From IMG/VR virus record IMGVR_UViG_3300046167_000573, positions 1 through 41,214 of that record: a DNA stretch of 41,214 nucleotides; one strand, written 5' to 3'. The notes under the pieces are model-generated. The model ran no database searches and was not told the origin of the DNA. It saw only the letters and a program-made list of their open reading frames with translations. Positions within the stretch are counted from its first letter, which is position 1, and each line of letters opens with the position of its first letter. Below are positions 1-41,214 of the stretch, in pieces. Origin of the DNA: a virus. A program made the translations under genes and the position numbers.

Positions 1-1698
1 GTCTGGTCGAGTTGCGCTGTTATTTTGCCCCGTCCTTTGATCGTGCTCGCAGGTGCTCTTCTCCTCAAAGCCCTCCAGCCCCTCGTTGCGATCCTTCTTG
101 CTTGCCTTGGCGCAGTAGAAGAAGCGGGCTGCGGAGCCTTTATCTGAGTAGCAAGATGAGGACACCTTGCTCGTCAACTCGCCGCCAACATAAGAACTTT
201 GATGCCCAGACTTATCATTTGTCTTATTACCATTGCTCCTTGCCCTTGGAAACAGCTCAAGCACCTCCTGCGAGCCGTCGTGGATTAGGTTGGCTGGGAA
301 GCGACCTGCGTCGATCTCTCTACCCTTGCCCCCGCCACCATTAAGCCCGTCGCCATATGCTGTCTTAGATTCGTGCTTCGGGGCGTCGTGCTTCCTTGTG
401 CCTCCCTCAGTCCCCACCCGACACCCATCAATGTTAATCCCACCCGTCCCCCACTTCAGCACGTTCTTGGCAATTGTCTTCTCTGATAGTGGCTTACGGC
501 ATAGGGTGAAGAACTCGCTGCTTGGCTTTAGTGCTGTTCCCCAGCCGTCCCATTGCTTGGCTTCGGGTGTTGCGGGTGTGGTGATGTTGATCGGTTTGTT
601 AGGTATTTCATTCATTGCATGGACAACGTGCTTACTCCTATCTCGACTGTTTGAACTCACGCCTACAACCTCACGCTCTGCCCCTGCCGCCTTGTCTATC
701 GCCTTGCTTTTTAGAGTATCGACCATGCTTGAAATTAGGTGCTCCGCCGTGGATTCCGTAATAGTGACACTGATGGCAGACACACATTCCATTTGAGAGT
801 TCGTGTCTAAGCTCTGGAAAGTCTTTGATTGATTTAATATGATGAGCTTCAAGTCTACTACCATCGCCGCACATAGCGCACTTGTAGCCTCCTCGCTTGT
901 AGATTTCTTTCTTCCAAGCCAAGTCTTCAGGGCTTCTTCGACCTTGGTTCTGCTTTCCGTTCTTTCGCTTAGCGAGTCCTTGGCATTTACGCGAGCAATA
1001 GGAATGATCCCCCACGCATTGGCTGTTTGGTCGCTTGAACGAATCTCCGCAGACTTCACACTCAAGTGTTTTAGTTTTTGCTTCACTTCGGCACTCCGTT
1101 GAGCAGTAGGTGAATTCACCGACGTGAGATAGGCTTCTACTGAACTCAGTTCCGCAATTACAGCAGCTACATTTAACTTTCCTAGACTGATGCTCGGATG
1201 AACATGAACGTGAGCAGAACTTTCGCTTGTGGTATTGGTTCCAGCTCTTGGTTGGCTCTTTTCTAATATCCGATCCGCAGAATTCGCACTTGTTAAGTAT
1301 TTTTTCCATACCTCCATTATATCATGGCTGTCAAGTGCCTTTGAGATATTCTTCCACTTATTTTGCTCCTCTTTGTCGATTTGCTTACTTACGTTGAGCG
1401 ATTTTGGGAATCCTGATCCGTAAATCCATGACACCACGTCACGAATCTCAAATCCAGCGTCCTCGATATTCACGACCATTCGGTGCTGTGTCCGTGTTCC
1501 GCAAGCAATCAGCGCATGGCCTCCAGGCTTTAGCACTCGCATGGCTTCTTTCCACACCTCCGTCTTGGGAACGTCATGGTCCCACTTCTTGGCTAAGAAG
1601 CTAATCCCGTAGGGCGGGTCGCTTACGATAGCATCCACGCTGTTATCTTCGAGGGTTTTCATCTGCTCTAGGCAGTCTCCGTGTAGTAGGTTAATCAT
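1..1698 (-). CDS. Site-specific DNA methyltransferase (N6-A/N4-C type), 3' end beyond window
   Basis: The frame is open from ATG 1698 to the left edge (566 codons, no stop), so the gene is cut by the window. The N-terminus has the catalytic motif SDPPYG (residues 26-31), then VLKPGGHALI and a WIYGSGFPKS segment, typical of phage beta-class amino-methyltransferases in which motif IV precedes the SAM motif. After residue 337 the usual sequence resumes: GAEREVVGV, WDGWGTALKPSSEFF, GGINIDGCRVG, RFPANLIHDGS and ARFFYCAKASKKDRNEGLE. Residues 110-330 are an extra, Ser/Thr/Val-rich segment absent from ordinary members as I know them, and a complete HNH gene lies there in another frame. The enzyme would methylate A or C at an unknown site, protecting phage DNA or altering expression. 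No clear ribosome site precedes the ATG. Confidence 0.88.
   Translation of the reverse strand, partial: MINLLHGDCLEQMKTLEDNSVDAIVSDPPYGISFLAKKWDHDVPKTEVWKEAMRVLKPGGHALIACGTRTQHRMVVNIEDAGFEIRDVVSWIYGSGFPKSLNVSKQIDKEEQNKWKNISKALDSHDIMEVWKKYLTSANSADRILEKSQPRAGTNTTSESSAHVHVHPSISLGKLNVAAVIAELSSVEAYLTSVNSPTAQRSAEVKQKLKHLSVKSAEIRSSDQTANAWGIIPIARVNAKDSLSERTESRTKVEEALKTWLGRKKSTSEEATSALCAAMVVDLKLIILNQSKTFQSLDTNSQMECVSAISVTITESTAEHLISSMVDTLKSKAIDKAAGAEREVVGVSSNSRDRSKHVVHAMNEIPNKPINITTPATPEAKQWDGWGTALKPSSEFFTLCRKPLSEKTIAKNVLKWGTGGINIDGCRVGTEGGTRKHDAPKHESKTAYGDGLNGGGGKGREIDAGRFPANLIHDGSQEVLELFPRARSNGNKTNDKSGHQSSYVGGELTSKVSSSCYSDKGSAARFFYCAKASKKDRNEGLEGFEEKSTCEHDQRTGQNNSATRPD
671..1309 (-). CDS. HNH endonuclease nested in an alternative frame of the methyltransferase
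   Basis: A 212-residue protein with three N-terminal zinc-knuckle-like repeats (CEFCG..FCSRSC, CCNCG..YCSTEC, CEVCG..YCSRKC at about residues 8-110) followed by an HNH core: CAMCGDGSRLEAHHIKSI, ELSNGMCVCHQCH and a C-terminal HGRY. The Cys pairs and the HH..N..H pattern identify this frame as truly coding. It lies wholly inside the methyltransferase gene, same strand, different frame. The last dozen codons use DNA that encodes the conserved SKAIDKAAG segment of the methyltransferase. A perfect TTGACA/TATAAT promoter ends 6 nt before the ATG, and GGAGG is 1 nt before the ATG, so a leaderless transcript is likely. Probable role: homing endonuclease spreading between methyltransferase genes. Confidence 0.85.
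   Translation of the reverse strand: MEKILNKCEFCGSDIRKEPTKSWNQYHKRKFCSRSCSSEHQSRKVKCSCCNCGTEFSRSLSHVGEFTYCSTECRSEAKTKTLECEVCGDSFKRPNSQCVGDHSYCSRKCQGLAKRKNGKQNQGRRSPEDLAWKKEIYKRGGYKCAMCGDGSRLEAHHIKSIKDFPELRHELSNGMCVCHQCHYYGIHGGAPNFKHGRYSKKQGDRQGGRGRA
691..1389 (-). repeat. 221-codon insertion bounded by degenerate target repeat (SKxIDK)
   Basis: The methyltransferase reads SKQIDK at 1389-1372 and SKAIDK at 708-691, 12 of 18 bases identical. Normal homologues have one such motif directly followed by xxGAERE. The 663 nt between the repeats is a multiple of three and carries the HNH gene. This is what an in-frame insertion with duplication of the target codons, or co-conversion from a diverged allele, would leave. 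Confidence 0.6.
1316..1334 (-). promoter_or_regulatory. Promoter of the nested HNH gene
   Basis: TTGACA (1334-1329), 7 nt, TATAAT (1321-1316), then GGAGGT and the ATG at 1309. The spacing equals that of the promoter at 33168-33186 (TATAAT, 6 nt, ATG). The same bases encode LDSHDIM of the methyltransferase insertion, so promoter and protein code overlap. Confidence 0.65.
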
Positions 1699-1801
1699 AG
1701 TTCTAATTTGAGTGGGTTACTGTCAGTTTCTCGCACTCTAACTCACTATCAAAGAATTTTTAGAGTTTTCTCCGATAGTAAGTCGTTCTGGTTTGAGTAG
1801 G

Positions 1802-2071
1802 TTACGTGTAAATAATGCGTTCAATCCTGATGCCAAGGTGCATATGAAGCCATTTCCTAAGCTCCTCGTCTGGTGTGCACTTGATGATTACGTCTCCGAA
1901 CTCACAGCCTTCTAGCGCAGCAGGGTTGGACAGCCATTGCTTGTTGCTGAACTTGAGGATACCTGCGCTCTTCCAGTTGTCGTAGTCGGAGTCTTCGGTT
2001 ATAATGCAGGTGGTTTTTCTCATGGTGTATATGCTGCCCCAACCTTTTGGCAGTTGCAAGCTTTTTGTCAC
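1802..2071 (-). CDS. Hypothetical protein
   Basis: An 89-codon frame from a GTG at 2071, or 73 residues from the ATG at 2023 (MRKTTCIITEDSDYDNW). I do not recognise it. It is small and charged with no membrane segment. No ribosome site is visible before either start. The window's right end stops at the base pair matching this gene's first codon in the inverted repeat. A 14-nt near-repeat (TTTGAGTGGGTTAC / TTTGAGTAGGTTAC) flanks the gap between it and the methyltransferase. Confidence 0.5.
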   Translation of the reverse strand: MTKSLQLPKGWGSIYTMRKTTCIITEDSDYDNWKSAGILKFSNKQWLSNPAALEGCEFGDVIIKCTPDEELRKWLHMHLGIRIERIIYT

Positions 2072-2239
2072 ATATTCTACGCATAACTTGTGACATTGTA
2101 CTATAGTCGTACATTCTGGCTATGTGCCGACCCCTAAGGTAATGCCCACGGTGCGATCAACTCACCGTTCCCCTGTGCTCAGGTGGATAACCGTCATTGC
2201 TTCCGCTACGCAGTTGCAAGATAGGATATAGGACTAAAA

Positions 2240-2315
2240 TGGGTGCGGGGGTCGGCTCTGCCTCGACGACCTTCTGGTCATGAGCCAGATGCTCTACTGA
2301 CTGAGCTACCCCGCA
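2240..2315 (-). tRNA. tRNA-like gene, anticodon CAT, with abnormal T-loop
   Basis: Seventy-six nt fold with standard lengths: acceptor TGCGGGG/CCCCGCA (7 bp), T8-A9, D-stem GCTC/GAGC, anticodon arm TCTGG-CTCATGA-CCAGA with CAT at 34-36, 5-nt variable loop, T-arm of 17 nt, C73 and an encoded CCA. The T-arm is GTCGA-GGCAGAG-CCGAC: the TTCRA signature and the 53-61 pair are lost, and G18 of the D-loop is A. The anticodon stem lacks the GGG/CCC of initiators, so Met-elongator or Ile2(CAU) would be expected. It may be a decayed or divergent tRNA. A promoter ends about 20 nt upstream. Confidence 0.6.
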
Positions 2316-2336
2316 AGATTAAAAAGAACTGCCTAG

Positions 2337-2355
2337 AGTATATCTTATGTGTCAA
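2337..2355 (-). promoter_or_regulatory. Promoter for the tRNA-like gene
   Basis: TTGACA (2355-2350), 7 nt, TATACT (2342-2337), pointing at the tRNA-like gene. The identical element is present in the right repeat at 40978-40996. Confidence 0.55.
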
Positions 2356-2396
2356 GTTTTGGGCGAATCGTGATACCTAAGCGGCTCTCCCGCCCA

Positions 2397-2415
2397 TTGA
2401 CAGATGGTTTATGAT
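2397..2415 (+). promoter_or_regulatory. Promoter of small gene 2422-2601
   Basis: TTGACA (2397-2402), 7 nt, TATGAT (2410-2415), then 6 nt to the ATG at 2422. The fixed 6-nt gap matches the HNH promoter at 1316-1334 and that at 33168-33186, and implies a leaderless mRNA. It is divergent from the tRNA promoter. Confidence 0.55.
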
Positions 2416-2421
2416 AGAAAT

Positions 2422-2601
2422 ATGCGGTATAACAATGGCGAGGGGACAATTGGTCACGATGACGACAAGTATCGTGAGAACTTTGATGATGCTGTCAAAT
2501 TGAAGGACGGGCAGCGTCCAGACTACACTGGGCGGGAAGTACCCAAAGACCAGCTTCCAGTCGGAATGCGCACACGAATCGTATACGGAGGGAAGAAATG
2601 A
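2422..2601 (+). CDS. Small hypothetical protein (left copy)
   Basis: 59 residues starting MRYNNGEG, hydrophilic and rich in Asp/Lys/Arg; not recognised. I chose the ATG at 2422 over an in-frame ATG at 2404 because the latter lies inside the promoter spacer. The stop overlaps the start of the next gene (ATGA at 2598). Near-identical to the gene at 40732-40911 (one Asp/Asn difference seen). Confidence 0.6.
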   Translation: MRYNNGEGTIGHDDDKYRENFDDAVKLKDGQRPDYTGREVPKDQLPVGMRTRIVYGGKK

Positions 2602-2822
2602 TAGCAGAAGACCAAGAAGAATTCGTCGAGAAGGTTCGTGGCGTAATTGGAGAGCACTTCCATTGCTTCGCGTTTGCCGTTCTGGATGACGAGGGGAATC
2701 TGCATTACGAATACACTAACCCGCACATAGGTAGAATGCTCTTTGCTGACAGCCTAGAGGACATGCACACGGAGACGGGCATCGAGGAGTGGGTATGGGA
2801 AGAGGAGGATGACGATGAGTAA
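2598..2822 (+). CDS. Small acidic hypothetical protein (left copy)
   Basis: 74 residues with an acidic C-terminus (EEWVWEEEDDDE); no known domain recognised. It overlaps both neighbours by a few bases, typical of translational coupling. Its 3' GAGGAGGATGACG provides the ribosome site for the small terminase. Identical in protein sequence to 40511-40735. Confidence 0.65.
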   Translation: MIAEDQEEFVEKVRGVIGEHFHCFAFAVLDDEGNLHYEYTNPHIGRMLFADSLEDMHTETGIEEWVWEEEDDDE

Positions 2823-3352
2823 GGAATTGGCCCTAGAAACTCAGAACTATGTCGCCAAAGCCCTGAAGGTCGCTCAGGAGAATGCCAACCATAATCGCGC
2901 ATGGTGTCACCGTGAGCCTGAACACTGGTGTAAGGTCGCACAGCACATCCTCCAGAAGCCAACATCGGCATATAGTTTTATCAAGTCTGGTGAATGCACG
3001 AAGAACGTATATTACGACATCCAGACGGAGCTGTTTGCTGATCCAGAATCTCAGCTAATCCGAAATGCGTGGGCATCCGAGATTGCGGCTATTCAGTTCC
3101 AAGGCATTGACACCTTTCGGGAATCTCAGGCTAGATATTCAGATGCAGTTCACAGTGGGGAAGTTGCCATCGACGGTAACGAGCTGTTCAAGCAAGCGAA
3201 GGCTTTGCAGGGGTTCAACGACATTCATGGAAAGCTGACGGGAACCAACATTCAGAAGCACTGTTGTTGAGCACAAGACTACGCTAGACGAAGCCGAGGA
3301 GTATGCTCGTAAGATGCTAAGTGACATCCAAGAGGCAGAGATTGTAGACTAA
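2815..3352 (+). pseudogene. Frameshifted copy of the small terminase subunit
   Basis: The first 140 or so codons match the intact gene at 39982-40518. One extra base near 3262 (CAGAAGCACTGTTG against CAGAAGATTGTAG) shifts the frame to an early TGA at 3268-3270, so the copy ends ...KLTGTNIQKHCC. The remaining bases still encode VVEHKTTLDEAEEYARKML in the shifted frame up to the TAA at 3350-3352, and the large terminase start (ATG 3352) follows for 21 bases before homology stops. It is either a decayed duplicate or a strain-chimera product. Confidence 0.75.
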
Positions 3353-3372
3353 TGAAGTTCACTCAGCACCCA

Positions 3373-3897
3373 TTACCAGCCCTGCAAGTCGGATTTCTAT
3401 TTTTGTTTTTTTAGGAGGGAGGTAGTATATCACTACAACACAGAACTTCCCGATCCCTCGACCCCCTCCCCCCTTCTTGAGTTGTTGAGTCATGTTAAGA
3501 TGTTTGTTTATTGGGGTGGGTGGATGCATTCACAGTGTCATTCCATACTACTATCCTCTCTACATTTCCTTCCCCTGCTGCTCTACTCTGTCCGGCGTCA
3601 CATCATACCGGCATTGTCCGGCCTAGTGGCGTTGCTTACGTCAGCGAGCTGCCGAGCAAGCTTGCTAGATGTGGCTTGGTTAAGTGTTCTATATGGGATT
3701 GTGCTGGGGAATGGTAAGGGACGAAGGCAATGAAGTGAGAATACAGGCCTTCCCGTCTCAATAAGGGGCTGTTTGGGTGCAAATGAGGGGCTGAAACTAA
3801 ATGTGAGAAAAGTGAAAATAGAGCTTGCGGATGTGCGTTTATGTGTCACGTTCTTAGGTGTAGCGGGCAATTCAGCCTTTAACGCTGCCTAAACATT
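3373..3897 (+). other. Non-coding leader before the rightward early genes
   Basis: No convincing gene in 525 nt; open frames here lack recognisable composition. It holds a T-rich run followed by GGAGGGAGG (about 3403-3424), a perfect 12-bp palindrome AGCAAGCTTGCT (about 3654-3665) and, near its end, the element at 3791-3833 that recurs at 4950-4993. A promoter or replication-origin role is possible but not shown. Confidence 0.4.
3791..3833 (+). promoter_or_regulatory. Repeated upstream element 1
   Basis: CTGAAACTAAATGTGAGAAA followed by GAAAATAGAGCTTGCGGATG. A clear relative (CTGAAATTAAATGCAGAATA, then GAAAAAAGAACTTGCAAATG) lies at 4950-4993. Each sits about 65 nt before a start codon (3898, 5055). 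Likely shared early promoter or operator. Confidence 0.35.
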
Positions 3898-4170
3898 ATG
3901 AGCACATTACTGAAAACTACTAACATCATCGACCCATCCGCGGAAAGCTTTGAGGTGGAAGGCGTCACGATTCCTCGCTGGTTCCTACGCGGGGATGGTG
4001 AGGAGTTCATCGTTATCGAGTGTTACGCCTCTGGTGACAATGACGGACGCTACTATACGGTCTTAGAGTGTGAGGGGAGACGCGTCAGTGGTCACAGCCT
4101 AGACCTGCGCATCGTTGGTGATTCCTTCACGGTGGGCGATGACTACTCGGCATGGCCTGAGCTTCTTTAG
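3898..4170 (+). CDS. Hypothetical early protein
   Basis: 90 residues, MSTLLKTTNIIDPSAE at the N-terminus, acidic, probably beta-rich (VEGVTIPRWFLRGDGEEFIVIE). No family recognised. First gene of the rightward region and followed at once by a strong hairpin terminator, so it forms its own transcription unit. Confidence 0.6.
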   Translation: MSTLLKTTNIIDPSAESFEVEGVTIPRWFLRGDGEEFIVIECYASGDNDGRYYTVLECEGRRVSGHSLDLRIVGDSFTVGDDYSAWPELL

Positions 4171-4192
4171 TGCGAGGGGTTTTGCACCTGTC

Positions 4193-4220
4193 AGCCGCTA
4201 GTTTAACCGCTAGCGGCTTT
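4193..4220 (+). terminator. Rho-independent terminator
   Basis: AGCCGCTAG, 8-nt loop, CTAGCGGCT then TTCTT; a 9-bp perfect stem 23 nt after the stop of the 3898 gene. Confidence 0.65.
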
Positions 4221-4393
4221 CTTATGCCCACACATTCATGGTCAACATTCGATCAACATTCCAGTATCATATCATCATATCATGATAGCTTGATATGTAA
4301 TGGCCTATGGGCGTCACTAACCTTGCTACGCGTCGGAGTGAGGCTTACTCTGATGCCGGTCGGATAGTGGCTAAGGAACTAAATGTAGGGTAA

Positions 4394-4702
4394 ATGAAAG
4401 TTTTGCTTGATGGCGCGGAGGAAGTATGCATATTAGGTGTTATGAGTATGACGAAGAACACTAACAAAGCCACACGCCAATGGGTGGACTCTATCCTGAG
4501 CCAGCTCGATTTGGTTTTATGTGAGTACAGCTACAGGGATTGTTGTGATCGCCTTCGAACTCTTCGCCTGGCACAATCCAGCGAAAGTGAAGTTAAAGAG
4601 TTTCTGACAGCCAATGGGGGCTGTATCACTAAATCGGAGCACAATAGGCGCGTGTCTCTGAGTTCATCAAATAGCCTAATGGAGACAATCGAAACAGTAT
4701 GA
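4394..4702 (+). CDS. Hypothetical protein
   Basis: 102 residues from ATG 4394, or 86 from ATG 4442 (MSMTKNTNKATRQW). No family recognised. The middle has a Cys-containing helix-like stretch (LCEYSYRDCCDRLRTLRL). Its stop overlaps the start of the next gene by 4 nt (ATGA). A GGAGG at about 4418 serves neither start well; it would suit a 12-codon frame at 4426, possibly a leader peptide. Confidence 0.5.
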   Translation: MKVLLDGAEEVCILGVMSMTKNTNKATRQWVDSILSQLDLVLCEYSYRDCCDRLRTLRLAQSSESEVKEFLTANGGCITKSEHNRRVSLSSSNSLMETIETV

Positions 4703-4911
4703 AGCTGCAATGGGAATATCTATGTCAGGGCGGCCAAGTTGCTACTGGCGACAATATGCGTTTCTATATATACGCAATGGGGGAAACTTGCTGGCTGCTA
4801 ACCTTTAGCCTTGGCGATGCGTATTGCGAAGGGGGAATGTTGCGGCAGCCAATGAACTGTCTAAGCATTGAAGAAGCCAAAGCGCTGGCCAATTCATACG
4901 CAAATGATTAA
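4699..4911 (+). CDS. Hypothetical protein
   Basis: 70 residues, MKLQWEYLCQGGQ at the start, compact beta-rich look, three Cys residues; no family recognised. Coupled to the upstream gene by ATGA overlap and closed by a hairpin terminator. Confidence 0.55.
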   Translation: MKLQWEYLCQGGQVATGDNMRFYIYAMGETCWLLTFSLGDAYCEGGMLRQPMNCLSIEEAKALANSYAND

Positions 4912-4918
4912 TTGCCAC

Positions 4919-4944
4919 AGCCCTCTAGTAATAGGGGGCTTTTT
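4919..4944 (+). terminator. Rho-independent terminator
   Basis: AGCCCTCT, short loop, AGGGGGCT then TTTT, with one internal mismatch, just after the stop at 4911. Confidence 0.6.
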
Positions 4945-4949
4945 CATGC

Positions 4950-4993
4950 CTGAAATTAAATGCAGAATAATCGAAAAAAGAACTTGCAAATGC
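4950..4993 (+). promoter_or_regulatory. Repeated upstream element 2
   Basis: Second copy of the element at 3791-3833, here directly after a terminator and 61 nt before ATG 5055. Position after a terminator and before a gene argues for a promoter. Confidence 0.4.
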
Positions 4994-5054
4994 CTCCAAC
5001 CTCCGTACCGTCTTACCTGTCAAAGCAATTAAACACTAAACAAAGGAAAACAAA

Positions 5055-5270
5055 ATGAAAAATCCAGATGGAACCACACTAACCATTCCTTCGAACGTAA
5101 AGACCATGGATGTGCACGTCACTGGCAACCTGATTGAGTTAGTCTCGATTGAACCCTACATGAAATGGAACGCTAACACCACATGCAGCGTTATGGAGTT
5201 GAAGAGATACGCCAAAGGAAAGCTAGGATTCCAGCAAACAACTAAGGATAAATGGCGCTGGAGTCGATAA
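5055..5270 (+). CDS. Hypothetical protein
   Basis: 71 residues, starts MKNPDGTTLTIPSN, ends in a basic region (TTKDKWRWSR). No family recognised. Preceded by AAACACTAAACAAAGGAAAA, a leader repeated word for word before the gene at 5372, so the two share translation or transcription signals. Confidence 0.55.
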   Translation: MKNPDGTTLTIPSNVKTMDVHVTGNLIELVSIEPYMKWNANTTCSVMELKRYAKGKLGFQQTTKDKWRWSR

Positions 5271-5291
5271 CCCGACGAAACGCCACTCACC

Positions 5292-5318
5292 AGCCTGTAT
5301 CTCGCGATACGGGCTTTT
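5292..5318 (+). terminator. Terminator, repeat unit 1
   Basis: AGCCTGTATC, TCGC loop, GATACGGGCT then TTT. Near-copy of 5648-5674; each is followed by TTGAGGTGAACGGG. Confidence 0.6.
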
Positions 5319-5337
5319 GAGGTGAACGGGGTACACT
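5317..5337 (+). promoter_or_regulatory. Possible promoter after terminator, unit 1
   Basis: TTGAGG, 9 nt, TACACT, then a leader and ATG 5372. The block TTTTGAGGTGAACGGG recurs at 5671-5686 in the same place after a terminator. The spacer is longer than the 7 nt of the strong promoters, so this is tentative. Confidence 0.3.
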
Positions 5338-5371
5338 AGCCTCACATAAACACTAAACAAAGGAAAACAAA

Positions 5372-5626
5372 ATGAAAATCGACCTAACATGGACAGCCGG
5401 CAGCCTATTCACCACCTTTCTCGTCAACAGCGAGGAAGGGCGAGTAGCATACAAGCAAATCATTGATGTTTGCGGCAGCCCAAAAGTGCTAAATCAGCAT
5501 AGAGACTCTACCATCTATCAACTCAAGCAAGCAGGCTATAAGGTCCGCAAATCGACGGCGAAAGTTAGCAAGCTAGAGGACTTCACAAGCGAAGATTTGG
5601 CCCTACTGGATAGCCTAGGCGTTTAG
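5372..5626 (+). CDS. Hypothetical protein
   Basis: 84 residues. The C-terminal half (DSTIYQLKQAGYKVRKSTAKVSKLEDFTSEDLALLDSLGV) looks like a small helical DNA-binding or regulatory protein; the N-terminus is hydrophobic (LFTTFLV). No family assigned. AAGGAAAA 6 nt before the ATG is the probable ribosome site. Single-gene unit between two repeated terminators. Confidence 0.55.
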   Translation: MKIDLTWTAGSLFTTFLVNSEEGRVAYKQIIDVCGSPKVLNQHRDSTIYQLKQAGYKVRKSTAKVSKLEDFTSEDLALLDSLGV

Positions 5627-5647
5627 CTTTAAATATAGCACTTCTTC

Positions 5648-5674
5648 AGCCTGTGTAGCGATACACGGGCTTTT
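5648..5674 (+). terminator. Terminator, repeat unit 2
   Basis: AGCCTGTGTA, GCGA loop, TACACGGGCT then TTT; near-copy of the terminator at 5292-5318. Confidence 0.6.
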
Positions 5675-5692
5675 GAGGTGAACGGGTAGACT
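5673..5692 (+). promoter_or_regulatory. Possible promoter after terminator, unit 2
   Basis: TTGAGG, 8 nt, TAGACT, in the same place after a terminator as the element at 5317-5337. Tentative for the same reason: the spacer exceeds 7 nt. Confidence 0.3.
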
Positions 5693-5739
5693 ACCCTTAA
5701 CAATAACTAAAACAGCCTTAAGGCGAACCACACAGCACA

Positions 5740-5868
5740 ATGACCAAAAAAGAACTAATCGAGGCTGGAATCAGCCCAAAAAACGTAGACAGCGCGAAAA
5801 ATCTCATATTTGCGCTTGCAATTGGCGGAACTGGCCTTTTATTGGCCCTTGTTATCGAGTTATTCTAA
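5740..5868 (+). CDS. Small single-pass membrane protein
   Basis: 42 residues: a charged N-terminal half (MTKKELIEAGISPKN) and one membrane helix (LIFALAIGGTGLLLALVIELF) reaching the C-terminus. No family recognised. Such tiny membrane proteins in phage early regions often act on the host envelope, but that is inference. Confidence 0.5.
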   Translation: MTKKELIEAGISPKNVDSAKNLIFALAIGGTGLLLALVIELF

Positions 5869-5902
5869 TTCACACTAAAACAAAACAGAAAGAAAACATA
5901 TC

Positions 5903-6256
5903 ATGAACGCACAAGACAAAATTATCAAAGCAATTGAATCTAAAAAAGCCCGCTCCGCTTGGGACAAGGGCGTAAAAAACTACGCAATCGACATGGTCGC
6001 TGACTTAGAAGGTCGCGAAGTAACAAAGGAAAACCTTTTAAACGGGGCAAGGGACTGGTCGGAATTTAGCTATGGGGGCAGCTCACTTATTTATGATGGT
6101 GACATTTGTGGAGCACTTTGCAGCCCTTCTGAGGTCAAACGGACAGACAGCGGGCGCTTGCAGCCTAACAGCAACGAAACATGGCTTGACGTTCAGGCTC
6201 GCGCATTAAGCCAAGCTTGCCGACTGATCATGCGATCAACCGAAATTGCAGCTTAA
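5903..6256 (+). CDS. Hypothetical protein (MNAQDKI type)
   Basis: 117 residues. MNAQDKIIKAIESKKARSAW, then YAIDMVADLE and a region with WSEFSYGGSSLIYDGDIC. I have the impression of a widespread small phage/plasmid protein with this layout but know no function. A GAAAGAAAA tract lies upstream of the ATG. Alone between two non-coding gaps. Confidence 0.65.
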   Translation: MNAQDKIIKAIESKKARSAWDKGVKNYAIDMVADLEGREVTKENLLNGARDWSEFSYGGSSLIYDGDICGALCSPSEVKRTDSGRLQPNSNETWLDVQARALSQACRLIMRSTEIAA

Positions 6257-6378
6257 ACCCTTACGGCATAGCCTGATGGCCGCTGATGATAGCCAGCGTT
6301 TCGGATTGTTACCGATTTATGCCACCACTTTAACCCATAACGCCAGCCATACTACCCCAAAAGCGCCACTAACCGCGC

Positions 6379-6414
6379 AGCCCTGCAATGCCCTTTAAAC
6401 GGCGTTGTAGGGCT
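6379..6414 (+). other. Long RNA hairpin in the 6257-6490 gap
   Basis: AGCCCTGCAATGCC and GGCGTTGTAGGGCT form a 14-bp stem (two G-U pairs) with loop CTTTAAAC. No T-run follows, so it is not a standard terminator; smaller hairpins follow (GCCTTCAGCAAGGC near 6460). It may be an mRNA-stability or RNA regulatory structure. Confidence 0.4.
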
Positions 6415-6490
6415 TAGCGGGTGACAGGGGGCACTTACCCCTTGCAAGCAATCAAAACGCCTTCAGCAAGGCGAAAACTAGACAAAACAC

Positions 6491-6682
6491 ATGAAAACAC
6501 GTAAAGCATTCAACGCGATCAACAGCCACCTTAACACGGCTCAACTCTCTTCAGCCTATCACCTGGTCGAGATCGACGGGTGGAGCATCAACGGGCTAGA
6601 ACTCACCAAGGACAATAAGACCTTGTTTTTACACGAAAATGGCAACGCACTAAAAAGCCCTACAAAGCGTTCTAATTCTTAA
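6491..6682 (+). CDS. Hypothetical protein
   Basis: 63 residues, MKTRKAFNAINSHL start, hydrophilic, no family recognised. It follows the structured gap at 6257-6490. Confidence 0.5.
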   Translation: MKTRKAFNAINSHLNTAQLSSAYHLVEIDGWSINGLELTKDNKTLFLHENGNALKSPTKRSNS

Positions 6683-6751
6683 CCCTACACTTACCACTCG
6701 CACACAATCAAAAGCCCTTTAAGGGGCATTTAAACGCAAGGAAACCACACT

Positions 6752-6859
6752 ATGGCAACACTAATAGCAGCGCTAATCACACTCGCCTTAATTATTGGGG
6801 CATTTTCAATCCATCCTATTCTGGGCATTGTCTCAATCTTACTTTTAATCCGTATTTAA
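6752..6859 (+). CDS. Very small hydrophobic membrane protein
   Basis: 35 residues, almost wholly hydrophobic (MATLIAALITLALIIGAFSI then LGIVSILLLIRI), one or two membrane spans. It ends 2 nt before the next ATG. A CGCAAGGAAACC tract upstream may be the ribosome site. Function unknown. Confidence 0.45.
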   Translation: MATLIAALITLALIIGAFSIHPILGIVSILLLIRI

Positions 6860-6861
6860 CA

Positions 6862-7068
6862 ATGAGCTTACAATCACATAACCAAAGCCAAGCTTGCCAA
6901 GTGCAAGGACTGATCGACCGCGAATCTTGGTACCTGTCGGAACAGCTAGGCTACGATTGCACCACAACCGCAACGGGCATTTGCATGCTTAACAACCGCG
7001 TATCACTCATCATTGCCGAGGGCTTTGGCGAATGGATGGCAAATCTTGAAGAAACAGAGCAAATTTAA
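6862..7068 (+). CDS. Hypothetical protein
   Basis: 68 residues, MSLQSHNQSQACQVQ start, three Cys, acidic end (MANLEETEQI). Not recognised. Runs almost directly on from the preceding membrane peptide. Confidence 0.5.
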   Translation: MSLQSHNQSQACQVQGLIDRESWYLSEQLGYDCTTTATGICMLNNRVSLIIAEGFGEWMANLEETEQI

Positions 7069-7086
7069 CCACAAACCAATAAAAAC

Positions 7087-7281
7087 ATGATAAACCAAAA
7101 AGACACAGACACCATACAACATTATTGCGGCTTTAAAGACGCTACAGAGGACAATTTACGCGACTTTGGCGCAGACGTGGACAAGGCATGGCGGGAAAGC
7201 CATCGCAGACGAGGATTGCCACTACCAGCCGTGGACCGATACTGCCTTGCGCAACCATGCAGAGAGGGTGAGGACAGCTAA
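7087..7281 (+). CDS. Hypothetical protein
   Basis: 64 residues; the middle DADVDKAWRESHRRRGLPLP is strongly charged. Not recognised. Part of a tightly spaced run (gaps of 3-19 nt) leading into the HNH gene at 7460. Confidence 0.45.
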   Translation: MINQKDTDTIQHYCGFKDATEDNLRDFGADVDKAWRESHRRRGLPLPAVDRYCLAQPCREGEDS

Positions 7282-7284
7282 ACA

Positions 7285-7473
7285 GTGCCGTACTACAAGA
7301 TCAGCTACAATCACTCAGCAATGAGGCCAGAATATCGAGGGACGTGCATCAAACACGCCCAAAGCGAGAAGGAGGCCTTGGATCTGCTAGGCAAGCAGGA
7401 TAAAAAGCTTAAAATCATCATCGACAAGCGCGGGAACGTGCTTTCTAATATCCAAATAAATGAAGAAGCCTAA
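7285..7473 (+). CDS. Hypothetical protein, GTG start
   Basis: 62 residues from GTG 7285 (MPYYKISYNHSA), with a Lys-rich C-terminus (GKQDKKLKIIIDKRGN). Not recognised. The 3' end overlaps the next gene by 14 nt, supporting the reading frame as part of an operon. Confidence 0.5.
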   Translation: MPYYKISYNHSAMRPEYRGTCIKHAQSEKEALDLLGKQDKKLKIIIDKRGNVLSNIQINEEA

Positions 7474-7870
7474 GCCATACTGTAACGGAACCATGACAGA
7501 AGCTGCCTTCCGTAGCTACATCATGAGCGGATTGAGAGCAAAAAGCAGATATTGGAAACCCAAGACCGTGGCGATTGCTAAAACCTTCGTCAAGGTGGGG
7601 AAGAACCCAGCAACAGGGCACAAGTGCAAGCTGCATAAATGCCCGAAATGCAAGGGGCTGTTTCCGCAGGGGAAGATGGACGCGGATCATATTGCGCCTG
7701 TCGTCCCCGTGGAGGGCTTCAACGACTCTACGCATACCTTCCTATCATACGATTGGACAAGGCTCATAGCGAGGCTATTCTGTGAAGCTGAGGGCTATCG
7801 AATACTGTGCAAGGAGTGTCACAAGAAAATCACCAAGAAACAAAACCAACAACGGAGAAAGAACAAATGA
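7460..7870 (+). CDS. HNH-type nuclease, free-standing
   Basis: 136 residues. Two zinc-binding pairs (CPKCKG near residue 58 and CKECHK near 116) frame the core DADHIAPVV with a following RLIARLFCEAEGYRILCKECHKKIT, which is the HNH pattern of small phage nucleases. The N-terminus is basic. It is an operon member between small genes and the nucleotide hydrolases, and no target gene is split by it, so it may serve DNA processing or recombination rather than homing. Confidence 0.75.
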   Translation: MKKPKPYCNGTMTEAAFRSYIMSGLRAKSRYWKPKTVAIAKTFVKVGKNPATGHKCKLHKCPKCKGLFPQGKMDADHIAPVVPVEGFNDSTHTFLSYDWTRLIARLFCEAEGYRILCKECHKKITKKQNQQRRKNK

Positions 7871-8421
7871 ACAAAGACGAACTAAAAGCAATCTTCTTCA
7901 GCTTCTACGACCAGTTGCTCCCTGAGCACGCGGAAAAGGCTAAGGCTAATTACGACCCATTGTTTGAAGAGGGAAAGGAGCCAACAGACCACGCAGACGC
8001 TATTAACTATGGCTTTGAGTGGCTTGATGACGCGAACTGGCATAGCATTCATGCAGACCTCTGCGACGAAAGCTACCCTCTCCAGCTCACTCCGCAGGTC
8101 TGCACAGCCAAGGCCAAAGAGGTGATGTATGCAGATCCCCTTCCGACCGATGCAGCCGAGCGCAAGACCTACCCTATTTTTTCAGGGTTTATAACCTACT
8201 TCCCTCACGCCATCGCTAAGGTGGCTCATTTGAGCTACAAGGGGAACCTTCAGCATCACCCAGACAAGCCCCTTCATTGGGACATGGACAAATCCTCGGA
8301 CGAACTAGACGCCCTTATGCGCCACATGATCGACGGAGACTGGGAGCAAGTCGCATGGCGGGCACTCGCCAACCTTGAGCGCAAGCTGACGGGCAAATGC
8401 ACCTATGACAACCAAGATTAA
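7867..8421 (+). CDS. dATP/dGTP diphosphohydrolase-like protein (DUF5664 type)
   Basis: 184 residues from ATG 7867, chosen because it overlaps the upstream stop as ATGA. The C-terminal half has YPIFSGFITYFPHAIAKVAH, HWDMDKSSDELDALMRHMIDGDW and AWRALANLERKL, matching the all-alpha dGTP_diPhyd_N/DUF5664 pattern known from phages. Expected reaction: dNTP to dNMP plus pyrophosphate. It is followed by a MazG-like gene, so the pair probably adjusts the nucleotide pool. The N-terminal 80 residues are unassigned. Confidence 0.65.
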   Translation: MNKDELKAIFFSFYDQLLPEHAEKAKANYDPLFEEGKEPTDHADAINYGFEWLDDANWHSIHADLCDESYPLQLTPQVCTAKAKEVMYADPLPTDAAERKTYPIFSGFITYFPHAIAKVAHLSYKGNLQHHPDKPLHWDMDKSSDELDALMRHMIDGDWEQVAWRALANLERKLTGKCTYDNQD

Positions 8422-8446
8422 TGCAAACTAAAAATCATAGACTAAC

Positions 8447-8755
8447 ATGACACAAGACACGATCAACAACGTCCGACAATGGGGCATCGACAAGGGCATC
8501 ATTGGTGACGATGGCAAAGCAACGGAGACTTCCCAGCTAAGTAAGCTACTAGAGGAGGCCGCCGAGCTTGTTCACGCTATCGAAATCAACGACGAGGCGG
8601 AAAAGATTGACGCAATCGGGGACTGCACTGTGGTTCTGATCCTGCTCTCGGAAATCATCGGGACACCATTTGAAGCTTGCCTTGAGTCGGCTTATAATGT
8701 CATCTCTAAACGCACAGGCAAAATGGTAAATGGACAATTCTTAAAGGACAAATAA
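8447..8755 (+). CDS. MazG-like NTP pyrophosphohydrolase
   Basis: 102 residues. KLLEEAAELVHAIEI and DAIGDCTVVLILLSEI supply the EExxE and ExxD-type metal-binding helices of the MazG/all-alpha NTP-PPase fold. Phage MazG-like enzymes hydrolyse dNTPs or (p)ppGpp-related nucleotides; the substrate here is unknown. Neighbour of a second nucleotide hydrolase upstream and the Erf gene 2 nt downstream. Confidence 0.75.
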   Translation: MTQDTINNVRQWGIDKGIIGDDGKATETSQLSKLLEEAAELVHAIEINDEAEKIDAIGDCTVVLILLSEIIGTPFEACLESAYNVISKRTGKMVNGQFLKDK

Positions 8756-8756
8756 T

Positions 8757-9308
8757 ATGAAATCATCAGAGACACTAGAGAAACTAGCACCAGCACTCGT
8801 CAAAGCTCAAGCAGCTATGGCAGGAGCTACTAAATCAGCCAAGAACCCGTTCTTCAAATCCACCTATGCGAATCTTGAGGAAGTCATCAAGGTCGTGAAG
8901 GCGGCATTTGAGGAGAATGGGCTTAGCTTCATCCAGTTCCCCGTATCAAGCGAGGGACACGCAGGAGTGGAAACCATCATCCTACACGAAAGCGGGGAGT
9001 TCATTAGCAACGAGTTCCTGCTCAAGTGCGCCAAGGTTGATCCGCAAGGCATGGGTTCAGCCATTACCTACGCTCGCCGCTATGGTTTGCAAGCCGCTTG
9101 TGGCATCCCGTCCGAAGATGACGATGGCAACGCTGCAAGCGCACCAGAGCCTAAGATGACACCGAAGGAAGCCAACTCTAAGCTTGACGCGGCTAAGACA
9201 ATCGACAAACTTGTAGACCTATGGAACTCACTTCCAATTGACTTGAAGCAAGTTGATGAGGTGATCGCCAAGAAGAACTCTCTCAAGGAAAAACTAACCA
9301 CTAAATAA
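8757..9308 (+). CDS. erf: Erf-family single-strand annealing protein
   Basis: 183 residues. Opening LAPALVKAQAAMAGATKSAK NPFFKSTYANLEEV and the core MGSAITYARRYGLQAACGI are hallmark ERF-superfamily sequences (P22 Erf-like). It pairs complementary ssDNA in phage recombination and genome circularisation. After a Pro-rich linker (APEPKMTPKEA) there is a helical C-terminal domain. The SSB-like gene follows 3 nt later, the usual partner arrangement. Confidence 0.85.
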   Translation: MKSSETLEKLAPALVKAQAAMAGATKSAKNPFFKSTYANLEEVIKVVKAAFEENGLSFIQFPVSSEGHAGVETIILHESGEFISNEFLLKCAKVDPQGMGSAITYARRYGLQAACGIPSEDDDGNAASAPEPKMTPKEANSKLDAAKTIDKLVDLWNSLPIDLKQVDEVIAKKNSLKEKLTTK

Positions 9309-9311
9309 TAT

Positions 9312-9665
9312 ATGAGCGATAACGTAATGACAGGTGCCATCAGCGCCATCCTACCAGCAGAGGAAATCTCTAACGGGCAATACCGCAAGCAAGTGTTTGC
9401 GATCACTAACAACTCTGGCTACGAGGGCAAGGAGGCAACATTTGCCTTTGAGATTTTCGAGAAGGCTGGAGCCGAGAAGTCGAAGATCGACAACTTCAAC
9501 AAGTTCAATTCGGTCGGAGACGTAGTTGATGTTAGCTACGAGATCCGTTGCAACGAGAACAAGGGGCGATACTTCACCAGCTTGTCGGCCTGGAAGGTAT
9601 TCAGGGCTGAAGGTCAAGCGACTGAAGCACCAGACGCCGCACTTGAGGAGGAGGCTCCATTTTGA
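9312..9665 (+). CDS. ssDNA-binding protein, DUF3127-like
   Basis: 117 residues with an OB-fold look (RKQVFAITNN, ATFAFEIFEKA, VGDVVDVSYEIRCNENKGRYFTSLSAWKV) and an acidic tail ending EEEAPF, like the DDDIPF tip of bacterial SSB that recruits partner proteins. Adjacent to Erf. Probably coats ssDNA in replication and recombination. Confidence 0.75.
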   Translation: MSDNVMTGAISAILPAEEISNGQYRKQVFAITNNSGYEGKEATFAFEIFEKAGAEKSKIDNFNKFNSVGDVVDVSYEIRCNENKGRYFTSLSAWKVFRAEGQATEAPDAALEEEAPF

Positions 9666-9823
9666 TCGCCTACATCACGGCGGGAGCTATCCTAGGCTTC
9701 TATTCAATCGAAGTGCCATTGCTTCTTGCTAGAACCCCGCGTATCGTACCACTAGCAGCCAACCTCCTTCTAGCATTCGCTGGAGGGGTCGGAGGCCATC
9801 TAGTCTACACCCTCATACACTAA
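9662..9823 (+). CDS. Small membrane protein, TTG start
   Basis: 53 residues from TTG 9662, overlapping the SSB stop (TTGA). Two hydrophobic segments: IAYITAGAILGFYSI and AANLLLAFAGGVGGHLVYTL. The overlap suggests coupled translation. Function unknown; holin is possible but the position in the replication region argues against it. Confidence 0.45.
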   Translation: MIAYITAGAILGFYSIEVPLLLARTPRIVPLAANLLLAFAGGVGGHLVYTLIH

Positions 9824-9836
9824 CCCCAAACACCAC

Positions 9837-9859
9837 CCTCCGTGAAGACATAGCGGAGG
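9837..9859 (+). promoter_or_regulatory. Hairpin covering the ribosome site of 9863
   Basis: CCTCCG, 11-nt loop, CGGAGG, with the ATG 3 nt later. GGAGG is the only strong ribosome site nearby, so the stem would mask it; possible translational control. Confidence 0.4.
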
Positions 9860-9862
9860 TTT

Positions 9863-10066
9863 ATGAAAGAATACAAAAACGCAAAGTTCTGGATGCGCAA
9901 CATGGATCTGGACAAGCTCAAAGGAATTTTGTTGCGAGACGCACAGAACGAGCATACATTTACTAGATGGGCGATAGGAGAAGCCATTGAGAACGCGAAG
10001 AGAGCCACACGCCCAATGACAAGAGCAGAGATAGAGACAGAAGAAGCACTAGCCGAAGACCTTTAA
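9863..10066 (+). CDS. Hypothetical protein
   Basis: 67 residues, helical and highly charged (MKEYKNAKFWMRNMDLDKLK; acidic C-terminus EEALAEDL). Not recognised. Strong GGAGG site, partly within a hairpin. Confidence 0.55.
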   Translation: MKEYKNAKFWMRNMDLDKLKGILLRDAQNEHTFTRWAIGEAIENAKRATRPMTRAEIETEEALAEDL

Positions 10067-10078
10067 CCACAACCACAC

Positions 10079-10309
10079 ATGAATACATCAATCAACACGC
10101 TTATAGAAGACGCCCAGAGCCTACTAGACTCCCGACACGACCTACCTCTCTCATCCCTACGGATTGAAACCGAGGAACTTAGCCACCAGTTCGCGCAGTG
10201 GACAAAGGAATGGAGCACGTTCGTCAATGCTCTGGACGCCAAGCGCGACGAGATGGAGGAAAAGCTTTACGAACTCGACGACTCTCAAGAATCACACAAA
10301 AAACTATGA
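10079..10309 (+). CDS. Hypothetical coiled-coil protein
   Basis: 76 residues, almost entirely helical: FVNALDAKRDEMEEKLYELDD has heptad-like spacing. Not recognised. Stop overlaps the next ATG (ATGA at 10306). Confidence 0.5.
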   Translation: MNTSINTLIEDAQSLLDSRHDLPLSSLRIETEELSHQFAQWTKEWSTFVNALDAKRDEMEEKLYELDDSQESHKKL

Positions 10310-10509
10310 AACGTACAGACTTCGACTCACCAACCACCATGCGCATCCTTTGCTCTACCCTATACAACGGGCTGCGCCTAGCCAGACGGCTCGCTATGGA
10401 CGTAGACATTGACAGAGCATCAAGGGCCAACCAGGATATATACCGTGGGCTTATGCAGTCCCTCAACACCCTTATCGACCTCCTGAAGTTTGAAGATGAA
10501 CCTGAGTAA
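10306..10509 (+). CDS. Hypothetical helical protein
   Basis: 67 residues from ATG 10306, the start coupled to the upstream stop. MKRTDFDSPTTMRILC, then a basic helix LRLARRLAMDVDIDRASRAN. Ends acidic (KFEDEPE). Not recognised. Confidence 0.5.
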   Translation: MKRTDFDSPTTMRILCSTLYNGLRLARRLAMDVDIDRASRANQDIYRGLMQSLNTLIDLLKFEDEPE

Positions 10510-10585
10510 CGCTAGAAAACACGGTATGTTATAATGATTTATTGAGCATATAAATGCTTGACGTGAGGGTGGAACCTCAATTAAT

Positions 10586-10687
10586 ATGAAGACTCAATTT
10601 TATCTCAGACTTTTGCGGATGGCCCTTCATAGCCTTGTTCCACACCGCAACGGTCTGGGATATTTTTTGCCTGTGGAACAGGTTTGA
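10586..10687 (+). CDS. Possible 33-residue peptide
   Basis: MKTQFYLRLLRMALHSLVPH, then VEQV stop. It begins with the same AATATGAAGACT word as the next gene at 10690, which suggests a duplicated start region; it may be an upstream peptide or a remnant. The 10510-10690 gap otherwise shows only AT-rich sequence with a TATAAT at about 10531. Confidence 0.25.
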   Translation: MKTQFYLRLLRMALHSLVPHRNGLGYFLPVEQV

Positions 10688-10689
10688 AT

Positions 10690-10860
10690 ATGAAGACTAC
10701 AGAATTAGAAATATACGTAAATGCGAACGGCACTATCAGTTTAGCACAGGATGACCGTGACATCATAGTAGACGTTACCCCTGACATGATTCCATTGATC
10801 TTGCAGGGATTGAATGATGCAGCTCAAGAGATTGAGGCGACTGAAATTGAGGTATTATAA
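10690..10860 (+). CDS. Small acidic hypothetical protein
   Basis: 56 residues, MKTTELEIYVNANGTISLAQ, acidic C-terminus (EIEATEIEVL). Not recognised. TAATG overlap with the replication protein gene at 10860 supports translation. Confidence 0.5.
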   Translation: MKTTELEIYVNANGTISLAQDDRDIIVDVTPDMIPLILQGLNDAAQEIEATEIEVL

Positions 10861-11480
10861 TGCTCTACTCATTTAACGCATATCACGCAAAGGAGTATGG
10901 AGTGGATGAAGCTATCATGCTTCACAATATCCTATACTGGTTGCAGAAGAACAAGGCGAACAAAGCCAATTTTCGAGAAGGGAAATACTGGACGTACAAC
11001 TCGGCGTGTGCCTTCACTGAACTTTTTCCATTCTGGAATGAGCGAAAGATCGCTAGAATCCTATCCAGCCTAGAGAAACAGGGGGCCATCGAGAGTGGAA
11101 ACTTTAACCGAGTGTCCTATGATCGCACCAAATGGTTCTCTAGCCCGCTCCTAGAGCCATTTGACAAATCTGGTAAATCGAATTACCAAAAATGTCCGAT
11201 GGATCAGACAAATCTGGTAAATGGATCAACCAATTTTGTCCGACCTATACCATATAGTAAACCAAATAGAAAAGAGCAGAGTGCCACAAAAGTTGAGAAA
11301 CAATTTGACGAGGCACTTGAATTAGATTCAGCTAATACGAGTGAAGTTCCTTCACTCGGAACCAAGCCATCGTGGATTGGACTTGAAGACATGAGTGGAT
11401 ATGCACTCCGCAACGAACCGAAGGACGGTACACTAATCAGAAACCCACACACGGGCACAATCACAGAATACGAGAAATAA
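10860..11480 (+). CDS. Winged-helix replication (replisome organiser-like) protein
   Basis: 206 residues. N-terminal domain MLYSFNAYHAKEYGVDEAIM..LYWLQKN, YWTYNSACAFTELFPFWNERKIARILSSLEKQGAI, then YDRTKWFS is the wHTH layout seen at the start of phage replication proteins and plasmid initiators. The C-terminal 100 residues are low-complexity, like the linkers of O-type proteins. Directly upstream of the primase-helicase gene, which it would help load at the origin. Confidence 0.7.
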   Translation: MLYSFNAYHAKEYGVDEAIMLHNILYWLQKNKANKANFREGKYWTYNSACAFTELFPFWNERKIARILSSLEKQGAIESGNFNRVSYDRTKWFSSPLLEPFDKSGKSNYQKCPMDQTNLVNGSTNFVRPIPYSKPNRKEQSATKVEKQFDEALELDSANTSEVPSLGTKPSWIGLEDMSGYALRNEPKDGTLIRNPHTGTITEYEK

Positions 11481-11485
11481 ACAAA

Positions 11486-11671
11486 ATGAACGATATAGAT
11501 TTGATTAAAAAATCACTCAGCTCTCGCGCAGATAGCGTGATGACACAATACTACCCGAATGCCACTCAGAAGAACGGCACTTGGATGATGGGAGACTTGC
11601 AAGGCAATGCAGGGCAGAGCTGCAAGAGCTTTCATGGCAAGGCCAATGGAGTCTTCATGATGAAGGACTAG
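11486..11671 (+). CDS. Primase-helicase N-terminal fragment (frameshifted)
   Basis: 61 codons ending at TAG 11669-11671. GTWMMGDLQGNAGQSCKSFHG and GVFMMKD look like the N-terminal part of phage primases that continues D-ATGETKDILWLL. That continuation is present immediately downstream one base out of frame (AAG GAC T AGC GCC ACA GGC), so fragment and next frame form one gene broken by a single extra base or joined by a +1 shift at the stop codon. Confidence 0.65.
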   Translation: MNDIDLIKKSLSSRADSVMTQYYPNATQKNGTWMMGDLQGNAGQSCKSFHGKANGVFMMKD

Positions 11672-11705
11672 CGCCACAGGCGAGACCAAGGACATCCTAT
11701 GGCTC

Positions 11706-13385
11706 TTGCAAGAAGGGCTCGGTGTCTCATTCAAGGAGATGCTACCCAAGGCACGTGAAATCTGCGGCATCGTGACAATCGCACCCGTCACAGTGAAGAA
11801 GGAGAAGCCAAAGACCCCCAAGGGACGCGGTAAGTCGATCAAAGGCACTCCAGCTTTTGAATACCTTACACAAGATCGCCAGCTATGCTCTGACATCCTA
11901 GAGAAATACAAGGTCGGATACACTCCAATGAACACGGAGAGCAACAAGCACGGCTGGATGATTCCATACATCGACACTGACGGCGACCTGGTTCACACCA
12001 AGACCACTGGTATCGAGAAGAACGCCAAGGGCAAGAAGGAGATCACTGGAACCAAACCACACTCGACTCTCTGGGGCTGGTGGAATGTTGATTCAAACAC
12101 TCGCAAAATCATTATCACCGAGGGTGAAGTGGATGCAATGTCCTGCGCTCAGATCACCAGCAAGTATCCATCGCTGTCGCTTCCAAGTGGTTGTGCTGAC
12201 ATGAAGTGGATTGACCACGACTGGGATCAACTCGCACAGTTTGAAACCATCTACCTTGCAATGGATATGGATGATGCTGGAGAGATTGCAGCTAAGACTA
12301 TTTCCGACAAGCTTGGCAAGGCACGTTGCCGCCGAGTAAAGATTGGTAAGAACTGCAATGACGTGAATGAGTTGCTTTGCTCTGGTGGAGGGACTCCAGC
12401 ATACCTAGAAGGGCTTCTGTCACGCGCCAAGACCTTCGACCCCCCTAGCATTCTGGGAGCCTCTGACGGCATTGAGGACGCCATCCGCGAGAACGAGGAA
12501 CGTCTGGAGTCAATCAAGGTTAAGAACTTCGTATTCCCCGACATGGACTTCAAGCTTATCGACGCTGACACTGGAATCCTTACGGGGCAAAGCGGATCAG
12601 GGAAGACCGACTTGGCAAACCTCATCATGCTAAACGAGATGCAGCACGGGCAAGTGGTTTGCATCGTTGCAGCCGACACCCCAGCGAATGACCTCCGTAT
12701 CCTTAGCGCATGGCAAATCTTCGGGCATAGTCCAGATGCACATGAAATCCGCTTGGCCTGTGAAGCAATGGAGGGAAAGCTGTTCTTCATTGATGCCGTG
12801 AATCACCGCATGGGTGGCGACGAACTTCTCAAGACAATGGAGTATGCCACACAACGATATGGAGTGACGCGATTCTTGATTGATAATCTCTTTGAGGTTG
12901 ATGACATCAAAAAGGATGACTACAACAAGCAGGATCAGTTCGTTCGTGACCTTGACAAGTTCGACAAGACACACAGGACAAACTCAATGCTTGTAGCACA
13001 CGCCTTGATGGGAGATGACCACGCCACCAAGAAGCCAACACTCCGCGACATTGAAGGATCGAAGGGCATGACCAAACCAATTCAGTATGCAATTTCAATC
13101 TTCCGCAATCGCGTGAAGGAGAATCCCGCTGAATTTGAGAACGGAGATCAGACACCTCAGAAGATTGAGAATCTCATCACTGGCTCAGATGCGTACTTCA
13201 ATGTGTTCAAGTGCCGCAATGGATTCCGAAAAGAATTAAGTCAAGGGCTTGAGTTTGATGTAAGCTCTCGTAGATTCAGGACACCATACGGGAGATTTAA
13301 GTCTCCACTTGAGGTTAGCATGAACCAAGAGAATATCACACTCACTGAACTTGAAGACCAAGACACATCCGAAGTTCCTTTTTAA
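11706..13385 (+). CDS. Primase-helicase (TOPRIM plus DnaB/T7 gp4-like helicase)
   Basis: 559 codons counting from a TTG; the true start is the upstream fragment at 11486. TOPRIM: IIITEGEVDAM (about 135-145) and YLAMDMDDAGE (183-193), giving E and DxDD metal ligands. Linker, then RecA-like helicase with GILTGQSGSGKTD (Walker A at about 294-301), AADTPANDL, FLIDNLFEV (Walker B region, 390-398), MLVAHALMG and KGMTKPIQYAISIFRNR. Synthesises primers and unwinds DNA at the fork. The C-terminus ends DTSEVPF, similar to the acidic tip of the SSB-like protein. No DNA polymerase gene accompanies it, so host polymerase is probably used. Confidence 0.85.
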   Translation: MQEGLGVSFKEMLPKAREICGIVTIAPVTVKKEKPKTPKGRGKSIKGTPAFEYLTQDRQLCSDILEKYKVGYTPMNTESNKHGWMIPYIDTDGDLVHTKTTGIEKNAKGKKEITGTKPHSTLWGWWNVDSNTRKIIITEGEVDAMSCAQITSKYPSLSLPSGCADMKWIDHDWDQLAQFETIYLAMDMDDAGEIAAKTISDKLGKARCRRVKIGKNCNDVNELLCSGGGTPAYLEGLLSRAKTFDPPSILGASDGIEDAIRENEERLESIKVKNFVFPDMDFKLIDADTGILTGQSGSGKTDLANLIMLNEMQHGQVVCIVAADTPANDLRILSAWQIFGHSPDAHEIRLACEAMEGKLFFIDAVNHRMGGDELLKTMEYATQRYGVTRFLIDNLFEVDDIKKDDYNKQDQFVRDLDKFDKTHRTNSMLVAHALMGDDHATKKPTLRDIEGSKGMTKPIQYAISIFRNRVKENPAEFENGDQTPQKIENLITGSDAYFNVFKCRNGFRKELSQGLEFDVSSRRFRTPYGRFKSPLEVSMNQENITLTELEDQDTSEVPF

Positions 13386-13394
13386 CCAATAGCC

Positions 13395-13420
13395 TTGACA
13401 CCTACGCCAACATCAACCAA
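13395..13420 (+). repeat. Direct repeat, left flank of the methyltransferase cassette
   Basis: TTGACACCTACGCCAACATC followed by AACCAA; 24 of 26 bases identical to 15213-15238. It lies 10 nt after the primase stop and upstream of the cassette. TTGACA with 7 nt and CAACAT could be a weak promoter. Confidence 0.65.
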
Positions 13421-13439
13421 CAATACAAAACAAAATGAC

Positions 13440-13508
13440 ATGGCACACACAAAACAACAACTCAACACCTTCCACCTCTTCGCTGGGGCAGCCTATAATT
13501 ATGAATAA
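13440..13508 (+). pseudogene. Remnant of C5 methyltransferase 5' end
   Basis: Twenty-two codons, MAHTKQQLNTFHLFAGAAYN, then YE and a stop. It matches MAYTTTKGLSTFHLFAGC at the true methyltransferase start (13999), including the SAM motif FAG. The endonuclease gene starts inside it. Nucleotides around 13435-13489 and 13994-14049 align at roughly 70 percent, so this is a duplicated, diverged gene start. Confidence 0.6.
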
Positions 13509-13989
13509 TTGCTCAAAATGCAAGAAATCTAAGGAAGCCTCGGAGTTTGGGGTAGACACTCGCAATAAAAGCGGTTTAAAGTCGGCATGTAAGGAGTGCG
13601 GCAGGGAGGCGGCTAAGGTTTCATACCAGAAGCACAAGGAGAAGCGGATCAAGCAGACCCGAAAATATTATGCGGAGAACAAGGATAGATACAACGCTAA
13701 CAGGAAATTGAAGAGAGCGCAAACCAGAATAACCGAGGCATCTAGGAAATACGGAATACCAAAGTCGGAGGTGGAGAAGCTGTTAAGTAAAACCAAGTGC
13801 CAAATATGCTACTCCGACATTTCATTTGATAATAAGAATCAATTCCAGTGGCCTAATATAGATCACTGCCACTCAACTGGAAAAGTTAGGGGAGTTCTCT
13901 GCGGCTACTGTAACAACATGCTAGGAAAAGCCAAAGATGACATTGAAACTCTAGAATCAGCAATCTCATATCTATTAATCAACCGATAA
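13501..13989 (+). CDS. Endonuclease VII-like HNH nuclease
   Basis: 162 residues from ATG 13501 (MNNCSKCKKSKEASEFG). N-terminal zinc ribbon CSKC..CKEC, a long basic helix, then CQICYSD..IDHCHSTGKVRGVLCGYCNNMLGKAKDD, the classical recombination endonuclease VII signature. A longer frame from 13435 exists, but its first 22 codons are another frame of the duplicated methyltransferase start, so 13501 is preferred. In a homing context it would cut the methyltransferase start region; T4 endonuclease VII resolves Holliday junctions, which is the alternative role. Confidence 0.8.
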   Translation: MNNCSKCKKSKEASEFGVDTRNKSGLKSACKECGREAAKVSYQKHKEKRIKQTRKYYAENKDRYNANRKLKRAQTRITEASRKYGIPKSEVEKLLSKTKCQICYSDISFDNKNQFQWPNIDHCHSTGKVRGVLCGYCNNMLGKAKDDIETLESAISYLLINR

Positions 13990-13993
13990 TCTA

Positions 13994-14773
13994 ATGGCAT
14001 GGCATACACTACAACAAAAGGACTCAGCACATTTCATTTATTCGCGGGGTGTGGGGGAGGAATCTTGGCTGACATCTTACTTGGACACAATCCGATTGGA
14101 GCGTGTGAAATCGAACCCTACCCCAGAAACGTCTTGCTCGCACGACAAGCAGATAGGACACTTGCCCAAGTTCCCCATCTGGGACGACGTGGCTACCCTC
14201 GACGGAAATCCCTGGAGAGGAACAGTTGACGTTCTTTGTGGAGGATTTCCTTGCACCGATCTGTCCTCGGCAAGAACAAATAACAACGTCAACGGGGCAC
14301 AGCGAGGACTTGATGGGGAAAAGTCGGGACTGTGGTCTGAAATGGCTAGAGTCGCTAAAGAAATGCAACCTTCGTTTATCTTTATCGAAAACTCCCCAAA
14401 TCTTAGAAGAAAAGGACTCTCAAGAGTTCTTAACGACATTAGGAACATGGGGTATTATGCAAGATGGTGTGTGTTGGGCAGCAAAGACATTGGAGCCGAT
14501 CATCACCGAAAGCGAATGTGGATACTTGCCTACGCCAACAAGCCACAACTCCAAGGAGGGTGCTTATCCAGCAGAGTTTACACGGAAAACGCCAACCTTA
14601 TCGGCTCAAGTAGGAGGAAAGATCAATCCTCAGTGGAACGAGTTGCGAATGGGGTTTCCACTGGATTGGACAAAAATTGGGGAAAGAGGCTTAAGGCAAT
14701 CGGAAACGCGCAAGATCCATTTGTGGCTGCAACGGCATTCTCAATAATGGCAAAAGGCTTGACATGGAACTAG
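13994..14773 (+). CDS. C5 cytosine methyltransferase, main part
   Basis: Homology runs from about 14156. LCGGFPCTDLSSA is motif IV with the catalytic Cys; FIFIENSPNL is motif VI (ENV-like); GADHHRKRMWILAYAN is motif VIII; RLKAIGNAQDPFVAATAF is motif X. Joined to the N-terminal fragment the enzyme is about 257 residues, usual for small phage C5 enzymes with a short recognition domain. It methylates cytosine C5 at an unknown site. Flanked by endonuclease genes on both sides, and its C-terminal half is also open in a second frame. Confidence 0.82.
   Translation: MAWHTLQQKDSAHFIYSRGVGEESWLTSYLDTIRLERVKSNPTPETSCSHDKQIGHLPKFPIWDDVATLDGNPWRGTVDVLCGGFPCTDLSSARTNNNVNGAQRGLDGEKSGLWSEMARVAKEMQPSFIFIENSPNLRRKGLSRVLNDIRNMGYYARWCVLGSKDIGADHHRKRMWILAYANKPQLQGGCLSSRVYTENANLIGSSRRKDQSSVERVANGVSTGLDKNWGKRLKAIGNAQDPFVAATAFSIMAKGLTWN
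13999..14229 (+). CDS. C5 cytosine methyltransferase, N-terminal fragment (frameshifted)
   Basis: From ATG 13999: TFHLFAGCGGGILADILLG is motif I, and CEIEPYPRNVLLARQAD follows as in C5 enzymes. The homology leaves this frame after the GAT at 14152-14154 and continues as GHLPKFPIWDDV in the frame of 13994-14773, one base further on (extra A at about 14155). Remaining codons to 14229 are out of frame. Confidence 0.75.
   Translation: MAYTTTKGLSTFHLFAGCGGGILADILLGHNPIGACEIEPYPRNVLLARQADRTLAQVPHLGRRGYPRRKSLERNS
14313..14747 (+). CDS. Overprinted frame inside the C5 methyltransferase
   Basis: 144 codons from ATG 14313 (MGKSRDCGLKWLESLKK), with GTWGIMQDGVCWAAKTLEP, CGYLPTPTSHNSKEG, VGGKINPQWNELRMGFPLDW and LWLQRHSQ at the end. 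These LPTPT / NPxW..MGFPxxWT / WLxxHS elements resemble, from memory, a recurring phage protein family. The same bases encode AYAN and the motif X block of the methyltransferase. Either frame could be the ancestral one; the alternative is a conserved shadow with no product. Confidence 0.4.
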   Translation: MGKSRDCGLKWLESLKKCNLRLSLSKTPQILEEKDSQEFLTTLGTWGIMQDGVCWAAKTLEPIITESECGYLPTPTSHNSKEGAYPAEFTRKTPTLSAQVGGKINPQWNELRMGFPLDWTKIGERGLRQSETRKIHLWLQRHSQ

Positions 14774-14793
14774 TGGTATCACATAATTCACGC

Positions 14794-15207
14794 ATGGATA
14801 AAAGAATAAATGAAAACGCAGAAGAAATGTATCAAATGTATCAGCGAGGGAGCAGTCTCGCTGGTGTAGGAAGCTTCTACGGGAAGTCTAGGCAGTCCGT
14901 GTATGGATTATTCGCAGCGAGGGGGTGGAAGATGAGGAAAAGAAAGGGTCTCGACAAAAAGACATTTAACGGATATAGCTACACGCTCCGCAACAACGGA
15001 TACTACGGAAAGACCAAGGGGGTTCGCAGCTTGATGCACCGTGACGTATGGGAACATTTCAACGGAGAGATACCGCCGAATCACGACATACACCACATAG
15101 ATCATGACAAGTCCAACAACGACATATCCAACCTGGAGATATACACGAAAAGTGAACACGCCAGAAAATTCGCAACTGGGCGAAACCAATTCTCTCAGAA
15201 GGACTAA
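14794..15207 (+). CDS. HNH homing endonuclease-like protein
   Basis: 137 residues from ATG 14794. The N-terminus has a helix-turn-helix-like segment (YQRGSSLAGVGSFYGKSRQSVYGLF); the C-terminus is a compact HNH: LMHRDVWEHFNGEIPPNHDIHHIDHDKSNNDISNLEIYTKSEHA, typical of intron/intergenic homing endonucleases. CATAAT lies 6 nt before the ATG. An earlier in-frame ATG (14764) overlaps the methyltransferase 3' end. It sits directly behind the methyltransferase gene. Confidence 0.8.
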   Translation: MDKRINENAEEMYQMYQRGSSLAGVGSFYGKSRQSVYGLFAARGWKMRKRKGLDKKTFNGYSYTLRNNGYYGKTKGVRSLMHRDVWEHFNGEIPPNHDIHHIDHDKSNNDISNLEIYTKSEHARKFATGRNQFSQKD

Positions 15208-15212
15208 TTTAG

Positions 15213-15238
15213 TTGACACCCACACCAACATCAACCAA
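15213..15238 (+). repeat. Direct repeat, right flank of the methyltransferase cassette
   Basis: TTGACACCCACACCAACATC followed by AACCAA; partner of 13395-13420. It forms the leader of the gene at 15248. A weaker relative (TTGACACCACTACAACAAG) precedes the gene at 17722. Confidence 0.65.
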
Positions 15239-15247
15239 AACAAAGAC

Positions 15248-15511
15248 ATGAAATACGAAACAGAACTAAACGAAATCAAGAAAGACCTCGAAGCCTACAT
15301 GGATCTGACCACCAATGAGTTTGACTGCATTGTGGACCGCATCGACGAACTGATGGAATCACAGCAGTACATGAATGACGCGGAATACGACATGCTGGAC
15401 GAGTGCTACGACCTGTCGCAAGGGGCCGAGAGCTACTTCCAAGCCATTGCCGATGCCGAACATCAGGACGAGCTGAATGACCAACGCAAATACATCAACG
15501 CAACACGATAA
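15248..15511 (+). CDS. Acidic coiled-coil hypothetical protein
   Basis: 87 residues from ATG 15248 (MKYETELNEIKKDLEAYMDL), strongly acidic and helical with repeated Tyr/Asp (DAEYDMLDECYDLSQ). Not recognised. First gene after the cassette; its leader is the right direct repeat. Confidence 0.55.
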   Translation: MKYETELNEIKKDLEAYMDLTTNEFDCIVDRIDELMESQQYMNDAEYDMLDECYDLSQGAESYFQAIADAEHQDELNDQRKYINATR

Positions 15512-15512
15512 C

Positions 15513-15722
15513 ATGGAAAACTACAAACAAGGAACAACACTCAAAGGCAAGGGCATCAACCTCGTGCTTGAGGACATCGAATGTATCACACCTCCAGGCT
15601 CTTGCGGCGAGGACGAATGGCTCTTGCACTGGGTAACACCACAAGGCCGAAGTCACATCACCACCGACACGGAGCTTGCTGGGCTGCTATCTGACGGAGC
15701 AACGATTGGAGGTGTAGAGTGA
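15513..15722 (+). CDS. Hypothetical protein
   Basis: 69 residues from ATG 15513, two nt after the previous stop. Beta-rich look (KGKGINLVLEDIECITPPGS, EWLLHWVTPQGR). Not recognised. 3' end overlaps the next gene (GTGA). Confidence 0.5.
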   Translation: MENYKQGTTLKGKGINLVLEDIECITPPGSCGEDEWLLHWVTPQGRSHITTDTELAGLLSDGATIGGVE

Positions 15723-15910
15723 TTCACTACAAGGATACCACCTTCTGCACTGCCAAGAACTGCCTAGCTTTTGACAATTGCCAAAGGGCATTGACGGAGC
15801 AAGTGAAGGCCGATGCTCAGAGATGGTGGGGCAGTGACGAAGCCCCCATTGCTAGGTTCATCGAGCCAGAAAGCTTAGAATGCTACGACCCTAGAAAGAT
15901 GGACAAATAA
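15719..15910 (+). CDS. Small Cys-containing protein, GTG start
   Basis: 63 residues, with CTAKNC..DNC near the N-terminus and a lone Cys near the C-terminus (LECYDPR); a small metal-binding site is possible. Not recognised. The GTG overlaps the upstream stop. Confidence 0.5.
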   Translation: MIHYKDTTFCTAKNCLAFDNCQRALTEQVKADAQRWWGSDEAPIARFIEPESLECYDPRKMDK

Positions 15911-15937
15911 CAAGCGAACCGACGAAGGAACAAAACC

Positions 15938-16129
15938 ATGAAAACAAAATCACAAGAACTACTACTGGACATCATACACGATGCCCCGATCAACAATGGC
16001 AAAACAATCCTTGACACCGAGGACATCATCATCCTTGATGGAGATAACGAAATCATGAAGGTGGACGACTACAAGGTGATCGACGGCAAGCTGTTCATCT
16101 GGACAGGGAGCAGCGAGCACACACACTAA
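15938..16129 (+). CDS. Small acidic hypothetical protein
   Basis: 63 residues, MKTKSQELLLDIIHDAPINN, rich in Asp/Glu/Ile. Not recognised. It lies 20 nt before the phosphoesterase gene. Confidence 0.5.
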   Translation: MKTKSQELLLDIIHDAPINNGKTILDTEDIIILDGDNEIMKVDDYKVIDGKLFIWTGSSEHTH

Positions 16130-16149
16130 CCAAACAAGACAAAAACACT

Positions 16150-17307
16150 ATGCTAACAGAACAACAACAACAAATCCTAGACCTATACCTTGAGCTTGGC
16201 AACAAGACAGCCGTAGCAGATAAGCTTGGCTTGAACGAGTCAACCATTCGGGCGCACATCCAGCGCATCGAACGTAAAGGTGAAGCACCTTGGATGAGTG
16301 ATGCTCCGACACCAGACCACATGGCACTTGCCAAGACCACAGTGCAGTATGGCCCTGATGGTGAAGTGCAGCGAGAGTGGAAGCGTCTTATCCCGCACGC
16401 AGAAGCAATGACGGACTTCGTTGATTCCCTCTGTGATCGCGTACAAGGGAAGATCAAGATTGCTAAGAGTCCTAAGGTTAAGCGTCAGAGCGAAGACATC
16501 CTCGCTGAAATCTGCTGCTTTGACGCGCACATTGGAATGTATGCCGAGGCTGGTGAAACCAACGGGCAGAACTACGACTCCGACATTGCCATCAAGCGCA
16601 TCCATAACACCACAGATGCACTTCTATGTCGCATGAATAATCCAGAACACATCGTTGTGACATTCGGTGGCGACATGCTCCACTCTGATACTCGCTCAAA
16701 TAAGACTGAAATGAGCGGCAATGTGCTGGATGTGGACTCTAGGTATCACATGGTCGTCGAAAAGGCCGTGACGGCTTGTTATGACGCTGTATACATGGCT
16801 TCTGAGGTTGCTAAGAATGTCACTGTTGTAGTCCTTGAGGGCAATCACTCATGGCACTCCGAGGTGTGGCTCGCTCAAGTCCTGAAGGCAGCATATTCCA
16901 AGTGTGATCGCGTGAACATTGTCATGCAGCGTTCAGCCCGTAAGCACATGGTATGGGGCGACAATCTGCTTGTATGGACTCACGGAGACTCCGTTGCTAT
17001 GAACAAGTGGCAGGGAATCATCTCTACCGAGTTTGCGCAGCTATGGGGGCAGACTAAGTGGAGACACTTGAAGATGGGTCATATCCACCACAAGAACGCT
17101 CGGACAGCTAAGAGCATTGTGACATCCGACATGAACGGTGGATGGGTTGAGAACCACGGACTGCTTGTTGAGTATCTTCCAGCTTTGACAGCAACGGATG
17201 CTTGGCACTCAATGAAGGGATTCATCGGGAGTCAGCAAGCTATGACGGGCTTTACCTATCACAAGACTCACGGCTTAATTGGAAGACTGTATGAGCCAGC
17301 ACTGTAA
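16150..17307 (+). CDS. Metallophosphoesterase with N-terminal HTH
   Basis: 385 residues. The N-terminus is a LuxR/sigma-like HTH (QILDLYLELGNKTAVADKLGLNESTIRAHI). The catalytic domain has all calcineurin-like motifs: DAHIG (125-129), GGDMLHSD (173-180), EGNHSWH (230-236), THGD (277-280) and GHIHHK (310-315). Similar proteins are common in phage replication regions and are thought to act as nucleases or phosphatases; the substrate is unknown. It follows the small-gene run and is the last large rightward gene. Confidence 0.8.
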   Translation: MLTEQQQQILDLYLELGNKTAVADKLGLNESTIRAHIQRIERKGEAPWMSDAPTPDHMALAKTTVQYGPDGEVQREWKRLIPHAEAMTDFVDSLCDRVQGKIKIAKSPKVKRQSEDILAEICCFDAHIGMYAEAGETNGQNYDSDIAIKRIHNTTDALLCRMNNPEHIVVTFGGDMLHSDTRSNKTEMSGNVLDVDSRYHMVVEKAVTACYDAVYMASEVAKNVTVVVLEGNHSWHSEVWLAQVLKAAYSKCDRVNIVMQRSARKHMVWGDNLLVWTHGDSVAMNKWQGIISTEFAQLWGQTKWRHLKMGHIHHKNARTAKSIVTSDMNGGWVENHGLLVEYLPALTATDAWHSMKGFIGSQQAMTGFTYHKTHGLIGRLYEPAL

Positions 17308-17400
17308 CTCCAGAGAGGACTCGTAGATGAGCGCAGCGAAATCTATTGAGTCACTCGACAGGTTCGATACCATCTCACAACAACACAAGAAAGGTAAAAT

Positions 17401-17643
17401 ATGCAATACGAAGGGGAACTATACGGGAAGGTCGGCAGGAAATACCTGCGACTAACTCCAACTAGCACGGACGTAGATAATCTACTACGAGCATCAAAGG
17501 AAATGCTGCACCGAGCCACGGAAGGTCAATCGAAAGGATACGCTGACGGTGAGATCGGTTTAACGGATCACCAAGCGGCGGCGATATGGCTAAAGGATAC
17601 AATCCTTCAATTTGAGAACAGGGAGAACACGCATTGCGAGTAG
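17401..17643 (+). CDS. Hypothetical protein
   Basis: 80 residues, MQYEGELYGKVGRKYLRLTP at the start (looks like a small beta barrel end) followed by helices. Not recognised. AAAGGTAAAAT before the ATG is a plausible ribosome site. A 42-codon frame (17327-17455) overlaps its start and is not supported. Confidence 0.5.
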   Translation: MQYEGELYGKVGRKYLRLTPTSTDVDNLLRASKEMLHRATEGQSKGYADGEIGLTDHQAAAIWLKDTILQFENRENTHCE

Positions 17644-17721
17644 AACGAGCCATTGACGTGCTTCGGAAGTTCTATTATTCTTTATTTGACACCACTACAA
17701 CAAGCCCACATAAATAACAAC

Positions 17722-17916
17722 ATGAAGGCAACACTAACATTCGACGAAGAGGAAACCAACATCTTGCGCATGTCCATTAACGGGCCAGAGGCTCACTACA
17801 CCATCGGTGCAATCGACCAGCAATGCCGAGACTGGGTGAAGTATTCAGACTTGTCAGACGAAGAAGTGGCGAGACTTGAGCTTATTCGTGACATGGCAAG
17901 CGACGTTAGATTTTAA
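17722..17916 (+). CDS. Hypothetical acidic protein
   Basis: 64 residues from ATG 17722: MKATLTFDEEETNILRMSIN, RDWVKYSDLSDEEVARLELIRDM. The pattern (short strand, then acidic helices) recurs in small phage proteins of unknown role. Preceded by TTGACACCACTACAACAAG, a relative of the 26-bp repeats. Last rightward gene. Confidence 0.55.
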   Translation: MKATLTFDEEETNILRMSINGPEAHYTIGAIDQQCRDWVKYSDLSDEEVARLELIRDMASDVRF

Positions 17917-18288
17917 GAGCAATCTTGTTGGCTGCTAGTAGGTTTTTGGGTTTTTGTTTTCCCTGTGTTTCCCTGCTAGTGGCCTCAACTTTCAGTGGCA
18001 TCGTGAGGCTGGGGAGCCTCCAAATCGCTAACATCAAACCCCTAAGCGCAGTAACCATGCGTGGATGGGGAACACTTTCAACCAATACAAATCAGTAAAC
18101 TATGGCCCCATACACAGCCCTGAGATAGCCTAGAAGGGCTTTGAAATGTTTACGAGGGGTAGGAGTAGGGGTAGAGATTAGAACGCCGTATAGACAGTCA
18201 GAATTTCGGTTGAGTAGCGCCCAGCTTTGTTCCTTTCTCTGGGTTTGAAGTTACTACCTCCTACATAAGCGAGACAAAGCTGCCGAAA
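17917..18288 (+). other. Non-coding gap between convergent transcripts
   Basis: No gene seen. Contains GAGGCTGGGGAGCCTC (small hairpin, about 18004-18019), AGCCCT..AGGGCTTTG (about 18113-18143, terminator-like for rightward transcripts), a GGGGTAGGAGTAGGGGTAG purine run (about 18156-18174) and T-rich stretches near 17941-17965. Confidence 0.45.
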
Positions 18289-18316
18289 AAAGCCCCGCAT
18301 TAATTTGCGGGGCTTT
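18289..18316. terminator. Bidirectional terminator
   Basis: AAAGCCCCGCA, TTAATT loop, TGCGGGGCTTT: an 11-bp stem with A/T runs on both sides, placed between the rightward early and leftward late halves. Confidence 0.8.
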
Positions 18317-18320
18317 CTTG

Positions 18321-21173
18321 TTACTGGGATTCAGCGTTGAAGCTAGTAGCGGCTTTATTTGCAGCCTCTTGGAAGTTCGGATCTGAGTCACTCTCCCTTG
18401 CCATGGCTCGGATGCCCTTCTCTGACGCCAGCATTGGTGCGATGATCTTGGCGAAGTTCTTCTCAAAGTCTTCTTGAGATACTTTCTTGCCCATGAGCTT
18501 CATCAGTGGAACTAGCGATTCTGTTCCGTATGCCCATCCCATAATGCGGTGACGAACGCCTCCCATGATGTCGCCCACAAAGTAACCAGCAATGTTGGTC
18601 GGAGAGAAGATGAATCTGGGTTTAACGTCTGGAGCAGTAGCCTTACTTAGCGCAGAGCCAGCATCCAGCACTTGATTCGCTGCAATGATTTCAGATGCTT
18701 GCTTCTTCCCTAGCACTGCTTCCATGTTTGCGCGGATCGTCTTTCCGTTCTTACCAGCTAAGTCCTTGGCAAGTGCTTGCGGATTCCAGATTCCAGCACC
18801 AGTGGAGTCGAGTTGCGCCCCGCCGCTATACTTGGCAAAGAACTGGGAGATATACTCCTGCCTCACTGCCGATATTTCTTCTGGTGAACCCTTCATTATC
18901 TCCTTCATCGCAGCCTTAACTTTCGTAGGATTGCTGGAGATTAGCGCATCTGCGAATAAGTGGGGTGTCAGCTCATCAAAGTTACCTTTGACAATGTTGT
19001 TCAGGATGACGTTGCCAGCGATCTTGTCCGCTCTAGCTTGCTTCGCAGTCCTTTCGGCTATCTTCTTGGAAATCTTATTCGCTACGTCTGCGCCGTATTG
19101 ACCGAAAAGCTCCTCTATATCGGCTTCCGTGACTTTGCTCAGGTCAGCACCCTTGGTCTTTCTAATCATCTCATTCAGAGCATCGAAGGATTTAAGTCTA
19201 CGCGCACCAAATAGCTCCTCTATGACATCTCGATCTGACTGAGAGAGCTTAACTCCGCCCGACAGGTCTGATGTCCCATTTATGCCTAGCTTTGACAGTA
19301 AAGCACCACGAAGCTCTTTCTCTGCTGTTGATCTTCCAACAACATCTGCTGGATCAATAGAGTCTAATGCTTGCCTGACCTTAGCTGGGTCGCTCAGGAT
19401 GTCACGCATGACTTCAGCGGGAGTGCTGGTAGGCCCACCATACCGAGTTGACAGCGCCTTTCCTGCTGGCCCTCGCTTGTAAGCCAAAACCTTGTCCGTG
19501 TAGAACTTATTAGCATCATCGTACAACGCAGCAAAGTCCTCGCCTCCAGCCTTGGCGACTCTATCGCGGAGTCTGCGGATAGCATCAGAGGCAACGGATG
19601 CCACTTGAGCTTGGGTCTTGCCGCCAACAGCACCACCAGTTGGGACTGCATCTTGGACTGTTTCAATGTATTCTCGGATTGTCTGGAAGTCCATACGCTC
19701 CGCATCCTTATCGAGCTTCTTTAGTTGCTTGCGGATTTCAGCAGTCTCCTTGACCTTTCCAGATGATATATTTGCGCGAAGCCTCTTAGCTTTCGCCTCA
19801 GATGCAACCTTCCTCTTGACCTCAGAGAGAATCTCATCGACCTTCGGGTTAGACTTCACCTTGAAATTCTTGAGCGCACCTTGAATGGCATCACGAACTT
19901 GCCGATTGGAGGCAGACACTCCGCGCTCCGCTGCCATCCGTCCGACCGCTGCGAAGTTCTCTGCACTCTCTCTGGTAACATTCGCCTCTGCACCCTCAAA
20001 CAGTTTTACCCATCGTTTCCCAAGCTTGTCCATGTTGACAGCATCCTTAGCCGCAAGTCGGTTCATTCGCTTTGAGAATGTCCCCGCAAGCTCTTTAGCT
20101 GCCTCCTTGTCGATCTTAGCAACATCGTCAATGAGGGTCTGGTAATCTCCAGCAATTCGCTGTGCAGCCTTACCGAAGCTCTCCCCAGTGTCAGTTACAC
20201 CTTCCGTTGCTGCCTTCTTGTATGCGGCGATGTTATCACGGATTCTCCCGTATTTTTCTGCGATTTTGCTGCCCTTTCGAGTTGCCGCAATTTCAGATGC
20301 ACTCTTGCTTGCCTCTGTTCCCGCCCTCATGTCTGGGGTAAGCTTGAGTCCGCCCCTAGCACTAATAGCCTCCGACTTATTCAAGATAGATTCCGCTTTT
20401 GTGAGGCTAGAGGTTAAGTCTTCCGCAATGTTTCGCCCAATCTTACCAGAGACACCTTTAGCGAGTCCAGCGGTTGCTAGGTCAAACGGCGCTATCACCG
20501 CAGTCTCAATAGCGGTTCTCTTAGCAATCTCCCCTGGTCTGATGTCCTCGCCAGATAATGCACGGACAGCGACATCCTGTAGTCCAGCTACGGCACCATA
20601 CCCAAGTGCGCTACCAGCGGCAGTTCCTAACACTGGCGAAGCAGCCGAACCAATTACGCCACCAACGACAGAGCCGACAGTGGGAGCGACCTCACCAGCG
20701 ACATCACCAAAGAAGTCAGCCAGCGAAACACCTTCTTCGTCAACAGCCCTGAACTGTCCTCCAGTCTCCTGCTCATCCCGATACAAGAGCTTCATCTTGC
20801 CCCCGATGTCCACTGCTCGGATATTTTCACGTCCATAGGTGTCCTCTAGGTGCTTCACCTTGTCTTGCTCTGTGGGCTGGAATGAGAGTTTAAAGCGTCC
20901 GTATGTTCCCATGCCTTGGGTAACGTCAACTTCAGAGTCTTTTAGTCCGAGGGAGCGGGCGATTTGTTTTCCCATGTTCGCGCGAGACTCATCCTTGCCT
21001 AGCTTCTGGAAATCTTCACCCATCTCATAGTCGCCAGATTCTAAAGATTCCTTTGCATTCTGCTGAAAGGTGGGGTGCGACCGAATTGCATCAGCAAATT
21101 CTTGGGCGTCGGCAGTTTCCCCAGCCGCATCTGCCTTTACAAGGCCATTCTGTAATTGTTCTAAGGTTGCCAT
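18321..21173 (-). CDS. Large internal virion / DNA ejection protein candidate
   Basis: 950 residues. N-terminal part is charged; residues about 160-215 are a glycine/alanine-rich hydrophobic hairpin (VGSVVGGVIGSAASPVLGTAAGSALGYG region) able to insert in membranes; the rest is long alpha-helix with many Lys/Asp/Glu/Ala. Near the C-terminus is a second weakly hydrophobic patch (FSPTNIAGYFVGDIMGG). Length, helicity and position at the end of the late operon fit the ejected core proteins of podoviruses. No lytic transglycosylase motif was seen. Paired with the 604-residue gene upstream (3 nt gap). Confidence 0.55.
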   Translation of the reverse strand: MATLEQLQNGLVKADAAGETADAQEFADAIRSHPTFQQNAKESLESGDYEMGEDFQKLGKDESRANMGKQIARSLGLKDSEVDVTQGMGTYGRFKLSFQPTEQDKVKHLEDTYGRENIRAVDIGGKMKLLYRDEQETGGQFRAVDEEGVSLADFFGDVAGEVAPTVGSVVGGVIGSAASPVLGTAAGSALGYGAVAGLQDVAVRALSGEDIRPGEIAKRTAIETAVIAPFDLATAGLAKGVSGKIGRNIAEDLTSSLTKAESILNKSEAISARGGLKLTPDMRAGTEASKSASEIAATRKGSKIAEKYGRIRDNIAAYKKAATEGVTDTGESFGKAAQRIAGDYQTLIDDVAKIDKEAAKELAGTFSKRMNRLAAKDAVNMDKLGKRWVKLFEGAEANVTRESAENFAAVGRMAAERGVSASNRQVRDAIQGALKNFKVKSNPKVDEILSEVKRKVASEAKAKRLRANISSGKVKETAEIRKQLKKLDKDAERMDFQTIREYIETVQDAVPTGGAVGGKTQAQVASVASDAIRRLRDRVAKAGGEDFAALYDDANKFYTDKVLAYKRGPAGKALSTRYGGPTSTPAEVMRDILSDPAKVRQALDSIDPADVVGRSTAEKELRGALLSKLGINGTSDLSGGVKLSQSDRDVIEELFGARRLKSFDALNEMIRKTKGADLSKVTEADIEELFGQYGADVANKISKKIAERTAKQARADKIAGNVILNNIVKGNFDELTPHLFADALISSNPTKVKAAMKEIMKGSPEEISAVRQEYISQFFAKYSGGAQLDSTGAGIWNPQALAKDLAGKNGKTIRANMEAVLGKKQASEIIAANQVLDAGSALSKATAPDVKPRFIFSPTNIAGYFVGDIMGGVRHRIMGWAYGTESLVPLMKLMGKKVSQEDFEKNFAKIIAPMLASEKGIRAMARESDSDPNFQEAANKAATSFNAESQ

Positions 21174-21176
21174 ATA

Positions 21177-22991
21177 TTAGTATTTTTCTAGTAGTGAATC
21201 TGCGGTGGTGGCTACGTCACGGTCATTTTTGATCCCCGAAGTTCCGCCAGATTGTGCCACACCAAAGTCCTCGATGCCGCCTACGCCAAAGGCAGCATTC
21301 GCCTCTTCAGGACTGAAGTCTGTTGCGTAGGCGCGATACATATTTGCCATTGATTGATTTCTTAGCTTCACATATTCAGCAAGGTTCTTTCGGAACTGCT
21401 CTGGGCTTTGCTTGTGGTCGAGGTTACGAACATTTGAAGATAGTAGCTTCAACTCTCGCTCAGAGACTTGACCAAGCGCACCACCAGTTGGCGATGAATC
21501 TCTCATGTTCTGCAATGCGGTGAATGCGGCATCAGCTTGAAGCGTGTCAACCGTAGATTTCTGGTCAAATGCCCCAGTTCCAGGGATAATACCAAGCAAT
21601 GCGCCACCAACGCCAGTAGTGGTGATTCCAATGTTCTTACCCGCTTCCCTTGCGGTGTCCATGATATTTTGATTCTGCCTCATGGCATCGCTGGCGGCGA
21701 GAGATGCTCGCTTCTGGGATTCTGCTTTAGCTGCAACCTCGCCCTTTTGCTCCTTGAAAACTTCATAGTTAAAGTCACGATCTTTCTGAGCCAATGTGGC
21801 TGCTTGATAGGCAGTCATACCACCATTATCTTGCGTCTCAAGCGGCTTGCCAGTCTTCAGATCAACACCAAGCTCATCAGCAATCTTCTGCCCCCGCGCT
21901 ACGTCTCTAGGGCTTGCTCCTCTTGCATTAGCCTTCGCCATGTCTGTAAGGTCTGCCATGCTTGTTCCTTCACCGCTTGCCATGCGACGGTCACGGTCAC
22001 TACTATCTGGCCCTCTAGCTTCCCCAAACTGAGCCTCTGCCCTTGCTTCACGCTCTGCCGATGCTCTGGCCATGATGTCTTGTCCAGCCACGCCTGAGAT
22101 GCCACGTGACTCCGAGGAGAACACTGGTGCTTCAGCTCTTAGCCCTGCTTCTGGAATGGCCTCACCACTCAAGAACTGAGATAGTGGAATGCCAGATTGT
22201 GTCGTAGGTTCACCAGCAGGGGCTTGCACTTGAGGTGCTTGGGCATCTAGGAATGGTTGTCTGCTATATCCAGTCTCAGGATCAAAGGTTGTTCCCATAG
22301 ACTTAGCAAGGGCTTCAGCTTGCGCAATCTCCTCTGGTGTAAACTGCTTTCCAGTTGCCTTGCGAGCCTCAAAGTTGGCCTGCGGACTGCCCTCCGTGGA
22401 AGGAGATGGTTGAACACCGCCAGTTGCGACTGACTCTGCGGCTGGAGGTGGGGCCATCACTGTCCCTGCTGGAGCAGATGCGGCGGCTTCTGGTGTAGGT
22501 GCTGCGGCTTCTGGTGTTTGTGGCATCAAAGTTCCTCCCCTCGCTTCAAATGCTTCTGAGAATGTTGGACTACCTTCCTTGAGCATTACATCTTTCAGTG
22601 CACCAGCCTTTCGGAATGTTTCAGCAGTTCCAATGGCTTGCTCCTCTCGCTTCTGTTGCGCTCTTTCCCCGTATACACTAGCAGCTTCGTCCAGTGGCGA
22701 GAATAACTCACTAATCCCAGATACAGCACCAGGGATTGTCTCTTTAAAAAAGCGATCCACCCTGCTGAGTGATGGGTCGGGCTGTACGGCTGGCACTCCA
22801 GCGCCCCCTCTAGCTGCTGCACGTTGCGCAACCATCTCTGGCGTGAGGATGTCCTCTAGTGGCTGAATCTGCGGAAGCATTTGCCCCTGAGGGACTTGCG
22901 GCTGAATCTGCGGCAGTTGAAAGCCAGCACCAGTTTTGTTGATGCCCTCTTGCAGGTTAAATTTCTTGAGTTCTTCTAGGAATGATGCCAT
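21177..22991 (-). CDS. Internal virion / structural protein candidate
   Basis: 604 residues. N-terminal third is rich in Pro and Gln (LPQIQPQVPQGQMLPQIQPL) and Ala/Pro repeats (PEAAAPTPEAAASAPAG), indicating disorder; the C-terminal part is helical (EVFKEQKGEVAAKAESQKRASLAASDAMRQ). No enzyme motif seen. A strong compact promoter lies 25 nt upstream, so this gene and the next form a separate late unit. Role inferred from size and position only. Confidence 0.5.
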   Translation of the reverse strand: MASFLEELKKFNLQEGINKTGAGFQLPQIQPQVPQGQMLPQIQPLEDILTPEMVAQRAAARGGAGVPAVQPDPSLSRVDRFFKETIPGAVSGISELFSPLDEAASVYGERAQQKREEQAIGTAETFRKAGALKDVMLKEGSPTFSEAFEARGGTLMPQTPEAAAPTPEAAASAPAGTVMAPPPAAESVATGGVQPSPSTEGSPQANFEARKATGKQFTPEEIAQAEALAKSMGTTFDPETGYSRQPFLDAQAPQVQAPAGEPTTQSGIPLSQFLSGEAIPEAGLRAEAPVFSSESRGISGVAGQDIMARASAEREARAEAQFGEARGPDSSDRDRRMASGEGTSMADLTDMAKANARGASPRDVARGQKIADELGVDLKTGKPLETQDNGGMTAYQAATLAQKDRDFNYEVFKEQKGEVAAKAESQKRASLAASDAMRQNQNIMDTAREAGKNIGITTTGVGGALLGIIPGTGAFDQKSTVDTLQADAAFTALQNMRDSSPTGGALGQVSERELKLLSSNVRNLDHKQSPEQFRKNLAEYVKLRNQSMANMYRAYATDFSPEEANAAFGVGGIEDFGVAQSGGTSGIKNDRDVATTADSLLEKY

Positions 22992-23015
22992 AATTTGTTG
23001 TGTGCTAGTGGTTTA

Positions 23016-23034
23016 AGTATATATTACGTGTCAA
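23016..23034 (-). promoter_or_regulatory. Promoter of the internal-protein operon
   Basis: TTGACA (23034-23029), CGTAATA, TATACT (23021-23016), then 24 nt to ATG 22991. TTGACACGTAAT is shared with the promoter at 33168-33186. Confidence 0.6.
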
Positions 23035-23064
23035 GTTAGTAGGTTTCTGGGTAGGTGTATAGTT

Positions 23065-23406
23065 CTAGGGCCACTTCCTCATCGGGCAGGTTTCAGTGGC
23101 AAATCCTCGTTTCAGCCTTGTGCAACCGCATTGCGGGTGGGTGCATTCACCCATGCCGAGGTTGCCGCTGGGCTTCCACTTCGCGCAGGCGTTGCATATC
23201 TCATCGCGGCGCTTGAGTTCGTCGGCAGATACGCGGATGGGCTCGCGGTTGACTGCTGCCTTGAGGATACGGGCGGTGGCTTTGGCGGCGTTTTTCGCCT
23301 TAACCGTGATACGGGGCGTAGGGTCAGGTTCGGTACAGCCTACCTTGGTGTCGTGACAGTTTTTGATCTCCATGCGATCTTTGATGGTGTGGGCTCCAAA
23401 GTTCAT
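23065..23406 (-). CDS. Cys-rich zinc-binding-type protein
   Basis: 113 residues from ATG 23406 (overlapping the upstream TGA); a TTG one codon earlier is possible. The C-terminal half is RRDEICNACAKWKPSGNLGMGECTHPQCGCTRLKRGFATETCPMRKW: four Cys groups in a fixed pattern that I recall from small phage-neighbourhood proteins of unknown function. The N-terminus has a further Cys pair (KNCHDTKVGC). Confidence 0.55.
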   Translation of the reverse strand: MNFGAHTIKDRMEIKNCHDTKVGCTEPDPTPRITVKAKNAAKATARILKAAVNREPIRVSADELKRRDEICNACAKWKPSGNLGMGECTHPQCGCTRLKRGFATETCPMRKWP

Positions 23407-24422
23407 CAAGCGGTTTTCTCCACGTAAGCGATACCGAGCTGATATTCCATACCTTGCTCGTGGGTGAGATCGGTGTTGGCGGTGATCACCTCGTCGTCGG
23501 CAGCGAGACCGTAGACGAGTGGATTGAGGCTATAGCCGTTGTCGATGAAATCTTGGTCGGAGACATTCAGCGTGCCCCCGATGATTTGAAAACTTTTGGT
23601 TGCGGTAAATTTGGCAATAGGAATGTCGTCCTCGTCTTCAAATGTGTCTACTGTACCCTCGACCGCCTCACGGGACTGAAGGGGAATACCCCCGCTGTAT
23701 TCTAGGTCGACGATTAGCCCAGTCAACAAGGCGGAAAACTTGACCGTGCGCTTTGTGAAGCTGAATCCGGTGTCGCGGACAGACCAGAGCGACGACGTCG
23801 AGGTGCCCTCTGTCGGCGTTTCTCGGTCGATTGCGTCGGCTTCAGTGTCTTCGAGGCTGAGCGTGGACGTGCAATTCAAAACAACCTTACCGCGCCGCCC
23901 ACCAGTCACGCAGCAGGCTTCGCCAGATGCTTTTTTCTGTGTCGCGCTAATGACCGTGGTTCCGAGAGTATTCGCGCCCGTGCAATTACTTAGGGTAAAT
24001 CCGCAGAGAACCGTTGTCGGCTCAGCCCCGAATCCCAAATTAAAACTGCCAGTGCTATTGACTGGCGGATCGTCATAAGTGTAGTCCCAATTGCATTTCC
24101 TCGTATTTGTTCCTTGATCGCAATCGTCAAAAGTGGATGACCCTGAGAAAGTGACAATTAAATCAATATCAAAAGTCCCTGAACTCCCTCTCTCGCATCC
24201 GCCACTCTCCCTTTTAAGTGTGTTTGTGTTGGATAATGTTGATGTTGTATATTTCCTAGGCGGGGTGACAGCTGGTATACCGTCCCCGCTAAACTCAGGA
24301 AACCCACACAGCGTCGCCGTCCGGCTCAGGCTCTGCGCTATGGTCAGTCCGCTTGGACAGCCGCACGGGCCATGCAGGTACTTCGTCTCGTCTTGTCGTT
24401 GGCAGCATGAAAACGGGTGCAT
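23406..24422 (-). CDS. Cys-rich virion protein candidate
   Basis: 338 residues from ATG 24422, 2 nt after the upstream stop. It has about fifteen Cys (MHPFSCCQRQDETKYLHGPC, DCDQGTNTRKC, CGFTLSNC, GEACCVTGG), Ser/Thr-rich strands and no enzyme motif. Abundant Cys in a phage tail protein is unusual and may mean metal binding or disulfides outside the cell. Neighbours are tail/fibre genes. Confidence 0.55.
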   Translation of the reverse strand: MHPFSCCQRQDETKYLHGPCGCPSGLTIAQSLSRTATLCGFPEFSGDGIPAVTPPRKYTTSTLSNTNTLKRESGGCERGSSGTFDIDLIVTFSGSSTFDDCDQGTNTRKCNWDYTYDDPPVNSTGSFNLGFGAEPTTVLCGFTLSNCTGANTLGTTVISATQKKASGEACCVTGGRRGKVVLNCTSTLSLEDTEADAIDRETPTEGTSTSSLWSVRDTGFSFTKRTVKFSALLTGLIVDLEYSGGIPLQSREAVEGTVDTFEDEDDIPIAKFTATKSFQIIGGTLNVSDQDFIDNGYSLNPLVYGLAADDEVITANTDLTHEQGMEYQLGIAYVEKTA

Positions 24423-24424
24423 GG

Positions 24425-24937
24425 TTAAACAGCCTCCCACCAGTGTGTGGTTCCGCAGGCAGCGTGCGACTGCGAGCCGCCGAGGTTGCTGCTAATTGCG
24501 TCAATCGCGCCGCTAACCCAAGATAGAGAGCCAAGTGTCTGTTTTGCTTGTGTCGCCGTGTCCGCGCCGGGGTCGATGGTTACGATTGCGACCGCCGTAA
24601 CGATTTCACCTACTAGCGTAGCATTAAGCCAAAACGTCGTCGCCGCGCTTACCGTGATCGTGTTTAGCGTGTAATCATCCTTGAGCGGAGTTCCGCCAAT
24701 AGTTGGCACAATGTTACTTACAGTGCCTTTGCGAATAGCGATTGTCGTCTCGTCAATTGGGACTATTTCAAACGGGAACGACGGGGTTCCACCGCCAGTA
24801 GGTTTATCGGCAGCGAACTCCATGTCGGACATTGGAGCATAAGCCTCAGAGTCCGTAGAACTCCACGGCTCCCTCAGCTTTGAGGGGAACCTGTAGAATG
24901 GGTCATCCCCTATTTCTCCTGTTGTTATACTTCCCAT
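24425..24937 (-). CDS. Tail/virion protein candidate
   Basis: 170 residues; N-terminus MGSITTGEIGDDPFYRFPSK, then beta-rich Thr/Val repeats (TTFWLNATLVGEIVTAVAIV). Not recognised. Overlaps the upstream gene by 13 nt, so co-translated. Confidence 0.5.
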   Translation of the reverse strand: MGSITTGEIGDDPFYRFPSKLREPWSSTDSEAYAPMSDMEFAADKPTGGGTPSFPFEIVPIDETTIAIRKGTVSNIVPTIGGTPLKDDYTLNTITVSAATTFWLNATLVGEIVTAVAIVTIDPGADTATQAKQTLGSLSWVSGAIDAISSNLGGSQSHAACGTTHWWEAV

Positions 24938-26013
24938 GTGATAACTTCGTAATATACCGTTCCGTCAATTGCGGTGAGAATTGGTCTAGTGTTTCGCTTG
25001 ATAACGCCAGTTGTGGCATAGTCTGCACTGGTTGATCCAGTTCCATCAACAAACGTATTTGTTGTACTATTCTGCCCAACTGCCAAGATTGAATTAGGGT
25101 TTGTTGACTGATTTTCGTAAGATGATATGTATGAGAATGTTCCAGTGTTTGATGTTAGCTTGCTGAGGTAGCATTCTGGGTATGTGCTGATCCTTGCAGA
25201 CATATCAGCAGTTTTTCTCTGCCCAGAGTATCGGGTATTACCGCTAGCTGTGGTGAATACATCTGTGCCTCGAAAGTTCTCCGACATGCTTATTGATGTC
25301 ACTGAGCAACTAATGTTGCCAAGGTCGTAGGCGATGTCCACTGTGTCTGGTGGAGTCTCGGTAATCTCAATTGTGACCTGTGCCGCTATTGTCTTCGTTC
25401 CTGGTGGAGTCACCTCTGACACTGCGATTGTTCCGCTGATCCCTCCAGTGCTTTTTGATATTGACTGAAGATCAACAGTTCCAGCTACGCGAACATCAGT
25501 GACATCTTTGTACGTGGTCTTCACGCCAACGATTGTGCCTTGAAGCGATGTTCTTGTATAGCGAATGAACCCATCATCATTTAAGTCTGAAGACTCAACT
25601 AACACTCCTGGTGGGATGATTTCAGTTCCGACTGACTCGACTGTTACGTAGTTCGTGCCAGCCAGAGATGCCTGTGCTGGTTTAGTTGAAACTCTAATCT
25701 GACCATCTCCAGTGACGAACGTATGCCTCGTTGTTGGGATGCCCTCAACATTGCTTTCCTCTTCGCCAATCTTAACGCCAGAAATCTCAGATACTGGGAC
25801 TTCATTAAATGCCTCAACAACCTCTGTCCGAATCCTTCCGATTGAACCGCTGCCGCCATTCTGCTCTTTTATTGACCTAGAAAGCACGGAGGGAACTAAG
25901 AACGTGTAGCGATTAGTCGCAATGCCTTCCACATTAGAGACTTGTGTATTTGCTAGGGAGTAACCGCTTGGGGTGGCTGGAGTCTCGCCAAAGGCTTCTA
26001 CGATGATAGGCAA
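24925..26013 (-). CDS. Repetitive tail protein, C-terminal part (frameshifted gene)
   Basis: 362 codons. Starts inside a repeat (PIIVEAFGETPATPSGYSLA) that continues the 26098-27069 gene: units of about 50 residues of the type ExFxExPxxxxGYxLxxxxVxNxEGIxTxRYTFLxPSxLSxS. After about residue 150 the sequence is a beta-rich, Thr-rich tip domain (SAQVTIEITETPPDTVDIAY and following). Three breaks of one base each separate it from the N-terminal part between about 26000 and 26150. It has no start of its own. Confidence 0.6.
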   Translation of the reverse strand: MPIIVEAFGETPATPSGYSLANTQVSNVEGIATNRYTFLVPSVLSRSIKEQNGGSGSIGRIRTEVVEAFNEVPVSEISGVKIGEEESNVEGIPTTRHTFVTGDGQIRVSTKPAQASLAGTNYVTVESVGTEIIPPGVLVESSDLNDDGFIRYTRTSLQGTIVGVKTTYKDVTDVRVAGTVDLQSISKSTGGISGTIAVSEVTPPGTKTIAAQVTIEITETPPDTVDIAYDLGNISCSVTSISMSENFRGTDVFTTASGNTRYSGQRKTADMSARISTYPECYLSKLTSNTGTFSYISSYENQSTNPNSILAVGQNSTTNTFVDGTGSTSADYATTGVIKRNTRPILTAIDGTVYYEVITWEV

Positions 26014-26097
26014 GCTGACTTCCTACCTTATCTTCGGTCCGACTTAGCACTGCTTGGCTTCAGGAACGTGTAGCGTTTTGTAGGAATACCCTCAACG

Positions 26098-27069
26098 TCA
26101 CTCTCTTGCTCGTTGGCTATTACATAGTCGGCTGGAGTCGACTGGGATCTCATTAAATGCCTCAATTGTGATTGCCTTCTGCGACCCAACCTTGTCCTCT
26201 GACTCGCTCAATACGGACGGAACTAGGAATGTGTAGCGTGTCGTAGGGATTCCATCTACATTGGACTCAGACTTATTTCCAAGAACTGCTCCAGCGTTTG
26301 TTGGCGTCGGCTCAACACTAGGATTGAACACCTCAATCGCCTCTGCAAGCTGCGAACCTACGTAGTCATTGCTGCGAGACAAGATGGAGTCATTCTCATA
26401 GAAAGTGTAGCTAGTTGTCTCAAAGCCCTCCTCGTTGTTCACGTCAGTCTTAGCCAAGGAGTAACCTGATGGTGTAGCTGGCGTTTCACCCAGAGACGTG
26501 ATGACCAGTGCTTGCTGACTGCCAACTAGATCAGTCGAACGCGATATGACTCCGCTCTCGCTGTATCGTGCCGTAACGCGAGTGTATGCGTCAGTATTCT
26601 CAACCTCCGACTGGATGAGGGTTTTTCCGTCGTATGCGCCAGTCCCCACCTCTTCTGTAAACTCAACCCCAGCTTTCGCAATCAGAGTGCGCTCCGTAAT
26701 CTGTAGGCCATTATCGCCTTCAATGACCTTGTCATCAACCTCTGCCGCGAAGGAGCTTGTCAGCGTCTCGTAGACTAGTCTAATGAAGTGTTCACCAGCA
26801 GAAGGCACATAAGGTACTGATGCCTCAACAAGTCGCATATCATCATACGATACGTCTTGGTTTGCTGGATACTCCCATCCGTTCTCAAGCGCATCATCCT
26901 GCAATGCCCCGAAAGCTGGAAGCCACTTATCAATGTTCTCCTTATACCAGCCTATCTTTTTATCGCTGGGCTTGCAGAAGAACTCAAGACGGTAGCGACC
27001 GTTCCACAGTTTAGTAACTGAGGGTATGTCGTCTACGATGGGTAGTTTAGATGTAGCTTGTGTTGCCAT
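26098..27069 (-). CDS. Repetitive tail protein, N-terminal part
   Basis: 323 codons from ATG 27069. An N-terminal domain (VTKLWNGRYRLEFFCKPSDK, WLPAFGALQDDAL) precedes four copies of a repeat with LSRSxDxVGSQxAxxI, GYSLAKTDVNNEEGF and TTRYTF. The frame is lost in the fourth repeat (NEIPVDSSRLC.. instead of NEIPVDS-TPADYVIANEQESDVEGIPT). A long tail spike or needle built from tandem repeats is likely. Confidence 0.65.
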   Translation of the reverse strand: MATQATSKLPIVDDIPSVTKLWNGRYRLEFFCKPSDKKIGWYKENIDKWLPAFGALQDDALENGWEYPANQDVSYDDMRLVEASVPYVPSAGEHFIRLVYETLTSSFAAEVDDKVIEGDNGLQITERTLIAKAGVEFTEEVGTGAYDGKTLIQSEVENTDAYTRVTARYSESGVISRSTDLVGSQQALVITSLGETPATPSGYSLAKTDVNNEEGFETTSYTFYENDSILSRSNDYVGSQLAEAIEVFNPSVEPTPTNAGAVLGNKSESNVDGIPTTRYTFLVPSVLSESEDKVGSQKAITIEAFNEIPVDSSRLCNSQRARE

Positions 27070-27072
27070 TGA

Positions 27073-27162
27073 TTAAATTTCCTCAGCGAACTCCAATGTT
27101 ATGCCGCCCTGCCCAGACGTGCCGTTCTCTACGCTGAGTCGTGTTGTGCCTAAGATTGCCAT
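27073..27162 (-). CDS. Very small protein between tail genes
   Basis: 29 residues, MAILGTTRLSVENGTSGQGG then ITLEFAEEI. It fills the gap between two tail genes with 3 nt to the next ATG. No function known; could be a tiny virion accessory protein. Confidence 0.4.
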   Translation of the reverse strand: MAILGTTRLSVENGTSGQGGITLEFAEEI

Positions 27163-27187
27163 GTTCTTGAGTTATAGGTCATTTCAG

Positions 27188-28825
27188 TTATAGCGCGGTC
27201 AAGATGAAGTAAGAATCCAGCTCTGCGGTGACGTTTCCAGTTCCGCTTGCATTCTCTACTTCAATCCGAACCCTATCGTCCTCTTGGAGTGTCGCAATAA
27301 AGTTGAGCGGGAAGAACGCCACATCCCGTCCACCAACCAAGGAGTTTATCTGACGGCGAACGCGGGTAATCTCGGTAGGCCAAGTCGTTCCACCATCGGT
27401 ACTTTTGGTTACTCGAATGTCAATCACATCGTTCGATGTGCCATCAACAACGAAGTCGCCAGCAATCTGATAAGTCCCATTGCCAGATAACAATCGAAAC
27501 TCGCCATTACTTGGCATATCCATGTGCGAGCTAGTCTCAACCGTGAATGTCCCAGCCAGAGGATAGTAAGTATCTATGACCGAGATCGTTGTCTCGACTT
27601 CAGTGGTGATGTTAGCCTTGATGTACTTCGTAGTGTTTGGAAGGCCAGCATTGTCAGACCATAGGCACTTTACGTTCGTGTGGTCAATGTTCGGGTAAAT
27701 CGTGGAGTCAGACGCATTCAGTACCCCAGCGCGGGTCATTCGACAGTCGGACAACTGCAAGGATTCGTCGTTGTCGATGTTACTTGCTGCGAAGTCGCAG
27801 AATGCTCCCGTTGCTGGAAGATCGCAATTCATTCCAAGGATAACGCGACCGCCAAAGGTGAATAAAGTCCCAGCCTTAAATAAAGACGTGAAGTTGCTCA
27901 TACCGCGAGCAATAGTCGTATCTGTCCGATAACCACCGATCCAAGCGTTGCGAAACTCAAGCTCTGGAGTTCCCCCGAACCGACCTGTTCCGCTCTCAAG
28001 CCCCTGTCGGTAACCGTCGAGGTATCCCAGCGACGTGCAGTTATTAAAATTCACAACCTTAATCTCAATAGCATTGAGTCCAGTGGCATCGGTCAATGCA
28101 AATACACTTGAGCTTGTTCCACTCGTTGTGATTCCCACATCCTTGAGCACTAGATTTCCGCTACCCCCGACTGGCGAGGTGAACATATTATAACTATTTT
28201 CCGAACTAGTAAGCTGCGACACATCGAAGGTTGATCCGATTATTGATAGACCGCCTGAAGGGACTTCAATTGTCTGTGAACCCATGTCAACCACACCATC
28301 AATATAGTAGACCTTAGTGCTGTCTAGTATCCCAGATAAATCACTGGCTTGACGCACAATTACTGTACTTTCGACAATCGGCTGAGCGTAGTCAACCACC
28401 GCTGCGCTTGTGGGCACTGCCGAGTCGTTGTCCGTGATGCCGCCAGCCGTAACTGTCTCTGCCCCGCTAAGTAGCCCGAACTCTGCCGCCGTGACACTGC
28501 CAGAAGAGAGGAATTGGATGGTGCTGTCTGTGCTATTTGTTCCTGTTCCGAGTTGGACGCGACCTGTGCCATCGGCCAGTGCCAAAAATCCGCCAGCAAA
28601 GCCACTCGTCGATCGAGCGCGAGCGCCGACTGCACCACCTGTCGTAGCGCTCGAGCTCGATCGCGACTGCACCACCTGTCGTAGTTGATGCGATCGACCC
28701 AACTGCGCCGCCCGTTGATACGGCAGTACCAACTGCGCCGCCCGTTGTGGCGGTTGACGTTGGCCCAATAGCACCGCCAGTTGTAGCACTTGTAGAGATT
28801 CCAATCTCAACGCCTCCACTTTCAT
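27188..28825 (-). CDS. Tail fibre protein, C-terminal part (frameshifted gene)
   Basis: True coding starts near 28650 with SSSATTGGAVGARARSTSGF; codons above that are a different frame. A beta-helix-like body follows (FLALADGTGRVQLGTGTNST, VYYIDGVVDMGSQTIEVPSG, FNNCTSLGYLDG) and ends with VRIEVENASGTGNVTAELDS. This matches fibre tips with pectate-lyase-like helices. It is the continuation of the gene at 28533-29249, broken by one extra base in the TTGGAVG repeats. Confidence 0.65.
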   Translation of the reverse strand: MKVEALRLESLQVLQLAVLLGQRQPPQRAAQLVLPYQRAAQLGRSHQLRQVVQSRSSSSATTGGAVGARARSTSGFAGGFLALADGTGRVQLGTGTNSTDSTIQFLSSGSVTAAEFGLLSGAETVTAGGITDNDSAVPTSAAVVDYAQPIVESTVIVRQASDLSGILDSTKVYYIDGVVDMGSQTIEVPSGGLSIIGSTFDVSQLTSSENSYNMFTSPVGGSGNLVLKDVGITTSGTSSSVFALTDATGLNAIEIKVVNFNNCTSLGYLDGYRQGLESGTGRFGGTPELEFRNAWIGGYRTDTTIARGMSNFTSLFKAGTLFTFGGRVILGMNCDLPATGAFCDFAASNIDNDESLQLSDCRMTRAGVLNASDSTIYPNIDHTNVKCLWSDNAGLPNTTKYIKANITTEVETTISVIDTYYPLAGTFTVETSSHMDMPSNGEFRLLSGNGTYQIAGDFVVDGTSNDVIDIRVTKSTDGGTTWPTEITRVRRQINSLVGGRDVAFFPLNFIATLQEDDRVRIEVENASGTGNVTAELDSYFILTAL

Positions 28826-29249
28826 TCAGGATGCCTAGTTGCTCTGCCGTTACGCTGTGAGGATTCGATGTATCTGCAATGTGCGCAGCTAGTGCTGGTG
28901 TCACCTGCGCGGCTGCATCTTCCGCTAAATAATTCTCAATAGCATGTTCATATCGAACGGTCGTACCTTCAACCGCAGACGGAAAGACGAACTCAAGCCT
29001 CTGTCCAGACGGTTCAAGCATCTCGTAGTACGACCGGATGCCGCTGTCACCATTCACCCATAGGGTTGCGCCGCTAGTCCAGTCTCCGTTCTCGTCAATG
29101 AGAAAGCTTACGGAGTCCTGCGGGTATGATGCAGCATCGGCGGTGTCTGTCCCTACTGAGGTGATACGTAGTACCATATATCGCCCCACGTATGCGGGGT
29201 TATTCTGTGCGTCCAGTGAGGTTCCTGAGAGTGTGAAAACGTTGGGCAT
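28533..29249 (-). CDS. Tail fibre protein, N-terminal part (frameshifted gene)
   Basis: Starts MPNVFTLSGTSLDAQNNPAY, a beta-sandwich attachment-type domain, then AAHIADTSNPHSVTAEQLG (a fibre motif common in phages) and tandem TTGGAVG repeats (SATTGGAIG, ATTGGAVG, STGGAVG, TTTGGAVA). The frame breaks near 28650 after AIELER, within a repeat and a palindrome-like GCGATCGAGCTCGAGCGC; the same repeat motif continues one base on in the 27188-28825 frame. Confidence 0.65.
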   Translation of the reverse strand: MPNVFTLSGTSLDAQNNPAYVGRYMVLRITSVGTDTADAASYPQDSVSFLIDENGDWTSGATLWVNGDSGIRSYYEMLEPSGQRLEFVFPSAVEGTTVRYEHAIENYLAEDAAAQVTPALAAHIADTSNPHSVTAEQLGILNESGGVEIGISTSATTGGAIGPTSTATTGGAVGTAVSTGGAVGSIASTTTGGAVAIELERYDRWCSRRSRSIDEWLCWRIFGTGRWHRSRPTRNRNK

Positions 29250-29785
29250 TATGTTGTTAAGTATTCCTTCGCTACTGTAATTGCTAGTTTGTGATATTCT
29301 GGGCTGTTATCAATCTCGGTGTGAGTGTAATCGTATGTGCGCTCACGGCAAATGGACTTGCCGCCAATCAGCGGATCTCCGTCTAGCTTATCGCCACGCT
29401 GAGAAATCCAACCTAGCACCGAGACATTCTTTGCAAGCTTGATCTTTCTGTCGAAAAATGCCCACCACCTGCCAAGCAGCGTAGGGCTATGGTACACAGG
29501 ATCGCAAGCAACCACGCTCACGTCGCACTGAAGGCGTTTTGATAGCTGAGGCATACCAAAGCCCCCTCCCCAACTGTAACAGCATATAAGGACGCTCTCA
29601 GGGTTAAGGCTGTTGATGAACTTTGCGTAGTCCTTCCAATCCGTGTTCCATTCTTTCAGTTCAATTAGGACATCCTTGTTCGCGCATAGGTCGTCCAGCA
29701 TGTGCATCTCCCGCCACAACTGCTTAGAGCCTGTGTTTTGGTGCATCTGCTGGGTGAAACCAGAAATTATAACTATAACCTTCAT
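29249..29785 (-). CDS. Alpha/beta-hydrolase-like protein
   Basis: 178 residues. VIVIISGFTQQ opens like a hydrolase first strand and oxyanion region; SVLICCYSWGGGFGMPQL carries a GxSxG-like nucleophile (YSWGG, Ser near residue 91); ACDPVYH and DYTHTEI or SPEYHKL could supply Asp and His. Next to membrane and lipoprotein genes, it is the best enzyme candidate for lysis or envelope breakdown, but a tail-associated esterase is also possible. No muramidase or amidase was found elsewhere. Confidence 0.55.
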   Translation of the reverse strand: MKVIVIISGFTQQMHQNTGSKQLWREMHMLDDLCANKDVLIELKEWNTDWKDYAKFINSLNPESVLICCYSWGGGFGMPQLSKRLQCDVSVVACDPVYHSPTLLGRWWAFFDRKIKLAKNVSVLGWISQRGDKLDGDPLIGGKSICRERTYDYTHTEIDNSPEYHKLAITVAKEYLTT

Positions 29786-29973
29786 ACTCCCCAGACTCCC
29801 TCCTTGTGGATGTGAACCGTTGGAGCTGGTGGATGCTCGACGCCAATCTTGATTTGCAGCGGATTGCTGATATAGACAGAAGAACCGCTCTCAATGAACG
29901 AGACGGCGATATGTGCGACTGCAAATGCGAGTCCAATAACTGTGAGTGCTATCCAAGGTGCTGCTTTAATCAT
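29782..29973 (-). CDS. Small membrane protein (holin/spanin candidate)
   Basis: 63 residues with one N-terminal membrane segment (APWIALTVIGLAFAVAHIAVSF) and a hydrophilic, Pro/His-containing periplasmic-type tail. Overlaps both neighbours by a few bases. Likely part of the lysis group; which function is unclear. Confidence 0.5.
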   Translation of the reverse strand: MIKAAPWIALTVIGLAFAVAHIAVSFIESGSSVYISNPLQIKIGVEHPPAPTVHIHKEGVWGV

Positions 29974-30130
29974 CTTCTTGTACTAGTTGAATTTCAAAAT
30001 TGTGCTTTACGCCGTTCTCTACCATGTATCCCGTTGCCACGTCTGCTCCACTATCCATAAATATCCTTACTTCGTAATCGCTTGTAGCGCAACCGCTTAG
30101 GAGGAGTATTGCTGGTAGGAGTCGAATCAT
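29966..30130 (-). CDS. Small lipoprotein 1
   Basis: 54 residues: MIRLLPAILLLSGCATSDYE has a short signal peptide and an LSGC lipobox, giving a mature 42-residue lipoprotein. Coupled to both neighbours (ATG overlaps upstream TGA; stop overlaps the next ATG). Candidate outer-membrane spanin subunit. Confidence 0.6.
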   Translation of the reverse strand: MIRLLPAILLLSGCATSDYEVRIFMDSGADVATGYMVENGVKHNFEIQLVQEDD

Positions 30131-30282
30131 GGCATCAGTGGAACGTCGATTTCAGCATCAGTTGAAACAGTCTTATCTACTGAAATGTCCTGCCCCTGCG
30201 GTGAGTTAATGTTCACCGTCCCGTTGCCAATGGCGCAACCGCCGAGCATTACCGCGATGTAGATTGTTAGAATGATTCTCAT
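30127..30282 (-). CDS. Small lipoprotein 2
   Basis: 51 residues: MRIILTIYIAVMLGGCAIGN with lipobox LGGC, then NGTVNINSPQGQDISVDKTV. Directly before lipoprotein 1, with 4-nt overlaps on both sides. Two adjacent lipoproteins are unusual; one may be an outer spanin. Confidence 0.6.
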   Translation of the reverse strand: MRIILTIYIAVMLGGCAIGNGTVNINSPQGQDISVDKTVSTDAEIDVPLMP

Positions 30283-30494
30283 TTGATGCAGTATTTACAT
30301 GATTGCTCGACTTTGCGCATACGACCTTTTAAGTCCTTAATGTCTTCGATCAGAGAAGTCTCCAGCAGTGTTTCAACTTTCGTAAGTCGATTGCCTTGTC
30401 GGATGACAGCGGTAAGAGTCCACGCACCAATCCCGCAGATGATAAATTGGCCCAAGCCAAATAGTGCATAAAATAATTGTGGGTCGATTTGCAT
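30279..30494 (-). CDS. Membrane protein with coiled coil (holin/inner spanin-like)
   Basis: 71 residues: one membrane helix (LFGLGQFIICGIGAWTLTAVI) followed by an amphipathic helix (RLTKVETLLETSLIEDIKDLKGRMRKVEQ) and a C-terminal CKYC. This is the layout of XhlA-type haemolysins and inner spanins. Start of the lysis-like group. Confidence 0.55.
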   Translation of the reverse strand: MQIDPQLFYALFGLGQFIICGIGAWTLTAVIRQGNRLTKVETLLETSLIEDIKDLKGRMRKVEQSCKYCIK

Positions 30495-30498
30495 GGTC

Positions 30499-30891
30499 TT
30501 AGATTTCTTCGCTTGTGAACCATCCTGCTGCTTCTAGCTGCTCGTAGGTTTGTAGATTGGGTGATAGTGATGGTGAGAGTGAGATAAGTGCTACGATGTC
30601 AATTGAGCCGCCCTTGGCTTCTGTGATTGCCGCGACGATGCCAGCTTCTTCCTCTTCGGTGATTGCTGCGCCGATCAACTGCCCGAATGACAACTCGTCA
30701 GCGTCGGAGTGTACTGGTTGCGTTCCGTCCAATGGGCCGATTGCAACTTGCCCGTCATGCTGAATGACTCCGCAGAAATACTGCGAGGTTTCGGTCGCAC
30801 TGATTCCGCGAGGACGTGCGAGCATCCATAGCTCATGCGAGACTGCGCGTGCGTATTCTTCGGAGGGTTGGCTTAGGATTAGGTAGGTCAT
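30499..30891 (-). CDS. Hypothetical protein, possible fibre accessory
   Basis: 130 residues. MTYLILSQPSEEYARAVSHE, then VIQHDGQVAIGPLDGTQPVH and an acidic helix; C-terminus TYEQLEAAGWFTSEEI. Not recognised. Overlaps the fibre gene upstream by 4 nt; fibre chaperone is one option. Confidence 0.45.
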   Translation of the reverse strand: MTYLILSQPSEEYARAVSHELWMLARPRGISATETSQYFCGVIQHDGQVAIGPLDGTQPVHSDADELSFGQLIGAAITEEEEAGIVAAITEAKGGSIDIVALISLSPSLSPNLQTYEQLEAAGWFTSEEI

Positions 30892-31931
30892 TTAGCGTAA
30901 ATCGAGTAGTGGTTATTGATGTTCGTCTCGATGCCGACACGGTTTGCGGATTGGTCGGTGGTGTAGATGATGACCTCTGCAATCTTTCCGTCGAGGAATG
31001 CACCGCCGCCAACATTCCCCGATCCGATCTGGACTTTATCCAATCCATCAGTTCCAACGCTCTTGTTCCCCAAGTTTGATCCATTCACTTGAAGGTTTGT
31101 AGATGCTCCATTGAATATACCACTAGTAAGATAGTCCGTAGCCAACGAAATGGACGTTGAATAATCATCGGCGGTTCCTCCTGCAAATATTCTCCAAGTT
31201 CCAGCGGCTGCAGCACCAATGACGCCGCGATTATCGGCGCTCCCGTCAATGAAATATGTCGCTGCTGTAATAGAATCGAAACTACCAACTGCGAATTTAC
31301 TAATTGGTTGCGAGGACGATGTAAATATATTAGTTCCCAGCGAATCATCCACGCCATCAAAATCAAGCCCACCAGTCACCAACGCCCCAGCGTCCACGAT
31401 CTTCGGCTGTGCTGTTGTGGTCGCCTGTGTCGCGTCGTTTGTGTTGCCGCTCTGGTCATACCATGTTGTGACGTAGCCGTTGTTTCCTGCACCCACCCAA
31501 GTCTCTAGCGAGCCATCTGCAACTTCCGCAGCCGTGAACGATTCCTCTGTGTCATCGCTATCACGACGAACATCCACCACGTTGCCGCTGTATGACGTGC
31601 TAAGGTTACGCAGACTATACGCCGCTGCCGCCCCTGTCGCAAAGTCCAACGGAAGTTCCACCGTCTCATTCACGAAGTCTAGCATTTGACCATTCGTGAT
31701 CTGACTAGCCGTGAAATCCTGCGTTGCACTGTCCGAACTGCGCCGCACCTCCACCACGTCACCAGCTAGCCACCCGCGACTCAATGCGCGTAGGCTATAC
31801 GCTGCACTTGCGCCGCCGTAAAGGTCGAGTAGGCCAGTGAATCGAGGACTCTTACCATCCCCGTATCTAGCACCACGGAATCTACGTGTTCCCACATTAC
31901 CAAAGGCTCGTCTGTCTCTAAAGTGTCCCAT
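30888..31931 (-). CDS. Tail fibre / lectin-like virion protein
   Basis: 347 residues. Two modules at about 40-85 and 96-140 share AAYSLRxLSxxxxGxVVxVRRxSDxxxxxFTA. A domain with WYDQSGNTNDATQ, QPKIVDAGALVTGGLDFDGVDDSL follows, the pattern of concanavalin/LamG-like lectin domains in phage and Bacteroidetes-type proteins. Likely binds glycans at the host surface. Confidence 0.65.
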   Translation of the reverse strand: MGHFRDRRAFGNVGTRRFRGARYGDGKSPRFTGLLDLYGGASAAYSLRALSRGWLAGDVVEVRRSSDSATQDFTASQITNGQMLDFVNETVELPLDFATGAAAAYSLRNLSTSYSGNVVDVRRDSDDTEESFTAAEVADGSLETWVGAGNNGYVTTWYDQSGNTNDATQATTTAQPKIVDAGALVTGGLDFDGVDDSLGTNIFTSSSQPISKFAVGSFDSITAATYFIDGSADNRGVIGAAAAGTWRIFAGGTADDYSTSISLATDYLTSGIFNGASTNLQVNGSNLGNKSVGTDGLDKVQIGSGNVGGGAFLDGKIAEVIIYTTDQSANRVGIETNINNHYSIYAK

Positions 31932-32842
31932 TATTTTACGCTCACGTCATATCCGTAGTTCGTACGGAAGTATAATGCTATTGTTTCGTTGATCCCTTGT
32001 CGGCTAACCTTCATTAAGGCTCGCTCTAGGGCTAATTCTACGTCTCTGATGGCTATTGGATTGTAGCCACCCTGACTGCCCTGAGATGCTAGATAAGCTC
32101 TCGCGGCATCGTAGGACATAAACTCCAGCCATTCAGCAGGAACGTCGCTGATAGTGCCAGCCTCGCCGTCTCCGAAGGTATCAGTGAGAGACTTCTTATA
32201 AGCAACCCACACCGTGTTTCCGTGGTTGCAGTTCGCAATCTTGATGCCATTGTGGTCTGGATAAGCCTGACCACGGCTGCTGTCTGCGCATGTCCAAAGT
32301 TCGCCGTCCCAGTGTCCGATGTATTCACCAATCTCTGATGTTGCCTGGACTATTGGTGCTGGGTCTTCACCCGTTGTTCCGATTCTCCACCCGCTCTCTG
32401 GTGGTGTAGATTCTGAGCTAGATATTAAATAATTAGAATCAACTGTCTGCCCATCTACTGCGGAATCAGTTATAACCCATGTTGCAGTCGCGAATGACCA
32501 CAGATTATACTTAGCTGTAACTCCATCTGACTCGTAAAGAGTATACGCTGGGTTTCCATCTACACTATTCCCATTACGAACATACAGCCCATTCACCTCA
32601 CTGGTCCCAGCGCCATACACATTAATGCTGTCTTCCGTATAAGCCACATAGCCACGACTCACTGTGCGAGGCTCAACGACTAGTTGACGTTCCCACCATC
32701 GGGATTCGTCGTAAATTGTTCGGGCTGCTGAGTTTAATAGAAACCCAATGCGGTTAAGCTCGGAACCAGATGCAAATTCTGTTCCAACTCTAGCCCCTGT
32801 GAGGCCAACTGCCTCTGCCCATGTTCTTGTGTTTTGTGCCAT
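31931..32842 (-). CDS. Head-tail adaptor / tail tube-like protein with inserted domain
   Basis: 303 residues. MAQNTRTWAEAVGLTGARVG, LNRIGFLLNSAARTIYDESRWWERQLVV and, near the end, EWLEFMSYDAARAYLASQGSQGGYNP and LALERALMKVSRQ fit small podovirus adaptor-like proteins. Residues about 70-200 are an inserted beta-rich segment (GTSEVNGLYVRNG, NGNSVDGNPAYTLYESDGV, EYIGHWDGELWTC) of unknown role. Confidence 0.5.
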   Translation of the reverse strand: MAQNTRTWAEAVGLTGARVGTEFASGSELNRIGFLLNSAARTIYDESRWWERQLVVEPRTVSRGYVAYTEDSINVYGAGTSEVNGLYVRNGNSVDGNPAYTLYESDGVTAKYNLWSFATATWVITDSAVDGQTVDSNYLISSSESTPPESGWRIGTTGEDPAPIVQATSEIGEYIGHWDGELWTCADSSRGQAYPDHNGIKIANCNHGNTVWVAYKKSLTDTFGDGEAGTISDVPAEWLEFMSYDAARAYLASQGSQGGYNPIAIRDVELALERALMKVSRQGINETIALYFRTNYGYDVSVK

Positions 32843-33073
32843 TTATAGCCAGTCTCCTGTTAGTCCACGTTCTTTAAAGTCCTTCTGCTTCCATGCTAGG
32901 TAGTCTGGGTTCACGAAGTCTGTCCCGTCTGCCACCTTGCACTCATGCTCCATTTCCTTCTGTTCAAAAACGTCATAGCACCCTCCAAAGCTCAGAACCC
33001 CGTTCCGACTCTGCTTGTTGCCACCGTAGGTCTTCTTCATGTATTGTCGCATCACCTCGTCGCGTCGTTGCAC
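32843..33073 (-). CDS. Small structural protein, C-terminal part (probably joined to 33161)
   Basis: VQRRDEVMRQYMKKTYGGNK, then CYDVFEQKEMEHECKVADGTDF and LAWKQKDFKERGLTGDWL. The segment MSPAG + VQRRDEVMRQYMKKTYGG would be continuous with the 33161 frame if one base is skipped near 33072. Small (about 105 residues joined); role unknown. Alternatively two overlapping genes, the second starting at ATG 33052. Confidence 0.5.
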   Translation of the reverse strand: MQRRDEVMRQYMKKTYGGNKQSRNGVLSFGGCYDVFEQKEMEHECKVADGTDFVNPDYLAWKQKDFKERGLTGDWL

Positions 33074-33161
33074 GTCCTGCGGGTGACATCAACCATTGAC
33101 GGCGTAATTCCATCTTGGCTGCTAGTGCTGTCAACTCTTCGTCTGATAGTATCTTGCGCAT
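32973..33161 (-). CDS. Small structural protein, N-terminal part
   Basis: From ATG 33161: MRKILSDEELTALAAKMELR then RQWLMSPAG. The ATG is 6 nt after a perfect promoter. Codons after about 33075 appear out of frame. First gene after the capsid terminator. Confidence 0.45.
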   Translation of the reverse strand: MRKILSDEELTALAAKMELRRQWLMSPAGRATTRRGDATIHEEDLRWQQAESERGSELWRVL

Positions 33162-33167
33162 ACCTAG

Positions 33168-33186
33168 ATTATAAATTACGTGTCAA
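33168..33186 (-). promoter_or_regulatory. Promoter of tail operon
   Basis: TTGACA (33186-33181), CGTAATT, TATAAT (33173-33168), then CTAGGT and ATG 33161. Start of transcription would fall on or next to the ATG: leaderless mRNA. It follows the capsid terminator directly. Confidence 0.7.
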
Positions 33187-33190
33187 GTTA

Positions 33191-33228
33191 CAAAGAAAGG
33201 GACTGGGAGCATGTAAACTCCCAGTCCC
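33191..33228 (-). terminator. Terminator after the capsid gene
   Basis: GGGACTGGGAG / CTCCCAGTCCC, 11-bp stem, 8-nt loop, followed on the minus strand by TTTCTTTG; 10 nt after the capsid stop. It separates head genes from the next promoter. Confidence 0.75.
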
Positions 33229-33238
33229 AATGTTAAGC

Positions 33239-34198
33239 TTAGGCTTCGTCGGAGAACGCTACCTTACCGAGACCATTAGGTCCAGTGGTCATGAGAGCGT
33301 AGCGAGTATCAACCGCGCCCTTATAGGAACCACCAAGGAACGGATAGTTTTCAGACTCAATCCCTTGGTACTCTGCAACATACAGAAGCGAAGGATTGAT
33401 GAAGTAGCCGCGATCAGTGGAAGGCATGCAATTCGGATTTGCACTCTTCATCTTGATCTGACCGAACTGAGAGTCAATGATCTCAACCATCCAAGGGATA
33501 GTAGTCGTACCGTTGACGTTGTAGTCAACCTGCGAGGCTGCACCAGCAGTGCGTGTGAACTCTTGAACAATATGCTCGCGGAGTCCAGGGCCAGCTACCA
33601 ACCACAAGTCCTGCATGGTTGTATCCTCACCCCACATGGAAGCAATCTGTGCGCCCATTGCAGCATCATCGTAGTCAGCCTTCAAGCCGCTATAGATGGA
33701 AGCAGCAGGGGTGACGTAGAGAGCGTCTACACCAGTTGCAGCGGAGTTGCTGATAAGTGCGCCAAGGCCGTGTGTTGCGCCACCAGTTGTGCCTGGTACG
33801 TCAGCAGTCTTGTCTTGGTCACCGCAGATTACGAACTCTTTGTCAATCGCACACTCAACAGCAGACTTGTCGGCTGCCTTGATCATGTTGGAGATGACAG
33901 CAGAATCTTCCTGCTCTTGTTCCTTGGAAACGGCGTATTCCACAACTGTGCGTTGAGCTTGACCTTCAAACTCTTTGACATTTGCAAACGCGTCGCGTCC
34001 TGTGTTAGTATCAGCTCCTTCGATGTGTGGCGTATTAGCCACCGCTTTGAGCTTGTCCATGAGGGTACGTGGACGCTTGTTGTCGCAACTTTTGTGCATC
34101 AACAGCCCTGTTACTGGGGTGATGTCTGCTGCGAGAAGTTCCGCAGTCTGCTTGAGAGACTCGCGATTACCTACTGTACTTGAATATGTTTCTGCCAT
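33239..34198 (-). CDS. Major capsid protein
   Basis: 319 residues, starting MAETYSSTVGNRESLKQTAE. TPVTGLLMHKSCDNKRPRTL resembles the N-arm of SU10/DUF5309-type capsid proteins; FEGQAQRTVVEYAVSKEQEQ and CAIDKEFVICGDQDK follow, with a glycine-rich loop (GTTGGATHGLGAL) and a C-terminal EYQGIESENYPFLGGSYKG. HK97-fold capsid subunit by family. It follows the scaffold gene by 2 nt and has its own terminator, as expected for the most abundant virion protein. Confidence 0.75.
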   Translation of the reverse strand: MAETYSSTVGNRESLKQTAELLAADITPVTGLLMHKSCDNKRPRTLMDKLKAVANTPHIEGADTNTGRDAFANVKEFEGQAQRTVVEYAVSKEQEQEDSAVISNMIKAADKSAVECAIDKEFVICGDQDKTADVPGTTGGATHGLGALISNSAATGVDALYVTPAASIYSGLKADYDDAAMGAQIASMWGEDTTMQDLWLVAGPGLREHIVQEFTRTAGAASQVDYNVNGTTTIPWMVEIIDSQFGQIKMKSANPNCMPSTDRGYFINPSLLYVAEYQGIESENYPFLGGSYKGAVDTRYALMTTGPNGLGKVAFSDEA

Positions 34199-34200
34199 AA

Positions 34201-35310
34201 TTATTTAGTCTTTAGGATTCTAATTTGTTGGTCGGCGTTGCGCCGTTCCGTGATTGATTTGGTTGGATCGGTTACGATCTTTTGAAGTTTCTTGATTTCA
34301 ACACTAGTACCACTCGACCTTTTAGCGGGACGACCAGCCTTTGTATCAATAGAAACGTTCTCTGTCTTAGGTTTGGGGGATTTGCGCTTGAGCTTTCGAG
34401 AGAACTTCTTGGCTTCTGGAATCTTAGTCAAAGAAGCACGACCGAATAGTTCGATCAGTTCCTTGGCGTATTCGGGGAAGACATTCTTAACCAACTCAAA
34501 CTTCGGGCTATCCAGCAGGGAGTCATACTCCTTGGCGGCATCCTCATTCTCGTCGATGTTCAACTTGCTCCGTACATCAGTCACCAGCTCGCTAGTGCTT
34601 CCAAGCGTCTCTGAGGCTTTCTTGATCTCAGACTTGCGCTTACGTAGTGGTTCAAGCTTCTCTTCTTCCCTGTCGATTGCATTTAGAAGTTCAGCAGTTG
34701 ACATGAACTTATCTCCAAACATGACTCCTCGGACATCTTCGCCCTTGTTGTCGTCATACTTCTCAATCTGCTCGGTAATCAGCTTCCGATTCCAGCCCTT
34801 GACGTTCACCTCGGCTTGCTTTAGTTCCTTCTCAGCGTCTTCGACTGTGCGAATCCCTGCGAATGGATTGTCCGTGGTAACTACGTTCGTGGCCAGCTCG
34901 TCAATCTGAGCTTGCAACTTCTCCTTCTCTGCCTTCCACTCCTTCTCTTTCAGTCGGCTTTTGGTCAGGGCTTTCCCTGCCTTAGCGTTGACCTGCTGAG
35001 TTAGTGCTTCTAGCTCTTCTTCATCGAGTTCCTCAATGTCAAATCCTTCATCCTGTGAAAGAACGTCTGACTCATCTTCGCCTTCCTCTCCATCTTCCTC
35101 TTCGTCGGTTTCAGGGACTTCGGCTTCTTCAGCTTCTTCCTCTTCTTCCTCCTCTTCGGTTTCGGGAGCTTCTGGCTCTGGTTCGTCTTCGACACCTGTT
35201 GCTTTGCGGATACGCTCCTCTACGAGGGCTTCTCTGCGTTGCTCTGGCGTCCTTGTCTCCTGAGTGGTTTCTTCGGCATCAGGGGTAGCCGCTTCTAGTG
35301 TATCTGTCAT
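34201..35310 (-). CDS. Scaffolding protein
   Basis: 369 residues. The N-terminal 100 are extremely acidic (a run of Glu/Asp with ETEEEEEEEEAEEAE), the middle is coiled coil (LKEKEWKAEKEKLQAQIDEL), and the C-terminal part is basic (RKLKRKSPKPK..AGRPAKRSSG). This charge layout and position between portal and capsid are those of podovirus scaffolds. Confidence 0.7.
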   Translation of the reverse strand: MTDTLEAATPDAEETTQETRTPEQRREALVEERIRKATGVEDEPEPEAPETEEEEEEEEAEEAEVPETDEEEDGEEGEDESDVLSQDEGFDIEELDEEELEALTQQVNAKAGKALTKSRLKEKEWKAEKEKLQAQIDELATNVVTTDNPFAGIRTVEDAEKELKQAEVNVKGWNRKLITEQIEKYDDNKGEDVRGVMFGDKFMSTAELLNAIDREEEKLEPLRKRKSEIKKASETLGSTSELVTDVRSKLNIDENEDAAKEYDSLLDSPKFELVKNVFPEYAKELIELFGRASLTKIPEAKKFSRKLKRKSPKPKTENVSIDTKAGRPAKRSSGTSVEIKKLQKIVTDPTKSITERRNADQQIRILKTK

Positions 35311-35378
35311 ATCTACCTATTGGTTAATCAGCCAAGGCGGGGGCTGTTGGTTAAATTTTACCACGCAATGTTTTTATG

Positions 35379-35603
35379 CTATCCTTTGCGCGACTCTTTT
35401 TTGAAGTTAAACTCTTCCATAAGGTCTGCCGTGAGGAACTCTGCTACCACTTGGCAGCGCCGTCCGAGATACTTATCGGGGCTATACCAAGGCTGTGAGA
35501 GCATCTGGTCGCGGCGATCCTCGAAGTATTCATAAAGAGCAACCCCATATTCGGGGTTATTCTTGAGATGGTCTTTAAACTCTTTGAGTGTTAGCTTAGG
35601 CAC
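35379..35603 (-). CDS. Hypothetical head-region protein
   Basis: 74 residues, MPKLTLKEFKDHLKNNPEYG then YSPDKYLGRRCQVVAEFLTADLMEEFNFK. Helical; not recognised. Overlaps the portal 3' end by 8 nt. Confidence 0.55.
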   Translation of the reverse strand: MPKLTLKEFKDHLKNNPEYGVALYEYFEDRRDQMLSQPWYSPDKYLGRRCQVVAEFLTADLMEEFNFKKESRKG

Positions 35604-37734
35604 TTTCTAGTCCTTGGGTTGATACGTTACCGACACTTGCCGCTTCTGTTCCGTAGATTCCGAACTCAGTTCCGTTCTTCTTCTGGTCGAGTTGCATTTG
35701 TAGCTGCTTCTTATATTGATCCAGCAAGAATACGAATTGCGGATTCGAGTAGAGGACGGACTGAACCTGACCATCTGCTTGAATCTGCTGCTGCTCTGCC
35801 TCGTAGTTAGACACAACCTCCATGCGCAGTTCAGGGGCATTAGGCGCTGGGCTACGGGCAATGCCAGAGGACATCTGAGAAATGTCACTCAGCGTCTCGT
35901 TTGTCACCTTAGCCGAACCTTGCTCTGCTGGCATCAGCATTGTCTCTGCCGCCATTGGGTCGATTGCAGCAAGCCCGAAGTCAACGAGTGCTTCTGTGTT
36001 CACACGTCCAGCGGTGTCTAGGCTAGAGACGCGAATCAACCCCTCGATCATCTTCTCAACCTTATCTGGTTCGTCGTAGATCGTGTTGAAACTAATGGTC
36101 ACATCCATCTCTGTCTCACCAGATTTCTTGACGAACTGGACTGGCTCTGGGCGACCTGTAACACGGAAGAACAACTCTTCTGGGCCTTTGAGCTTGTACA
36201 TCTCATAGATCATCTTGAGTACATCCTGAGCAAAGCTTAGATGGCGGTTGACCGACGCACGTTGCATCTCAATTGATGTTGGGTCTTCTGGCGAGTGGCC
36301 TACCAGTCGGTCTGCCTCTGCTACGATTTCCTTCTCAAGATTGAAGACAGCACCGAAGTTGGTGTTACGGCTTAGATAGGATGGGCTTTGTCCTGCGCGT
36401 GTGGCATAGACTCCGCCTGGGCCAGGGCGACCATGATCCCACGTAGGAGGGGCAAGCAGCGAAGGACTGACCTCGTATGCCGAGTTGTCCATGTTTGCGT
36501 CACGAAGCACCTTCTGGTTCTTCTGACTTGCCTTTAGTAGCTCTGGAATGGTTGGTGCGCTGTATAGTGTGCGAGCGTCATAGCTGCGAGACTGCACGAC
36601 AAACGGGAACTGACGCAATCCACTGAGTAGGACGCGCTTGGCGTATGGTGGCACTTCACCATCACTGTCACCGAACTCTGGACTCCATACAGTCAGGTAG
36701 ATGCCCTCTGCCAAGTCGTCGCGGTCAATGAGCTTTTCAAAGGTGAACACAACGTCAATGAGATCACGCTCCTCGTCGATACGTGAAGGCTGGCGTGGGT
36801 TGTTGGTGGAGCGGCTAGTGCGGAAGGCATTGAGTGTGCCTCGCTCATTCTCCACTGCCCAGTCTGCCCACTCTTGATCCCATCCCTCTGCGCTTACACG
36901 GCTTAGAATCTCCTGTGCCGTCATCGGCTTACGAACGTGACAGCGCGGTGCATCACAGAAGTTGGTCGTGTATGATGGAGCGAAGAACTCCTCATCTGGT
37001 GCTAGGACTTGGAGGATCGGGCTTCCAGCATCCTCGACGGTTACGGGGATGGTAGCAACGCCCTTTTCTCGTAGCTCCTTGAGCGCACGTCTGACGCGCT
37101 TCTCGTTGAGATCCCACCCGTCGATGGAGTTGAGAGCCTCTAGTGCTTCCTCCACGCGGTCTTCGTCTGCTAGTATTTCAATAAAGTCTGGGGCTACATC
37201 GCCAAATGACGCTTGAATCTCTTCTAGGTCAAAAATCTCCTCGTATGAACGCTTGGTGGGAGACTTGTAATCGCAGTAGGCTACACGCAACGACTTCTCC
37301 TGCGCGTAGTTGTCTGCCTTCTCCATCTGCTGCCAGAACTCTGGAATGCCAGCGTCCCGAAACCACTTGAGCAATACCGTCACCTCTGTCGCTCGCTGAA
37401 TGTCTTGCGCCGTTCGCGGATATGCCTTGATGGTGGACTTACGTAGCGCATTCTCATTGATCGCTACTTGGGAAGCAATGTGGTATTCCGCTAGGTGAAC
37501 CTCCGTGTCCGATGAATCCTTGAACGGGAATGCCGTCTCCGAGGACTTCTTGAGGTCTGATGTCTTACCCTCCCAGTCACATCGTCGGATGTCAGACGAA
37601 TCAGAGCATCGCTTAATAAAGTCAGAGAGATTATCAACGTCCTCGTCGAAAGTCTCCTTGAATTGGGTATAGTCAAAGTCTTCGTCGTAGTAAATCTCCG
37701 ACTCGTCGCGGTCTTGATTTCGATTTATAGGCAT
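35596..37734 (-). CDS. Portal protein
   Basis: 712 residues from ATG 37734 (MPINRNQDRDESEIYYDEDF); an upstream GTG would add 16 unlikely residues. Large portal of the podovirus type: LRKSTIKAYPRTAQDIQRAT, WQQMEKADNYAQ, ILQVLAPDEEFFAPSYTTNFCDAPRCHVR, then the stem region LLSGLRQFPFVVQSRSYDARTLYSAPTIPELL and a helical C-terminus ending in Gln-rich barrel (QQQIQADGQVQSVLYSNPQF). Forms the DNA entry ring; located between terminase and scaffold as usual. Confidence 0.72.
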   Translation of the reverse strand: MPINRNQDRDESEIYYDEDFDYTQFKETFDEDVDNLSDFIKRCSDSSDIRRCDWEGKTSDLKKSSETAFPFKDSSDTEVHLAEYHIASQVAINENALRKSTIKAYPRTAQDIQRATEVTVLLKWFRDAGIPEFWQQMEKADNYAQEKSLRVAYCDYKSPTKRSYEEIFDLEEIQASFGDVAPDFIEILADEDRVEEALEALNSIDGWDLNEKRVRRALKELREKGVATIPVTVEDAGSPILQVLAPDEEFFAPSYTTNFCDAPRCHVRKPMTAQEILSRVSAEGWDQEWADWAVENERGTLNAFRTSRSTNNPRQPSRIDEERDLIDVVFTFEKLIDRDDLAEGIYLTVWSPEFGDSDGEVPPYAKRVLLSGLRQFPFVVQSRSYDARTLYSAPTIPELLKASQKNQKVLRDANMDNSAYEVSPSLLAPPTWDHGRPGPGGVYATRAGQSPSYLSRNTNFGAVFNLEKEIVAEADRLVGHSPEDPTSIEMQRASVNRHLSFAQDVLKMIYEMYKLKGPEELFFRVTGRPEPVQFVKKSGETEMDVTISFNTIYDEPDKVEKMIEGLIRVSSLDTAGRVNTEALVDFGLAAIDPMAAETMLMPAEQGSAKVTNETLSDISQMSSGIARSPAPNAPELRMEVVSNYEAEQQQIQADGQVQSVLYSNPQFVFLLDQYKKQLQMQLDQKKNGTEFGIYGTEAASVGNVSTQGLESA

Positions 37735-37747
37735 TGTTCTCAGTCTA

Positions 37748-37960
37748 TCACTTATTGTTTTTATGACGTGCGCCAACCTCACTGTAGATCACGTCGATCC
37801 TTCGATCACTCAGACCTAAGCTGTCGTGCAAGTCCTCGTCTGTAAGAGCTGCGCCCAGTTCTCCATGGAGCATGGAGGAGTAGTCAATGTCTCCCCACAA
37901 CTCGGAGTGGTAGCGCACGAACCCATTATCGTGCGGGGTATCTGTAGTATGCTTGCCCAT
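37748..37960 (-). CDS. Hypothetical protein between terminase and portal
   Basis: 70 residues from ATG 37960 (MGKHTTDTPHDNGFVRYHSE); acidic middle (ELGAALTDEDLHDSLGLSDR), basic end (GARHKNNK). Not recognised. Starts inside the 3' end of the preceding gene by 35 nt. Confidence 0.5.
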   Translation of the reverse strand: MGKHTTDTPHDNGFVRYHSELWGDIDYSSMLHGELGAALTDEDLHDSLGLSDRRIDVIYSEVGARHKNNK

Positions 37961-38318
37961 CTTTAAATGCTCGGTTGACTTTGAGGCGTTTGCCTTTTTG
38001 GTTGATGATGTCCTTGTGGCGCTGCGGGACTCCGACACGCACCTTGCGCTTGGTGTCTGGGTCTTCTGCGAAAATGAAGCGAGGGTTGCCCGTTTGCTGG
38101 TGAAGCACACGAACCTTGACGACCTCTGGTGCAGCCTCCTCAATTACGTCAATCTCTCCCTTGATTTGGGCCATGATCTTCAATACCCCAGATGGCAGGA
38201 TTTCCTTGCCGTCTAGGTCTTCTTCTGAGCAAACTGCCGCTCGGATCTTGCCGATGCGCATTGCTGTATATGGTTTGCCTAGCTGTTCCGCTAGTGATTT
38301 GCACGTTTCGTTACTCAT
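37926..38318 (-). CDS. Hypothetical protein next to large terminase
   Basis: 130 residues. N-terminus MSNETCKSLAEQLGKPYTAM and the DLDGKEILPSGVLKIM segment look like a helical DNA-binding end; then EVVKVRVLHQQTGNPRFIFA, KRKVRVGVPQRHKDII. Not recognised. 2 nt after the large terminase stop. Confidence 0.5.
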   Translation of the reverse strand: MSNETCKSLAEQLGKPYTAMRIGKIRAAVCSEEDLDGKEILPSGVLKIMAQIKGEIDVIEEAAPEVVKVRVLHQQTGNPRFIFAEDPDTKRKVRVGVPQRHKDIINQKGKRLKVNRAFKDGQAYYRYPAR

Positions 38319-38320
38319 AG

Positions 38321-39982
38321 TTAATATCCTCCCGATTTGACCAAGACCCCTAGCTTGCCCCCTGCGTAGTGTTCTGGCCCATCGCCACCATTCGCTGTTC
38401 GCAAATAGCGTAGAGTGTCAATAAAGTCCTTCAGTGCCTCATCACGCTTGCCCTGTGCGGCATAGTTGATGATAGCATAGATTAGATTGCCGCAGTCCTC
38501 ATGGATGAATATACGAGGGCTATTAGCTGCATCTAACTCAGCATTGACGTTATAGTAGAACCAATCATCTAGTGCTGTGAGTCCTTGCTCCTCCTTGATG
38601 CCTAGCGATGGTACGTAGTGAAAGTCGTGTTCAGAGAACTGAGCAAATAGGTCTGCATTGTCAGCATTCTCACTGGCAAAGAAGCGAGAGTCACCAACTC
38701 GTTCAAAGACGCTGATGTTAAGTTCCTCCTCAATCTCAGTGAATAGCTTGCAGTAGCCCTCGACGTTGTACCCTAGCTTCTTAGATGCAGGGCCAAACTT
38801 CCAATTAGGATCACCGAACTCTGCCCAAGGGCCATAAGTCTTTCGGTCGGGCCATTCTCTGCGAATGTAAACCTTAGTATCTGAGCCAACCCCAGTGACT
38901 CCAGCCCATAGACTAGTGTAGTTACGAGCACCAGCAGGGTCAACCACTTGGTAGCAAGTGAACTTAGCTTTGTCTGATAAACACGGAAAGTCTTTATCTT
39001 CAAGGACATGGACACTCTGACTGAACAATGGGAACAGAGATGTCATTGACTTCACTGGAATCCCATAGGCGCGAGTGCGAATCTCATCCTTTGGACTGTG
39101 CCTAAGCTCCTTGGCGATACGATCATAGCCACCGAAGGGATTGAACTCTGAGTGGAAATATACAATGCCAGCGTCCTTCTCTGGACTGTACTGAGTTACT
39201 GGAACTTCCTCTCCGTCTAGTAGTGGTGCTTCTCTCGTCTTGCGAGTCTCCACTCCCTTAAGGAACTCAGCTACGAATGGCGTATATCCATCAATAGGCG
39301 TGAAGGTTAAGACCATCTTAGCATCGCGTGTAGCAAGACGGAAGCGCATGGTTCGGATCAAGTCACCATCCTCTAAGTATTCATCGGGCCACAGACCAAT
39401 GTTGTGCCATGTGGGAGTCTTAGAACCAAGCTCAAGACCCTCAAACTTGCTTCGATTGGCAATGAACTGGCTGTAGGTATGGAACAGCACTTGAGAACCA
39501 TTAGGCAGAATGAAGGACTGACCAGTGAAGCCGTTCTTGACAGTGTAGTTCAGATACTCAAGCACACCCTTGGTCTTCACCTTATACTCTGGTGGCAAGT
39601 AGCGATATACAGCCGATTGCTGCGTTCTGATAGAGGCATCAGCGTCCTGCGCGAAGCATACGATGATTGAGTTCGGATTCTCTAGTGCTGCCTTCACGAC
39701 GCTCCTAGCCCCATATTCAGTTTTTGAACTACGATTGCCACCAAAAATCATCAGTGTATCGTAGTGCTCAAGCATTGCGTCAGCATATACCCAACCTTCA
39801 AGAGACACACCGAAGTTGAGAGGATCAGCGTCAGCATTAGCCACAGCATCCTCATGCAGTCTGTGCATCTCTACAAGTGCCTTGAGTCCTTCTGGCTTAG
39901 AAGAACCATCCTCATTGAAGCAGAGCTTCTTGATGTCCTCTGCTGAAGGAGGCTTTAGAATTGGGTGCTGAGTGAACTTCAT
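38321..39982 (-). CDS. terL: Terminase large subunit
   Basis: 553 residues. ATPase: GGNRSSKT Walker A (81-88), IGLWPDE Walker B (195-201), LTFTPI coupling motif (225-230). Nuclease domain: VVDPAGARN with a metal Asp, GDSRFFASE, and KDFIDTLRYL near the C-terminus. Packages DNA into proheads. ATG overlaps the small terminase stop. Its first 21 bases are also present at 3352-3372 in the inverted repeat. Confidence 0.9.
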   Translation of the reverse strand: MKFTQHPILKPPSAEDIKKLCFNEDGSSKPEGLKALVEMHRLHEDAVANADADPLNFGVSLEGWVYADAMLEHYDTLMIFGGNRSSKTEYGARSVVKAALENPNSIIVCFAQDADASIRTQQSAVYRYLPPEYKVKTKGVLEYLNYTVKNGFTGQSFILPNGSQVLFHTYSQFIANRSKFEGLELGSKTPTWHNIGLWPDEYLEDGDLIRTMRFRLATRDAKMVLTFTPIDGYTPFVAEFLKGVETRKTREAPLLDGEEVPVTQYSPEKDAGIVYFHSEFNPFGGYDRIAKELRHSPKDEIRTRAYGIPVKSMTSLFPLFSQSVHVLEDKDFPCLSDKAKFTCYQVVDPAGARNYTSLWAGVTGVGSDTKVYIRREWPDRKTYGPWAEFGDPNWKFGPASKKLGYNVEGYCKLFTEIEEELNISVFERVGDSRFFASENADNADLFAQFSEHDFHYVPSLGIKEEQGLTALDDWFYYNVNAELDAANSPRIFIHEDCGNLIYAIINYAAQGKRDEALKDFIDTLRYLRTANGGDGPEHYAGGKLGVLVKSGGY

Positions 39983-40518
39983 TAGTCTACAATCTCTGCC
40001 TCTTGGATGTCACTTAGCATCTTACGAGCATACTCCTCGGCTTCGTCTAGCGTAGTCTTGTGCTCAACTACAATCTTCTGCGTGTTGTTACCAGTCAGCT
40101 TTCCATGAATGTCGTTGAACCCCTGCAAAGCCTTCGCTTGCTTGAACAGCTCGTTACCGTCGATGGCAACTTCCCCACTGTGAACTGCATCTGAATATCT
40201 AGCCTGAGATTCCCGAAAGGTGTCAATGCCTTGGAACTGAATAGCCGCAATCTCGGATGCCCACGCATTTCGGATTAGCTGAGATTCTGGATCAGCAAAC
40301 AGCTCCGTCTGGATGTCGTAATATACGTTCTTCGTGCATTCACCAGACTTGATAAAACTATATGCCGAGGTTGGCTTCTGGAGGATGTGCTGTGCGACCT
40401 TACACCAGTGTTCAGGCTCACGGTGACACCATGCGCGATTATGGTTGGCATTCTCCTGAGCGACCTTCAGGGCTTTGGCGACATAGTTCTGAGTTTCTAG
40501 GGCCAATTCCTTACTCAT
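39982..40518 (-). CDS. terS: Terminase small subunit
   Basis: 178 residues from ATG 40518, chosen over ATG 40524 because GGAGG is 6 nt upstream of 40518. Helical: LALETQNYVAKALKVAQENA, central AYSFIKSGECTKNVYYD, C-terminal VVEHKTTLDEAEEYARKMLS, the short motif before the acidic end common in phage small terminases. Recognises the packaging site. A frameshifted second copy lies at 2815-3352. Confidence 0.75.
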   Translation of the reverse strand: MSKELALETQNYVAKALKVAQENANHNRAWCHREPEHWCKVAQHILQKPTSAYSFIKSGECTKNVYYDIQTELFADPESQLIRNAWASEIAAIQFQGIDTFRESQARYSDAVHSGEVAIDGNELFKQAKALQGFNDIHGKLTGNNTQKIVVEHKTTLDEAEEYARKMLSDIQEAEIVD

Positions 40519-40735
40519 CGTCATCCTCCTCTTCCCATACCCACTCCTCGATGCCCGTCTCCGTGTGCATGTCCTCTAGGCTGTCAGCAAAGAGCATTCT
40601 ACCTATGTGCGGGTTAGTGTATTCGTAATGCAGATTCCCCTCGTCATCCAGAACGGCAAACGCGAAGCAATGGAAGTGCTCTCCAATTACGCCACGAACC
40701 TTCTCGACGAATTCTTCTTGGTCTTCTGCTATCAT
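40511..40735 (-). CDS. Small acidic hypothetical protein (right copy)
   Basis: 74 residues, same protein as 2598-2822: MIAEDQEEFVEKVRGVIGEH start and EEEDDDE end. Overlaps small terminase and the upstream gene. Both copies intact, so selection is plausible. Function unknown. Confidence 0.65.
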   Translation of the reverse strand: MIAEDQEEFVEKVRGVIGEHFHCFAFAVLDDEGNLHYEYTNPHIGRMLFADSLEDMHTETGIEEWVWEEEDDDE

Positions 40736-40911
40736 TTCTTCCCTCCGTATACGATTCGTGTGCGCATTCCGACTGGAAGCTGGTCTTTGGGTACTTCCCG
40801 CCCAGTGTAGTCTGGACGCTGCCCGTTCTTCAGCTTGACAGCATCATCAAAGTTCTCACGATACTTGTCGTCATCGTGACCAATTGTCCCCTCGCCATTG
40901 TTATACCGCAT
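40732..40911 (-). CDS. Small hypothetical protein (right copy)
   Basis: 59 residues from ATG 40911, 6 nt after a promoter; same as 2422-2601 save one Asn for Asp. First gene of the terminase operon. Confidence 0.6.
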   Translation of the reverse strand: MRYNNGEGTIGHDDDKYRENFDDAVKLKNGQRPDYTGREVPKDQLPVGMRTRIVYGGKK

Positions 40912-40917
40912 ATTTCT

Positions 40918-40936
40918 ATCATAAACCATCTGTCAA
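40918..40936 (-). promoter_or_regulatory. Promoter of the terminase/late operon
   Basis: TTGACA (40936-40931), 7 nt, TATGAT (40923-40918), ATG 6 nt on. Copy of 2397-2415. It could drive the head genes down to the capsid terminator. Confidence 0.55.
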
Positions 40937-40977
40937 TGGGCGGGAGAGCCGCTTAGGTATCACGATTCGCCCAAAGC

Positions 40978-40996
40978 TTGACACATAAGATATACT
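40978..40996 (+). promoter_or_regulatory. Promoter upstream of the tRNA remnant
   Basis: TTGACA (40978-40983), CATAAGA, TATACT (40991-40996). Kept intact although the tRNA downstream is deleted. Confidence 0.5.
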
Positions 40997-41017
40997 CTAG
41001 GCAGTTCTTTTTAATCT

Positions 41018-41045
41018 TGCGGGGCAGAGCCGACCCCCGCACCCA
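41018..41045 (+). pseudogene. tRNA remnant (acceptor stem plus part of T-arm)
   Basis: TGCGGGG, then CAGAGCCGAC, CCCCGCA and CCCA: the left tRNA-like gene lacking 48 nt from position 8 into the T-loop (D, anticodon and variable regions). Two-base GG repeats at the break point fit a deletion by slippage. The remainder is a hairpin. Confidence 0.65.
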
Positions 41046-41214
41046 TTTTAGTCCTATATCCTATCTTGCAACTGCGTAGCGGAAGCAATGACGGTTATCC
41101 ACCTGAGCACAGGGGAACGGTGAGTTGATCGCACCGTGGGCATTGCTTTAGGGGTCGGCACATAGCCAGAATGTGCGACTATAGTACAATGTCACAAGTT
41201 TCGCATGGAATATG

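Follow-up and report, generated by a model that had tools for sequence, protein, structure and literature searches.

Two endonuclease genes enclose a DNA methyltransferase (MTase) gene in a viral record of 41,214 bases, hereafter the window, and short direct repeats lie on either side of all three. This raises the question of whether the three genes form a single mobile cassette that recombination between the repeats inserts or excises, as the initial annotation had proposed, or whether the nucleases reached the MTase in another way. The genes, all on the plus strand, had been named correctly, as confirmed by Pfam matches: an endonuclease VII (EndoVII) family gene of 162 amino acids, a putative homing endonuclease (13501–13989; PF02945, 1.4e-19; PHROG endonuclease VII), a C5 MTase (PF00145, E 4e-23) and an HNH_3 endonuclease of 147 amino acids (14764–15207; PF13392, 1.2e-17; PHROG HNH endonuclease), which overlaps the MTase stop. 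In EndoVII, the catalytic residues D121, H122, H124 and N138 and the zinc-binding residues C100, C103, C134 and C137 are invariant. Upstream lies a resident gene for a Toprim primase/KaiC-type helicase (11706–13385, plus strand; Pfam Toprim_2, 2.6e-11; KaiC-type ATPase, 1e-6), and downstream, behind the right repeat, an 87-amino-acid gene (15248–15511, plus strand).

The 26-bp repeats (13395–13420 and 15213–15238, plus strand) are real and identical at 24 of 26 positions. Their 20-base core has just two occurrences when up to three mismatches are allowed, against a chance expectation of 0.01; the only other exact match, in locus L019, sits in a Thr-Pro-rich coding repeat and was dismissed as chance. 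Both repeats are positioned like leaders, in the gap between the stop codon of one gene and the start codon of the gene that follows. The left one precedes the MTase; the right one follows the stop codon of the original MTase without a gap and is the leader of the 15248 gene, as had been recognised. A third, looser leader in the same style, with TTGACACC, an A/C-rich stretch and then ACATG, stands before another gene, at 17686 (17686–17724, plus strand). The 26-bp repeats serve the MTase and the next gene as leaders and have no part in mobility. What does vary between related loci lies inside the MTase and is not bounded by the repeats. The proposal of mobility is supported, as set out below, but for neither EndoVII, MTase and HNH as one unit nor a mechanism that acts through the repeats.

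The left repeat also scores as a sigma-70-like promoter, but shuffled sequence gives such matches equally often. Elsewhere in the window, a motif of TTGACA, 7 nt and TATA(A/C)T occurs on the minus strand at 1311–1337, 2332–2358, 23011–23037 and 33163–33189, in several cases just upstream of a minus-strand start codon, and also on the plus strand at 40978; it looks like a promoter with unusually short spacing. The early region holds an exact 32-bp leader repeat (5030–5061 and 5347–5378) and a 40-nt hairpin-like repeat of 85% identity (5291–5330 and 5647–5686). The last 1.25 kb of the window (39962–41214) is an inverted copy of 2071–3372, with 94.8% identity over 1302 aligned columns, and represents either genuine inverted repeats or an artefact of assembly.

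L029, the closest relative found, likewise has the MTase directly behind the primase. There the MTase is an uninterrupted gene of 246 amino acids, accompanied by neither nuclease and by no repeat, and we therefore read the MTase as the resident gene. No relative of the 15248 gene was found in phages or viral contigs, the viral contigs yielded no close relative of the primase, and relatives of the gene at 16150 have that gene alone in common with the window.

The window MTase has two starts. Behind the left repeat, a cut-off second start (ATG 13440, MAHTKQQLNTFHLFAGA) reaches a stop codon as EndoVII begins at 13501, and the MTase begins anew after EndoVII at ATG 13999 (MAYTTTKGLSTFHLFAGCGGG). 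Each copy carries the start of an overlapping frame. In the remnant of the original 5′ end (13435–13490, plus strand), this frame opens at ATG 13435 (MTWHT), with which the EndoVII gene is in frame; in the re-supplied, respelled 5′ end (13994–14049, plus strand), it opens at ATG 13994 (MAWHT), just ahead of the MTase start (MAYTTTKGLSTFHLFAG). Remnant and restored start both encode FHLFAG while differing at 5 of 18 nucleotides, and alignments confirmed their relationship, with a score of 51 compared with 31 at the next best unrelated place and a mean of 16 (s.d. 3.5). EndoVII is inserted in the MTase 5′ end at the motif I codons (FAG|GGG), with the remnant of the old start on its left and the re-supplied start on its right. 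The insert measures 562 bp between equivalent codons, and its borders are MTase motif I sequence.

Compared with L029, the window is a mosaic in which the remnant is L029-like and the restored first codons are not. Nucleotide identity to L029 is about 80% over the resident MTase core through catalytic motif IV (GGFPC; 14050–14262, plus strand) and then about 42–68% from just behind the catalytic PC motif, over the remaining two-thirds of the gene (14262–14773, plus strand), which ends in SIMAKGLTWN*. A one-base frameshift near 14150–14165 (plus strand) places the motif I part of the gene in one frame and motif IV onward in the next; it was either acquired later or is a sequencing error. Three frameshifts were considered, of which the apparent second and third proved to be the overlapping frame, leaving this one.

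At the other end of the MTase, a remnant of the original C-terminus, ILSEGLI* (15189–15212, plus strand), overlaps the 3′ end of the HNH gene, and its codons stop exactly where the right repeat begins. It matches the L029 C-terminus, (N)ILSEGLT*, and 3.48 million translated residues contain ILSEGL just three times, once at the window site and twice at an MTase C-terminus. The nucleases are separate insertions at opposite ends of the MTase. On balance we favour the view that the HNH gene, as the second of these, replaced the MTase 3′ end in a mirror image of EndoVII, a case that comprises one locus and eight codons.

The arrangement at the 5′ end recurs in other viral loci. A scan for MTase relatives yielded 80 loci, in two of which (L052 and L054) the EndoVII reading frame begins with MNELALFAG, the MTase's own start, and is followed by a complete MTase. 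A scan for EndoVII with a query of this type returned L104–L141, and in each of these the nuclease is followed by an MTase start at a distance of between a few bases and a few tens of bases. L104 and L105 repeat the contigs of L052 and L054; L104 was dropped, leaving 37 invaded loci besides the window (L105–L141) with EndoVII directly before the MTase. The window EndoVII is 36% identical to that of L104–L141 and therefore belongs to a separate lineage. A third EndoVII lineage, in L179, occupies the same site in another MTase family (HRLRTLHLFA|, then MPRLRTLHLFAGAGGG), and the same codon insertion site recurs in three MTase families. The insert has a constant length, 418 bp in 11 loci with a remnant, and the remnant always ends at the same place; in most loci with a long EndoVII the inserts measure 561–580 bp, close to the 562 bp of the window. 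Such a nuclease is missing beside most MTases of this family, and a scan of genome contigs found one distant Streptomyces locus.

The 5′ ends of these genes reveal a consistent pattern of respelling. Uninvaded (empty) alleles read ATGAATGAGTTGGCTCTTTTCGCAGGCGCTGGTGGAGG; remnants follow the empty-allele sequence to about GGCGCTGG and then run into the nuclease, and restored copies read AATGAACTCGCTCTCTTTGCAGGAGCAGGTGGAGG. Counted by locus (several loci are near-identical contigs and hence not independent, with 12 distinct remnant cores and 20 distinct restored ones), a 21-nt core of the remnant exactly equals an empty allele in 26 of 30 cases, whereas that of the restored copy never does (0/37). 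Within a locus, remnant and restored cores differ at 5–8 of the 21 nucleotides, yet the seven encoded residues are identical in 30 of 30. The 60 nt past the core show no excess divergence, with an identity to empty alleles of 0.81 compared with 0.80 among empty alleles. The old left half of the site is present in all 30 remnants and in 43 of 53 empty alleles, and absent from all 37 restored copies. Left and right half-sites are joined in 36 of 64 empty loci and in none of the 37 invaded ones, so a nuclease with a recognition site across the insertion point would be expected to find that site in empty alleles only. No remnant is present in 7 of the 37 invaded loci.

Two MTases, in L041 (4846–5624) and L044 (4815–5708), have the respelled start with neither nuclease nor remnant. 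They are either source alleles or alleles that have since lost the nuclease. The respelling may consequently have arisen in such alleles and travelled by co-conversion, rather than in a dedicated element.

The restored start concerns two frames rather than one. In a survey of the MTase genes of L024–L141, and of 13994–14773 in the window, 96 of 97 genes had a +1 frame that stays open for more than 90% of the MTase length, compared with 0.8% of shuffles that preserve protein and codon use. This frame starts within a few bases of the MTase start; part of it carries the PHROG label DNA methyltransferase, and Pfam gave no match to it. Empty alleles encode MSWLFSQAL and NELALFAGA within the same short stretch. 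Restored copies encode the two starts in succession, ATGTCATGGTTAATC... (MSWLISKAL) and then NELALFAGA. The start of the overlapping frame is re-supplied in 37 of 37 invaded loci, and both starts are also found in the window and in L029. Respelling one frame alters the other, and the element therefore appears to have had to supply both starts. This suggests that the element unpacks two overlapping starts into two successive ones and that the second frame is a real gene.

Several observations point to mobility. Presence and absence at one conserved site are represented by 37 invaded and 64 empty loci. In the same-flank pair L116 (invaded) and L068 (empty), 994 nt on the left match at 73% and 477 nt on the right at 90%, on either side of a 418-bp insert; further such invaded and empty pairs are L110 with L090, and L108 and L124 with L066. 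The invaded MTases are not one clade in a tree of 89 MTases (13 label changes; AU p 0.0009), a quick tree with several long branches. The MTase is intact in 28 of the 32 restored copies that are not cut by a contig end, compared with 59 of 65 empty alleles.

Taken together, we consider it very probable that an EndoVII-type homing element occupies the resident MTase at FAG|xGG and that its insert consists of the nuclease and a respelled start for both frames. Sequence comparison shows the insertion point, a remnant equal to the empty alleles, a restored protein start, its synonymous respelling and the patchy spread among MTases; cleavage and homing are the steps that we infer. The nuclease would recognise DNA across the insertion point and cut uninvaded MTase genes of co-infecting phages, and repair would then copy in the nuclease together with the new start. 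The invaded gene would keep working, while the remnant and the respelled copy would offer no substrate, leaving the element immune. In the window, where the MTase is frameshifted, the rescue fails or has decayed, unless the shift is a sequencing error.

The arrangement could also have arisen passively, if a nuclease gene lay ahead of a divergent MTase allele and recombination happened by chance to join it, within the conserved motif I, to a resident start; the respelling would then be allelic divergence and not immunity. Phage genes are mosaic, and L041 and L044 do carry the respelled start without a nuclease, as expected of such an origin. However, the respelling is limited to the first codons, and empty-type sequence resumes just past them. 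The insert length, in 11 loci with a remnant, and the position at which the remnant ends are constant, and the same codon site is used in three MTase families. We regard a passive origin as unlikely. Movement of all three genes as one cassette is clearly less probable still. It draws on the near-identity of the repeats and their position around the three genes, but the EndoVII insert is delimited within the MTase by borders of its own, L029 keeps the MTase without nucleases or repeats, the right repeat adjoins the stop codon of the original MTase, a similar leader stands at a third place, and there is no recombinase gene between the repeats.

Marginally lower again in our estimate stands a functional pairing, in which nucleases and MTase would form a restriction-modification-like or defence unit. 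The close spacing of adjacent nuclease and MTase genes would suit such a unit; most MTases of the family nevertheless lack the nuclease, EndoVII relatives also lie beside ThyX and ssb genes, and the remnants and the respelling would be left unexplained. Introns and inteins both typically insert in conserved motifs, and the MTase parts might in principle be joined by RNA or protein splicing. Since the MTase start behind the nuclease is complete, a stop codon closes the left remnant, and no Rfam intron match was found up to an E value of 1, we attach almost no weight to splicing.

The homing reading also raises the question of whether EndoVII elements replace the ends of other genes. Among 121 further EndoVII loci, 11 had flanks above the 99% level set by mismatched flank pairs, against an expectation of 1.2, although some of these are MTase loci listed again or are compositional. 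Four stand out by inspection, in genes that we take, from their motifs, to be capsid-like, zinc-motif, ASCH-like and family B DNA polymerase genes. In L221, the last 29 codons of the capsid-like gene are duplicated around EndoVII (2304–2390 and 2968–3054; 28 of 29 residues, 77% of nucleotides), a convincing 3′-end version of the arrangement, with the C-terminus replaced. A duplicated, differently spelled start is likewise convincing in L176, where HRWSCPNC and HRWTCPNC copies of the zinc-motif gene flank EndoVII (2682 and 3269). Further replaced starts, also respelled, are probable in L174 (2697 and 3315; MKALTIKQTWA, then MRALSIKQPYA..., ASCH-like gene) and in L211 (2442 and 2970; RTHWVMDY, then RTHWVMDFETL, the first exonuclease motif of the polymerase), again around EndoVII. 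L147, in which tandem paralogues surround the EndoVII gene, was not counted as a duplicated end, nor were L170, L187, L226 and L229, which were weak or compositional. EndoVII relatives also adjoin a ThyX gene and an ssb gene; in the Vibrio phage Phriendly (L186, 2252–2632), the EndoVII gene overlaps the thyX start, and a search for a replaced start there found none. We lean towards the view that phages host a broad home-and-rescue class, in which an EndoVII, perhaps also an HNH, nuclease breaks a conserved gene end and carries a respelled replacement.

Comparable elements are known from fungal mitochondria, where mobile ORFs with a carboxy-terminal duplication occur in Allomyces atp6 and in Glomus atp6, atp9, cox2 and nad3 (PMC3630166). 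As in the phage elements, an endonuclease ORF at a gene end supplies a foreign copy of that end with largely synonymous changes, and the native end, which matches uninvaded relatives, is left behind (PMC3630166). The fungal nucleases are LAGLIDADG or GIY-YIG enzymes at 3′ ends in mitochondria (PMC3630166), whereas the elements described here have EndoVII enzymes at 5′ ends in phages, restore two overlapping frames and occupy many loci at one codon site. The EndoVII elements of the MTases replace the N-terminus; the C-terminus is replaced in L221 and perhaps by the window HNH. The MTase elements work like the fungal kind, and because the replaced end is the N-terminus and not the C-terminus, we do not file them as members of it.

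Among phage systems, F-CphI of cyanophage S-PM2 is also a free-standing homing endonuclease of the EndoVII family with a conserved gene as its target; it lies beside psbA, where a group I intron blocks self-cutting (collaborative homing) (PMC6083498). The window element, in contrast, has no intron, and protection would come from insertion and respelling. In the SegF/SegG system of phage T4, the nuclease lies beside, not inside, its target gene, and no duplicated gene end is known. SegF/SegG marker exclusion, cited in PMC2988022, resembles the present case in being intronless homing with co-conversion of the flanks. The free-standing endonucleases mobE, in nrdA of phage Aeh1, and mobA, in T4 gene 60, likewise lie in functionally critical parts of phage genes, but their insertion splits the protein into two reassembling chains (PMC2988022), whereas here the missing end is re-supplied. 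An HNH homing element, ShiLan, lies in conserved codons of an actinophage DNA methylase and is read through in frame; the available parts of the two papers describe neither a remnant nor a re-supplied end (PMC11855218, PMC9957025).

Literature searches of partial coverage gave no account of a phage element that replaces a gene end, the most specific of them returning the fungal paper alone, and a subscription paper could exist; gene-end-replacing homing elements in phages are apparently recurrent and undescribed. The signature of remnant, nuclease and respelled end makes them an easy search target. The restored double start, in turn, hints independently at a function for the frame that overlaps phage C5 MTases. 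If the proposed reading is correct, nature has in these elements an equivalent of engineered cleave-and-rescue gene drives: they break a conserved gene and bring with them an immune version of the part that is broken. They would account for nucleases that persist within a gene although no splicing takes place, and they would seed recurrent gene-end replacement in phages.
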